Shown: one piece after another, positions 1-64,000 of the stretch
How the letters are laid out: every line of letters starts with the position of its first letter
How positions within the stretch are numbered: position 1 is the stretch's first letter
Origin: Alternaria dauci
Taxonomy: Eukaryota > Ascomycota > Dothideomycetes > Pleosporales > Pleosporaceae
Direction: 5' to 3'
Assembly: GCF_042100115.1 (NCBI RefSeq)
Contig: NC_091272.1
Span: forward strand, 2,914,001 to 2,978,000
Length of the DNA: 64,000 nt
Program-made: the position numbers and the translations under genes
Notes under the pieces: generated by a model
Database searches by the model: none
Told to the model about the DNA's origin: nothing
Seen by the model: the letters and a program-made list of their open reading frames with translations, nothing else

Positions 1-59
1 CAAATGCCGAGGATACGCTCACTGGCACCAACGAAATACTGCAGGAAGCGGGCAGCAAC

Positions 60-1486
60 ATGTCGCTCCAGGCAATCCTCATCACCACCGTGTCATGTAT
101 CGCACCTGTAATACTTCTACTCCTTCTGGCCGCCCTCAAAACATCAACATCACTGCCACCACCAGCTGGCTGTAGAAAACTGGGCATCCGAGGACGCAGT
201 AACCTGGAAGATCAGTACTCGAAAAGATATGCCAAGGGCGGCGACCCCACCCCAGAAAAGCCATGGACGGTCAAGGCACTCTTTGTCTACCCGCTGAAAT
301 CAGGGGCACCTGTCGAATTGGATAAGAGTAACATCGATCATACTGGGCTAAAGTATGACCGCCAATTTACGCTTGCTCAACAAGTCACGAGTTTGCCAAC
401 GCTTGACGGAAAGGTCACTAGTGAATGGCACTTCATGACCCAAAGAAAGTTCCCTCGCCTTGCCAAAGTCGAGACTGAGATTTGGGTACCTGACCCTTCA
501 GCAAGAGGCTACAAAGAAGATGGAGAATGGGTCAAGAGCGACGGATGCCTAACAATCCGATTTCCCTTTTCTCCTGACACAGATTTCACAATGGAAGGCT
601 TAATAAACTACGGAAAGATCATGCTAGCGAAGTTAAGCGGAAAATCGGAGCCGACGCTGGAGTTCAGATTACCATTCAATCCCCCACAAGAAAGAATACA
701 GGAAAAGGGATATCGAAATGAAGTTGTGCACATCTGGAAGGACAACCCAGTAGCACTCAATGTTAGCTCGGAAATTGATCGCGAGGTATTCGAGAAGCTG
801 AGGTATACTCTTGGTGCGGCAAATCCAATTGCGCTATTCAGAATCGATGCGAATGCGTATCGGGAGGTACACAAATGCGCGCCTAAGAAGGAAGATGTTG
901 GTTTTGAGACGGTCATCGGAATGCATGACTCGGTATGTGCGGACCTTTCTAGCAGCGGCATCCTTGTACCACCCACGAGCATACGTCAAGCTTGTTGCTA
1001 ATGATTTGACAGTACCCTGTTCATATCATCAACCTCGCCTCTGTCCACGACGTAGCGTCCAAGCTTCCCAATTCCTCTACTGATTTTGGGGAAATCTGGC
1101 AGAGACGTCTTACTCTCCTTGACGCCCTACGCTTTCGCGCAAACATCTACGTCACTGGGCCCCCTGCTTTTGCTGAGGACGACTGGAAGAAAGCGAAGCT
1201 TACTTCGTCCAATTCTACATCCTCGGTAGACATGCACATCTCGTGTCGGACAACAAGATGCAAATTGCCAAACGTGGACCCAAAAACCGGCATAGCCGAC
1301 AAGAACGAGCCACTGACTACATTGAGGAGTTACAGAATCATTGACGAAGGATCCAAGAATGCCTGTTTGGGTATGCAAGTCACCCCATTAAATGTGGGAA
1401 CTGTCGCAATAGGGGACAGAATCGAAGTGCTAGAAACTGGAAAGCATTTCTTCGACGGAGGCAAGGGGGACAAGGTTGTCGGTTGA
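60..1486 (+). CDS. Membrane-anchored MOSC-domain protein (mARC-like)
   Basis: Two exons, 60-932 and 1013-1486, joined by an 80-bp GTATGT..CAG intron in phase 0, give 448 aa. A hydrophobic stretch at about residues 7-26 should act as an N-terminal membrane anchor. Residues about 70-200 look like the MOSC N-terminal beta-barrel (LFVYPLKSGAPVEL). Exon 2 carries the MOSC core (RFRANIYVTGPPAF) followed by CRTTRCKLPNVDPKTG, where the second Cys matches the conserved molybdenum-ligand cysteine of the family. Family members (human mARC, plant and fungal relatives) bind molybdenum cofactor and reduce N-hydroxylated compounds with cytochrome b5 and its reductase; that activity is inferred here. The gene is single-copy in the window and not in an obvious cluster. 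Confidence 0.85.
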
Positions 1487-1620
1487 GTGGTTCCAGAAGC
1501 CTATAGGCGGCTGAAGTGATCCGAATTACTCAATATTGCTCCAGTATGTCCGTCACACAAACCCCTCATCAACTCTAATTCATCCGTTGTACGCTCTACC
1601 CCACCTGCAACGATGGCTTC

Positions 1621-2419
1621 TTAGATCATCAGCCAACCCCATTTCTTCCCCCAATCTTCTTCCATTCGCCAACCACTCGGGTCCCAACACGCACATCCCA
1701 CCTCGATAGTAAAACTCGGCATAGTAAAGAAGTCCTTACACAGCTCCTCTTCATCCACCACACCTCTCAGTCTTATCAAACTATCCCGCATCCGTGGAAA
1801 CGGTAACCGATCAATCCATCGTGGATGCACAATCATCTGTTGTAGCTCTGTGGGATGAAGGGGCAAGGGAATATGCGGCTTTGGCAACGGCGTGCGTGAG
1901 GAGTATGATATGGCGCAGGTGATGCCTTGGATATCGCCATTCATATAGAGCGCGGCAAATACGGTCAAGGGAGGGGAGACTTGAACGAGCGGACTTAGAG
2001 TGGCGTATGATTCCGGGTACGGTGTGTGTCTCAGATCAGGGTCAAGTATTTCCGAGTCTTGGTTGAATTCCCGAATGAGTGGCTCGTCGGAAGAACCAGA
2101 TGATGGTAAAAATAGGCCTGAAGTGCTAAGAAGTGCAAATGAGTTATGATCATCATCAAGTGGGGCCTCCAGTGATACAAGGGCTTTCGAGGACGTTGAG
2201 TACTCGGCTTGGGCCAGTCGCGCTATTGGTAGGCCGGGATCCAGCTGAGCTTGTCGTAATCGCTGCCCTTTATCTTGAGTTAATATTCTCATAGTGCATA
2301 TGTGGTAACTCAAACATACGTCGCGCACGTTGTGCTAATCGGTCTTGGATTTGCTTCCTCTTCTTTGCGTCTCGAACGTCTCTCCATTCATCATCCTCAG
2401 GATTTGTTCTTCGTACCAT
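1621..2419 (-). CDS. bZIP transcription factor with DUF3425-type C-terminus
   Basis: Exon 1 (2419-2320) encodes the basic region, with DAKKRKQIQDRLAQRAR. A 46-bp GTATGT..AAG intron (2319-2274) follows, and exon 2 runs 2273-1621, giving 250 aa. The basic region keeps the N-x7-R-like pattern of fungal bZIPs (QDRLAQRAR). The C-terminus, with HPRWIDRLPFPRMRD and a Trp-rich end (DPSGWRMEEDWGKKWGW), matches the fungal DUF3425 family often fused to short bZIPs. It should be a nuclear DNA-binding regulator; its targets are unknown. The ATG at 2419 is the first one in frame before the basic region. The leucine zipper is short or poorly defined, which is common in this family. Confidence 0.82.
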
Positions 2420-3392
2420 GGTATACTACTACGCAGCTTTAGTGTTCCTTTTATGACCTCTCTTTGCTGAAGTGTGTGATTGAACAGGACCTCGGGAGCT
2501 GGCGAGAGTGGTTTCATAAGGCGCCCACTACGCTTACAAATGGAAGCATAGACAACAGGATACTGTGCAAATTTGGCGTAGACCTTCCACAAGAGACCAT
2601 AGTATCAAGGAACTAGAAGAATTATCACCAAAATTCATATTATGCATAATCGATATCTGAAACCCTTGCGCACATTGTTCTGCAAGACTATCACGTACAT
2701 AGTCGAGCTTTAGAAATGATTCAGGGCTGCTGCGTGTGTCTGCTGAACAAGGATCGATCTGCAGTGTTCGAGAAATCACGAATGCAGGTCATAAACTATT
2801 AGTTGATTGGAACAGTTGCTGGTTGCTGCATGGAAAAGATCGATGCCCATTTATGGCATACATCGTCGGTACCTCTCCGTGAACCACTCGGGGTCGTGAC
2901 GACAGATCGAACATCGCGACCTGATTGGTCGCCAGAAGCCGACGGTTACAGAGGGACATTACACAGCGAGAGGGATATTGGAAGTCAGCCTTGACAACCT
3001 TGGAAGGTCTGGGACTGGGCACGGTGCTGCTTAGTCATCGCCGAGGCCCTGGACCCCTGCCATGTCTATTCGGCATTGCTCCTGCTCTAAGATTTTGCAT
3101 CTCTTGCAGTCGCTTCACAACTTCATGTTTAGCACTCAGTAACGGTTTAGCAACAGCATTCGTCGCCCCTACGTCTCAATGCGTCATCAGTCTCTCAAAA
3201 TTGTTGTCAGCCACCTATGACGGCTGCACAGCCCATCGGGGGCCAACATGGCTTCCGGGTCGTGAGGCTGAGTTCTCACGCGCATCTCTAGGTGCGAACC
3301 TAAGCAGAGCAAACGGGTGCCTTATACATGTGAACTGATTTCACGCTTCTGACATCCTTCGCGTCAAGCCGCGTGTCGAACGATGATGCGGC
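2420..3392. other. Intergenic, divergent promoter region
   Basis: This stretch separates the divergently transcribed bZIP gene and the HeLo-like GTPase gene. It has several open frames under 140 codons on both strands, but none has a recognisable domain or a consistent exon model. I see no RNA gene or repeat. It probably holds both promoters. Confidence 0.5.
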
Positions 3393-6300
3393 ATGGCGGA
3401 TCCATTATCCATTACTGCTAGTATCGTTACGCTCTTGCATATCTCTGTCCAAGTGACGGTACTGATCAAACAGTTTCGCGATGAGGTTTTCGCCGTGGAT
3501 ACGACGCTTACGGGCCTTCTCGACGATGTGGACGGGTTCCAGCACGTACTAGAATCGATGAAAGAGACGATCGAGGAAAGCAATAACAAAGAGACTCTAC
3601 AAGCGACCGGCCATGTGGGTAGCCACTGGAAGAACCTCGCGCGCTCGCTGGAAGACGGTGCGGACGCTCTACAAAAACTGCATGCCACCTTGGACGGGGT
3701 CAACAAAAAATCATCGGTACTTGACGCACCACGAAAGCAGCTCAGGTTGAAGAGTGCCTCTGAGCAGATCAGGCGATACCGGGAACAGATCCAAACATCT
3801 CACACAGCGATCCAGCTGTCGCTCAGTACAATTATTCTGTGAGTGGATTCTCTAGAGTCGTTACCCCGCTCTCAGCCTGCTCCATGCCATCACGTGGCTG
3901 CTGGTACTGCTTGCTTGGCTTGTGCTTGAGCATGTAGCACGAATCAGTGTACCCTTTTATACGTAATGTCTGCTTTGCCGTTCTTATGCTGACACAAGAT
4001 TCAGCTGGAATCAAGTGACTTTCCAAAGGTCAACTGAGATGATACCAGACAAGGTTGTTCCAACACTGGATAAACTGTACGATGAATTTCGTACGTTTGG
4101 TGCTCTTCTCAATGCAAAGATCGAGAAGCTCCAGCATAAAGTTACGGATCAAAACGACACAGATAATTACGAACTTGTGTATATGAACAACCTGCGAGAA
4201 TGCGTTCGCTCAGCCGCTGATGTCGTCTCGACTGCATCGACAACGCTTAACGCAGATACGAGTGACAAGAACTCCGTTAAAAATGGTTCCGATTTTGGAG
4301 ACGTATTCGTCAAAGACGCGAACGAACCCATGTTACGTTGGTTTGCCTCGAATACCGTGTACGAATTCGAAGATGTGGAAGCACCTTTGCCTGCTCCATC
4401 GGAAGCCGGCACAGGAGATGCGCAAACAGAGTATCAGTCAGATAGTGACTCAGATATTGAGAACGATCTGATCAGATCTCTTTTCAATGAGGGTAGAAAA
4501 AGGAAAGACATTGGTGATCTCGAAAGCGCAGTTCGTTACTTCCAGAACTGCCTCACGAGGCTGTCGTCGAACATTAGCTACACATCTCTGACCTCAGCAA
4601 AAAGTGCAGTAGTATGTGGAGTGTCGAAGATGGACCTACTCGAATACCTCCTCGATTGCTACTGTCTCCTGGAAGCGTGGAGCAAAGCGAAAGCGATCAT
4701 GAAAGATAAGCTATCGATTACTGAGCGCCAAGTAGGCAAAAGAGATGAGCTCTATCTACGAGATACCCTACGACTAGCCGAGCTCATGATGAAGAATGGC
4801 GAATACGTCGAGGCGCACCTCCAAGCACGGCGGTCACTGCGAGGGTTCAGGAAGCTGGGAAAACAGGGAAATAGTGGTTACGAAGAAAGCTTGGACTTTT
4901 TGATTCGGATCTGTAGAACCGAGGGGAAATTGGATGAGGAAGATGCTTATGCAGCTTTGCTGGCAAGCCACGAGAGAAAGACCAAGCGATCAGCTTCATC
5001 GCCTAAGGTTAGGCCGCTGTCCCACGTCAGCCCAAAGCTTCAATCAGCTTCAAATCCGGTCTTGGAGGATATCGCTAAAGCAGATCTCGAAGTTTCAGAG
5101 CAAGCGCAAGAGATTCTAAACCATATGCTTTCCTTGGGGAGTAACGAAATACCACCGATAGAGACAGAGGACTTGACTGTGCGTTCGCCAGGTGATCTCG
5201 AAGTCCAACTGTCTGAGAAATCTCAGTCCTACGATACGGATCAGACCGCGCTGGAAGAGAAAATAGAGTCTGTTGCCGAAAGAGATAAGGCCACATCAGA
5301 ACAGCAGCCCCTATTTGCCTCAAGACCTGACTCACCTACGGACGGCCAAAGCGTTCAACCGGATCGCGAGACTGAATCTCCATCTGGTGACGATATCGTA
5401 TCATCGGAACAATACCCGTTGACTTTAGCATCACAAGAGGACGTATGTATGTTGCACACGCTATCTGAAACATGTGGGCTAAGCGTTGTTTCGCAGTTAA
5501 CAGCTATGCTGACCCCAGTGAACTCTGGAGACCTTTCCAATCTCGAGGGTTGTGAGGCTCAAGCCGCAGCTGCTGAGTTCATTTGCATGCTATACAAGAC
5601 TGCAGCGAATGAAGCGACCGAGAAAAATTTGAGGACTCCAAGAAAAGATGCTGAATTTCTGAAAGCATGGTGCAATCTGTTCCACGGCCGAGATCCTTAC
5701 TACTTCTCAGAATGGCATATTGATGGTTATTACTGCATGATCAAAATCAACGATACACACGGCTGTACGGTTTCGGGCCAGAAGACTGAACAAAAGGCAA
5801 AAGAAGCTGCTGTGGCCAAAGTGTGTGAGATGTATATCTCTCACGCTGACGAAGTACTCACGCTGGACACAATGACGCAACGCGATCCTGCCTCTGACAA
5901 AGAGGTTTTCATCCCCCAAAGTAACTACGAAGACATCGAAACGACCATGGGGTGGGGAGAAGAAGTGGACACCACATTCTATTCCTCAGTTAAAGATACG
6001 AACATACCTCATATCACCATATCAGCAGAAACCGACGAAGTTGTCATTGGTAATAGCGAGGCGGCGACACCTACCTCAGAGAAGTCCATAAATTCACCGA
6101 AGATGCCGCGCAGTGCATCTGATTCCAAAATACTTCACGACCATGTGACAGGACAAGGGTTTGTCGAGAAGTTTCTAGCAAGGTCGTACGCCGCATTGAA
6201 AGGGACTAGAACACATCAAAACGATGTTGCAAGCATCTCGACAAGTCCGTCACACGATATGGAAGCCCAATGGACTCCTGGTGACGTTCATCTAGCAACT

Positions 6301-7482
6301 TCTGCGGAGGTATGTTTATATTGCGATAAGGATCTGTCCGAACTCCCCATTCATTCGCAACATGAACACAGAGATGGTGCATGTACACTTCCTACCTCGA
6401 CCACAAGTGTCTCGAATTCCATCAAGGCCAATTCTTCCTTGGGCCTATCTAGAGACGATACCTCAGCTCATCTCATCAGTAACCTCGACGTGGCCACTTC
6501 TGCAAATCAATCCTCCCAATCTCAATACGTCGGCCAGGAGTTGATTACAACAGTGTCTCCTGTAGCACTTCAGCCTTCCTCCTTGAGCAACTCTACCGCA
6601 CTAGAAGGCACATGGGCATGCAACGAATGCAAATCAGACCTTCTTCAGTACATGAGTGAAAGTCATTGTCGCTCATGTTTTGCCAACAGAAACGATCGTT
6701 GTCCCAGCTCAGCTAACGATTTTGAGCGTCAACTACATGATCGCCATCAGACGCACTTGAGTTTGCCAAACTTGAATGCACCCAAAGGTGCGATAATACG
6801 ACGGAAGGTGATATTACTAGGAGATACATTATGTGGCAAGACATTCCTCGCAAGTGCCTGGAGTCAAGGGAATGTTCCAGAAGAAGATACACCTGTGATC
6901 AACCACTTCATCAGGTCTACAAAGATTAGGGATCGTCAAATCGAGCTTGTCATATGGGATAACACCGGCAGAGAGGGTTATGAGATGATGCGCCGCCTCT
7001 CATACGAGGATGCGCACATAGTGTTGATCTGCTTCGACATCAGCGATCCAGACTCGTTTGAGAATATTGACTACATGGTATGTTCAGAAAAGCGGCGAAA
7101 GTATGCCTGTATAGGAACTGACGATAGTAGTGGAGCGCTGAAGCGAACGAGTACCTCCGCGATTTGCCCAAGATACTTGTTGGGTGCAAGAAGGACCTCC
7201 GCAACGACAGTGTGAAACTTGGTAGCTTGCACCGCCAAAATTTGATACCAATATCTCCATATGCAGTAAGTTTGGAACTACTGGGCGTGCGTCTAACACT
7301 AACACTGGCTACAGGCTGACCGGCTTGCAATAAAGATACAGGCTCTAGCGTACTTCGAAACATCGGCCACCAAAAGGCAAGGCCTCTCTGAGCTCTTCGA
7401 CTATGTAGCTGAGGCTGCTTTGAGAACGGTTCCGAAGTCCAAGACGAGTGGTATAAGAAAGGTTCTGTCAAGGGGGATATAG
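3393..7482 (+). CDS. HeLo-like / TPR-like / dsRBD-like protein with C-terminal Rho-type GTPase
   Basis: Four exons, 3393-3838, 4005-7077, 7131-7265 and 7315-7482, keep phase and give 1273 aa. The N-terminus (MADPLSITASIVTLLHI) resembles the fungal HeLo-like/STAND N-terminal domain. Residues about 300-470 are helical with TPR-like periodicity (LFNEGRKRKDIGDLESAVRY). A double-stranded-RNA-binding-like segment lies at about 700-760 (YYCMIKINDTHGC, then QKAKEAAVAKVCEMY). Cys-pair motifs occur near 919 (CLYCDKDL) and 1021 (CNECKSDL). From about 1078 the chain is a complete small GTPase: P-loop GDTLCGKT, WDNTGREGYEMMRRLSYED as G3, VGCKKDL as G4 and ETSATKR as G5. G3 and G4 are Rho-like. No CAAX box is visible at the end. 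The role is unknown; HeLo-like domains often occur in fungal immune-type receptors. The exon 3 acceptor (GATAGTAG) was chosen to avoid an in-frame stop. Confidence 0.78.
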
Positions 7483-8256
7483 GGCAAAAACTTCAAGATA
7501 AGGCGGTGCCGAATTAGTCTTTGTTACATATCCTCCCGAGTTTCAGTGTGCTATGGGAAGCTACAAGAGCGCGGTTATTGCTGCAGAGCGTCCGAACGAT
7601 CGAAATAGCGACATCGCCGCCATATCAGCACCGTTCGCGTTCTAAATCGAGACATGTCCATGGAGGAATAAACTCATGCGCGCAGCTTGGCTCCCAGGAG
7701 ATGTTTTGTGGGTCGATTCGGTTCTTCGAGCCACGTACAAATTGCGTACCAGTTGAAGTTGTATGTACTTTATTGGATAAAACTATAGAGCGTCGGGGAG
7801 TGTACGCCGAGCACTTGCATCTTACGGTTCAGTATGTCGACATCGTTTAACTCCCAAGCTTCGAAGACCCTGCACCCATCGCGAAGTGAAATTTCAATAT
7901 TGATGGAGCATGTTGTGGGCACGGTGCTTTTCGAAAATATCAAGGGCAATGTGGATAATGGTGATTTGAGGAAGACAGTAAAGGCTTCTGATCTACTCGC
8001 AGCTCTTAGAATAGCATCGTCTGATGTTCAGTTGATCGTGGCGATGAGTTAAAGGAATCGTCGCAGTACAAAGTTGAGTTGGGGTGCTAATCAAATTGCC
8101 TTTGTGTTAATGGATGAATGTCACAGTGGGGCCAACGGCATTTGCGGGGTATCTACCTACCTTGGTAGATAACGATCTCGAATTGCGCCGTCGAACGTGC
8201 AACGACCCTGTGACCTCCTAACTGTTCTTGACAATCCCAAATTTGGTGCAAGAAAG
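7483..8256. other. Intergenic, no supported gene
   Basis: Two overlapping open frames on the plus strand (7521-7850 and 7834-8052) have no recognisable motif and no joining splice sites that I could support. The rest is presumably the 3' end of the GTPase gene and the promoter of the dioxygenase. Confidence 0.45.
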
Positions 8257-9337
8257 ATGCGTAGGTTCGAGCACCAACCAGACAAAGGCGGCCCGAAAGG
8301 AAGCGCGAAGGCTAGAATACAGCTACCGATAGCGCAACCAACTGCTAAGCCAGCTGTGGACGGGCCTTCAGAATCACCAAACATCACCTCATCAAGCACA
8401 GATCCTTACAAAGCAGCCCGCGAAGCCCTCGACCGCGATGGCTTCGTTGTCCTATCTGCCTCGCTCTTTCCGTCCTTTGATATTGACGCCCTTCGCGCCG
8501 CTGCCTCACGCATGACAGAAGCAGCACGATCCGGAAAGTGGCCATATATTCGTACGCTACCGAAACAGTTCCCGCCATGGCCACAGGATCCCTCAGATGG
8601 GATCTGGTAAGTATCCTTGACGAACGGCATGTGAGACACACATACTGACTTGTACATCTATATTTAGGGGCGTGCAGCATCTACTTCACCCGTCGAACTC
8701 TGATCATCTCACATTCGCAAAGTCGTATTTCGACAGCGAGTTGCTGAGATACGTTGGAGCACTGATTGGTTGTGGAGAAGACGACCTGACCATGGAGCTG
8801 TACAACATGCTCGTCCGCCCGGACAAAGACTTTAGTCTGCGATGGCATAGAGACGATATTGCAGCGACAGCAACGCCAGAAGAAGAGCTGGAACGACTGC
8901 AAAAGCCAGGACATCACGCACAGTGGAATCTTGCACTCTATGATGACAGCAGTCTGGTCGTTGTGCCTGGCTCGCACAAACGTGCACGTACTGACACGGA
9001 GAGGAATGCGGATCCGTACGAAGCACATATGCCCGGCCAGGTCACTGTGCAGCTGAAAGCAGGGGAAGTGGCATTCTACAATAACAACATTCTCCATCGC
9101 GGCGTATACGACAGCACGAAAGAGAGGATGACGCTCCATGGCAGTATAGGGACAACACTCGCGGGGAGCGAACGAGCGAGAAACGTGCTCCAGCATGGTG
9201 TCGGTGATTGGGCAAAGGAATACAACTTTGACGATTTTGAGCCCGAGATGGCAGCAAGAGCGAAGAAGATGAGAGAGAAGCTTGTGGACCTGGGTAAGAA
9301 AAGTGGGGATGTCGGATTCTTCTCGCAGGATGAGTGA
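8257..9337 (+). CDS. Phytanoyl-CoA dioxygenase (PhyH) family protein
   Basis: Exons 8257-8606 and 8668-9337 flank a 61-bp GTAAGT..TAG intron and encode 339 aa. The iron-binding HxD triad start is visible as WHRDD near residue 175, the distal His is in YNNNILHRGVYDS near 259, and the 2-oxoglutarate-binding Arg is probably the one in KERMTLHGS shortly after. These fit Fe(II)/2-oxoglutarate dioxygenases of the PhyH family, which hydroxylate varied small molecules. The substrate cannot be told from sequence. There is no peroxisomal PTS1 at the C-terminus (ends in DE). The ATG at 8257 was chosen because the upstream in-frame extension has no ATG. No secondary-metabolism partners lie nearby. Confidence 0.85.
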
Positions 9338-9928
9338 GCTTGCGATGATAGGAGTCAGTATGCCAACGGGTTCTAGGTGGTGGTAGGAAGGTCAACCGCC
9401 GAGCCTATCGTTGAGCATCTGCTCCAAGCTACCCTGTATCTCTCTTGACATCCCAAAATGAATGTAGCTGGGGCTATTGACGGAAGTTCTGGCATAGCTT
9501 TGTAATGGAGAAAGCATTTTCTAATAGCCTCAGCTTGGTGACAGGCTAAGAGGAATTTTTGAGAAATAAACGCAGGCCCAACTGCGCTGCAAGAGAACCA
9601 TGGCAGCTTGCTGGTCGTCTTCAGGTTGTGTTGGAAACAACGAGTGAGCTTGGACATGACGAACAATCGCACCGTCAGTAGAGCCTCGATAGATTCAGCC
9701 GGGTTGAGGTTTAGACAGGGGTAGCTTGGTACTACGTGTGCGTAGCGTTCCAGACCACAGTCAAATCCTTCACCACCCCTGGACAGCCCCCCACTCCACT
9801 CAAAAGGTCCTAGATTTTCCCTTGCGCTTCCACTCCCATCTACAAGAATATGCTGATGATACATACGCTGTACCTCGCCGGACTTTCATCAAGCAACAAA
9901 TCCTCAGTTGTTCTGACCTCCAATATCA
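9338..9928. other. Intergenic upstream of tRNA-Gly
   Basis: Contains the 3' flank of the dioxygenase gene and the 5' flank of the tRNA-Gly gene. A 163-codon open frame on the minus strand (9864-9373) has no domain, no low-complexity bias and no splice context, so I do not call it. Confidence 0.45.
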
Positions 9929-10017
9929 GCATCGGTGGTTTAGTGGTAAAATTAGCCGTTGCCATCCTTCACAGGAGCAGCTTCGGCTAGCCCCGGGTTC
10001 GATTCCCGGCCGATGCA
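9929..10017 (+). tRNA. tRNA-Gly (anticodon GCC) with 18-nt intron
   Basis: The gene folds as a standard cloverleaf: acceptor GCATCGG with CCGATGC, discriminator A at 10017, D arm GTTT/AAAT around AGTGGTA, anticodon stem AGCCG/CGGCT, and T arm CCGGG-TTCGATT-CCCGG. The anticodon GCC is at 9961-9963 minus one base of offset within TTGCCA. An 18-nt intron (9965-9982) sits just 3' of position 37, the canonical eukaryotic site. A and B boxes are intact (TGGTTTAGTGG; GGTTCGATTCC). A T5 run directly follows. Confidence 0.95.
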
Positions 10018-10022
10018 TTTTT
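10018..10022 (+). terminator. Pol III terminator of tRNA-Gly
   Basis: A run of five T residues begins one base after the tRNA-Gly discriminator base, as expected for RNA polymerase III termination. Confidence 0.8.
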
Positions 10023-10100
10023 GCTGCTGGACGGTAGCTGCGAGTGCCATGGTGGCTGTGGTGGTGCAGGTCGAGGGGCTTGGTTTTTTGCAGCAGCCGT

Positions 10101-10113
10101 TGACGTCACGTGA
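10101..10113. promoter_or_regulatory. Overlapping CRE (TGACGTCA) and E-box (TCACGTGA) palindromes
   Basis: TGACGTCA at 10101-10108 overlaps TCACGTGA at 10106-10113. They match consensus sites of ATF/CREB-type bZIP and Cbf1/bHLH-type factors respectively. They lie between the two tRNA genes, about 220 bp upstream of tRNA-Arg, with no protein gene adjacent. Function is inferred only from the motifs. Confidence 0.35.
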
Positions 10114-10287
10114 CAGTGGGGCTCAGCCAACGCCGACCACGGTCCAGCTGCGCGCTAGAGACTTTGAACAGCGGGGTATGCTGCAGGCGCTCGTCACTGT
10201 GTTTCGGCTTTTTTGATTCCTGGTTTTGCGCTTGGTGGTGGGGTGCGAAGCTGACGCGGTGGCAGATGCGAGTTCCTGAACCGACGA

Positions 10288-10294
10288 TATATAT
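10288..10294 (+). promoter_or_regulatory. TATA-like element upstream of tRNA-Arg
   Basis: TATATAT lies about 38-44 bp before the first base of the tRNA-Arg gene. Upstream TATA elements assist Pol III transcription of tRNA genes in some fungi, so the element supports a transcribed locus. It could also serve a Pol II transcript covering the tRNA. Confidence 0.4.
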
Positions 10295-10331
10295 GGTACA
10301 TTTTGCAACAGTCTTCTATACTTCCTAAAGA

Positions 10332-10467
10332 GGAGCCTTGGCGCAATGGTAGCGCGTTGGTTTTCGGTTGAAAACATAAACACCAAAGGTTGTGGGGTAT
10401 GTCTTGTTCTGTCCAACACACGTCTTCAAGTACTAACATACTCAAAGTTCGATCCCCATGGGCTTCG
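10332..10467 (+). tRNA. tRNA-Arg (anticodon UCG) with an anticodon-loop intron and a second insert in the T arm
   Basis: Removing two inserts leaves a full cloverleaf: acceptor GGAGCCT/GGGCTTC (pairs or G-U throughout), discriminator G, D arm GCGC-AATGGTA-GCGC, anticodon stem TTGGT/ACCAA with T33 and anticodon TCG at 10364-10366, and T arm GTGGG-TTCGATC-CCCAT. Insert 1 (10368-10380, 13 nt) is at the canonical 37/38 site. Insert 2 (10397-10447, 51 nt) lies between T-stem base 53 and T54. It begins GTATGT, holds TACTAAC about 12 nt before its end, and ends AAG, like a fungal spliceosomal intron. The A box (TTGGCGCAATGG) is intact. The insert ends in G, so the B box is still read as GTTCGATCC. 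A TTTT run occurs inside the anticodon arm (10361-10364). Whether insert 2 is removed in vivo is unknown; without removal the gene would be a pseudogene. Confidence 0.8.
10397..10447 (+). other. 51-nt spliceosomal-like intron inside tRNA-Arg T arm
   Basis: The insert has a GTATGT 5' site, an exact TACTAAC branch box at 10431-10437 and an AAG 3' end; excision restores a consensus T arm. It matches the lengths (about 50 nt) and donor sequences of protein-coding introns in this window. Eukaryotic nuclear tRNA introns are normally at position 37/38 and cut by the tRNA splicing endonuclease, so this position and sequence are both atypical. Confidence 0.65.
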
Positions 10468-10498
10468 TCTATCCGTCGCGTCTCTGCGACACCATTTC

Positions 10499-10502
10499 TT
10501 TT
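10499..10502 (+). terminator. Possible Pol III terminator of tRNA-Arg
   Basis: TTTT about 32 nt downstream of the discriminator base, preceded by TTTC, is the first T-run after the tRNA-Arg gene. It is short for a fungal Pol III terminator. Confidence 0.45.
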
Positions 10503-11218
10503 GCACTTCCTGGGACATCGAGATGCGCTTCCGACGTGTGCTGACGCTCTGTTTTGGATTCTGTGATTTGTTGTTGCCGCGGCTGCTGTTCTTTTTGCCA
10601 TTTCCGCGTCCCCATCGCCAGCAACTCCTCTCTCTCATTGGATGCAGAATACAAGTCACGATCATAGGGTATGCATCTGACGAGCAGCTGTCGGCAATGC
10701 CAAGTAGCCTTTTGATGATCTCCTTGTGCGCCCGGGGTAGAATGGGGGATGATATGCGGCAAGGAAGTCGATTGCAAAACCGACGGCAATCGGCCTTCAT
10801 GTTTCAGATACGTCCACCCAACCCGGCGACCAGGTTGCCTTGACAGAAGGCAATCAAGACAGGCAACCTAACGCACATAAACAAACCTGCCGCAGTCCGC
10901 GACAGAAGAGCCTTGCGTCATTCCAGGTGAAATTAAGGTTCGGAGATTGTGATACCCGTTTTTGTCGATCAGATAACCTTGGATCTGAAACCACGGTGAA
11001 CAAAGTGTGGATGTACGATTCAACGGTCGATGCTTGTTGGCTCCTCAACGGTAGAAGGCTGACGTGTCACTCCATGATGTCATACCAATAAGATCAACAA
11101 AGACGGGATTTGACACAATAGCCTGGCGATCTTTGTGGTTGGCTAGACTTGTTTACGTTCCGAGCTTCGCCCAAGCTGTGGAGTGAAGTGTATGGCTCGC
11201 AACAACACGAAGCTGTAT

Positions 11219-11226
11219 TCACGTGA
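11219..11226. promoter_or_regulatory. TCACGTGA E-box palindrome
   Basis: A perfect 8-bp palindrome identical to the ones at 10106, 18179 and 43085. This copy is not close to any called gene start, so its function is doubtful. Confidence 0.2.
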
Positions 11227-11898
11227 ACTGGACCGCTCGAGACGTGGTCACGATCGAAAAGCAATTTGTGGCCACCACTAGAACATGCACCAGCTCACTT
11301 ACTTGAAGCTAGTTCAATGCACGAGGGCGAATGGGAACGATAACGCGAATGACAATTCAATCGCAATGGAGTCACTCCAAGTGGTTCAAACTGCGCGAGA
11401 ATCAGCACTATATACCGCCTTCTTTTCTTACCTCGTAATTTGACACACGGTAGACAAGTACTGGCTCTTGGCCCTGGTGCCCGTCGAGTTCTCCGTTGGT
11501 TGTGAGTGATGGAACACGCCGACATGCCCGTGTTGTGCGACCATCAGACCAAACGCTTGCGTGTAGGGAGGTACACGGCCGACTGCAGCAGGACAGTAGT
11601 CCCAGATCCGTGGCGCTCAATCGCATGAACTTTCGGGATGCCGCAGACAGCGGCTGACGGCAATCGACGATCAGAAGAGAGATGCAAGCCACACATACTG
11701 AGCCCAGGCATGCTCTAGTTGGCTATAGCGGTCGTAGAAGTGCAGCCTGCGTCATTAGTACGAAGCTCTACCTCGTGTGAGGTTGATCAAAGTAGCCACA
11801 AAAGCTTCGTCGGGTGGGTTTCGCCAGTCTAGACAGCAATTGAACTTTTGTGGGGTGCCAGACGGGTAGGCTGACCAAAATGCATGATTGGTGGGTTG

Positions 11899-12588
11899 CT
11901 AGAGTTTTCTCCCCGAAGAATCGTTGGGAATGCTTTGGGTAGATGGACGCGTGGAGGCAAGGGACGCAAACTGGGGTCGCGCAGAACGAGGTATGATTTC
12001 ATGTTCGCAGTCGCCGCGGATGAACCAAGACGGCCTTTGGGGTTCATTACGGCCATGGAAGGATCTGGACTTTGTGGAGATGCTGAACCTTTCAATATCC
12101 CAGATATGCAGTGGAGCAATCCGAGAGCTGAGAGATTCTAGACAGCCAGTCAACCTGGCTTTGTCGCAGTCGGGTAGAAAGCCAAAGAATGTAGAGGACG
12201 CTTCGCCTAAATACTGGAGTCGCGTCTCAGCACAGAGTCGACGAAGTTGAGATCCAGAGGGACGGTTCGTTGCGATTACGTCCGCAATCCCGCCAGCGCG
12301 GAAAGCTAGCTTCAGTATGCGAGAAGTCAATTCTATATGCGTTGTGCTAGAGTCTAGCGGTACATAGTAAGCATCAGGTGCAAACGGTGCTTCTCGGGGT
12401 TCACTGCCGAGGGACGCGAGGAGAAATAATGCACGCAAGGACGTGATAGGGACGAGGCATGGTGGTGGTGATGGGTGGCTCCCGAAAAAGCAGGAGATGT
12501 TCGTGGATTTCTCCACAGGCGTCGGTGATTGGTCGCCGTGCCCAAAATAGCAGTTGCACTGATCGTGTCTTTCTGGCGATCGCGTCAT
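11899..12588 (-). CDS. Uncertain hypothetical protein, single exon, 229 aa
   Basis: A single uninterrupted frame starts at an ATG (12588) and runs to a stop at 11899. The central part (residues about 70-175) has a balanced, helix-friendly composition (SRILKLAFRAGGIADVIA, QLRRLCAETRLQYLGEASS) unlike chance frames nearby. The N-terminal 60 residues are His/Pro/Ser-rich and may not be coding. I recognise no domain. It lies in a 4-kb gene-poor stretch with no neighbours to guide function. It could be a lineage-specific gene or chance. Confidence 0.3.
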   Translation of the reverse strand: MTRSPERHDQCNCYFGHGDQSPTPVEKSTNISCFFGSHPSPPPCLVPITSLRALFLLASLGSEPREAPFAPDAYYVPLDSSTTHIELTSRILKLAFRAGGIADVIATNRPSGSQLRRLCAETRLQYLGEASSTFFGFLPDCDKARLTGCLESLSSRIAPLHIWDIERFSISTKSRSFHGRNEPQRPSWFIRGDCEHEIIPRSARPQFASLASTRPSTQSIPNDSSGRKL

Positions 12589-14567
12589 CCTGGCGAGAAA
12601 AGCGGGACATTAAGAACATGGTGCAACACCCACGGCCAACCCGCCCTCGAACGCCAGAAGATACGACGACGCGCACGACTGCTTGGTGTGCACAGACACG
12701 AGGACCATGGCATCGGGCAGGACTGCCATTGCGCAATTACAGGAAATGACGCTGTGCCTCTCCAATGCACATCAAACCGTTCTCATCTCGCTGGGCCGAG
12801 TATGCTCGTACCGTTCCCCACGCCCTGGGAACATTGCAATCCGCGAATTTCATCACGGGATGCGATGCTGCACCAGTCGCGCGGAAGGCCCGACGTAGTG
12901 CCGCGGACCCTCTAAAATGGTGCCATGCATGGGCAAGTCGCAACGCCTGGTAGAGTGGCCCCATCAAATGGCAAAGGGACGGGAAGCTGTCTTGCAGAGG
13001 AGCGGGGTACAGACGTGTCGGTGAAGCATCGAGACGGCAGCAACTGGGCCATGGAGCAGCGTTATCGCAGCCGGCCAGCTAACTGAGGTGCCCACCGCTA
13101 CTCACCAACTGCTGCAAACGGCTGAGCCGCAGGTGCGCTGTGTGGGTCGCGCCTGGGTCGCGCAAGCGGATTGGCCGTGGAGCTCCCCCTCGCAGATGGG
13201 AATTCGTAAGTGTTTACCAGTTCGCGTCGAATCTGCTCGGCCTAAACGCAGACGCGTTGAAGCACACAACCAGCCCGCGACAGGACAAATTGCAGGCAGC
13301 CATCGCACGTCAGGCGTCGTTGCTGCTTCGGGGGCACCAGAATGCACATGATGATGATGATGCGCGCCAGCCAGAGCCTGGGGCAGCCGTGACGTTGGCA
13401 TCAACTTCTGCAGTGTCCCGTTGCCATGCAGCGAGAAGCTTCCTTCCGAGAGGCAGGGTGGGAATGTTGCAGGATCAGCATGTGGTTAGAGGTGCAAATT
13501 GGCCGTCGCGATATTGTTCCCTATATCGGCTGCGCCCGAGCACTATGTATGACCGGGGGCAGTTGCCAGGGTCAAAGTGAAGCTGGCGAGGGTCAGTCAT
13601 GTATGTTGACATGTTCTCTTTCACAACGTCGCTGGTCGGGGGCGGATGAAGCTCAACGGGCCATCGGCTACCAGGATTTGCGTGAATACGATGGACAGAT
13701 AAGCCGCACCAGGGAGGCGGCAATTGAGTGAAGATGATGGCAGCCGCAGCCACACCCGGGCGTTGCAGAGACGCGACAGATGCAGCCAGACGGCCATGGC
13801 ATAAAGACGCTTGCTGCTGCAGCACCGTGGCCAGGCAAGGCAGGGCAGGGCAGCGTGCAACGTGCTCGTTGTCTGGCGTGAGGAAGTTATTGAATCTCCT
13901 AGACCTAGCCGCGCCCGTCCGTGCGTGCTCCAGAGACTAGTGCGGCCCCTTTGCTTGACAACCTCAACTCTTCACCGCGACGGCCAAACTTACTCTCCCT
14001 CTATTATTTCCTTTTCTGCTTGCTTGTTGAATCGCACGTCGTTCTTAGCAGCAGAAGACCGACTCACGCAGATCGACCAATGCAGGCTTGAACAACTGCT
14101 CGGGAGGCTTGGTACACGCTGCCATCTCCGTCGATTCACGACAGCCTTCCCAGCGCTTGACGACGTTACATTCTATTCTCTGTTTTAATACCTTGACTCT
14201 TTTGTTTCCTAGCAGGTACAGATCCCCCAGCTGCCCGTCACCACCACATGAGCCCGGCGACAGGTCTCGAGCCTCCCCAATGCCGCCGCACCCCAAAGAG
14301 GCCACGCCCTCGTCGCCCGCCTTCCGTCCGCGACGCTGCTCGCACTGCCCGTCGCTCCATGACCCGCATATCCACACCGCACCCGTTGAGCCAACCCTGC
14401 TGACCCCGTGACGCTCCACAGATCTTTACTTGCCTGCCTCCGTCGCCGCTGCCACTACTACTACTACCACCACCACTGCCGCTGCCACCGCCGCTGCCGC
14501 CGCCGCCGCCGACGAGCCCGAGCCCACCCCCGTCGAGCTCCTGATAGCGCTACCTCGCAGGCCTCCG
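12589..14567. other. Intergenic; promoter and 5' leader of the Bni4-like gene
   Basis: GC-rich sequence with many short chance frames. From about 13960 it becomes C/T-rich, as expected of a fungal promoter and long 5' leader. It includes an ATG trinucleotide run at 13348-13362 and an ACT/CCG-type trinucleotide run at 14453-14510. Confidence 0.45.
14453..14510. repeat. Trinucleotide (ACT/CCA/CCG) microsatellite
   Basis: Consecutive CTA, CCA and CCG-type triplets run just 5' of the chosen start of the Bni4-like gene. The plus-strand frame through it is open and would add a Thr/Ala-rich leader, but no ATG opens that frame, so it is taken as 5' untranslated. Confidence 0.6.
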
Positions 14568-16935
14568 ATGGCTCAGGTACTGACATCAGTCATCCAGACG
14601 ACAGGACCGACTACCATGCCATACTCGCCGTCCGATGCCTACAAAAACACGCCCAGCCACCCCAACCAGCAACAACCGCGGGCCTCGCAGATGCCGCGCA
14701 GCCAGCACAATGGAAACTCGGGAGGTACAGGATACAGAGGGACGGCCGCCCCCATAGCCCCGTATGCCTTCAACAGCACGCCCCAGCTGCGCCAGGAGAA
14801 CAAGCCCGCCTCTGCACCAGCCCCTCCGGCCCAGCAGCAACCTCCCAGCCACGCCAACCAGACCCGGCTGGGCCACCCTTCCCACCCCTCGTCATCCTCC
14901 GACTCCACAGTCTCCACATCGGGCTCGTCCAACCGCTCGTCGGCCGGGCCACCTGCAGCTGCCAGGGATGAACGCGAGGTCAGGAAACCTTACGACACCG
15001 TTGCGCCAGCCATTACACTATCCACCTCCATACCCGATCTCTCGCTTTCGATAGGCGAATCGTCGCCCGTGAAGCCCTCCCCAGGGCGATACAGACGCGG
15101 CGCTGGAAGGACAGACTCGTCCAACAGCGTTCCCACGGGTGCCTCTACCCCGACACAGCGCTCTGCATCTGGAGGAAACTCCCACACGGGTCCATCGCAG
15201 CCCACACAAAACGAAGGCACAGGTGCTGCCGGCTTCCCACCGCCGTTCAGGCCCGGGCACAATCGAGCGAATAGTGCAGATGACACGTCAGTTGTTCGCT
15301 CAGGCGGTATAGACCCCGCTAAGCGATACAGAAGACGCAGTTTCAACGGACTGGACGGAGACAACACCGTTACCTCCAACATGGCATCATTGCAGGTCAG
15401 CTCTGGAACCGGCCAAAGCACGACACTAAGCGCAAACACCCCAAACACCTCCAGTTCAAATCGTACAGGAAGCCGTCCCGCCTCAAGTCACAGCCATGAG
15501 AGGCAAGGCAGTGCGGGTAGTGCTTCCTCCAACAATTCCTCGAGATCGCAGGTAAGTGCAGCGAATTGCTAAATATGCGCAAGCTAATACCCGTTTTAGT
15601 CTCGACCTCCAGCAAACACACAACGCAGCTATGCCGCTGTAGCGGGAGGAACCTCTTCCAAGGCACCCGAGCCTAACCGGCGACAAGCTCCTTCTCCTCT
15701 ATCGCATCCCGTGTCTCCATCAGAGCCTGCGAGCCCTGCCAAGGGAGCCGTGTTACCTAGCACAGCTATGCAACATCTCAGCGCTGTCAACGACAAGGAC
15801 AAGGGAATGAAGTCTCGTCTACGCAGGGCCTTCTCCTTTGGAAGTGCTGCCGAGCTCCGAAAGGCCTCTGCTGAGAATAGCATCTCAGCGGAACGTGCGA
15901 GATTGAGGAAAGACAAGTACCAGAATGATGAAGATGCTGAACAGGCTGCCATCATCGCAAAGCAAGAGGCGGCAGGTATTGGCGCTGGCATCTACTCGGG
16001 TCAGGGTGGTATAGGCTCTACCGACAATCTGTCTATACAGTCAGCTGCATCGTCAGCCTCGGTCATGCTCCGGAAGATGGGCCATGGAATGAAGAAGGGC
16101 ACCAAATCTATCAAGGGTCTGTTTAGGCCAAAGTCTGTCATCGGTGTACCAGCTGCCGACGGTCCCATCACCAGGCCCAGCGTGGGTCAGGTGTCTTTAG
16201 TCACTGTCGAGGCCGAGAGACAAAAGGTCAACGTTAACGCAAAACCCAACGAACACACCGGAGGCGGCACAGGCTATCCTCGACTGGAACGCAATTCTAT
16301 TGATGCCGGTCGATCCGCAGAGATTGTAAACCCCTCTGTCCCGGGCGGCGAAGCTGTGTCTAGAAAAAGTATCGTTGGGAATGACCGCGATCGTGCCGAG
16401 GTCCTCTCTTCTATGAAGAAGGGCATCTTGAAACGTAGGTATCCTACAATTTCCCTCAAAACAGCCACTAACGACATATCAGGTACTGGCACAAACTCAG
16501 ATTCTGGATCCCCTGTTCTCAAACCTGTAGATATGGCTCCCAATGTGGGCTCATCGCGATCCAGTTCTCCTGCCACACCCAAAACAGAAGTTGGGCAAGC
16601 CCGGGCCGATGACTACTTTGGCAAGCCACCACGCATTCCTAACGGCAGTACAAGGAGTCTTCCTACCACACCCCACGGTGGCCTCCGAAACATCAGCTTC
16701 AGCCCACGTATACAATTCCACGACGCCTGGTCGCCGCAAGATTACGACCGTAGGGGCGACATCGCAACGTGTAATAGGCTTACACCGATGCTTGCGCAAC
16801 AGATCAAGGAGGAACTCAACTCCTTTAAGATGGTACGTATTCCAGCAACCCCACCGTCAAGTGGACAATAGCTAATCACTCAAGCAGGAGATGGAAGTTC
16901 ACGAGCTCTCGAAACCACACACCCATTTCTTCTAA
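14568..16935 (+). CDS. BNI4: Bni4-like Ser/Pro-rich scaffold protein
   Basis: Exons 14568-15551, 15600-16832 and 16888-16935 (introns 48 and 55 bp) give 754 aa. Most of the protein is Ser/Pro/Gln-rich and probably disordered. The conserved part is the last 70 residues: SFSPRIQFHDAWSPQDYDRR, ATCNRLTPMLAQQIKEELN, and the tiny third exon ending in THFF. That C-terminal signature is what I recognise from fungal Bni4 homologues, where an RVxF-type motif (here RIQF) docks protein phosphatase 1 and localises chitin synthase to the bud neck or septum. The function is transferred from yeast. The third exon of 15 codons would be missed by naive calling. A later start at 14616 is possible. Confidence 0.7.
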
Positions 16936-17353
16936 TGATTATGCATCCATCATTTGGACATGGCGTCTTGGCGAATACCTCTCATCGTTGCACTTGCGGA
17001 TTGGAGCCATCAGCATTTACCAGTTATCAGCTCTGTTTCATGTTCTGGTTACTACGGACTTGTTCTTCCATCTTAGCGAGCATTTGCAATCACGTAGAGG
17101 AAGAACGCTTTGCTTGCGTGTGTGGGCTCAGCAAGCAAAGTAGTCGTTGGCATTGGACCGCAAAAAAGACGAAGAGGGACCTTTCTAGTTGAAGCCAGCT
17201 TTTTCCTTGCCTCCATTGTCTTTGTCCGTGGTTCAGTCGTATGTTGACGTCCTTTTCCTTTACCGTCAGAGGTATCTTTGTCTCTCCTTACTTCCCTTGT
17301 GTCAGTATCAGTCATGGTTGAGTGGTCTCTGCGTTGTCTACACAGTAGAGGAA
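16936..17353. other. Intergenic, 3' of the Bni4-like gene
   Basis: T-rich plus-strand sequence consistent with a 3' untranslated region. No gene or RNA seen. Confidence 0.4.
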
Positions 17354-18070
17354 TCAGTATGCAAAAATGGGAGTTGGACATACTTTGGCTGGCGCAAGAG
17401 TCCCTGTTTGTGGCTTGTGCCGATTAGCTTGTAATTGGAAAACAATATTCGGCGTATCCCTGCTCAATGTTGACATCGAATGACATGTCTTGTGTGATCC
17501 CTCGACATCTTCTTGACTAGCAACGCATTCGCCATCAGAGTGGGACAAGTATTGATCTACACTGCACTGTACTAATGCATGTTTGCCATTGACCAACCGC
17601 GTCCTAAATTTGGTATACAGAATTCTCGAATCTCGTATCCTGCCCTGCAGCGTCGCATTGATGGTCAGACCCGCCCGCGTTCAGCAGTCCACAACACCAA
17701 CATTGCATATTCCATCCGCCAACACCACCTTGATGGTCATCAACGCGGCTTCGCAAATACGCCGCCGCTCATCGAACCACCCTATCCTTTTCCAGCATGT
17801 CATTCCGATCATATATGGATGGCTGCACTTGTTGGCGGTTCAGGCGCCAATCCTCCGATTTACTGCAACTATCGTTTCAGGGTCACGTCCGCAACCTAAA
17901 GCGGTCACATGGTTCCGCCCCTCGTCGAGTGCGGCATATAATGCTCGGCAAAGTTTCACAGGTGCTGTAGGATTTGGTAATATAGATGCGAATGTATTGA
18001 TATATGGATAGCGCGGGTGATTACATATCTGTAGTACCTGGAATGCTGGAAGGGTGCTATGGGTGGTCAT
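17354..18070 (-). pseudogene. Possible decayed protein-coding gene, family unknown
   Basis: On the minus strand, segments with coding character appear in changing frames. First comes VKLCRALYAALDEGRNHV followed by ALGCGRDPETIVAV (18000-17850). Next is SIYDRNDMLEKDRVV, reachable through a possible 41-bp GTAAAT..CAG intron. A frame change near 17772 then gives ICEAALMTIKVVLADG and VGVVDC, interrupted by an in-frame TGA (17683-17681), after which the same frame stays open for 109 codons (TRAGLTINATLQGRIRD and on). One frameshift and one stop suggest a disabled gene. I do not recognise the family. A chance alignment of open frames is possible. Confidence 0.3.
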
Positions 18071-18178
18071 TGTTACATTTGATGTGAACCTCGTCGGACG
18101 CGATATTGTGTAAAATAGCGTATGTGATTTGATGGTGTGTAAGATGATCTCGCGATTGGGACTTACCTCGAGTCCTTG

Positions 18179-18186
18179 TCACGTGA
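18179..18186. promoter_or_regulatory. TCACGTGA E-box palindrome upstream of RPS25
   Basis: The palindrome, in context GTCACGTGAG, sits 124-131 bp upstream of the RPS25 start codon. It matches Cbf1/bHLH-type consensus. Position and a perfect 8-bp match make it the most plausible of the four copies as a real site. Confidence 0.4.
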
Positions 18187-18309
18187 GTGCATGGCTCGCT
18201 TGAGGAGATGGTTAGCGCGTCTTGGCAATGCCACAGCGTCTCCGCAGCTGAACACCCCAATTTCGACCGCTCGACAGTCAGTCCTCAGCAACCACACACA
18301 ACCGACAAA

Positions 18310-18913
18310 ATGGTACGTCGTCTACGCAGTCAGGTTACCGGACAAAGAAGAGACTGGAGCTGATTTAATACAGGCACCTGCAGCAACTGGAGGCAAGAAG
18401 CAGAAGAAGAAGTGGTCCAAGGGCAAGGGTACGTGATACAGCACTGCACACCATCAGCACATCTACACGCATCGCGAACACGTCGGAAACGCTCGAAAGC
18501 ATTCTCATAGACGTCCGAAATCTCGTTCTCCTATCGCGCACTCTCACAACGCCCCGGGGAAGAATCGCCACTAACAACAGTACAGTCAAGGACAAGGCCC
18601 AGCACGCCGTCGTTCTCGACAAGCAGACCAACGACAAGCTCCAAAAGGATGTCCAGTCCTACCGCCTCATCACCGTTGCCACCCTCGTCGATCGCTTGAA
18701 GATCAACGGCTCGCTCGCACGCAAGGCGCTTGCCGACCTCGAGGCCAACGGTCAGATCAAGAAGGTTGTCGGACACTCAAAGCTCAGCATCTACAGTATG
18801 TAACCGCGACAATGCCCACACGTCACAATCTCTACGGGACTTGGAGACAACGGGACGTGAATTCAGGCTTTTACTAACACATTTCAGCGCGAGCTATCGG
18901 CGCCGAGGAGTAA
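18310..18913 (+). CDS. RPS25: 40S ribosomal protein eS25
   Basis: Four exons, 18310-18312, 18374-18428, 18586-18795 and 18888-18913, give 97 aa. The first coding exon is only the ATG; the second encodes the Lys-rich tail (GGKKQKKKWSKGK); the third the winged-helix core (KLQKDVQSYRLITVATLVDR, LARKALADLEANG); the fourth the last residues (RAIGAEE). Length and order match eS25 of the small ribosomal subunit. Highly split starts are typical for fungal ribosomal protein genes. A TCACGTGA site lies 124 bp upstream. Confidence 0.95.
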
Positions 18914-19822
18914 GCTTTACGTAGCCGACAATTAAACGAACGTAAATGCGAATCTCGGACACTTCTTTCAGTTTCTCTACGGCATTCCTCTTTCCATTAC
19001 CCATCGGCGTCTTCATGAAATGAACGGGTCATACTATATTGGGATGCATGCTTCATAGCGGATATGAAATGAGAGGAACGGGCTCGGGTACAGTACCTAG
19101 AGCCCATTGGAGGTGTCGGTTATGTACTGAATGAAAAGACTTCCGAAACACCACCACCGAACTTGACCTCGACTCATGACTTAGCTACGTGTGAGCAAAT
19201 CGGCTAGGCCGATTTTATCTGATGCCTGTCCTACTCAAAATCCCCGGTTCCTTTGTGTGCATACTTGTGGGGACCACGGCATTATTTCCTTCGACCGTTT
19301 CATGTTTACCATCAATATTCAGAGTTATGAATGAGGTAGCAGCTCCCCAACGTGTTTTGCTGTTCTGAGCTTAGCGTAGTATGGTTATGTCTTTTCTTTC
19401 ATAATTGCTTATCATGTCGGAGCCATGCCATCAGGATTGTTTGAGGTTTTGATACTACTGTTAGGTATCACACGGCGAAGCTTTGTTTTCTGGATTGTGC
19501 AACCGACTGCAACAATATCTCTTGCAAGTATACATCATGGTGTATCTCTCGTGCGATAGATTGCCAGGATATATAATTCTACATCGCCTATACTCAGAGC
19601 TTATTTGTTGCAAAGATTCAGGAGCAATATGCCCCTTCATAGAACTGTGAAACTCACACTGTCCGCAAGTGATGGCGGAAGGAAAGCTAAAAATGCAGCG
19701 GCCATCGGTCGATACATTTGAGTATCGTATGGTGCCATATGTTGGAGACACGCTGTAGATACATGAACAGAAAGTCATCCTAAAACTCAGAATTGATTTG
19801 ACTACACAAAGATAGCAGTCAC
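18914..19822. other. Intergenic between convergent genes
   Basis: Holds the 3' ends of RPS25 (plus) and the cytochrome b5-like gene (minus). AT-richer than the surroundings. No supported gene; a 105-codon minus-strand frame (19778-19461) has no domain. Confidence 0.45.
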
Positions 19823-20731
19823 CTAGTCGTACTTCCTAATCGGCCTACCCTTCTCCGCCTGCTCACACAATCCCCTCTTGGGCATCTTATCCTCCCAACC
19901 CGGTTCCCTCTTGACATGGCCCACACGCCGGTACGCCTTGCCCTTGTCGCCCCGGAACAACATGTGCCAACCCTCCAGACCAGCGACCATTTGTTTCCTA
20001 GCACTCTTGAGCTCCTGCGCGTGTCTATTCTTTAGCTCACCCTTGCTCAACGGCTTCCTCTTCTTCGCCTTTTCCATCTCCACCTCACGTTCTTGTGGTG
20101 TCAGGCCGACCTTCTCCTCTGGATCAATGGGCATGAACATTTGCTCTACGCCGCGCAGATCAGGGACGCTGTCTTCTGCGAAACAGCCGGTCAAGAAGGC
20201 GCGCGCGGCGTCTTTGCCTGCGAAGAAGTGGTAGGAACCGCCTGGGCCGTAGGTGGTGGGTGAAATGGAAACGTCGTAGATTGTGCCGTTTAGCGCGAGG
20301 TAGATTGGTTTCGAGGGGTCGGCGCCGTTGTATAGGGCGAGCTCGGAGTCGGTTAGAACGATTTCTCCTTGCTGTGAGGTAGACGCGTTAGTTGCAAGAC
20401 GTTTTGCTGGTCGAGGACGATAGTAGTAGGTACGTACCATCAGGCTCTTCCACTCTCGAGCTCTAGTCCACCACGGATTGTATCCCCATGTCATGCTCTC
20501 TCCGCTCGTACTCAGGTAGCTCAGTCCACAGCTCAGTAGGAGCACGCCGCCTAGTATACGCAACACATCGAGAACTGATACGCCATCTGATGTTGCGACT
20601 GCTTGTTCCTTGACTGCTTGCTTAAGCTCCGCTTTCTCTTTCGCGCCTGTGCTTGTCGGGGGAATAGAGGATGTCGTCGTGTCTGTAGGCTCATCTTTCG
20701 CGGGACGACGGTACCGCTGGGATGAGGACAT
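19823..20731 (-). CDS. Membrane-anchored cytochrome b5-like haem/steroid-binding protein (MAPR type)
   Basis: Exon 1 is 20731-20438 and exon 2 is 20371-19823. The 66-bp GTACGT..CAG intron is in frame and open, so an unspliced frame is also continuous; the spliced form is 280 aa. A single transmembrane helix lies at about residues 50-70 (VLRILGGVLLLSCGLSYL). The haem-binding-like domain follows: LYNGADPSKPIYLALNGTIYD, then YGPGGSYHFFAGKDAARAF, characteristic of the MAPR family (Dap1, neuferricin). A basic helical C-terminal extension follows. Such proteins sit in the ER or other membranes and support cytochrome P450s or related redox enzymes; the partner here is unknown. Confidence 0.85.
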   Translation of the reverse strand: MSSSQRYRRPAKDEPTDTTTSSIPPTSTGAKEKAELKQAVKEQAVATSDGVSVLDVLRILGGVLLLSCGLSYLSTSGESMTWGYNPWWTRAREWKSLMVRTYYYRPRPAKRLATNASTSQQGEIVLTDSELALYNGADPSKPIYLALNGTIYDVSISPTTYGPGGSYHFFAGKDAARAFLTGCFAEDSVPDLRGVEQMFMPIDPEEKVGLTPQEREVEMEKAKKRKPLSKGELKNRHAQELKSARKQMVAGLEGWHMLFRGDKGKAYRRVGHVKREPGWEDKMPKRGLCEQAEKGRPIRKYD

Positions 20732-21414
20732 TGTGGTGGTGGTCTGTTTGCTTTTGCTACCTGAAGCGTGTTATCAGTCTCGAAACACGTGTACATGTAT
20801 CGGTCGCAATGGCATCGAGGCCTTCCTACCTGTTCATCCAGCAGCACCCATGTAGCTCCAAGTATGGTACTCGTACGTCAAAGTCACTCGGATGCCGAGG
20901 AAAGAATAACTTGCTCAAAGGTAACTAGCTATAGAAGCCAGAATTCGGAGACGTGTCCGTAAGCCAGGTACCGTCGGATGCGCGATGCGGAGAATAGATT
21001 GCTTTCGCGTTCCGAGGCGTTACTCTCGGGAAGTACCATGCATCTCGGTTCCGATGATTGGCCGCCACCCGATTGATGTCATTGATGATCGCGCGCCAAC
21101 ACTACCGGACTCAACTTTCACTATCGGACGAGACTGACATGCGTATACATGCTGAGTTACACAACTTGTGGAATTGATACGCGCATTTTCTATAGCTACT
21201 GCGTGTCGTGTCTTTTAAACGAACCTACCTTCGAAGTATTAATACAAGCCACCCTCCGTTTTCGTATACAATGTTCGTCTTCCTGCCCGTTTTCGTTCAG
21301 CTGTTAGATCCGCAAAACACAGGCACCGCAAAACAGTTCATTGCGGGCTCCATGGGAGGAGCAAAAGAACTATTCGATGTGCTCTGTCAGATCGACAAGA
21401 ACCGTCCAAACGAC
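20732..21414. other. Intergenic, promoter of the cytochrome b5-like gene
   Basis: Separates the cytochrome b5-like start (20731) from the Gtr2 stop (21415), both minus strand. No supported gene or RNA. Confidence 0.45.
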
Positions 21415-22672
21415 TCACTCCGCGCAGTCGTGGATATCGCGTATCTCGACTTGCGCCTCTCTGTCACTCTTAGGAAAGACTTGCTTGAGACCTGCTTGGA
21501 AGACACCGACGTTGTAGTCGATGATGGCTTTCTTCTCCGCCGGGTTGTCCTGGCCCATAATGCACACCAAAGCGAGATATCTGTGTCCGTCGTCAGTAAA
21601 CCTACAGTATGTTACCGTAAACGTGGTCCGACTTACTTGTTGATCTCCCGCAAGTAAAGATACCTGCTGTTTTTTTTCTCCATCGTGATCAGGCTTTCAG
21701 CATCGTTGTTGCCTGTCTCGCTCTCATCTTCGCCCTCATCGGGTCGATCCCAGCCATAGATTTCACTGACATCGATGACCACGTCGATGTAATCAGAGCA
21801 TATCTCGTAGCTGCCGATATCGGTGGGACTCGTGTCTGTTGCAATATAGATCTTGCTCATGATGTCGAAGAGGTAGGCCTTTTCAATGTTGCATGCACCA
21901 CACAGGTTGTTGAGCAGTGCTTCGAGCGTGGGAAGCTGTGGGATGAGCTTTTGGATCACCTTGCTGAAAGCTTCGAAGATGGAGTGGTCGTAGATGGATG
22001 TTTGATAGAAGGATATAGGAGCTTGCTCGTAGCCGTGATCCGAGAGTTCATCTTGCACTCGTTGAATGATGTCCCGGAAGGTATCTCCGCGGAAGTCGTC
22101 CGACAGACCATCAACCTTGTGCACGAAGACTTCAACGTTGATGTTGGGATACGATTGCTGCAGGTTGAGGATCGTCATGTTCAGTCGCGCAATCGCATCG
22201 AGATATTCATCTTGGGCGTCAATAACCCAGATCAGAGCACCGATTTCCTCAAAGATATTGTCCGTATCGAAAGCAGGGTCGAAGTAGTCCAGATGACCAG
22301 GCAGATCCCATACTTGAAAGTCCATGAACGAGCTGGTATAATTGATTAGCGGATGAATGTGCACACGGCTCGAAAGACGTACTGCATGGATTCTTTCTTT
22401 ATCCGGTATGTTGTCTCGAGATACAGCGTCTCGCTTGGTGGTAGCTTGTGAAAGACAACGCTTGATATCGAAGATTTGCCACTCCTACGACCGTGTGGTT
22501 AGCGAGGCATGCATGCTGATGTTGTCTGATGTTACCTTCTCTGCCCCATGAGTAGCAACCGTGGCTTGCCATCTCCGGCCTTGCTATTCGGGACACGACC
22601 AGTGTGGTACTGCGGCGCAAAGTCAACAGGCGGTTCCTCGGCGTCTGGTAGGTCCTGCAGAAAACGATCCAT
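21415..22672 (-). CDS. GTR2: Rag-type GTPase Gtr2 (RagC/D)
   Basis: Exons 22672-22536, 22484-22383, 22332-21637 and 21580-21415 keep phase and give 366 aa. G1 (LMGQRRSGKSS) is split by intron 1. The G3 region reads [16 protein letters not shown] at about residues 84-99, and the G4-like HKVDGL at 151-156 is typical of Rag GTPases. The C-terminal half is the roadblock-like dimerisation domain, and the last exon ([20 protein letters not shown]) completes it. Gtr2 pairs with Gtr1 on the vacuole to signal amino acids to TORC1. The start at 22672 gives a normal-length N-terminus; an in-frame ATG at 22807 would add 45 residues and looks like 5' leader. Confidence 0.92.
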
Positions 22673-24486
22673 GGTCAACTGAGCACTTGGTTTGAGTAAG
22701 GATGAGCTGGCGGACGTTCGCCTCCCCTCTGCACAGCCGTATCGATTAAGATCGCGAGTAACATCAATGGTTGCTGACGGCCGCCGTGGCAGGAAACGGC
22801 TCTCCATGGTGAAGGGTAGTGGTACAGGGTATATCGCTAAGAGCAGAAGTCGCAAAACTAAGAGAAAATTGGGTATCGTGTGTTGGAGAAAGCGCCGCGC
22901 CGAGACAAGACAGATCAGAAAACAAAAAGCCGGCTCTTCCTATTTCACTTCACCTAGCCGGCATCTGCGCTGCGAAGCGTGGTACCCTCGATGGGAGGTG
23001 ACAGGCACGCTGCGACGACGTGTGGTACAAGACCAGCAGGGAGAGGCCACGAGGACGGGCAGTACATGAGAAGGGGAGCTGGCGAAGAAGTGACGAGTCA
23101 ATCAGGAGCCCCCGTGATGTTCTACAAGAGCAGACGGTGATACGCGCAAGGCAGTCGACACCGAGCGGAAGGCACCAAGGGGAGCTCAGGCCATGGTGCA
23201 GGCGTACATAGGGCTGAGGAAGTCGCAACGCACTCCGGGGCTTTGCGAGACAGCTAACCGGAAAGGGAAGACGACGATGCGCGTGGGCGGAACGCAAGGG
23301 AGTAAAAGAAGAAATTCTGGGCTCACCTCCATGGTTGTTCAGTGGTAGTGTAGCGTCTTTGCGCTGCGCACGGTGGTGACAGTCTCTAGGCCCGAGCCTG
23401 CCACTGCCCCAGAGCCGCTGTCCTTGCTGAGGAGCCAACAACGCCCAACTCCACCCACCACTTCAGCCAAACTCTCGGTATTATTATGTCGCTTCCAGGA
23501 ACACTTGCATCACCCTCCGCCAGGGTCCCCGTCCTGCCGATTTACTGGTCGCAAACGCTCTTTGTTGGCAATCAGAAGCCGAAGAAGCCGGGTCGGCAAG
23601 GATGACAGTCCGTGGGCGCCCAGTCGTCGGGCACCAGAGCGTCACTGCAGCACGAATCGAAACCGGGTCGGAGATAAGTCAATGCTGCTGATAGACAGCT
23701 GTCGTAGTACGATGCTGAAGCACCTGAGGACGTTGTAGAAGATGGATAAGTGTCATCGCAAGGAGACGGTTGGTCGCGTGCAGTCCACGTTCGCTTAACA
23801 CAGGAAGATCTTCAGGTACCATGACATGCTCCTTCTCAGCTTTCCAACACCAGCCCAACGACGATAACACAGCGAACGCCTTTGGAGTCTGTGGCTTGGA
23901 GTAATTGCCCGATTCGTGTGATCCAAAGTCAAACTCCGTCAGCCCAACTCTACTCGAGTCAACGCTAACGATATTACCGCATGGCAGGCAAGGATGCGTT
24001 TTCGCGCATAGCTATCCGCGGCAGCAAGGTTGCACGGCGGTCCAGGAACGCTCCCCAGCGTCACTGGTACCAGCATGGCATCCCCATCATCTTCGGATGA
24101 AGCAGATAGATGTGTATGAGTAATCTTAACAAAACGTCAGTATACGTGGGGTGCCGAACTTGCTCATTAATCTGTATGTTGCGCGCAACGCTTCTCGCTG
24201 TGTTCGTACATGACTAGAATACCAAAAGCAATATCAAAAAAAAGACCCGACGCTCCGGCCTAAGTATCCCTGTACGAAGTGCAGCATGTGAGACATATGC
24301 TGACTTCACACGCACTTGGAATCCAACCTAGAAATACAAACGCAAAGATCCAAAGCCACTATTTCCGTTCTCCATATCTCCGTACACCAAAAGCCCGCAC
24401 ATTTGCCCTGAAATCGACCTTTGCGTCAACAAGTGAAAATATCATCCCTCAATCCTGGTCGAGTGACACCAAGTACCTCGACTATT
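22673..24486. other. Intergenic, long upstream region of GTR2
   Basis: 1.8 kb with no frame I can support. A short tRNA-like stretch near 23335 lacks a B box. The sequence is GC-rich in the first kilobase and AT-richer towards 24300. Confidence 0.45.
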
Positions 24487-26177
24487 TCAGTCTCGCGGAC
24501 CCGTTACCTCGGCACCTAGGGTACCCGCAGCTAACTGACCCAGTCCGCCGAAGAAGGCGAGAAACAGGGCTAGCGCAGTCGATTCTCCAGCGTGAACTAA
24601 GTCTCCTTCCGGCGCAGAGCCGTCGGATTCCATTTCCTGCACAGCTCGCTTCGTCTTCTCGGATGGCTGATAGGTAGCATCGGCATCACTAGCAAACGAG
24701 CCTGCGTCTTCGTCCATGTCTGAGATACGCGCTTTCCCCCTTGTGCTGCGCCGCAGAGCTGCACTCGTCGGTCCTGAATGCGCTGCGCTAGATATACCAT
24801 TGACGGCCGAATTCTTAGCGGGACGTCCCGGCTTCCTCGGTGTTGTGGGTTCTACAGGCGACGAGGGCTCGCTTGCGTGCTCCATAACCCTGGCTAGGTC
24901 TTGCTTAAAGCTGACGTGTTTCTCGTGAGTCGGAACAAGGAAAGACAGTATGCTGTTTTCCAAGATAGCGTGCACATCTAGATCGCGCGTGAAGGTCCAC
25001 GTCAGCAAGCTGATGGCTGCGAAGAGAACATCAAGGCTTGTGACACTGATAGCCGGGTGCATACTGATATGCTTCAGGGCCTGGCCAGCGTTGCTGATGC
25101 TAGCGAGGAGCCTGTTCGTATTTGCTGAATCGCTCTTTCCGACGGAGTTGGAGAAGAGATCCCATACGTGAGAGCGCTGGGCGGGTCTGTTGACATAGAT
25201 CAGAGTGCTCCACACCCGCCAGTATACGAGAATCGAGGCGATGGACAGCGCGTGGAAGACTTTGGCGTATGATCTATGAGCCGCTGCCTTGGACGTGTGC
25301 TGGTGGCCGAGAGCGTAAGGGACCAGTTGTGGGGCAAAAGCGAAGGCTAGAGGCATGGTCAGATACCCCAATCGCATCATGCTCTTGTCGCCAAACTCGG
25401 AGACCAGTTGGGGGAAGAGGTTGAGTGTGATGAGCGACGCAACGATGCCAGTGTCGTAGACAAAGGCATATGGAGTGAACAGCGCATCGTGTAGTGGGCT
25501 ATCATCGTAGTGCATAGTCAAAGGCGTGTACAGAATTGTGATGAAGAACAAGCTCAAGGCATATCCTAGACTCCCGATTGAACTCAGTAGTACAAACGAG
25601 GCGATTGTCGTGTTGGAGAGATTGCGTCTGCGACCTTTGGAACATAAGTCAGCGGGGGAACTAGGGGCTGCATTGATTGCGCTGACATACCCTCTGCGCC
25701 CATGAAGATGGAGCTTGCAATCAGCCCAACAAAGTACTGGCTGGTGTAGAGGAAGCCTTCAGGCTTCATGATCCCAACCTTGTCGAATTCGCGAACAAGG
25801 TCTATGTCGGCGATCCAGTCAGCCAGGTACCAGCGTCCTTCCTCTCCAGTGCCGTACCAGCCACTCCACAGGCTGCCTGGAATGTCATGTTTATTCTCGC
25901 CAGCCCACCGAACATACGAGATAGCGCGCCAGAGGAAGGCGAAGCTGCCTACCGAGAGCAGTGAGAGCAGCGCAATGATAGAGAAGGTAACGGCATGACG
26001 ACGGCGAGCCGAGTCTTGTGAGCGCGTGCGCGTCGAGGGCGGCTGCGATTTGGCGGCGCGTCGAGTAGTGAGAAGCACACGAGCTGTGAGCACTGTGACG
26101 AGAAGTACTTGGCCGCCAAAAAGGGCGATGGGGAGCGAGTTACTGCGCGTGGACGCGACGGTGTCGACTGGTGCCAT
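24487..26177 (-). CDS. Polytopic membrane protein of unknown function with AT-hook-like tail
   Basis: Exons 26177-25691 and 25634-24487 (56-bp intron, GTATGT..AAG) give 544 aa. I count about eight or nine hydrophobic helices: near residues 16-36, 63-85, 147-162, 170-195, 215-240, 250-270, 290-312, 350-370 and a final one near 520-540. Between the last two is a soluble Ser/Pro/basic region with RKPGRPAKN, an AT-hook-like motif, and an acidic stretch. I do not recognise the family; similar proteins are annotated in ascomycetes only as integral membrane proteins. No neighbouring gene suggests a pathway. Confidence 0.75.
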
Positions 26178-26469
26178 GGTGTTGGTTGGGTATTGCGATC
26201 AAGGACAGGGACAGATGCGCATTACGCGACAGCAACTACGAAGGGGGTTGTTTGTTACAATACAGAAGCAAGTCAGCCCTTGCCTGGCTTGTTTTCACCT
26301 GGAACGCGCCTGCCTCCCCGCCGCCCACCAAGGGACGTCACTGACGTAGTTCTGGAGCTCACCCCTGTTTCACGCTAGACTATTCCGGCGTTGGCCGTCG
26401 ATCTGGCGCATCTCCGTTTTGGCCTGCAGCGACGCGAACTCGAGCATCCAACACGATACCCATTTTATC

Positions 26470-27561
26470 ATGCCACATACCTATGGAGACGAAGACCTCG
26501 ACAACGCCGACGACAAGTACCATGAATCGTCCGATGAAGACTTCAATCCCGACGCTGCCCCAGCCGAAGAGGCGTCCAGCTCCGAAGACGAAGACCATGT
26601 CACCATAGAACCCACACAGCGCAAGGGCAAGCGCAAGGCACCTGCTGATCAAGACCTCGACTCCGGCGACGAGGTGACAATACAAGCCGCGCGGAAGAAG
26701 CGGGCGAAGAAGAAGGGCAAGAAAGGCAGTAATGACGACGAGCTGATCATATCGGATGATGAAGGAGGGGATGGTGGACTCGTCAAAACGCGGGCCCAAC
26801 GGAGAGTCGAGGGCAAGGAGAGGAGACCACTTGCAAGAACCGAGGGCGCAACGGTGGACGTCGACGCGCTATGGGCTCAGATGACAGCGGCGCCTTTGAA
26901 GCCTCTGGAATTCGCCAAAACACAGGAAGCGGCCGCGCCACAGCATCATACGCCTGTAGTCAGCATTCCAGTGTCGGCTGAGGAAGAAGAACAGCTGACG
27001 GTCAAGAAAACATTTACATTCGCTGGGCAGGACACCACCGAGGAGAAGCAGATACCACGCTCGCAACTCGACAAATACCTCAAAGATGGTTGGAAGACAC
27101 TCGATGCACCCGCCACAACCACGCCTGCCGCAGAGTCCCCCAAAGATCGCTCCGACTCTGCCGGATCCAATCTCCGTCGTCCTCTCCGTCGCCCGTCACG
27201 ATTCGACCCTAACCCCACTGGCTATGTCCGCGCTCTCGCACCCGAATACCAACTCTCCTGGCCCCGTACATCCACCACCACCCTACGGCCCGATCAAGAG
27301 CCCGCCCCAGAAGCCGACGCTCCAATCACAAAGAAGGCAGAGAAGGCGCAGAAGCTCAATGTTGTGGACAAATCGCGCATGGATTGGACAGGTTTTGTGG
27401 ACAAGGAAGGCATCGCAGAGGAATTGGATACACATGGCAAGACCAAGGAAGCTTACTTGGGTCGTATGGAATTCTTGGCTGGTGTGGAGGCACGGAGAGA
27501 AGAGGAGAGGAGGAATTTGAAGATCAAGGCTGCTGCGGCCGCAGCGCCCATGGCAGGCTGA
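26470..27561 (+). CDS. SWC5: SWR1-complex subunit Swc5 (BCNT domain)
   Basis: Single exon, 363 aa, from the ATG at 26470. The N-terminal half is acidic with alternating Lys-rich patches (DEDLDNADDKYHESSDEDF), fitting a histone-binding chaperone segment. A DALWAQM motif is near residue 130. The C-terminal 75 residues carry the BCNT/Craniofacial-development domain: MDWTGFVDKEGIAEEL, then KEAYLGRMEFLAGVEARREE. Swc5 is needed for exchange of H2A.Z into nucleosomes by SWR1 in the nucleus. Length is close to yeast Swc5. The upstream membrane-protein gene is divergent, leaving about 290 bp of shared promoter. Confidence 0.9.
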   Translation: MPHTYGDEDLDNADDKYHESSDEDFNPDAAPAEEASSSEDEDHVTIEPTQRKGKRKAPADQDLDSGDEVTIQAARKKRAKKKGKKGSNDDELIISDDEGGDGGLVKTRAQRRVEGKERRPLARTEGATVDVDALWAQMTAAPLKPLEFAKTQEAAAPQHHTPVVSIPVSAEEEEQLTVKKTFTFAGQDTTEEKQIPRSQLDKYLKDGWKTLDAPATTTPAAESPKDRSDSAGSNLRRPLRRPSRFDPNPTGYVRALAPEYQLSWPRTSTTTLRPDQEPAPEADAPITKKAEKAQKLNVVDKSRMDWTGFVDKEGIAEELDTHGKTKEAYLGRMEFLAGVEARREEERRNLKIKAAAAAAPMAG

Positions 27562-27932
27562 GCAGTAGCGCCCGTAATGTTCTGGAGAGTTGCAGACGTT
27601 TTCCAATGATACCCACATGTCACTTTACAAGGACATGTTCCTTCCTGCTTCGCTGCCATGACTTCTTTTGCTCTGCGGCTGCGTGTGCCTGCTGGGACAA
27701 GGCGACCACACTCTTATTGGCACGTGAAACCACGCGTAATCATTATGTAGTTATTGTTTCATGCTAACAACGGTATGTGAAACGAAAGCGTAAATGGGTA
27801 TACTGCAGCGCTGATGCAACAGCAAGAAGCAAGCGTACAAGACCAGGAGATGAAACCAAAAAGCCAGATGAATGAAACAGATCTCTACATCCTTTCACCA
27901 CCCATCTACACTGTCAAATGTCTTGGATGTCA
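27562..27932. other. Intergenic between convergent genes
   Basis: Short 3' flanks of SWC5 and the RNA-dependent RNA polymerase gene. A CACGTG hexamer at 27721 is the only motif seen. No gene. Confidence 0.5.
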
Positions 27933-30900
27933 CTACAAGATAGGCTCCTCGAGCGCACTCTCGAAGTCGTCTTCCCCGTCTTCCCCGTCTTCCCCGTCGT
28001 GCTCAATCGGCGCCTTGATGGGTTTCGGCTTCATATTGGTACGGATCCATGAGACTACAGTCCTCGAGTCTTCAGAGCTCTTGGCCTTGAGCGTTGCAAG
28101 CTCACGTCCTGCCATCGTGAGGACGAATGTGGATTGTTCGGGCCGAGGAAACGTGTTGTACAACACTGATGCTTTGATCGTATCCCATAGACATGCTCCA
28201 GGCGTAAGATACTCCTCCAAAAGAGGCTGAATATGGGAATGGCCTGAAACATCGATGTGATAAGTCAGTATATGTTCCACAAGCAGTTCGTATACGGAAG
28301 ATCTTACCAGGGTCCTCAGGTAGCATAGCCCGGTACCGTTCGTAGCAGGTGTTCGCAACAGTGTTGAAGTGGTTGTTTGTGCTCACATTGCTGTGAACTC
28401 CCGCGTTCCAAGTGTTTTTCACATCTCTCAGTTTGCCAGTCAGAGACAGAAGTTCCTTCTCGATCGTGTTCGACTTCTTCTCACTGAGGTGCTTACTTGG
28501 ATACAGCAACGCGTCATCCCGTTGGATAGCTCTCGAGAAGACGGATTTGAGCATCACCATCGTCTCAATATTGTGCGCTCTGACAACATCGAAGTAGATG
28601 AAGTCTATTGCATGCTTCGACTTGTATTGATACGCCTTCTTCCGGAATTTCTCAACCTCTGCAGGGTCCTTGGTATTGGCACAATCTTCCATCGCGGTCT
28701 TGTAAACTGGCTGCTTCGGCTGTGTTGGTAGTCGGCGTTTCCACCGATCAAAGTCCGCCTGTGTAAAAACGTAACCTTGTTTCGAAGCATCGACTAACAA
28801 GTCATGCATATCATACAGCTGCTCAAGGTTTCGTGAATGAATGCGGTTTTCACTATAAGCCTGCTTCTCCGCAAAGATGGTGACGTGACCAAGTAGCGAA
28901 GGATTGTTGCGGAATTTGAATGCTTTACAGAGAAACTTATCCACGTCCTGAGGGTTGCTGGTATCCATGATATCCTTGAGCTTCTCAGTTCGCGTGTGTA
29001 TACCATATTTTGCAGGATTGGGGGACTCTACTGGCGCTGGCGCGTTCAGAAATGGCTGCACAAGTGTGGGATCCCAGCATACCCAGAACTTATCACCATC
29101 GTAATCACCTCCTTGAAGTTTTCCAGCTAGTGGGTAACGGCCTTTTGACGGAAAAACCACTACATCTACCAAGTGTGATAGCTCAGGGCGTATGGTTGTG
29201 CGCACTTTCTGAATATCTGAGCGACGACAAGCAGGCTGACGAGCAACCAAAGCCTCCATATCTCTAAGGCAAAGGTACTTTTCGTCTGTCTTCTCGTCGA
29301 CGAATGAAGATGAGAATAGCACCTGGATTTCACCTGGCTCCAAAACGCCAAAAGGATCCGCTACACCATACAAAAAGGCCGATTTGGCAAGAGGTACCCG
29401 CAGCTTGGATTCCTGAGATATCTGCTTTGTCTGAATGAAGCGCTCAAGGATTTTGGCAAGGTATGGGAACTCGGTGGGCAAAAAACCCGATTCCAGCAAG
29501 AACTTTAGCTTTTCCTCCAGAGACAATGGCAGTGCACCCTGCCAAGAGGGTTGAGTTTGGGTCTTTGCACCGTTCCGATGGACCCAATCGTAAGTCTTGA
29601 CAGGATCTGGAAGCAAGTCTAGCAGCTTTTTGCGTTCCATATCGAGACATTCCCTCATAAGGGCACAAATAGCTTCCATCTTTACGCCTCGATCAATTAG
29701 GATAGGAATGAACAATATATGTAGTTCCGACGGTGACGGTACGGAACTGTAGTTGGACACCTCGAAAGTGCGGTGATGACGTGGCTGGTCGTCAGGTGGG
29801 TGAAATTTCCGTTGACTCTGGTTAATTTTGATCCAATAGTCGAGATGATAAGGATCCTTGGTAAATGACTCTGCACTAACGATCCAGAGTCCCTTTGCCC
29901 CACCAATTCGTCCCTGGAATGCACTCGGCAAAGGACCAGAAACTTCAGTAACTTTCTTGTATAGCTGCCAGATGACTAATGCGGCACCCACAGATATAAT
30001 TGAACATCCGTCATTCATGACTTCAGTTTTGAAAAAAGACGGCCATTGTAGTTTTGGATCGTTAAATCGTGCGTCTTCAGGGTCGGTTGTAGCCATATCA
30101 TCATCCACGTAGATGATTTGCGATATGTCAAAACATAATGTTGGAACAGTTCGAGAAAGCCCGAGTTCGATGCGAGCAAAGACTTTGCAAAAGCCTTGAT
30201 TCTCGTTGGTATCGAGCGGTAGGAACCGATGAAGCATCTCACCCACTGAGCACGGTCGCTCAATGTCACATCCTTCTGTCGCGAAGAGCACAATCCTTTT
30301 GTCGTGGTCTATATCCTTCCGACGGGTATTCTTGCCCCTCTTCAAATCTTCAGTGTGGAAGACTCTCCATTTACGGCCCAAGAATGAATGTTCGACAAGG
30401 AGCCATGCTTGCCATTGACTCTGAACTTGTTGCATTTGACTGATGTTGAAACGGTTCGTCTTGGAAGAATTGAATTTTGGCGTGTGCAGGTATAGGAAGC
30501 GGTCTGAACCAAACATCCGCTCAAGACGACACGATTTGTCTGCCTGTACCGGTGACAATGACAGATTAACAACAGGACCAGTATCTTTATGGCTGAAATT
30601 GATGCGTCCTTTGAACGTATAACCGTCAAACTTGCGTTTCGCCGCTAGCCAGAGGCGACTTGACTCACGCAGCTTCACACGTGCAATATCGCGGTTTCTC
30701 TCGATGAAACACCAAAAGGCTTCTGAATCAGAAGACACGGTAGGTACGTCCATTCCATGAACCAACTTCCGTAGTGGGACAGAGTGTTCTATTGCCAGAC
30801 GTTGACAGACGAAGAGGATATGGTAGGGAATATGCACTAATGACCTAGGAAGTTCATCCACAAAGAGATTTTGGTTGGGTAGATTGCGTACTTCGTATGG

Positions 30901-32320
30901 CATCTTTAGCGGAGATTTCGTGACAAGAGACGTCTGCTCTTGATGGCTTGATACTCCGTTGGATGGGGGTGGTGTCGAAGTCAATACATGGGTTTGCGGA
31001 TCGCTCTCATTGGTAACGAGGGGCGCTTTGGAGTTTCCTTGCCTCGCATCTGGAGTTACTTCCGACTCATTCTGCTTGGTCTGAACCTCGAAAGAGGCCT
31101 GAAGGAGACCATCTTCATCGATAGAACCAAACGTCGACCTACTTTGACCACTGCTTCCCTGAGAATAGACTTCATTAAGATCTCGCTGAATGTCTTGTTC
31201 GTCCACTTCAGCTCCTGAACGCGACATAGCTTGGTAGAGATCGCGATCGTTTAGGGAAACCATGGTAGCCGAACTGGTCCTTGTCAATCTGGGTTTCGGA
31301 AGGTTCGTTCCCTGAAAATCTCTGACAGCATCGGACGTGAACGAAGTGTTCGTGGTAGCCGCCGTCTCCTGAGAAGAAAAAGCAGTGTTGTTGAAAGATG
31401 TGTTGACTGAGGATGAGCCTGAAGGTACAACCTGAAAAGATCGAGCCATGTTGAGAGTCGGCTTCACGAATTGTGGCGGCGCGATAGGCGAAGATTTGAG
31501 AGACCTGACAGCCTGCTTCCCTTTGGAGGTCTTGGTCAACTTTGCCGAGTTCTCAGACTGATCGTAGCTTTCGGAAGGCCTTTTCTTGGTGATGTGTAAA
31601 GAAATATGATTACTTGCCTGATAAAGCATCTTTGTTGTTCTAGTAGACGGTGATGGCGATGGCGATGGCGGTCGTGGTGTTCCGAATTCTTGGTCCATCT
31701 CATCCTCGGTGTCAACGTCTGTAGGTGACCCTGGATCGATGGCTGTCGCATAAGACTCACGCTCATCTTGCTGAGCGTCGAGCGAACGGGTTGTTGCCTG
31801 TGGAATTGACTTTACTCCTACGTTCGCGTTAGTTCTTGCATAACACTTTTCCCAACCTCATCTCTGCAAGCATGCTGGTGCGGTAAAATTGCATGTAGAA
31901 ACTTGCAGGACGTAAAAAGTAAGGGAACTTACTACTCGAGGCTGCCATCAGATTCTTGGCCGGCTCATCTTTTGGCTTCCTACTCCTTGGGACCAGCTGG
32001 CTCTCCTGCGTGTCAGACAGAATTTTATGAAGATTCACTAGGCGATCTTCGCGTGTTAGACTCGGCGCAAGATCTTCAAAGTCCCTGATCGCATGATCCA
32101 GGGCTGGCCGTGCTCTGTAGAACAGAAACTTGACAAGCGCATAGATCTTATCGGGAGCATCATCCTTGTTCGATCTCTTAGGCGACCATTCAGCGCCACG
32201 AAGCTTCAAGCCAATCTTCCATTCTTTTTCCAGTGAGCAAATCAGGTCGTCAATGGCTGCTCCAGGGCGGAAGTGCGGAGTTCCCGGTAGCGAAGCGGCA
32301 GGACCACCGTTACCCGCCAT
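27933..32320 (-). CDS. RNA-dependent RNA polymerase of the RNA-silencing pathway
   Basis: Exons 32320-31933, 31817-28308 and 28243-27933 join in phase and give 1402 aa. Residues about 130-330 are Ser/Thr-rich and probably disordered. The catalytic core is clear: PFGVLEPGEIQVLFSSSF, VVFPSKGRYPLAGKLQGG, then the DYDGD metal-binding motif near residue 1035 (GGDYDGDKFWVCWDP). This is the eukaryotic RdRP family (Neurospora QDE-1/SAD-1, plant RDR), which makes double-stranded RNA for Dicer. Which paralogue class this is cannot be decided by eye. The third exon ends in an EDG repeat tail. Intron 1 (115 bp) is the least certain junction; the phase and the Asp/Glu-rich continuation (TTRSLDAQQDERE) support it. 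Confidence 0.9.
27971..27997. repeat. Triple 9-bp tandem repeat in the RdRP C-terminus
   Basis: CTTCCCCGT is repeated three times exactly. On the coding strand it encodes repeated Glu-Asp-Gly in the acidic tail of the polymerase. Perfect repetition suggests recent slippage and likely length polymorphism. Confidence 0.8.
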
Positions 32321-32893
32321 GATGCAGGGCAACAGCGTACTAACACGCCTCGTGCTTCATGCGATCAAATCAATTACGAGAGCTCTTGCGAGAAAAAGAT
32401 GGAGGATAAGAGTTGGAGGAAGTGCGATACGGTGAGGGTGAGGTGGGTTGCGGAAGGCTGAGGATGCTGGAATGTGTGCCTGAGGCAGCGGTTACTAGGT
32501 GATGAAACCAGTGGTCTGTGCACGCAACGCGTTATCGCGCAGTCACGCGACGGAGCCATTCACCACGGAATACGATTCCACTACTGATCCACATAGCACT
32601 CTCCAAGAGCTTACTCAATATCCAAAAAAAATATTTCACAGCATCTCCACAGGAAACACCATAGTCCTTGGCGAGAATATCTAAAGGCTATCGCCGTGGA
32701 CAATGGTGGCCTAGTAGCGCGGATAGGAGAAGAATATCATGTGTCATATACGGCTCCGTAAGGTCGTCTAGATTTGTGCCATTTCGCTTTTCGCACTATG
32801 GCGGATATTTTCCCAAACATGCAATAGGTATTCGTGAAATTCAATGAACCGTGAACCAAGCCCCATCCTTCCTCCATCCAAGCTCTTTCAAGC
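32321..32893. other. Intergenic, RdRP promoter and TCTP 3' flank
   Basis: No supported gene. The region directly upstream of 32320 should hold the RdRP promoter. Confidence 0.5.
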
Positions 32894-33637
32894 TTAGACC
32901 TTCATCTCCTCAAGACCGTGCTTCCAGACAGTAACGTAGGGTGTGACACCGTCCTCGCGGTAGTTGAGGAGGACGATCATACCATCGGGGTTCATGGACT
33001 CGCCGGTGAAGAACTCGTAGTCCTTGAAGTTGGCAATGATCTTCTTGGCGTAGCCAGAGGCCTTGGACTCGAAGTCCTTGATGGTGGCCTCGTCAGCGCC
33101 CTTGTTCTTAAGGGCCTCCTTGACTGCCTTCATGTAGCCTGCATCTCGTCAGTCGTGCGCTTCCGGCAGTTTGTGCTAGCGTATTTACCCTTGAGGTAGG
33201 TAAGGTAGCCCTTCTTGTCGAAGCCGGTCTCGTTCAGGCGGAAAGAGTGGACGACGTCGATCTTGGTCTCTACATTGTCTTCGGCACCCTCCTCTTGCTC
33301 CTCAGCAGAAGCATTGGCACCAGTGTCTATGTGGTATTAGTTTTGTGACTGGTCCATGTGCATTGGTGGGACCCACCGAACTGTTCTCCTCCGACAGTGA
33401 TCTTGGTGCAGTCGGCCTCGTAGACGACGCCGTCGATCTCCTTGAGGTTGTACGAGTCGGAGATGATCTCGTCACCGGTGAGGATGTCCTGGGTAGAAAT
33501 CAGTACCATGCGTCTAGTGCAGAAAACGTGTTATCCTCGTATGCGCAAAGCATGGTGAAGCCTCACAGGGAAGGCGGGGTAGCAGGGCAGGCAAGAGCGA
33601 CGCAGCGCAGGGCAGAACGTACCTTGTAAATGAGCAT
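32894..33637 (-). CDS. TMA19: Translationally controlled tumour protein homologue (TCTP)
   Basis: Exons 33637-33623, 33488-33377, 33326-33189 and 33138-32894 give 169 aa. Signature regions are MLIYK plus [13 protein letters not shown], then the TCTP loop with [19 protein letters not shown], an acidic stretch ([10 protein letters not shown]), and the helical and C-terminal parts ([40 protein letters not shown]). Length matches the family. TCTP binds ribosome-associated factors and the mitochondrial surface under stress in yeast (Tma19). The first exon is only five codons and intron 1 (134 bp) is the longest. Confidence 0.95.
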
Positions 33638-34307
33638 TTTGGCGGTGGATGTGGAGTGTGGGATGAAGCGTGCAAAGAGTGTAGGCTGGTCGGGGCTGGC
33701 GGGCGAGGGGTGGTAGACTGGAGCGGAAAGGAAGCGCTGGACTATAAGGGCGTGAGAGAGAATTTGGTGGGGTCGAAAATTGGGTGTGAAAGCGGGCTAA
33801 CCGCAAGCAGGAGAAGCCATGGGCTGGCCGTGCGCACAGGGCGGGTGGCGAGAAAGGCAAAGCAAGAGGTGGCTCTGCGACTAGGCCGGCCCGGGTGCTC
33901 GGCGGCCAAATGTTATGATGCGCGCGTGTGTCGCAAACCCCCCCGGCATGCCTTGCTCCTGTCGCCGGCACGCTGCACCACTCTCACACGACTTTCACCT
34001 CCACATCGCTCCGCTCACCTCAGCCTCTCCTTTCTGAGCCCGACCGGTCAATTGCACACGCCCTTGCTCATAGACGTCCGCCCTCCCTTCCTCGGCCGCT
34101 GCATCGCTCCCTTCTCCCTAATTTCCCTGGTCCGCGGCTTCCGGCCCTGTTCCGTCTTTGTCACCCCGTAGCTGACGCTGCCGTCCCGCCACGAGCAAGC
34201 CACTTCCTCCAGCATCGTCACCACCTACTCTGCGCTGCTACTTCTTCTCCTCACCTATTCGCCTCTGTAATCCATAGTTGCCTTTCCCAGGGCACCTCTG
34301 CCGCACC
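33638..34307. other. Divergent promoter between TCTP and SUR2
   Basis: Shared 670-bp upstream region. The SUR2 side is strongly C/T-rich (34000-34290), typical of fungal core promoters and leaders. No gene. Confidence 0.5.
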
Positions 34308-35675
34308 ATGGCGAGCGCAAACACAACATCCTACGACCTCCCGCCGCTCCCCGAATACAGCCTCGAGCCTCTCCAGCCGCTCACATCGTGGGCATCTGAT
34401 GCCTTCATACAAGCGGCATTGCCTGTTGTTGGCTACTGGGTCGTCTCTCTGATCTTCCACGCCATTGATGTGTACGACCTGTTCCCGCAATACCGGCTGC
34501 ATACGCCAGCTGAGGTCCTGAAGCGCAACCATGTTTCACGATACGAAGTTCTACGCGACGTCATACTCCAGCAACTCATCCAAATCATCGCCTCCTTCAG
34601 CCTGTCGTTATTCGATGAGGCGCCCACGACTGGCAAAGCTGACTACGATGTCGCTTGGTACGCGCAAAAGATCAGACTTGCACAACGCGCGGTCCCATAC
34701 GTTCTGTCTGCAGTAGGCATCAACCCAATTGTCCTGGCCTCCAAGGTTGCTACTTCGCAACCAATGCTCTCTTCCGTTCTCGTCGGAGGCAAATACCCCA
34801 CGCTGCTGCAGACAGCGACGGTTGCTGGAGAGCAGACTCTAGTTCCCGCTTTTGCTTCATGGGAGATGGCTGTCGCTAGCTTTGCGTACTGGTATGCCAT
34901 ACCCGCCATTCAGTTCAGTGCTGCTATTGTCATCATGGACGCGTGGGAGTACATGCTGCACCGTGCAATGCACTTGAACAAGTGGCTATATGGTAAGCCC
35001 TGACCAACATCGTGCTTACCTCGTTTTGTTTTGACATGAATAGTAACTTTCCACTCTCGCCACCACCGTCTTTACGTGCCATATGCCTACGGAGCTCTGT
35101 ACAACCACCCGATCGAAGGATTCGCGCTCGATACCCTGGGCGCTGGCTTGAGCTACCTGCTTACCGGCCTGACAATGCGCCAGTCCATGTGGTTCTTCAC
35201 GGGCTCTACCATCAAAACGGTCCTCGATCACGGTGGTTACGCTTTCCCCTACGACCCTATCCACTGGATCTTCCCCAACAATGCCGCTTACCACGATATT
35301 CACCACCAAAGCTGGGGTATCAAGACCAACTTCTCGCAACCCTTTTTCGTCTACCTTGACCGACTTGGTGGAACAATGTACAAAGGCGATGTGGCCGCCA
35401 AGTACGAGCGTGCTCGTCTTACGGCGCAGCAGAAGGTCGACCAAGAGAAAGAGAACGAAGCTACTGCAGTGCCTGTACCAAGCGCTACAGCCTCCAGTCT
35501 GTCACAAGATGAAGGCGTGGTACCACAAGGCGCAGCCACGCCTCGCATTTCACGAAAGAAGGCCACCAGCATCTCATCGACGGCTGGCACAAACTTCAAA
35601 GACCTAACAAACAAGGTCAATCAAAATTTGCAGGGCAGGAGAGCCAACGTTCTAGGGCTAGAAAGCTCGCATTGA
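34308..35675 (+). CDS. SUR2: Sphingolipid C4-hydroxylase
   Basis: Exons 34308-34992 and 35044-35675 (51-bp intron) give 438 aa. It has the membrane di-iron histidine boxes of the fatty acid hydroxylase superfamily: HRAMH near residue 218, HSRHH at 232-236, and HDIHH at 312-316, with further His in NHP and LDHGGYAF. Several hydrophobic helices precede and separate them. Sur2 acts in the ER, hydroxylating dihydrosphingosine to phytosphingosine. The C-terminal 100 residues after the last His box are polar and Ser-rich, longer than in yeast. The start was taken at the first ATG in good context (CACCATGG). Confidence 0.92.
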
Positions 35676-36391
35676 CGGTACTCATCTTCTTCTGCGTAAA
35701 ACCACATCACAAGGTTACAGTAATGTATAGTTCTCTGGTGTATAACTTCCGGATCGCTTTCATGCGTCCGTTGCATTGTATTACTTTCTTGCATGTTCTG
35801 ATAGCTTCATGTTAACCCCTGGTCGTTCTCGAGATACGGCCTGTTATTCTGTCATCATTCGTTTATGGACTGTACGATTCTGGGACGGCGTTTTCTGGAC
35901 GGTTTGGATCGCATTGAATTTGAGTTGGTCAATTACAATACTAGGTTGTTTATTGCCTACAATCTAGTCTACGCGCGCTTTCAAGTATGTGGATGTCTCA
36001 CATCATCATGTTTCACTTAGTTGATCTTAGCTGACACATTCGCATCTGTCTCACCAGCATTATCTTCCATTCAAGCATCCCGTGGATGCCGACACAGGTA
36101 CATGGTGGGTTTGGTTCTATTCAGATCTTCCATCTAGCAAGACCCTTACTCCTCAATCCGCTCCATGATATATACACCGAAAACTTTCACAGACTATACT
36201 CACGTGTACCCGTAATATGCTCATATCATTCGTCAAGGGTGAACTCACAGTGTTTCACTGCAATGATCCTCTTAGTATTTCTAATCTCGTCTGTCTTCTT
36301 CCATACTCGCTACAGATCCATCACGACAATCTTTACTACAACTTACCCATAATACATCACAGCCTATAAAGATAAGTTACACCCATTTACG
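35676..36391. other. Intergenic between SUR2 and the 567-aa gene
   Basis: AT-richer sequence than average. A few short chance frames are present. No supported gene or RNA. Confidence 0.45.
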
Positions 36392-38095
36392 ATGTTTTCG
36401 TTTCTGCACAAGATGGAGACTCGCCGTCTTCATAACAGCGATATGAAAAGGCTTGTCCGAATCCTCAGAAGAGTGCCCGCTCCTACAGAAGAGGGCTACA
36501 AGCGCAAGCAGATGCATTACCGCGAACATACCAAAGCAGCCATCCGACGTCTTCCCAGTCGGCTGCGCTGCTCACGGCTCTCCTTTGGTTCTACAAACCT
36601 GTGCTCCATACACAATGGCCTAAATCAAAACTTGATCAATGACATGTGGAGTTGGATACGCCACGAATTCGATGGCGCCCTTGGAAAGTTTTTCTATCCA
36701 CTCATCATGTCTGACCGCCTTCTAACAGCCAACCAGAAGTACCAAATCCGCCAACTAGAACCAGTGCCGCAAATGTGGCAATCCGATTTCAACGTGGAAG
36801 CCTCTGCTCCACCGAATCATGAGCCAATTCGCTGTGGATCTAGATGGCACTATCAACGTAATAATTGCCCAGCCTGTATGATGGCGCGCATAGGCTCCAA
36901 CGATAATGTTCTTTTTGCATTGTTCGTGGGAATGCTTGGCCGTTTCAATACCAAGACACTCACCACGATGGACGCCCTCCGCAGCGTTGCCGGTTGGGAC
37001 AGCATAAAGAGCAAGCGTCTTAGATTTATGCGTTACTGGGTCCAGAAAACAATGGGGTATCCTGAATTGCTTAGAGCGAGCGATCTAGGCATAGAGCTTA
37101 AACGACTTCGCGTTCAGTGGAAGCAGGAGCAACATCGTCAGCTTCATTCACATTCGCGAAAAAGGACGCAGAAAACAAGCAATCCCACATCGGGTCCACG
37201 ATCTTCGAATGCGATTGAGGGTGTTCAGAGGCCCCCTGTTGGTCGTTCTGCAGCCAGCAGTGCAAGCTTGCAACGATCTGAACAGAGAGCCACTCCGGAA
37301 CTGTTCGATCCGAAACTTGGTCCCAATCCCCGACCCCCAGATGTAAAGAGTCAATCGCCACTAAAAGCTCTGGGTTTCCGGTTAGAAATGCCTAGCATGC
37401 GAAGGCGGACGTATACGATCCCTGAAGACCAACAAGACATTCACCCGGCTTTGAGAGAGCAGCCTCCGTCTATACTTGTCCGCGCGCCCACAGACGCTTC
37501 AGAGCAGCCCAAAAGACCGAGCAGCTCAGTTGAATCATTCCAAACCCTCAGGCCTGAGGACAGCATGAGTGTCGTTAATCCTTGCCCGGCCCTGATCCCT
37601 CCATCCCTCAACTTCAATCGTAGACCTCTACAGACTTCACAATCTATGAAAAACGATCTGAGCTCAGCTGCCGTCATCAACCCAGCTCCTTCAACAATCT
37701 CTCGTGCCTCGGCCAAAACACATGCCCCATCTGCTGCAACGACGCATACAATCGCCTCTTACTACGGCGGTCCATCGGCTCGTGCCGACTACGTAGATCC
37801 CCTTGACAACCCAATCTACAATCACATCGAAACGCAGGAGGAGCGCTTAGAAAAGTACCGTAGACTCTTAGACACACACCCCGATTCTGACCCTTTTGCC
37901 GAGTACGAAGATGACGCTGTGACGCTTCCAACGCCCAAACGACAGTCGATCTACTCTGCGTTCGGAGACGATGCGTTCGATGATGGCCGTTTTGATACAA
38001 TTGATGAGGAGCTCGCGGCAGATGAGATTGAGAATTGGGAAAAAGAGGAGCCTGATGAAGAAGATGAGGTATTCGACGAAAAGAAATACGGGTAG
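36392..38095 (+). CDS. Unrecognised single-exon protein, 567 aa
   Basis: An uninterrupted frame from an ATG at 36392. Residues 1-240 are rich in basic and aromatic residues and probably folded, with a Cys cluster near 148-162 (CGSRWHYQRNNCPACMM) that could bind zinc. Residues 245-500 are Ser/Pro-rich and disordered. The C-terminus is very acidic (EIENWEKEEPDEEDEVFDEK). I recognise no family. The length and codon regularity argue that it is real. It is probably lineage-restricted. Nuclear or signalling roles would be guesses. Confidence 0.7.
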   Translation: MFSFLHKMETRRLHNSDMKRLVRILRRVPAPTEEGYKRKQMHYREHTKAAIRRLPSRLRCSRLSFGSTNLCSIHNGLNQNLINDMWSWIRHEFDGALGKFFYPLIMSDRLLTANQKYQIRQLEPVPQMWQSDFNVEASAPPNHEPIRCGSRWHYQRNNCPACMMARIGSNDNVLFALFVGMLGRFNTKTLTTMDALRSVAGWDSIKSKRLRFMRYWVQKTMGYPELLRASDLGIELKRLRVQWKQEQHRQLHSHSRKRTQKTSNPTSGPRSSNAIEGVQRPPVGRSAASSASLQRSEQRATPELFDPKLGPNPRPPDVKSQSPLKALGFRLEMPSMRRRTYTIPEDQQDIHPALREQPPSILVRAPTDASEQPKRPSSSVESFQTLRPEDSMSVVNPCPALIPPSLNFNRRPLQTSQSMKNDLSSAAVINPAPSTISRASAKTHAPSAATTHTIASYYGGPSARADYVDPLDNPIYNHIETQEERLEKYRRLLDTHPDSDPFAEYEDDAVTLPTPKRQSIYSAFGDDAFDDGRFDTIDEELAADEIENWEKEEPDEEDEVFDEKKYG

Positions 38096-38213
38096 AGACG
38101 TGAGGCTGGGATGAGAAATACGATTCAACTGTGCGCTCTAATCATGCGTGTTAGGCAATAGACAGCAGTATCTTCATCAATACAACTGACTCTATTGGAC
38201 TTTATCTTGTGGA

Positions 38214-39953
38214 TTATACAGGGATATCTCCGCCGAACCCAATCGGCCGTCGGACCGGACCTTGCTTCTTGTAGGGCACAATGGCCATGGCTTTGTAGGT
38301 TTTACCCATGCCATTCGGTCCTCTGTCCACCAGTCGCTTCCAGCCTGTTTCGAGGCGTCTTCGTATATCCTCATCCTTCGCTGCCCTGAGTAAACGATCG
38401 GCGCGCTCTTTGATTCCCATTGTCGACAAAAAGAAGGACTGTTCAACGGGCCCATGAACCTCAACTCCAGGAGATGCATCCAAGGCTGCATCTGCAAGAG
38501 CGAGAAAGTCCACATCAGCTGAGAGGTCCACCAGACCTGGTGACGCAAAAGGGGAGACAGTGGTATGTGAGCGAATACCCCTGAGAGTGTTCGCTGGGAT
38601 GGTATCCAAAGGGCCGTAATCCAGGATCAAGGCTGCGCCTGACGGCTGCGTCTTCACAAAGCTTTCCTCTTCGACAGCACTTTTGCCTGAAGGGTTTTGA
38701 GATGCTGAGACGCTGCGAGACTTTGCATTGTCACCACCTATCCGTACCGCAAAGTCGGATACGTAAGCTAAAGATTCAGGCGAAATCTCAATGATTGCAT
38801 CTGGTGTTTTCTCCAGTTTCTTGTAACGATCAGATAGTTTCGGCAAGTACAGAGAGTGTGGCGTTGGTGTCTTCGAAACGGTCAGTTCGAAGTCCAGTTT
38901 CTCATCTTCTTTATTGGCAGACGAAGATTTAGTTGCACTCAGGTTGGAATACGGCGAGGTCGGTGACACCACCAGCTCATGCCAGGTGTTCTTGGGTGTC
39001 GTTACTCCATGCTTGGGTTTTATGGGACCAGTTGGTGTGATGATGGTTGATGAGGCAGGCACTGAAGATTGTGCAACGTTCTGGAAGACATGAATCGGGA
39101 GTGCGTCGAAGAACTCGTGAGCAAGGATGAAAGGGGCTGCAGTATGCTCTACAAATGTTGTTAATCCCATGTCAACCAGGCGAATTGTGTTCAAAGCGTA
39201 CCTTTTGGTACAAGCCGTATGTCTTCGCACCACTCAATTCTGCAGTCTGGTATATGTTTGCATTGTGCAGTCAGTCCAATGCTGCTTTTCTTCAGGTCCT
39301 CGGTGCCGGAAAGCAACTTTGCTTGTTGTTTCTGCAGGTAAGGCGACGCTTCGACAAGATAAATGGCTTCAATGCTCCTAGTAAAAGCTTTGAAGCTCGA
39401 AATAGTCTGTCATTCTGTCAATAATCCCTATATTCTCTTTTCTTACGAAAATATTTACCCTCAGAACATCGTCCATTAACGTTCCTCGACCTGGGCCAAC
39501 CTCAATAATCTGCACCTTTTCTTTCTTTCCTTGGGCCAGCCATTCCGCATATAGCCATATACCAATGAGCTCGCCAAATACTTGACTAATCTCTGGCGAT
39601 GTCACAAAGTCACCCTTTGTACCAAATTGATCCTGTCCGCTCGACGTCTGTCTCGTGTAATAACCGCCTTCAGGGTGAGTGAGGCACTGTCGCATATACG
39701 CCGCTACGGAGATTGGACCCGTCGTCTGGAACCAACATTAGAACTGCCCTTGTAGTGAATGACGGGCTCCTACCGTGATAGCTTCAGCCAGCGTCTTCGC
39801 AAGCGGCGTAGACCATTGCCGTTCCGAATCAGTTCTTGTAGAAGTGGAGAGCCATCGCGGGGTGCATTTCGCTGTTCGGCTGGAAATCGCTCGTGGCCCC
39901 GAACTACCGTACCTTGTCGCCGTCTGTAGTAGGTTCAGAGATCTCGTCCTCAT
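38214..39953 (-). CDS. MidA/NDUFAF7-type protein arginine methyltransferase
   Basis: Exons 39953-39774, 39725-39459, 39406-39202 and 39148-38214 give 528 aa. The N-terminus ([16 protein letters not shown], Arg/Ser-rich, no acidic residues for 40 positions) looks like a mitochondrial presequence. Family motifs are [24 protein letters not shown], the SAM-binding [34 protein letters not shown], and [20 protein letters not shown]7 methylates an Arg of a complex I subunit during assembly in the matrix. The acceptor of exon 3 (GAATGACAG) was chosen over a nearer CTAG because only it restores the conserved segment. About 120 residues of low-complexity Ser/Thr-rich insert break the second half, which is unusually long. 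Confidence 0.87.
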
Positions 39954-40061
39954 GTCGATATGCGTTACCGAAGTTCCATGACGTCGGCGCGTTCGGAACT
40001 ACAAAAAGTTTAGATCGGAACGCCAATATGAACGAAGCTATGACCATCATTTAAAGCTCCC

Positions 40062-40067
40062 CACGTG
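40062..40067. promoter_or_regulatory. CACGTG E-box in divergent promoter
   Basis: CACGTG core between the divergent NDUFAF7-like and CDK11-like genes. A 6-bp palindrome occurs often by chance, so support is weak. Confidence 0.2.
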
Positions 40068-40227
40068 CTACCCGTCGATCCAACGCGATCTGCATCAGAG
40101 TACACCAGACAACTCATTTATAAACTGAACGCGAGGATTCTGGACCTGTACAACCCTTCGTCAGCGACCAAACGTCCCAAAGTCGAAGGAACGAGAGTTG
40201 TCGAGTAAAAGAGAAAGAGAAAGAGCC

Positions 40228-41577
40228 ATGGCATCACGGTGGGCGAATGAAGAAGCAGACAAGGCCGAGGAGGCGCGTCGAAAGAAGGAAAAAGAAGAGA
40301 AGAAGCGCCTGAAACTCCAGAAACAGCAAGAGGCGGAGGCAGCATCACAAGCAGCGCAAGAGGCAGAGTCCAGACCCGCAAAGCGACGAAGATTATCAAC
40401 AGACAACGATGATGAGCACACCCCGAAGCCAAAAGAAGAACAAGCTGAGAGGAAGCTCTTGCAATTCGAAGGCGGAATTTGGGGTCCATGCCGACATGTC
40501 TCAAACTTTGAAACCCTCAACCAGATCGAAGAAGGCTCATACGGCTGGGTATCAAGAGCGCGCGACATTGCCACTGGCTCAGTAGTCGCCCACAAGAAAG
40601 TCAAAATGGACTATAATCAAGACGGCTTCCCAATCACCGCGTTACGAGAGATCTCGATCCTGCAACGCTGCAAACACACCAATATCGTCGATCTCCTAGA
40701 GGTTCTATCGGGTGACGACCCACAAGAATGTGTTCTGGTCATGGAATTTCTCGAGCATGACCTCAAGACGCTACAAGAAGATATGAGTGAGCCATTTATG
40801 GCGAGCGAAGTCAAGACGCTCCTACGGCAACTGGTTTCCGGGGTTGGGTTTCTGCACGACAACTTCATTATGCATCGGGATCTAAAAACATCAAACATAC
40901 TACTCAACAACCGCGGTCAGCTCAAACTCGCTGATTTTGGCATGGCACGATATGTCCCGCCTGCGAATGCGCCTCTTACACAGCTGGTCGTCACACTGTG
41001 GTACCGTGCGCCAGAGCTCTTGTTAGGTACGAGAGATTACGGGACCGAAGTCGACATGTGGAGCGTAGGCTGTATATTCGGCGAGTTACTTGCAAAAGAA
41101 CCGCTATTGCAGGGTAAGAACGAGGTCGACGAGCTTTCCCTCATCTTCTCGCTCTGCGGCCTCCCCTCTGAAAAGACCTGGCCACAGTTCTACCGTCTGC
41201 CCAACTCCAAGTCGCTGAAACTACCACGCGACCATCGCAACGCCCCGGGCTTTAACAGGGCAAAGTTCCCCTTCCTAACAGCATCCGGCATCGAACTCCT
41301 GTCTTCGCTGCTCTCCCTGAACCCCGACCACAGGCCCACAGCACGAGAAGTCTTGGAACATCCCTACTTCAAAGAGCAACCAAAACCAAAACCCACCGAA
41401 ATGTTTCCCACGTTTCCAAGTAAGGCAGGACAGGAAAGGAGGAGGAAGAAGAGTCCAAATGCACCGAAGAGGGGAGAGGCGCCAGGGGGAATACAGGGCA
41501 GTCTAGACTTTAGTAGCATCTTCAAAGGGCGAGAGGAGGAAGAGAAGGGAGCTGGGTTTCAGCTCAAGATGACTTGA
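40228..41577 (+). CDS. CDK11/PITSLRE-type cyclin-dependent kinase
   Basis: Single exon, 449 aa, from the ATG at 40228. An N-terminal Lys/Glu-rich coiled stretch (residues 5-60) is followed by a nuclear-localisation-like PAKRRR. The kinase domain spans about 97-400: glycine loop IEEGSYGWV, AHKKVKM with the ATP lysine, PITALRE (the PSTAIRE-helix variant that marks CDK10/11), HRDLKTSN, DFGMAR, and APELLLG. All catalytic residues are present. In animals CDK11 works with L-type cyclins on transcription and splicing (SF3B1); the RNPS1-like gene next door is also linked to splicing. The C-terminal tail is basic. CDK10 is an alternative name. Confidence 0.88.
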   Translation: MASRWANEEADKAEEARRKKEKEEKKRLKLQKQQEAEAASQAAQEAESRPAKRRRLSTDNDDEHTPKPKEEQAERKLLQFEGGIWGPCRHVSNFETLNQIEEGSYGWVSRARDIATGSVVAHKKVKMDYNQDGFPITALREISILQRCKHTNIVDLLEVLSGDDPQECVLVMEFLEHDLKTLQEDMSEPFMASEVKTLLRQLVSGVGFLHDNFIMHRDLKTSNILLNNRGQLKLADFGMARYVPPANAPLTQLVVTLWYRAPELLLGTRDYGTEVDMWSVGCIFGELLAKEPLLQGKNEVDELSLIFSLCGLPSEKTWPQFYRLPNSKSLKLPRDHRNAPGFNRAKFPFLTASGIELLSSLLSLNPDHRPTAREVLEHPYFKEQPKPKPTEMFPTFPSKAGQERRRKKSPNAPKRGEAPGGIQGSLDFSSIFKGREEEEKGAGFQLKMT

Positions 41578-41772
41578 TGAATCAAAAGACGAAGCAAAGT
41601 GTGAACAAGTGGGCAGACATTTTCAATACGGTGAACATGAACTCAGTCCGGTTAGGGAAACGGGCCTTCGATTATTGTTTGCCGATATCCTGGCCAAAAG
41701 AATATTCTCCTACGTGACCATACAGATAGCACCAGACTTTCCCCACAGATAGCAGCCAAGGGTTCGCGTCTC

Positions 41773-42921
41773 TCATCTGCGGTCTCGACTCCGACTACGG
41801 TCGCTGCCATAGGAGCTGTAACTGGGACTTCTCCTTCCCCCGCCTCCACCGCCACGGCCTATTCTCCTCGGGGGACTATCCCGCCTGCCGTAGCCTCCTC
41901 CCCCGCTTCGTCTTGGTGGTGTTCTGGATAGAGACCGACTGTAAGAGGACCGCGACATGCTTCGCCGTGGTGATCGGCTGCGAGATCGAGTGTATGGCCG
42001 GGGTCGTCCTCCATAGCCCCCTTGTCCACCACGACCACCTCCACCTCTTCCCCGACTCCAGTGTCCTCGACCGGGTGACATGCGGCGTGGTGGGGAGCGA
42101 TAACGCGATGGTCCGTCCATAGGTCGTGGTCTGTATGCGCCAGGCGGACCTCCACCTCTGGGCCCTCTTCCACCGCGTCCATAACCACCATCGTAGTCCT
42201 CGCGCGGTGGTGGGCCTCTACGCGCCGGCGGAGGTGTCTGTGAGAAGCGACGTCGAGGAAGGACAATTGAAACTTGAATCTTCGCTCCGTCTAGTTGCGC
42301 GTCGTGCATCTTCGCAATCGCACGTTCGGCATCGTCGATTTCTTCATAGAGGATATAGGCTATTCCGCGATTGATGTTGACTGTTTCACGATTAGTCCCG
42401 CGTCTGTGAAGAGAACGGAGGAAACATACAGGTCGGATTCATGGGCATCCTGAGGTCTTTAATGGTGCCGTACTTGCCAAATATCTCACGCACATGGTCC
42501 TCTTTGACATTCCTGGTCAAGGCTTCTACTACGATCTGCTGGGCCATGAGCAAGTTTCTGGTACAGGAAGGCTGAACCAGAAGCAAACTACAAAAGTTGG
42601 GCTTAATAAAGTAAAGTTGCTTACCTTTGCGCTTCTAGGTGCTGGCAACGCATCTCTTGGTGTCGGGCTACGGGTATAGCTCCTTCCTCTTGAACGCGAC
42701 CTGCTGTCCGGTGTGTAGCTTCTCCGCCCATTGCGCCTTGGTGACGGTGATCTAGGTGACCGCGACCGACTGACTGAACGGGAACGTGTGCGCGACCGCG
42801 GGGTTACTGAGCGTCGCGGTGAGACTGAATGCGCCGAACGCGTGAGTGATCTCGTACGCGACCTGTCGCGAGAAGGGCTGCGCGTGCGTGAGCGTGCGGG
42901 AGACGGAGAACGAGACGGCAT
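41773..42921 (-). CDS. RNPS1-like SR-rich RNA-binding protein
   Basis: Exons 42921-42625, 42535-42430 and 42380-41773 give 336 aa. The first 98 residues are an Arg/Ser dipeptide-rich domain. A single RRM spans about 100-178: IVVEALTRNVKEDHVREIFG, then INRGIAYILYEEIDDAERAI. The C-terminus is Gly/Arg-rich with RGG-like and RS repeats. This order (RS, RRM, RS/P) matches RNPS1, a splicing activator and ASAP/PSAP complex member peripheral to the exon junction complex. It could be a related SR protein. Intron 1 ends in CAGCAG, a NAGNAG acceptor that could add one Gln (see findings). Coding sequence is extremely biased, so many long chance frames occur on other frames here. Confidence 0.85.
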
Positions 42922-43858
42922 GCTTTGGATTGTGGCGCAACTAGAGTCGTGGTTAAGATCTTGTTTCTATGCTCGTTAATGTGCATTCATCGGTTAGATT
43001 TGGTGTTGTTCTGTCCAGAACGCCAAACGCGACGTAACTTTTGGGTAGTTAGCTGTAAGCTTCTGGACGCTCGTCTTGGCACTGTCACGTGACGAGCGGA
43101 AGAAGTCCTGGAACGGCAGCGCAACAACAACAGAGATAGCCAGCACAGTGAACGTGAGATGACGTTGTTGAAGAAAAAAGGGCCGAACTTGGAGATGAAA
43201 CCAAAATGCAGTGTGAACACCCGGATGTTGCGTAGCCCTCAGTAACTATCGTATCAACCCCCCGCGGGGCTCGATGTTACGTATCTGCAATCTCAGGTAA
43301 AGACTGCCCTTGAATAGGTCAAAAGGTAGCCTGCGTGTTAGACGTGTGAATGACTCTGCCTGTTTTGTTTGACGTCTGCTGCTGTTGGGCAGTTGGACCG
43401 ACTGTTGGATTGCCAACACTTCGACCCGCTATCCGTTGTCAACCCCAGAGACCGGCGGATACTACTAGGCGGGTATCGCGGTGGACATAGCTAAATGGGG
43501 CGCGCTCACTTCCCTTACGTCTAGGCATCAAGGGCAGTATCGACCCCCACGCGGCACACAGCTGCATAATGGCGCAGAAAAAACGCGTGACGAGTCGTCA
43601 GATTTGGAAGCTCAGAGGTTTGCATGTAGAAATTGGAGGAGTGAATGGCGTCTGTGAGATTTGATCGCGAGAGGCGGGGTCAAAACAGCCCCACTATCAA
43701 ATCGCAACTTTAGCCCAACAACGCAGCCTTGAACACTCTCACCGCATTTACCTTCTTCCTCTGCTTAGTCAAAAGTACCTGCATCCCTTCGCCGCACCCC
43801 TCTTCCACTTTCTCATCACTACAAGCTTCCACAGCACGCACATCAACCCCTCGTAAAC
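42922..43858. other. Divergent promoter between RNPS1-like and profilin genes
   Basis: Contains a TCACGTGA palindrome (43085-43092) and a C/T-rich stretch (43730-43850) next to the profilin start. No gene. Confidence 0.5.
43085..43092. promoter_or_regulatory. TCACGTGA E-box palindrome upstream of the RNPS1-like gene
   Basis: In context GTCACGTGAC, 164 bp upstream of the RNPS1-like start and about 770 bp from profilin. Same sequence as the RPS25 upstream copy. Confidence 0.35.
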
Positions 43859-44513
43859 ATGTCCTGGCAAGGTAAGCAACTCACGCCGCCAACTCGGAGA
43901 GGTGGTAGCTAACACTGGACACAGCATACGTTGACACCAGGTACGCTTGACCTCGCAGCGAGTAACCGTCCATATCTAATGCTCCCATCTAGCCTCGTCG
44001 GCACCGGCAACATCGACAAGGCCCTCATCTGCGACGTCGAGGGCGCAACTACCTGGGCCGCATCCCCCGACTTCTCGGTACGTCGTCCGATCAACACGCG
44101 CCAGACGCTGCGAGCGTCTCAGATGCGAGGCTCTGGCAGCGCATACACGATGCACTGATGCTGACGGGGTTTAGCTGTCCGCCGAGGAGAGGGCTGCCAT
44201 CGCCAGGTCCTTCGGCGACAAGTCAGAGCCCAAGAAGGCCATCTCGGAGGGTGTCAAGATCAATGGCGTCAAGTACATGACCATCGAGGCAGGCGATGAC
44301 TCGCTCAAGGCAAAGAAGGTACCGTACTAGACACAGTCCACCACAACATAGTGTGCAGAGTACTGACAACAACTCCAGGGCAAGGAGGGCATTGTCGCCT
44401 ACAAGACCGGCCAAGCCGTCATCATCGCCCACCACCCCGACACCATTCAGACTCCCAACGCCTTCAATTCAGTAGTCGAGCTCGGCGAGTACCTGAAGAA
44501 GCACAATATGTAA
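43859..44513 (+). CDS. PFY1: Profilin
   Basis: Five exons, 43859-43871, 43925-43940, 43993-44077, 44175-44318 and 44379-44513, give 130 aa. It starts MSWQAYVDTSLVGTGNIDKA, the canonical profilin opening with the poly-proline-binding Trp and Tyr. The rest follows the family: DVEGATTWAASPDFSLS, EGVKINGVKYMTIEAGDDS, GIVAYKTGQAVIIAHH, and SVVELGEYLKK. Profilin binds actin monomers and formins in the cytoplasm. Exons of 13 and 16 nt make the gene easy to miss automatically. Confidence 0.96.
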
Positions 44514-44981
44514 AGCACCTTCGATTCGAGACTGTTTGTACTTTAGGGATATTTGCATAACCAGTTGAGGAGCGATGGACGGCATCATGGGTGACTGCTC
44601 ATGGATATAGATATGATTGACGATGGACGAAATAGCGACATTGAAGGACCCTCTTCGATACAATGACAAACTCAACCCCTAAGACCAGACCCCCTTTTTT
44701 TTGTCCAACTTCTCAGACTAACGCTGTGCTTCACCCCGCTAATCAGGTCGGTCTCGTGTCAAGCTTCGAGTCGTCATCACCAACAGGACGCATGGGCTAT
44801 AGGTTTCCGCATGTGTATTCTTTCTTGCGAAATCGAATCAAAGTTCGAAAAAAAAAAGTTATGAACCTTAGCGAATCATCATGATAAGGGTAGCCATGGC
44901 TAAGTCGGCAACTGCAGTGTGGAAAGGGAGGGACTGCACCAAAAGGTAAGGGCAACTCCCCCCCTAAAATGGAACAGAAAT
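44514..44981. other. Intergenic between convergent genes
   Basis: 3' flanks of profilin and the HeLo-pseudokinase gene, with a T8 run near 44695 and an A10 run near 44845. No gene. Confidence 0.5.
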
Positions 44982-46992
44982 CTATAGTCCCTTCATACTT
45001 CCCAATTTCTTTACGACCTTTTCCCCAAATGCTCTCTGTAGCTGCGCAGCCACAACTTCCCTCTTCTCATCTGCATCTTCATCGAGGTCAAATGCCACGG
45101 GACCCTGAAGACAAGCTGTGATCACACCTTCTACCGTATTACCTAGGTGACTTTTCACGCCACGAATATGTTGTGGCTCTTTCTCTAATAATCTCTTCTT
45201 AACACCCCAGGTATCCTTAGGTCGGGCGTTCTCAAGGTCAATAGAAAGAAGCTGGTCGATGGTCTTCCAGTAAGCGATTTCTAACAAGACAAGACCGAGC
45301 GAGTAGAGATCAAAGGATTTCTTGTAGGACTCCCGACCGCCCGCGTCCTCACGGTTCCCTTTGTGTTGTACAGAAGGATGGCGATAGATGTCTGCGGCGG
45401 GATTGTCAAGAGGTCGTTCAGTCATATCGTCGCTAGTAGCTGGGCGAGAGTAGTCGAAGCCACTGACGAACGGATCCGCATAGTTGATTTCGCCTTCCGT
45501 AACGCGGCCGTTGTGAACTTTACCCCCTTTCTTGGGAAACAGTAGGATGTTGGCGGAGCGCAGGCCTTTATGTAGCCAGTCGACTGCATGTAGACGTTCG
45601 ACTGTCTCGACAAGCAGGCGCATGAGCGTAATGCGATCTGTCAGTGAAGGTATGTCGTTTTCAGGGGTAGTAATGAGCGCGTGTAGAGATGTAGGCTCAG
45701 TATCCATCGAAACAGATGCAGGTTTCTCAAAAACCAAACCAAAACGTCCTTCGTCTTCGTCAATGAAATAGCCGCGACAGAAGGGTGCTCTGAACCTGAC
45801 TGTCCTGTTGTGCTTACTGAGCAAAGCAGCTAGTTTCTTGACACGAGCGTGAATTTTAGCATCAACTGCACCATCCTGCTGCATAGGACCGGAGGTATCA
45901 GGACTTTTCCATTCAATCCATACAGGCGTTTTCTTGTAGTATGCTTCCGTACGTACACCTTCATCAATTTCTTGAGGAAACTGGGCGCCTTGCCGAGGGC
46001 GTACGTCAGCATATTGGAGCCTGGTATCGCGGATGTCATTTGGGAGATCTGGCATGTTGATCTCCTGTGCGTAGCTTGATGTGAGGTGTTCGTGAGAGTC
46101 TTCGATAGCAAGGTGAATGAAGTTTTGCTGGGCGAGAGCGGCCAGAGGCTGGTGTGAGGCGCCGCGAGCTATGACAGCGCCGCTATCAATTGGTCCATCG
46201 CAATTGGCGTCGTCCATCTCTAGCAGTGAGTATGATCTTTGGGAGCTGATCTGTTCTAACTGCTGAGACTGGTAGATTTGAACCATTTGCGACATAGTCC
46301 TGTTCAGCAGGACTATTTGATCATTAGTGCGTGTCTGCATGTCAATGAGAAGATCCAGTTGAGCCTTGTCTAGCGCTTCATGCATCTTGTCATTGAAGTT
46401 GGCCAGTTTCGCAATGAGCGTTTCCATCTTCTGGTGGTCGAACGTCGCCCATTTGAGTCTCCTGGGCACATCCTTGAATTGTTGCACAAACTTGAGGGAC
46501 ATCTTGACCAGCTCTTCAGTGGGTGGGAACCGGACAGAGTTTACGTTTCCCTCGCTACAGCCGTCGGTATCGTTCTCGATCAGCCGATCGGAATTTTGCA
46601 GGACAAACTCTTCAGCTGCTTCCTCCAAGAGAGGATTCGTAAGTCTCTGGTATTTCTTGTCTAGTCGACCGAATGAGAAGAGAAGCTTTTGCTGCTGCTC
46701 CATGATGTTGATGATCAGACCTTTCGACATATGGTTCAAAACTAGCTTGTCATCTCGATAGTCAAGCTGTACAAGCTTTGCCCAGTTGAGGAGTCGGTGT
46801 TCCTCGACCTTGAAGTTAACTAGAAGAGCTTGGCAGTCTTTGCGGAGATGACAAGCGTCCGCGATCAGTTCGTAACCTTATAAGACATGTTAGGCTTTGC
46901 TGGGATGTCGTTGGATATATGCACTGACCTTGTATACATCCTGCGAACACCTGGAAGAAGAAGGATACGCTTCCAATCGCTAGCTCAGCCAT
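44982..46992 (-). CDS. HeLo-domain protein with C-terminal pseudokinase
   Basis: Exons 46992-46929 and 46876-44982 (52-bp intron) give 652 aa. The N-terminus (MAELAIGSVSFFFQVFAGC, then GYELIADACHLRKDCQALLV, FKVEEHRLLNWAK) matches the fungal HeLo (prion-inhibition, HET-S-type) domain, and helices continue to about 200. Residues about 330-640 have a kinase-like fold order: GYFIDEDEGRFGLVFEKP, RITLMRLLVETVERLHAVDW, LHKGLRSANILLFPK, DLYSLGLVLLEIAYWKT. The catalytic HRD Asp is replaced (HKG) and no DFG is visible (SGFDYSR), so it should be inactive. HeLo domains can act as membrane-disrupting cell-death effectors; the same layout (four-helix bundle plus pseudokinase) is seen in animal MLKL. No NLR gene or amyloid motif is adjacent. 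Confidence 0.82.
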
Positions 46993-47397
46993 CTTTTTCT
47001 GTTGATAGATAGGCGATTGCTGTATGGAAGGACCCTTGAACAGGACACACGGAGGATCTCACCAGAGAAGAACAGAAAGCAATGAGATGAATACAGTATG
47101 TGCGCAGTAGTCCAAGAGTGAGAAGGCTGATGCTTCAGGCATATCATTAGGGCTACGTGAACATATAGGACATTGACATGCAGGCGCGCGCAGCCTGATT
47201 TGTGACCAACACTGCCTCCATAGTCATGAGCTGCAAGCCATCTGTATGTCCTAGGCTAATCAAACGGTCTGAGCTAGTGAAGTCCGGTCAAGGTGGTAAC
47301 GCGATGGCGTTTTGCTACGCGTGAGGAAGGCTGCAATTGTGGCTGAGGGGTGTCCTGTTGAACTCGTCTGGTGCCACGAAAGACAGGCTTGTTGCTG
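46993..47397. other. Divergent promoter region
   Basis: Shared upstream region of the HeLo-pseudokinase and metallophosphoesterase genes. No gene or RNA seen. Confidence 0.5.
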
Positions 47398-48594
47398 ATG
47401 GAGGAGAGTCGGGAGTGTGCCTCGAAGGAAGCCGCGGTCCACACAGCCACGCTAGGAAGCCACGCGAACATGGTTCCTGGTCAGGCGAGCGCGTCGCATA
47501 CCGTCACCACCAAGCTGTACGACAGCCAATGGGCCTCTCGCTCCCCGGCAATGTTTCTCGCACATCTCAATCCTTGGTATCGTCCTGAATCAGACTTCGA
47601 TCGCACGCCCTTTGTCGCTCTGTTATTCCGGGCCCCCGTAAAGCTACTGCTCTACCATTCATACCACCTTCTCGCGTACCTTCGCTCGGCCCCGAAGCCC
47701 TTAGAGCAACCACCTGTTCGAGTCGTCTGCATCTCTGATACGCACAACCATATACCCGAAGATGTACCGGAAGGCGATCTGCTCATTCATGCCGGGGATA
47801 TGACAAATGGTGGAAGCGTAGCGGAGATACAGAAACAGATTGACTGGCTGAGTTCACTGCCGCATAGAGAGATTGTCGTCGTCAGTGGGAATCACGACAC
47901 TTTTCTGGACCCAAGGACCCGACCTTCGTTGTCTGAGGAGCAGAGAACAGGGAAGCTGAACTGGAGGAGGGTACACTACTTGCAGCACCGGCGGTTGAGC
48001 CTCACGATCAGGGTCGAGCGTAGGCATGGTGCTCAGACGGATGCAACAACACCCCTGCTCACTGCGGAACAAAACCAGAGACGGATACGGATCTACGGCG
48101 CACCACAAATTCCAGCATGCGGACCAATGGACATTCATGCTTTCCAGTACGAACGAGGTCGAGATGCATGGTCAGAAACTGTACCTGAGGATGTCGACGT
48201 CTTGGTCACACACACACCACCGAAGTATCATCTGGACTTGTCATTACCGACAGGAATCGGCTGTGAGTACCTTTTTTCTGAGGTCAAACGGGTGAAACCT
48301 ACGTTACATGTCTTCGGCCATGTACACTGGGGAGCTGGGCGAACTGTAGTGTATTGGGATAAAGCTCATGATGCCTATGTGCAAGGGCTTTCGATAAAAT
48401 CAAAGTGGACGCGAGGCCTACTCAATCCAAAGCTGTGGTGGAACATCGTCAGGGTCGCATACCGTGGTATAAGAGAGCTTCTGTGGGATCGCGTGTGGGG
48501 TGGACAGAGCCCCAACACAATCATGGTCAACGCGGCCCAAACAATTGGAAATACAGGGGAGTTGGGCAATCCCATCCAGGTTGTCGACATTTAA
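47398..48594 (+). CDS. Calcineurin-like metallophosphoesterase (MPPED-type)
   Basis: Single exon, 398 aa from the ATG at 47398; a second in-frame ATG at 47470 is also plausible and would remove 24 poorly conserved residues. All five metal-binding motifs are visible: CISDTHNH, IHAGDMTNGG, VVSGNHD, LVTHTPP and VFGHVHWGAG. The order and the short core match the UPF0046/MPPED1-2 group, whose members hydrolyse phosphodiesters in vitro. The physiological substrate is unknown. A hydrophobic stretch near residues 75-100 (VALLFRAPVKLLLYHSYHLL) could associate with membrane. Confidence 0.87.
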   Translation: MEESRECASKEAAVHTATLGSHANMVPGQASASHTVTTKLYDSQWASRSPAMFLAHLNPWYRPESDFDRTPFVALLFRAPVKLLLYHSYHLLAYLRSAPKPLEQPPVRVVCISDTHNHIPEDVPEGDLLIHAGDMTNGGSVAEIQKQIDWLSSLPHREIVVVSGNHDTFLDPRTRPSLSEEQRTGKLNWRRVHYLQHRRLSLTIRVERRHGAQTDATTPLLTAEQNQRRIRIYGAPQIPACGPMDIHAFQYERGRDAWSETVPEDVDVLVTHTPPKYHLDLSLPTGIGCEYLFSEVKRVKPTLHVFGHVHWGAGRTVVYWDKAHDAYVQGLSIKSKWTRGLLNPKLWWNIVRVAYRGIRELLWDRVWGGQSPNTIMVNAAQTIGNTGELGNPIQVVDI

Positions 48595-48872
48595 CATGGT
48601 CCGTCACAGTATACCCAAAGCAGTCGTAATCGTAATGTTCAAACCTCTTGAGCAACACAGCAGTAAGCACTTCATTGTCGGGAAACCTTTTCGAACTAAA
48701 AAGGATTCTGTTGATTTCGCTCGACTATCTCGCAGGAGAAGCCAAGATCAACAAGGAGACCAGGCGATTCGCCGTTCCCCGCGACTTTATTTGATTGTGG
48801 TCATTAAACCATAAATCGTGCATACCATGCCATGCCATATCCCACCACTGAGCAAACGACTTGCGCACATGC

Positions 48873-49484
<612 letters not shown>

Positions 49485-49736
49485 GTTGGCGGTTTGAGGG
49501 GATTCTTGACGTGACTGGCGGTTCGTAACGCTGGCGGCGATCGTGAGGTCGAACTTTTGGTGGGTGATGAATTTCGCTTGTGTCGGAGCAACGAAACGCC
49601 GTGCTTAGCGTGCCAAGCCCGACTACTTAACTTTTCTTTGGCAGCCGCAAGCGATCTTTAGGTCCTCCATCGCTTCGCCATGGGCTGACTTCCTCCACCT
49701 CACTCGCGCACAGGAGCGTGCGACACGACAACAACC

Positions 49737-51533
49737 ATGGACAATCGCAAGAGCGTCGGCATTATCGGCATGGGCGACATGGGCAAGATGTACGCCCGCC
49801 GCCTGAGCACAGCTGGATGGAAGTGAGTGCATTCGCGCAACTGATGGCTCAAAGCTCCAGCGCCTTCTGCAAATGGTAAGTCCTGCACCCTCACACGCAC
49901 CCTTCCCCCGTTATGATGACCGTGAGTGCATTTGGCTCGAGTATGGCGCATGTCCACACTGCTGCCGTCTTGGTTTGCAGTAATTGGGCATGTTGCCGTC
50001 CATGATGTGAATTCTCGCTACCTTAATTTATACACCTCTGAACTACAACCAACTATACCGCATTGTTCATTACCATGACGCGAACTTTGCTAACCAGTTG
50101 CCTCACAGATCGACTCCTCCCATCGAACACGCTGACATGCTGTCTTTGAAGGGTTCACGCCTGCGATTTGCCGGACAAGTTTGATACATTAGTAGCAGAG
50201 TTCCGGGACTTTGTAGGATAGCACTTTTATATATTTTAATGAATGAACGCATGCTGAGACTGCGCCAGTCCAACGTTGAGATCATGCAAAATGGGCATCT
50301 CGTGTCCCGCTGCAGCGACTTCATCATCTATAGCGTCGAGGCGAAGAACATCGATGCCGTCGTGAGGACTTTCGGCCCATGTACGCCGTCTCCTGATATT
50401 GAACCGTGTTACCACTAATTCATTCCTGCGTTCAGCTACCAAGGTTGGCGCCATAGTCGGAGGTCAGACCTCATGCAAAGCCCCAGAGATGGATGCTTTT
50501 GACAAGCATCTTCCCAAGGACGTTAGCATCGTGTCGGTGCACTCTCTCCATGGACCCGGTATAGATCCGAAAGGGCAACCCTTGGTCCTGATCAAGTACC
50601 GGGCTTCAGACGCCGACTTCGCATTCGTCGAAGACGTCATGTCTTGCCTTGGGTCAAAGCACGTCTATCTCTCTGCCGAGCAGCATGACCGCATTACAGC
50701 GGATACGCAAGCTGTTACCCATGCCGCCTTCCTCAGCATGGGTGGCGCATGGTTCGCGAACAACCAGTTTCCGTGGGACAGCTCACGCTATGTCGGCGGT
50801 ATCGAGAACGTCAAGATGAACATCACCCTCCGCATCTACTCTAACAAGTGGCATGTCTATGCAGGTCTTGCAATTCTCAATCCAGACGCGAAGAAGCAGA
50901 TTAAGCAGTATGCTGAGTCAGTGACCGAGCTGTTCAAGCTTATGCTCGCTGGGCAGCGGGACGAACTCCGTGAACGTGTTCATACTGCACGCAAGGCCGT
51001 CTTTGGCGACAATGAGGATGGTAAGAAGCTGCTTCTGCGAGATGACTTGCTTGACCGATTCGCCTTGGGCACGATCCCTGAGAAGAAGCTCAAGAATAAC
51101 CATCTCAGTCTACTCGCCATGGTAGACTGCTGGTGGAAGCTAGGCATAGTGCCCTACGACCATATGATCTGCTCGACACCTGTAAGTTTGCGACTTCTAC
51201 TCATTTTCCCCTCACAATTTGCAAGTTGGTTCAGTAACACATATCCAGCCTTCACGTATGTGGCTCGGCATCACAGAGTACCTCTTCTGCAACCCCACGC
51301 TACTCGAAGAGGCCATCGACACGGCCATCGATGACAACACGTTCCGCGCCGATGACTTGGAGTTCACCTTCGCCGCCAGGGACTGGAGCTCGCGTGTCAG
51401 TCTGGGTAACTTTGATGGCTATCGCGAGAAGTTTGAGGAGATCCAAAGATACTTTGAGCCGAGGTTCCCAGAGGCGACCAAGTTGGGCAATGAGATGATC
51501 AAGGTCATCTTGCAGAAGACTCAGGATACTTGA
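49737..51533 (+). CDS. TYR1: Prephenate dehydrogenase (NADP+)
   Basis: Exons 49737-49822, 50152-50212, 50269-50380, 50436-51181 and 51249-51533 give 429 aa. The Rossmann start is SVGIIGMGDMGKMYARRL. Family stretches follow: SDFIIYSVEAKNIDAVV, STKVGAIVGGQTSCKAPEMD, HSLHGPGIDPKGQPLVLIK, SAEQHDRITADTQAVTHAAF, GGIENVKMNITLRIYSNKWH, and the last exon LGITEYLFCNPTLLEEAI. Tyr1 oxidatively decarboxylates prephenate to 4-hydroxyphenylpyruvate in tyrosine synthesis. Intron 1 is 329 bp, far longer than others, and ends in a weak AAG preceded by a GCTGAC branch; I chose it because only this acceptor restores the frame into VHACDLPDKFDTL. Confidence 0.92.
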
Positions 51534-51779
51534 ATTCCTGATTACAGAACTAGAGTATGCATGGAAGATGTGGTAGATCAATGGATGATGAGCGCTACGA
51601 CAGTCATGCACATTCATTTGCGAGTGACGGTTATGAGCTACAGAAGCAACATATGTCGTATCAGAGCTGTGAGGTCGTTACTTTATATGTCTGTCTCCCC
51701 TACCCAACGACAACTCCTTGCACTTGAAACTACGCTTTTGGGTATCATGCGGTGCCACAGTATCAGAAGTCTTTCGCTT

Positions 51780-53258
51780 TCACCTCCCTGCTTCGTTTCC
51801 AGACTCGAATTCGGTGCTTTCACCAATATCGCAAATCCCGAAGCCTTCCTTGCCCCCCTTTATGCCCTTCCATTTACAAGCCTCCTGCAACTCTTTCGGT
51901 GGTGCCATGACCTCTTCCTCGGTCAATACCCACGTGCCCCAATGCATTCCCAGCGCCCTCTTACACTTCGTGTCCGCGAATATGTTGACAGCGTCTTTGG
52001 GACTAGCATGTACATTGCTGAACATCCAGCGAGGTTGATAGGCACCGATAGGAATTAGACCAAGGTCGAAGGGGCCGCGATGTTGACCGATTTGAGAAAA
52101 GGCCGGGCATGTGGGTAGGTGAGAGTAGGCCGCCGAGTAGTCATCTTCAGTGGCGGGGATGCCGGATGGCACCGTGCGGTAGCCTGTGTCACTGTAGAGA
52201 TGTTAGTATAAGCAGGCAAGAGATGAGGTAGACGTACCCAGCAAAGTAAACCTTTGCACCACCGGATTCCACACTCCAGCTCGCCCAAAGTGTCTTGGCC
52301 TTGTCAAACGGTGTCCTCGCACTGATATGCTGGCAAGGTAGCGCACCAATCGTTGCCTTTATGTAACCATTTCCTCCCGCGTCTGGGGACACCACAGAAA
52401 CAGAACCTGCCCTATTGCCCTTTTGCGACACGTCCTCCAATTTGACATCTCTGCTCTCCCACCAATCCAACTCTGTGACTTTTGTAACTCCGCTCTTCTC
52501 AAACCACGCCTTGTTGCCCAGCGGTGCGAAGAAGTGCGCCTCAGGGAACTTCTTTTGCAGGCGCTGGATCGTCGGGTAGCTGAGGTGGTCATAGTGATTG
52601 TGGCTTATGACTACTGCGTCAACGATCGGTAGGTCTTCAATCTCGCAGGGAGGAGGTGTGTAGCGTTTCAGGCTCTTGATGTTGAATGGTGCGCAACAGT
52701 CTTCGAAGACAGGGTCAAAAAGGACGCGGAAGCCGCCTGGGAACTCGATGTAGTAGCATGCGTGACCAAGCCATGTTGCACGTAACTTTGGCGTCTGTCG
52801 CGAGGGAAGGAATTCTGGTGTGCGGATTGGCACGGTTGGAGGCGATGTGTCTGGGTTGTTGGCTTGACCCGTAATCTTGCGCCTACGATCGAGTGTCAGC
52901 ATGCAGCGCATTTCTACGACAATGCCAAAGAGCGGACTTACCAAATCATACCCTTGACCAGCAGTTCCCAAGGGCTTATCTCAACATAGCTATCCCATGG
53001 ATTCGTGAACCCCTTTCCGCCTTTCAGATGATGCCTCTTTTCATCCGCTTCCTCAGGTTTAGCAGCAATTTGTGTCGGATTGCTTACCGCAGCATAGAGG
53101 CCTGCACTGATACTCGCGCCACCTATTGAGCTCATTGTGACCGTAGTGCCAAAGCGTGGTGTCTGCCCGAAGCTCTGGTATTTCCCAAGTTTCCGGTTCT
53201 TCCGTAATTCACTGAACAAACGGCGCATGACACGAGAAGAGGGCGTCAGGCGCGACAT
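51780..53258 (-). CDS. FMP30: NAPE-PLD/Fmp30-like metallo-beta-lactamase-fold hydrolase
   Basis: Exons 53258-52942, 52882-52238 and 52191-51780 give 457 aa. The Arg/Ser-rich N-terminus (MSRLTPSSRVMRRLF) and a hydrophobic stretch near 45-60 suggest mitochondrial import and a membrane anchor, as in yeast Fmp30. The metallo-beta-lactamase fold is marked by ATWLGHACYYIEFPGG, LFDPVFEDCCAPF, and the zinc motif HNHYDH at 200-205. Later conserved parts are PCQHISAR, VYFAGDTGYRTVP, FDLGLIPIGAYQPRWMF and ALGMHWGTWVL. The family cleaves N-acylphosphatidylethanolamines to N-acylethanolamines. Confidence 0.9.
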
Positions 53259-55860
53259 CAGATATATAGGTTCGCCTGACTCAGCTCAGGCGGCAGAATG
53301 CAGGAGCTCTCCAAGCAGCGAGGCAGTATTGTCATGCGCATCCACGTCCGGTTGCGATAGCCACAATACCCTTTGAGTAAAAGTTGCGCCAGACGGAGAT
53401 AACCACTGTTCTAACGTGGAGGCCATGATGCATCATCTAGTCATGGCGCATGTTCGCTAATGGCTAGCCCGCAAGGCAACATCGGGTCCGGACGATCAAC
53501 CAGTCTCTTTGTCCGACATGTTTCGGCGTGCATTCAAGTTCAAACACAATCGAGCCTGTGTGGGCACTTCGTAGAGTTTGTGCGATCGTAATACGCACCA
53601 TTGCGCGGCCGAATCGACCTGGCACGGTGCTTCGTCCGTCTTATTGGTACCTAGAGTACGCGTTTGGGGCGCGGGGCTGCTGCTTAACTCCGCATAGTCA
53701 GCGCGTGGTGTGCGCAGCAGCCAGGCGATAGACGAGACGAGCTCACAACAGTTGTAAGTGGGTATGTTTTCGCGCAAGAAAAGAATACGGTGTAATAAAA
53801 ACAGGCTATGGGCATGGAATTTGCGAGAGCAAGCGCGTTATTGTAGAAGCTCGAGACGATCATGCAATGACAATACCCACGAACACCAACTCAAGGGGCG
53901 CTGCCTTCAAGATGTGGGTGTGGATGAGGCTCGAATGAACTAATGGAAAAGAAAAAGAAAAAGTTTTCGGCCAGGGAATGATGCATAAATCGCATAGTAG
54001 ATTAAATCTGCACTACTAAAGCTTTGAAAGCTTCCTCGGAGACACAGCACAATGTATCATAACAGATATCGAGATTTCTCTCCATACATGCTACAGATCT
54101 AGCACCAGTAGCATCGCTTCAAAGATGCCACACCATTAATGTGGTAGCTTGGACCGTTGAAGCCCGTGTTGCCTGCATAACCACCTGTAATACGTAGAGA
54201 AAGATCACATGCATCAATCAGCCTCCAGCTTCTAGAACTACCGTCATTCCTGATAATCGGTACCATAATCACTCGCGCACTCCGGGTTTAGCTGATGCTT
54301 GTCTAGGCTGACCGCTTGCATGTAAGATGGTCTTTCTCAAGCCAGAGTGGAGCATAAACCTCAAAGGAGTGGCCATGGGGACCAACAACTGGAATGTGGC
54401 AATCATACCGAATATCGCTAATGGATGCCACGCTCTGAAATCTGTCAACTTGCCATGTTCGGCAACAATGCCGCAGGGGCATATCTTGACTGGACCAGAT
54501 ATCACTGGAATCGAATCTAATACTCCAAGCCTATCTTCATCATCGTGACCACATACCTGTCAGACCAACGAACAAACCATGTGTACTTTTGAGTCAAAAT
54601 GGTCAGCTCGACGTTTGTTGTGCCTTTTGATCTAGTCTGACAGACTGTCACCTGATGTGTGAATTGTATGTCCAAGACGTTGCGCATAATATGCCCCCTT
54701 CCAAAAAGAATACGAAGTCGAGTGATCTAATGCCTGTTGTTGGGACGAGACCGAGGGCAACGAACAAGGCTGTCTCCAGGGTGGGCTGAAGTAGCTGAAA
54801 CAACAAGTTGTATTCGATGTAACTACAGTGGTTATCATCACAGTGCTGCTCAAACGAAGTGAACGGAATTTACTCACAAGCAGGACGGATCGATTTACTA
54901 AATACAGAACGGGGACAATGATCACCAGGTGAAGTGGAGTTTGATTCGTCGTTTCCTGTGCGAGTGTATCGCTTTTCTAGGATGTTTTTTTTTCGCATTC
55001 TGGTGGTATCCCCAATATCAGGATATCTCGTTGTATCGCAGTTATACACTAAACAAATCTTCCCTCCCGTAGCCCAAAACAATCCCGGTGCAGAAACCAG
55101 ATAAAGCAAGAGGTATTTTTTTCCGCTGCTCCAAAAGAAATAAAGCGAATCCCATCGCTGATCTTGTGCCATTAATTACAACCCGACTACAGCGGAAGGC
55201 GAGGATCCAGGAAAGAAGTCGTGAACGTAACAAGCGGCCTTCCAGTGCTGGCATGACTATGGTCGCTGCCGAAGGGTTGGTCGCATGGGGTGACTCCGCA
55301 TGCTGGAAGCGAAAGCCGACTCCTGAGAAGTGAAATCCGTAAACCAAGAAAAAGCAAACCCCGTAAACATTGAGGCAGCGCCAGAGAAACGAACATCGTA
55401 AAGGTGCGATATGACACCTGAATGAAAAGCAAAAACGCCGTAACCCACAATTTCGCTGACATGCTCCTATTAGACCATGGGCAAACCAAAGTCTAAAACG
55501 TGATACCGGTGATAACAAGGAAAGAGTGATGGAAAGGGAAAGAAAAGGAAACCAGTGAAATCTATCATGCAAGATGATCGCAAGCCTTGTGCGTTTTCGT
55601 GAGATCCGGAGGCGCACCAATATGCTTGCAGATAGCTGAGGGAACGAGGCAGTTGCGCCTTGACAAAGTCCGGTAGTCTAGGCTTGAGGAAATCGAAGTG
55701 GCCAAACGTATCCAGTGGTCGGAACTGGGTGGGCTCAGGTAGGCCATGGTACTTCGCGAAATAGAAGAGTAACTTTTGAACATATGAAGCGCTGAAATGG
55801 GGTGTCGAATATGTATCCGTGGAAGGTCAAGTGGACGATGTCGCCATGGTGCTCGTCCGA
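53259..55860. other. Intergenic, gene-poor, with one possible small gene
   Basis: 2.6 kb with no recognised protein. The only candidate is the two-exon short frame at 54321-54099 (listed separately). The rest has short chance frames on both strands; the last kilobase is probably the 3' flank of the cyclin gene. Confidence 0.4.
54099..54321 (-). CDS. Speculative 47-aa two-exon protein
   Basis: Exon a (54321-54264) encodes MQAVSLDKHQLNPECASDY; exon b (54184-54099) encodes GYAGNTGFNGPSYHING and ends KRCYWC. A GTACCG..TACAG intron of 79 bp with a CTGAT branch joins them in phase; profilin in this window uses the same GTACCG donor. No signal peptide is visible in this model and the N-terminus could be longer. 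Upstream, a further open segment (SVASISDIRYDCHIPVVG) in another frame could belong to the same gene but I could not join it. Composition resembles small fungal secreted proteins. Chance is a real alternative. Confidence 0.2.
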
Positions 55861-57228
55861 TTAGACGGCAACAGCCTGAGGCCCGTAACCAGGTGCCATG
55901 TAGTAGGGCGGGTGCCTCTGCACGCAGTAGGCGCATCCGCAGCTGAGACCATGCTGGTTCCAAGCCGACGGGGTGTACTGTGTGGAGTAGGCGGGTGGGC
56001 CGTAGTTGGACTGTTGCTGAAGCACTTGCGCAGAGGCGGGCTGAGACAAGGGAGGGAAACCGAACATGGTGCGACGCGAGTAACCTTCGGCCGGAGCCCA
56101 GGTTCCCGTTGTGCCATAGTACTCTGGGGTAGTCGGGCCCGTGGTGGGTGCTGACGCAGGAGAGTGCTCGCTAGCGGACCGCCATGGGTCGTACTGCGAG
56201 TAGGTTGGAGGGTTGTAGGCCGACTGGGCCGACTTGGGTACAAAGTCGTACGGGGGAGTGTAGGCCTGCTGCATCGGTAGAGGAGGGAGCGGCTTGTTGG
56301 GGTTGAACGAGCGTCGCTGTACCGACGTATCGATGGGGCTAAGCTTGTTACTGCGGCCGGAACGCGCAGCAGCGGTGTTCTGGTAGTCCTTCCAGTGCTC
56401 TGACCACGATGTCCAACCGTGTTGCTCCGTAGGATCGCGGTGAAGCCTGAACTTGATGGCTACAAGCCACTCGAGCTCAAGCTCGTTCAACTCGTGTACC
56501 TGAATGCCGCTGACCTCAGACCAGGAACGGTTGATGAAGGTGTTGTCGTCCAGGAACTTGCTGCCGAGCACTAGTGCGATAGTGAGGAGACGGAACAGGT
56601 GGGTGTCGGTCTTGGGCTCGTGAGCTAGCATGGGCATCCTGCTGGACAGATAGTACATGCTGAGCAGGATAGTGGCAGAGGGCAGACGCGTGGCGCAGAG
56701 AACCTGGTGTACCCACTTGCGGAACGACGAAGGCATCATGCGACCAGGCGTGATGAGTCGTAGGGCGGTCTCGCAGACGAAGTCGGTCATAACGTCCATG
56801 TCGTAATCCAGCTTCGCCGACACACCGCCGACAGGCTTCTCTTCCTTGGCCGGCTGGTTCATTCGCTGGTTGTACTCGTGCACGCGCTGCTGTTGCATAG
56901 CCGCCTCTGCCATGGAGTGGCCGGACTGTGCGCGCATGGGTGGCAGTGTGGTTGCGCCCATGGCATCGTAGAATGAGCTCGCGGGCGGAAGGCTAGGAGG
57001 GGCATTGCTCAGGTAGGTGCCGGCCTGCGGGTACATGGGTGGCATGGCGATGGCCAGCTGACCGTAGCGGTCTGCGAAGTCGTAACCATCATCTTGCTGC
57101 CGGATCGTAGGGCCAGCGTACGCAGGCTGCTGCGGTGGGTATGATGCGCCACAGGCAGAGTGGTAGCTGGGGACGAACTCCTGGGGAGAGAGCCGCGGCA
57201 TGTTATGCCGGGGGTAGAAGGAGGGCAT
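55861..57228 (-). CDS. Pho80/Clg1-like cyclin
   Basis: Single exon, 455 aa from the ATG at 57228; an ATG nine codons later is also possible. Residues 1-135 are Pro/Gln/Tyr-rich. The cyclin box is at about 145-255: DVMTDFVCETALRLI, SSFRKWVHQVLCATRLPSAT, LLTIALVLGSKFLDDNTFIN, then SWSEVSGIQVHELNELELEW and LVAIKFRLH, the pattern of the PCL/Pho80 family. The C-terminal 200 residues are Pro/Tyr/Gln-rich with a short Cys pair (CGCAYC). Clg1 in yeast binds Pho85 and Kin-type partners; the CDK partner here is inferred. Confidence 0.87.
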   Translation of the reverse strand: MPSFYPRHNMPRLSPQEFVPSYHSACGASYPPQQPAYAGPTIRQQDDGYDFADRYGQLAIAMPPMYPQAGTYLSNAPPSLPPASSFYDAMGATTLPPMRAQSGHSMAEAAMQQQRVHEYNQRMNQPAKEEKPVGGVSAKLDYDMDVMTDFVCETALRLITPGRMMPSSFRKWVHQVLCATRLPSATILLSMYYLSSRMPMLAHEPKTDTHLFRLLTIALVLGSKFLDDNTFINRSWSEVSGIQVHELNELELEWLVAIKFRLHRDPTEQHGWTSWSEHWKDYQNTAAARSGRSNKLSPIDTSVQRRSFNPNKPLPPLPMQQAYTPPYDFVPKSAQSAYNPPTYSQYDPWRSASEHSPASAPTTGPTTPEYYGTTGTWAPAEGYSRRTMFGFPPLSQPASAQVLQQQSNYGPPAYSTQYTPSAWNQHGLSCGCAYCVQRHPPYYMAPGYGPQAVAV

Positions 57229-60039
57229 GATGGTGTTGAACCGCCGCAGAGAGAAGACTGGCGAGGCTCCTGGTGTAGTGTTAGCGATGAGTTGTTGTAG
57301 GATAAAGAGAGAGTCTGGTAGCGAGCTGTGTCGCTAGCAGAATCTGTTGGTGTTGACGTACAGTCTTCTCGTTCGCGCCGCCTCTGGAGTAGCCTACGGA
57401 CCCTCTAGAAAGATGTGCTCATTCAAGGAAAAGTGTCGCCGGGGAAGTGTTTGGTGCGTGGTAGCAATGTGTCGCGCTGCGGGTGCTTGTTGCGCGGAGG
57501 CGATGGGAGGGCAGAGAAGGGGCGAGAACGGAAGCGAAGTGTGCGTCGACAGGTGCAGTGCAGCTCGAGGGTGATGGAGCACAGGCAGGCCGGGGCTAAG
57601 TCAATAGATCCGGCGACGCGAGGTCGTTGTTGTTGATGATGATGTCGCGGAGAGTCGAGGTCCCTGGAGACTGGCGGGAAAAGAAAAGCAGGTTGAAACG
57701 GAGCGCAATCAGACAGAACAGGCCAGAACCAGAGCCGAGGAATGCACACGCAGCCTGTGTTCAGGTGGCGGAGGTGACGAGGCGTTGGGTGTCAGAGCCA
57801 GACGGACAGGTCTACCCGTGAGTGTGCAGCACTGCTCGTTTGCACAGCCAGCGAGACAGAGCAAGCGTCGGGTGATGCTGGTGGGCGGGCTGGGGATGCC
57901 GGACAGCCGAGATTGGAAGCGCACGTCCGCTGGGGGGGCTTGGGGACTGTGTCGCAACGAGCAACGCCTGCGACGAAGACAGGACGCGGGAGATGGGGGA
58001 GACGGGGAGGGAGGAGGGGAGGGGAGGACGAGGAGGATGTGAGGGTGAGGGTGAGGATGGGGAGAGCAGAGGGCGGTGATGTGGGTGTATTCGACCACAC
58101 ACCGTTAGCGAGGCCTAGCAGCGAAGGGGCTCTCTGGCAATGGCGAGCCAGCAAGACCGTCGTGATCCGAAGGCCGCACCTGCAATAATGGTTCATTACC
58201 TGACCGTCTATCCACTCATGTGCTATGAAAACTCTGCCTCTTGCAGTTAGTGGGTCATAAACGTCGACTCCCAGCCCGCGTTTTGCGGTGACTGCCACTC
58301 ATGACTCTCGACGCAGGAGCGCTGCAGAGCTGGTGCACAAATCGAGCGCCTTCATGCGTCCCCAGCATGTCCAGGCCAATGAACGCTCACAGGGACCACC
58401 CTCTGCACCTGCGAGGGGAGTGAGCCACGTATCGCCAGTCGCCTCTCCTGCAACCCGGCTTGCCGTCTTCTTCTGGTGCGCCTGCAGTAGCGGCCTTACT
58501 GGTCCGCTGCGCCTTCATGAGCTGCTGTCATCTGAGCTCCCTGGGTTGTGAACAGTGCTCCAGCGCCTTATGAATCTATACACGACACAATTTGCACTGG
58601 CCGACAATTCTCCCTGTGCTCAACGCCTACCGCTAGCACCTCTTCGTCTTGTTTTGTTTTGGGTAGATAGCGCTGCTGCGTCTTGTGTCGTGGTGGACAT
58701 GGCAATGCGCCGGGCCCAAGAATAGCACGGCCACCGCGCACTTCACCATCAACTCGGACCCGTTCGCACTGCGAAAATTGTGCCGCGGCCGCCGTTGAGT
58801 GCTCCTGCGACGTCTAGCCCCAAAGAGTCAGACCTACAGCATCCGCAGGCGGGGCCATGTCCTACCACGATGATGGGGGGGGGGGGGTCTCGCGATCAGC
58901 GCGGCTTATGCAAATCGATCCCAAATCTGAACACCACTGTAGCGTGGCAGCGACAACGTCGGCGGCGAAACCGGAATGCCTTGCGTCTGTCGGCGGGCGT
59001 CATCAACCTCCCCGTCGCCAAATTGCTGCTCGTGCAATCGTCACTCGCAACCCAAGCGCTCGGCGCCCCTCTCTGGGCTCGGTGCTATATCGTAAGCAGG
59101 TGCCCACCGCATGCACCTGGGATGCATGTGAGGATGTTCGAGCCTTCGAGGCCAGCACTTTCTCCACTCACACAGTCTAACATCTTTGCTGACCAGTTCC
59201 TCGGCCTCGGATTGGCCCCTGAGCCCATCAATGTCCGTGGTGACGCTTGCAGCCCTTTACCGTGACTTTCCATCAGGCACCAGAAACATCCCGTCCGTCA
59301 CACTTGTGACTTCACCATCCCACGCCAAAGCCATCATTTGCCTGCCGTGGCGTCGAGTGCCATGTCGTCAACAATAAAATCTGGTTGCAGTTTACGTCAG
59401 GGGATGCGGTGAGGGCGAGCGCTATGGGCTGAAGAAGAATGAAAAAAACATGTGCCAGCAAGGAGACGCATGTAGCACATGATTGGCAGACATCGATGCG
59501 GACACGAACTTGATCAAAGTAGCTTAGTGCATGTAGACACGTGATCTGCTCATAAGCCGCCAGCCCGTGAAGATGAGGCTCCAAGGCCAGAGGCAGCAGT
59601 TCCACCCACTGCTTGTAGCAACATTGCGGCCAGGCTTCATAGTAGAGGTTACGCGACCACTGTCAGTCTCGACGATAGCCTTACTCACTTGGGCCACTTC
59701 GCGATGATGCTCAGGCGTTTTGGGCTCGCCCAATGCCCAACGCGTACGATATGCGCTGGCATGCAATGCAGCTAATCCACATCGCATGGCACCAACAAGT
59801 ACACGATAGTTACGAGCGCACGATATCAAGATGACCGGTTTGAATCAAGTGGAAGATGGCGCAGTGACTGCGTAGTTCATTCAGATTCCATGCGTTTCGC
59901 ATGTAGACTCGTAAGACGACCATATACTTAGGTCCAGGATCCCAAACGCCAATGTAAATGCTGATTCCGTGGTATATCCCAAAAGCTTTTCACGCGCCAA
60001 ACCAGAGACGAAAACCAAGAACTTTGACCAATCGACGAT
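57229..60039. other. Long intergenic upstream region of the cyclin gene
   Basis: 2.8 kb between the cyclin start and the RPL7 stop, both minus strand. It has C/T- and G/A-rich stretches (57640-58080), a G12 run at 58876-58887, and many chance frames, but no recognisable protein or RNA gene. The length suggests a complex promoter or a long spliced 5' leader for the cyclin. Confidence 0.45.
58876..58887. repeat. G12 homopolymer
   Basis: Twelve consecutive G residues on the plus strand, a likely site of length variation or of sequencing error. Confidence 0.85.
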
Positions 60040-61086
60040 CTAGTTCATCTGCCTAATCAAATCGTTGATCTTCTCTTCCCGGTTGCCCAAGTCACCACCT
60101 TCGATGAAGTGCTTGAACTTCCTCTTACGGAAGCCGCCGGTAGGGCTGTTAAGCTTGAACGGCCAGAGGAAATTCGAGGCTGCCTTAAAGTTTGGCCCGA
60201 CAGTGCAGATCTCGTGGATGAGATCCTCCATGCAGATCATGCCGTATTTACCCAGGTTCTCTTCGATGATTTCGTTGTCGGTCAGAGGGAGTCGTTGCTT
60301 GTCAACCTTACCATAGCCACGCTCTGCACATGAGTTAGTGTCCGACAATGACATTGAGCTTGGGTCGAAACTTACTGTAGATGAGCTCACGAACCGACTT
60401 TTGGTTTGGGTAGCCATAAGCAACGAACGGCTCAACAATCTTCAGCATCTCCATCGTCGCCTTAGTCAGCTTGATGAAAACGCCGTTATTGATCTGAAGG
60501 AGCCGGAGGAGCTGCAGTGTCTTGCGCTTCTTGGGGTCAATCTTGTTGATACCCTTTATCCGAACGACGAAGGCAAGTTTTGGCTCGGCGGGGACGTAAA
60601 GGCTTTCACTCTTCTTGGCTTCGCGCGACATGCGCACCCGCTCACGCTCAGCATCGCGGTACTCCTTCACATACTTCTCAGCCCTTGTAAAGATGACCTC
60701 GCGCTTCTTCTTGTTCTTGTCTGTCTCATGTCAGCGCTGTTTACAACAGTATGGCATGCATTAACTCCAAAGAGAGCGATTGCATCATTCCCGAAAGATG
60801 GTTAACAGTTCGACAACATTGACCGTAGTCTAGCCGATAGTGTGGTTGTTATAATCATCGTAATCGCCCTCCTGGAGTCTTTCTGAGCATGTGGGGTTGG
60901 CCGTACCTCGCTTTTCGCGTGTTGCGATCGCACGCTCCTCGCGGGCCTTCTCTTGAGACTTCCTCTTCTTGAGGAGGTTCTCAGGCACGAGAGTGACCTC
61001 ACTTTGTGTGGGAACAGTTCTGCAAGGCGCGCGTTAGCTTTGGAAGATGCGTGCGGTGTAGGGACAACTTACGACTTCGACGACAT
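60040..61086 (-). CDS. RPL7: 60S ribosomal protein uL30
   Basis: Exons 61086-61073, 61019-60907, 60720-60376 and 60323-60040 give 251 aa. The basic N-terminus ([18 protein letters not shown]) is followed by [20 protein letters not shown], the core [60 protein letters not shown], and the C-terminal [20 protein letters not shown]. This is uL30 of the large subunit. Intron 2 (60721-60906, 186 bp) is over three times longer than the other two; yeast RPL7A/B introns host box C/D snoRNAs, so it is a candidate host (see findings). Confidence 0.95.
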
Positions 61087-62978
61087 GTTGAAGTGGTGTT
61101 CGAGAAATTCGTCGGAAGCTCAATTTTTGCCAGACCCTTAGCGCCTACGCTAGCCTTTCTGCCCCAAGCGCCAACGCTAAGGTGCTGGGGTCCCACATAA
61201 GCTGCGCCCGTCTGCGGCCGAGGTCTGGAAAACCGTACTGGAATCCCGACTTCCTTCTCGCAACGAGCATGTACTTCACAGCTTGTTTGTTTTTTACAAT
61301 GGCCATATTATGATGCGGCAGAAAAAGTAGCGAGGTGACTATTGAGAAGTCTCCTGCACTACGATTCTCACAGAATGAAGTTGCCCAGCATGTCGAATAC
61401 CTAGGTATCGATGCATTCACATGCACCGGAACTGTCTCTGTGTTGCAGGTGACCTTTGGCGGCACACAAGGTCATGTCGCTTGCTTGCAGCTTTGATATT
61501 TTGCAGCAGTCCTTCCCACCATCTCGGACTCCGAAGATTCCATCAACAGCGAGCAATAGTAACTCGGGAGAACTACAAGCTGCAGGCGATGCGCCTCTGT
61601 TTAGGCCGTCGATAGGCAGCTTCTCTAAGCTTCAAAAGAAGAGTGCTTATCCATCAATGGCTTTCCTTTAGCCGCTTACTTGGGGAGAGAATGGAATTAT
61701 GCTGTCACGATAGCGAACTATCGAGCATGTCAGGTGAGATGCTTCGTGGTTTGGCTAGTTCATCATCAACATGGTTGTTCACACGGTCGTGTTATCTCTA
61801 TTAGTTTATTCTAGAAGACTGGTTACACAGAGAAGGATTTGTATACTGAATTCTCCCTACAACACACCCAGGCGAGAAACTCAAGACCCCAATCCAGAGA
61901 TCTTCGTACAGCCCTGCAAAGTCCTCAGAAGTACAACCCATACCACGGGACATCTCTAGTGAACCGACCTAGTCCTAGTATTCATGTCGCGAATCGTGAA
62001 GTGGCCACCATCGGTCATAAAGAAGATTCGTGTTAGTTCCTCAAGATCAGAATGTCGACACTGGCTCCATTCACCATCGTGTCATGTCTGTGGCCTACCG
62101 GGAGAGCATTTGCATCATAGTTCTCTTCATTATCATTGAAATTCCACAGCATCATGAAGAAGCGCCTCTTATCACGTTCTGCGGCTGAAAGCTTCAATAC
62201 GAAATTAACTCCACAGACCAAAGCCATATTACTACCACGAAGAGTTCACCGAACAACAGCCTCCGTCTGTTCATGAATCCAATGTCACTACTGCATTTGC
62301 CTCAGGCCAATCAACTCTTTTCACCCCCTGATCCTGTGGTTCACGATCAAAGCTCCACAAGACGATATGTGAGCGTGGTCTAGACCTGCCTGAACCCTAA
62401 GATCGTTCGTTTCAAAATGACAGAAGTCGGCCTGCGCCACACTACATGCCATGCCGTCTCGTTTCGTTTGACGATCCCCAGTACCCACATGTTTCGTACC
62501 ATGCTTTACTCGCTTCCAAGCTGTGCTAATGCTAGCTCGAGGCGATTAGCCGTAGCGTCATACATGCTATCGGATGCATTTCGTTGTGTCATTAGAAAAG
62601 GTCCGACAGAGTTTTTGTTGTCATAGTTGGGCTCATATAAGGAATGCAGAATTTTCAAAATAGCCAAATGACTCTGTAGGGTGCAAAATGTCATGACAAT
62701 GCTTTTTGTGAAAAGCAGAATACTCGTACATTGAGGAGGATATCATAAACGCATGATCCTACTCGGATCTTGTTTCCGGAACTCCACGCTGAATGAAACG
62801 CCATTTCCGAGGCATGAACATGCCACCCCATGATGCGTTGATCTCAGCGATGATGACAAAACAACTGAAGAATTCGTGTATGTGAAGGTCGTGATACGAG
62901 TGTGATGGGCGAATAGCAAGATCCACCATGCCGCTGTATACCCCACCTCGTCTTTTTCGTAATCTGGGTACATTTCCT
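61087..62978. other. Intergenic, no supported gene
   Basis: Upstream of RPL7 and downstream of the last gene. Short frames of 60-70 codons occur on both strands (for example 62694-62506 minus) without motifs. The first few hundred bases should hold the RPL7 promoter. Confidence 0.45.
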
Positions 62979-63934
62979 TTAGGGCAGAAAATGCGAATAG
63001 TGACCTGGGACCCTCTGCCTGCACTTTTCGCAGTCCTCCCGATAACCCATGCTGAAACGGCCCATACCCGTGAGTGCACCGCTTCGTTTCCTTCCCCGCG
63101 GCGTTGATGGTGGAGCCAGTGTCGGAGAAGACTCGGTTTCCATTTGATCGGCCGTACTGGTGTGCGAAAAACTAAGTCGCGACAGCTGGGACTGGGTGAG
63201 TGCAGTCGGCGTGTCTGGAATATCCTCGTCCTCTGAGATGGGCGACGGCATACGTCTGCTCCGATCGTCATCTGTGTGCTGCCCTGGTCCCTTCCAAGCT
63301 GGTGAAGGTGCCTGCACCGAAGGTAGGTGCGGGTTGTTCATAGCCATGCCACCTGCTGAGCCACTCATAGGGTATCCTAATCCGTTCATCCCTCCTCTCT
63401 TAAACGTAGGATGTATGGGTGTAGGTATGCGAGCATTATTGTTGATGGTATCTGAGTTGAATAAAGACGGTTGGAGCATAGCCGGTCGCATGAAGTTGTT
63501 GCCAAAGGAGTTGAAGGCGGGCGAATCTGGTGGCTGGCTCCGAACGTCCGTTTCATCGTCGTCGTCCATATCCATGTCCATGTCTGTACCGCTTGACTCT
63601 CTCGATATACGAACAGGACCACCATATATCGAATCTGGCGAGTAGGCTCCTCCGTGTTCTGATTTTGCTGGCGTCATCGATCGGATGTCCGTGAACAATC
63701 TTGGAGGAGACGGCATGTGTGAACCCCGGTGGGGTAGGTTCGAAAGTATTTGGGGACGGAATTGGCCATGGCTGACCATTTCGTGGGTTTCCGGTCGGCA
63801 CTTCTGTGGTACAATTAGCCAAACCCAACAAGAACGTATTGCTGACGTGCCTTGGGGTATCTGTCCTCATCGAAATCCGAGTCTGAATCATCGTCTCGGC
63901 CTCGCTTCCTGGCCATCATCTGAAACATGGACAT
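62979..63934 (-). CDS. Unrecognised acidic protein with conserved Cys-rich C-terminus
   Basis: Exon 1 (63934-63851) encodes an acidic start (ARKRGRDDDSDSDFDEDR); exon 2 (63803-62979) completes 302 aa. The 47-bp intron starts GC, not GT, and ends ACAG after a GCTAAT branch; no GT donor of usable length keeps the frame. Most of the protein is Pro/Ser/Met-rich and disordered. The last 28 residues (GRFSMGYREDCEKCRQRVPG then HYSHFLP) look conserved among ascomycetes, with a CxxC pair; I do not know the function. An upstream in-frame stop supports the chosen start, so the gene is complete in the window. Confidence 0.65.
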
Positions 63935-64000
63935 GGTGACTTTGGGAAATGAGTAATCCTTATGTAGCCGCGTTCAACGCGTTGATAATTCAGACAAGAC

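Follow-up and report, generated by a model that had tools for sequence, protein, structure and literature searches.

We found that the window, the whole stretch of 64,000 nucleotides of Alternaria dauci DNA under analysis (C1:2914001-2978000), carries on its forward strand a tRNA-Arg(UCG) gene (10332-10467) interrupted twice, by a 13-nt intron at position 37/38 and by a 51-nt insert in the T arm. With a probability of about 80%, the sequence evidence points to a working nuclear gene that would be transcribed by RNA polymerase III (Pol III) and whose T-arm insert would be spliced out by the spliceosome. T-arm inserts, located at 53/54 or 52/53, are present in at least five nuclear tRNA genes of this genome (34.9 Mb searched, in 10 contigs), namely two for Arg(UCG) and one each for Arg(CCU), Ile(AAU), and Ser(CGA). 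As far as is known, nuclear tRNAs and mRNAs lose their introns through separate machineries; a tRNA dependent on the spliceosome, if confirmed, would breach this division between tRNA and mRNA splicing and tie tRNA supply to mRNA splicing.

Table 1 Parts of the interrupted tRNA-Arg(UCG) gene (window positions) and the other interrupted tRNA genes (contig positions)
Feature	Location	Strand	Remarks
TATATAT, TATA-like element	10288..10294	+	starts 44 nt upstream of the window tRNA
Exon 1 of tRNA-Arg(UCG)	10332..10367	+	positions 1-37: acceptor 5' strand, D arm, anticodon loop with TCG
Canonical 37/38 tRNA intron	10368..10380	+	13 nt, same sequence in the second UCG copy
Exon 2	10381..10396	+	position 38, anticodon-stem 3' strand, variable loop, T-stem 5' strand, terminal GTGGG
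Spliceosomal-type intron	10397..10447	+	51 nt, between positions 53 and 54, last bases AAG
5' splice site GTATGT	10397..10402	+	GTAAGT in the second UCG copy
Branch-site box TACTAAC	10431..10437	+	followed by 10 nt to the 3' end of the insert
3' splice site AG	10446..10447	+	
AGTTCGATCC, B-box-like promoter element	10446..10455	+	rebuilt over the border between the insert and exon 3
Exon 3	10448..10467	+	T loop, T-stem 3' strand, acceptor 3' strand, discriminator G
TTTCTTTT, possible Pol III terminator	10495..10502	+	T4 run starts 32 nt downstream; weak
Second tRNA-Arg(UCG) gene	C1:4510157-4510293	-	Rfam 22.5 bits, below gathering
tRNA-Arg(CCU) gene	C5:2292900-2293022		Rfam 44.7 bits
tRNA-Ile(AAU) gene	C1:4187830-4187958		Rfam 45.2 bits
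tRNA-Ser(CGA) gene	C1:2406974-2407125		additional 21-nt anticodon-loop intron; found by branch-site pattern

In its unspliced form, the window locus scores barely above the gathering score of the Rfam tRNA model RF00005 (30.3 versus 29 bits) and gives no tRNA with ARAGORN. Deletion of both pieces at the borders in Table 1 yields a 72-nt tRNA-Arg(TCG) with a full cloverleaf, in which ARAGORN finds every stem paired, the T-loop TTCGATC, and the discriminator G. The first-pass annotation, made from the letters alone, had given exactly these borders and described the same four paired stems, T-loop, and discriminator, and its account of the second insert (GTATGT at the start, an exact TACTAAC, AAG at the end) agrees with the sequence. 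When the T-arm insert alone is deleted, ARAGORN shifts the 13-nt intron and labels both UCG genes Leu(taa); they are identified here as Arg(UCG) because the 13-nt intron is placed at the canonical 37/38 site. The minimum-energy fold of the spliced 72-mer is also the cloverleaf, with a z-score of only -0.43, the energy itself being little informative. Stretches of the form GTANGT...TACTAAC...AG and of insert-like size occur twice in the 64-kb window, both strands counted, and all 10 order-2 Markov controls lack them; one is the present insert, and the other (52237, minus strand, 46 nt) is probably an mRNA intron. A looser intron pattern was not enriched in the window (15 matches versus a control mean of 9.7), and the lengths of the T-arm inserts, 50-55 nt, compare with a median of 53 nt among these loose candidates, a set not enriched over chance.

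A further UCG-decoding gene, which the first-pass annotation had proposed to look for, was located by a whole-genome search and is itself interrupted at the identical place. Outside the insert, the two copies are equal at 85 of 85 nt (72 nt of exon plus the 13 nt of the anticodon intron), whereas inside it, where the second copy has 52 nt, 35 of the 52 aligned columns are equal and 17 differ (Fisher p 1.0e-8). Both inserts nevertheless keep GTANGT, TACTAAC, the 10-nt spacing, and AG, and BLAST of the 300-nt flanks on each side gave only matches of 7-13 nt. This pattern indicates that the UCG exons are preserved and that the insert has apparently drifted while its splice signals stayed. The relaxed exon selection expected of a pseudogene is not seen in this comparison within one genome, where the UCG exons agree at 72/72 positions and the stem changes described below are compensated.

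The interrupted Arg(CCU) and Ile(AAU) genes came to light without the use of splice motifs: among 60 stretches, they were matches to the Rfam tRNA model in which ARAGORN recognised no tRNA. ARAGORN calls a tRNA in none of the five unspliced genes and in all five once the T-arm insert is deleted. In the gene order of Table 1, beginning with the window copy, the inserts measure 51, 52, 51, 55, and 50 nt and start with GTATGT, GTAAGT, GTAAGT, GTAAGC, and GTAAGA; all five thus begin with GTA(A/T)G, resembling the GTRNGT 5' splice site of U2-type spliceosomal introns, with the last two deviating from T at position 6. A CTAAY branch site, likewise of U2 type, lies near the 3' AG in 5/5 inserts, at 10, 10, 10, 12, and 8 nt from the insert end. 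Moreover, a search that required the 5' splice site and the B box but ignored the branch site again yielded these five genes among its 59 matches, and CTAAY stood at the expected distance in 5/5 interrupted tRNAs versus 5/54 of the other matches (Fisher p 5e-5); the 26 of these 54 that were scanned with Rfam or ARAGORN contained no interrupted tRNA. Since the pattern counts did not exceed those of reversed controls (40 versus 81, 11 versus 19, 51 versus 87, and 8 versus 30), the evidence lies in the tRNA context. Among the 47 of 51 matches of the branch-site searches that were inspected, five were the interrupted genes (two UCG, Arg(CCU), Ile, and Ser). Six others proved to be intronless tRNAs containing CTAAT by chance (four for Ile and two in a tRNA cluster on contig C3), and in another, the Ser gene L151, the intron lies in the anticodon loop. 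The searches were confined to T-arm inserts with a GTANG start, the searched branch sites, and a usual B box, and pass over other kinds.

Apart from these signals, no clear similarity is seen between the inserts of one family and those of another, and the Arg(UCG) tRNA is more similar to the intronless Arg(CCG) (54/72 identical) than to the interrupted Arg(CCU) (46/72). A 25-base pattern had no matches in the genome contigs beyond this genome. Two 21-base matches in viral contigs (L086:12267-12287 and L087:5969-5989) were set aside as irrelevant, these contigs being phage-like by their ORFs and the tRNA of bacterial type, with the shared D-arm bases coincidental.

Pairing across the insert is also retained. 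The interrupted Ile(AAU) differs from two mutually identical intronless copies (L018 and L019) at 4/74 positions, and these differences make up two compensated T-stem pairs (C-G to A-T and A-T to G-C), each with one side before and the other after the insert. Between the interrupted Arg(CCU) and its intronless counterpart (L093), 17/72 positions differ, 16 of them in stems, with every affected pair still standard; the T stem has two double-sided changes and the anticodon stem has four. The compensated T-stem changes may be older than the inserts. The minimum-energy folds of the spliced Arg(CCU) and Ile tRNAs (72- and 74-mers) are not cloverleaves, and energy folding is not decisive.

In all five genes, the terminal AG of the insert abuts (G)TTCRANNC, so that the resulting AG(G)TTCRANNC rebuilds the B box; by the B-box consensus, we take both this motif and the window element AGTTCGATCC to be B boxes. 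The remark in the first-pass annotation that the insert ends in G and keeps the Pol III B box therefore extends from the window copy to the whole set. A downstream T run is likewise kept in 5/5 genes (T4 to T8, 2-32 nt downstream), being T4 at +32 in the window copy, T6 at +27 in the second UCG copy, T5 at +6 in Ser, T6 at +2 in Arg(CCU), and T8 at +17 in Ile. The run of the window gene is only T4, versus at least five T in all 20 other tRNA genes compared. The T runs of the two UCG copies come late compared with those 20 genes, but long 3' trailers were rejected as a mark of the interrupted genes, 7 of 23 further tRNA genes having their first T4 at +27 to +47. Upstream AT-rich elements are clear for the window copy, Arg(CCU), and Ser, and are present at many, not all, other tRNA genes; the second UCG copy carries TTATTATGG and lacks any TATA string in the 80 nt before it. 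The TATA-like element that had been cited against simple decay is thus present at the window copy, and the argument drawn from it is weakened by the second copy. From these signals, Pol III transcription of the interrupted genes is likely.

An intact UCG copy elsewhere, which the first-pass annotation had named as part of a case for a pseudogene, was not found. The 72-nt spliced query retrieved no UCG locus from the whole genome beyond the two interrupted copies, and an anticodon-plus-B-box pattern gave 94 matches versus 226 in reversed controls, of which the 63 checked by ARAGORN (30 + 33) contained no tRNA, the search being not exhaustive. In the genome-wide search with the Rfam tRNA model, 63 of 931 candidates were scored and the two tRNAs of the window itself were missed, so that its tRNA set is incomplete. 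Two of the interrupted families also have intronless copies (four for Ile(AAU) and one for Arg(CCU)), and given these sisters the interrupted Ile(AAU) and Arg(CCU) copies could be dispensable. For Arg(CCG), one gene was encountered (L016). A pattern for Arg(ACG) gave 11 matches versus 26 in controls and did not locate such a gene, the one match inspected (L090) being tRNA-like and not Arg(ACG). As far as codon counts go, a need for UCG decoding is suggested by 58 CGA and 41 CGG among the 5123 codons of eight mechanical ORFs. L090 (C4:1060600-1060780, minus strand) is a 112-nt tRNA-like gene that scores 38.1 bits with Rfam and whose anticodon region holds a long insert; ARAGORN reads the gene as Val(tac) with a 20-nt intron.

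The internal A and B boxes very likely drive Pol III transcription of the pre-tRNA. If the T-arm inserts are indeed removed by the spliceosome, it would excise the GT-AG intron with its CTAAY branch site from this precursor, and the tRNA splicing endonuclease and ligase would separately remove the 37/38 intron where present (UCG twice and Ser). RNase Z and the export receptor read the T arm; as this arm is divided by the insert, T-arm splicing would be expected to come first, inside the nucleus. The shared position would be best explained by a promoter filter acting on independent gains: an insert ending in AG before (G)TTCRANNC would rebuild the B box, and one inside either box would break that box. 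Independent gains are suggested because the inserts of the families are not evidently related beyond their signals and Arg(UCG) is nearer to the intronless Arg(CCG) than to the interrupted Arg(CCU); spread of the insert from tRNA gene to tRNA gene is conceivable. The two full-length U6 genes of this genome contain no insert, and splicing of Pol III transcripts is not otherwise evident here. We consider it somewhat more likely than not that the spliceosome serves as an obligate tRNA-maturation enzyme for the whole Arg(UCG) pool and for a share of the Arg(CCU), Ser(CGA), and Ile(AAU) tRNAs, introns having entered repeatedly at the site that rebuilds the B box.

Two readings had been offered by the first-pass annotation, namely splicing by the spliceosome and inactivation by a newly landed intron. 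The predicted spliceosomal removal gains support from the drifted second copy, the recurrence, and the kept pairing, and inactivation lost ground. Pseudogenes disabled by intron insertion and never spliced would fit the existence of intronless Ile(AAU) and Arg(CCU) copies, and also the view, expressed in the available part of PMC4090602, that eukaryotic T-arm insertions mostly affect one of many synonymous genes and are supposed pseudogenes. Nevertheless, this explanation is decidedly improbable, considering that the UCG exons are fully equal beside strongly differing inserts, that stem changes are compensated in Ile(AAU) and Arg(CCU), that the spliced query and 63/94 pattern matches revealed no uninterrupted UCG copy, and that the inserts recur at one site that preserves the B box.

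It is unlikely, too, that the inserts are ectopic tRNA introns handled by the usual tRNA pathway, in which the tRNA splicing endonuclease cuts and tRNA ligase joins. An intron exactly at 53/54 in the T arm is described for Cyanidioschyzon merolae tRNA-Ile(UAU) in the accessible text of PMC9602550, and 53/54 introns occur in archaea according to that of PMC4090602; the inserts here lie at 53/54 or 52/53 and not at the endonuclease-typical 37/38, and in a simple bulge-helix-bulge test they formed 2, 1, 1, 0, and 2 of 4 central pairs, which does not set them apart from the sole control, the 37/38 intron of the same gene, with 2/4. A structure-reading enzyme, however, leaves unexplained the GT, the CTAAY at 8-12 nt, and the AG, found in 5/5 inserts and kept despite drift; the unspliced UCG precursor folds no better in energy than shuffled sequences (z -0.27). 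Splicing of Pol II transcripts, with a tRNA-like product that either does not serve as a tRNA or is freed from a host transcript made by Pol II, accords with the usual occurrence of spliceosomal introns in Pol II transcripts and with the mere T4 run downstream of the window copy. It seems hardly credible in view of the B box preserved in 5/5 genes and the T5, T6, and T8 runs following Ser, Arg(CCU), and Ile at 6, 2, and 17 nt; the window, moreover, has no ORF of at least 300 aa between 7216 and 14429, where short or spliced genes are still possible.

A literature search turned up no paper describing spliceosomal introns in nuclear tRNA genes; its coverage mostly left out preprints and subscription papers, and a prior report is possible. 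The nearest parallel is the U6 snRNA of fission yeast, a Pol III RNA from which an mRNA-type intron is removed by the spliceosome, and which resembles the present genes as a Pol III small-RNA gene with a GT-AG and branch-site intron (PMC10484740, in the portion available). U6 acts inside the spliceosome, which suggests an origin by reverse splicing, whereas tRNAs are not spliceosome parts; further, four tRNA families are interrupted here at one position in a genome whose U6 genes lack an insert. As here, nuclear tRNA genes of C. merolae can have a second intron that interrupts the T arm at 53/54, but the accessible text of PMC9602550 and PMC3978253 describes such introns as being of bulge-helix-bulge type and belonging to the endonuclease pathway, in contrast to the spliceosomal splice and branch sites found here; the removal mechanism of the C. 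merolae 53/54 intron is not established, as far as that text of PMC9602550 goes. T-arm inserts are also present in tRNAs of the cryptophyte nucleomorph of Guillardia theta, together with D-arm inserts, and their removal was confirmed by RT-PCR; at 3-24 nt, compared with 50-55 nt here, they are too short for spliceosomal introns, and their mechanism is given as unknown (PMC4090602, in its accessible part). The mRNA-type introns of ascomycete nuclear rDNA are likewise of spliceosomal type and lie in non-coding RNA genes of related fungi read by another polymerase, with rRNA and Pol I there and tRNA and Pol III here (compare the lichen paper PMC8527467).

Spliceosomal removal, if true, would couple mRNA splicing capacity to the decoding of particular codons, and the interrupted genes would offer a clean test of spliceosome action on uncapped Pol III transcripts besides U6. 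For intron gain, four tRNA families interrupted at one position suggest a target preference or a promoter filter. For annotation, such genes in other fungi may be listed as missing or as pseudogenes, because ARAGORN misses all five unspliced genes and the non-canonical intron search of tRNAscan-SE 2.0 is described for its archaeal model in the available text of PMC8450103.

Several further features were observed. A tRNA-Gly(GCC) gene with an 18-nt anticodon-loop intron (9929-10017, plus strand; Rfam 51.6 bits) lies 314 nt upstream of tRNA-Arg(UCG). The window also contains an ORF at 55861-57228 (minus strand) that is cyclin-like and shares 98% identity with a protein of Alternaria alternata, and a 1198-aa ORF (28102-31698, minus strand) with a GGDYDGDKFW motif, by which it presumably resembles the RNA-dependent RNA polymerases of RNA silencing. 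The tRNA cluster on C3 (C3:3342000-3400000; L003, L010-L012, L017, and L020-L025) is dense, confined to one strand, and near the end of a 3.45-Mb contig; its set is organelle-like, with a TCA anticodon and several CAT, and by this gene set it is probably mitochondrial in nature, either mitochondrial DNA joined to a chromosome in assembly or a nuclear insertion.
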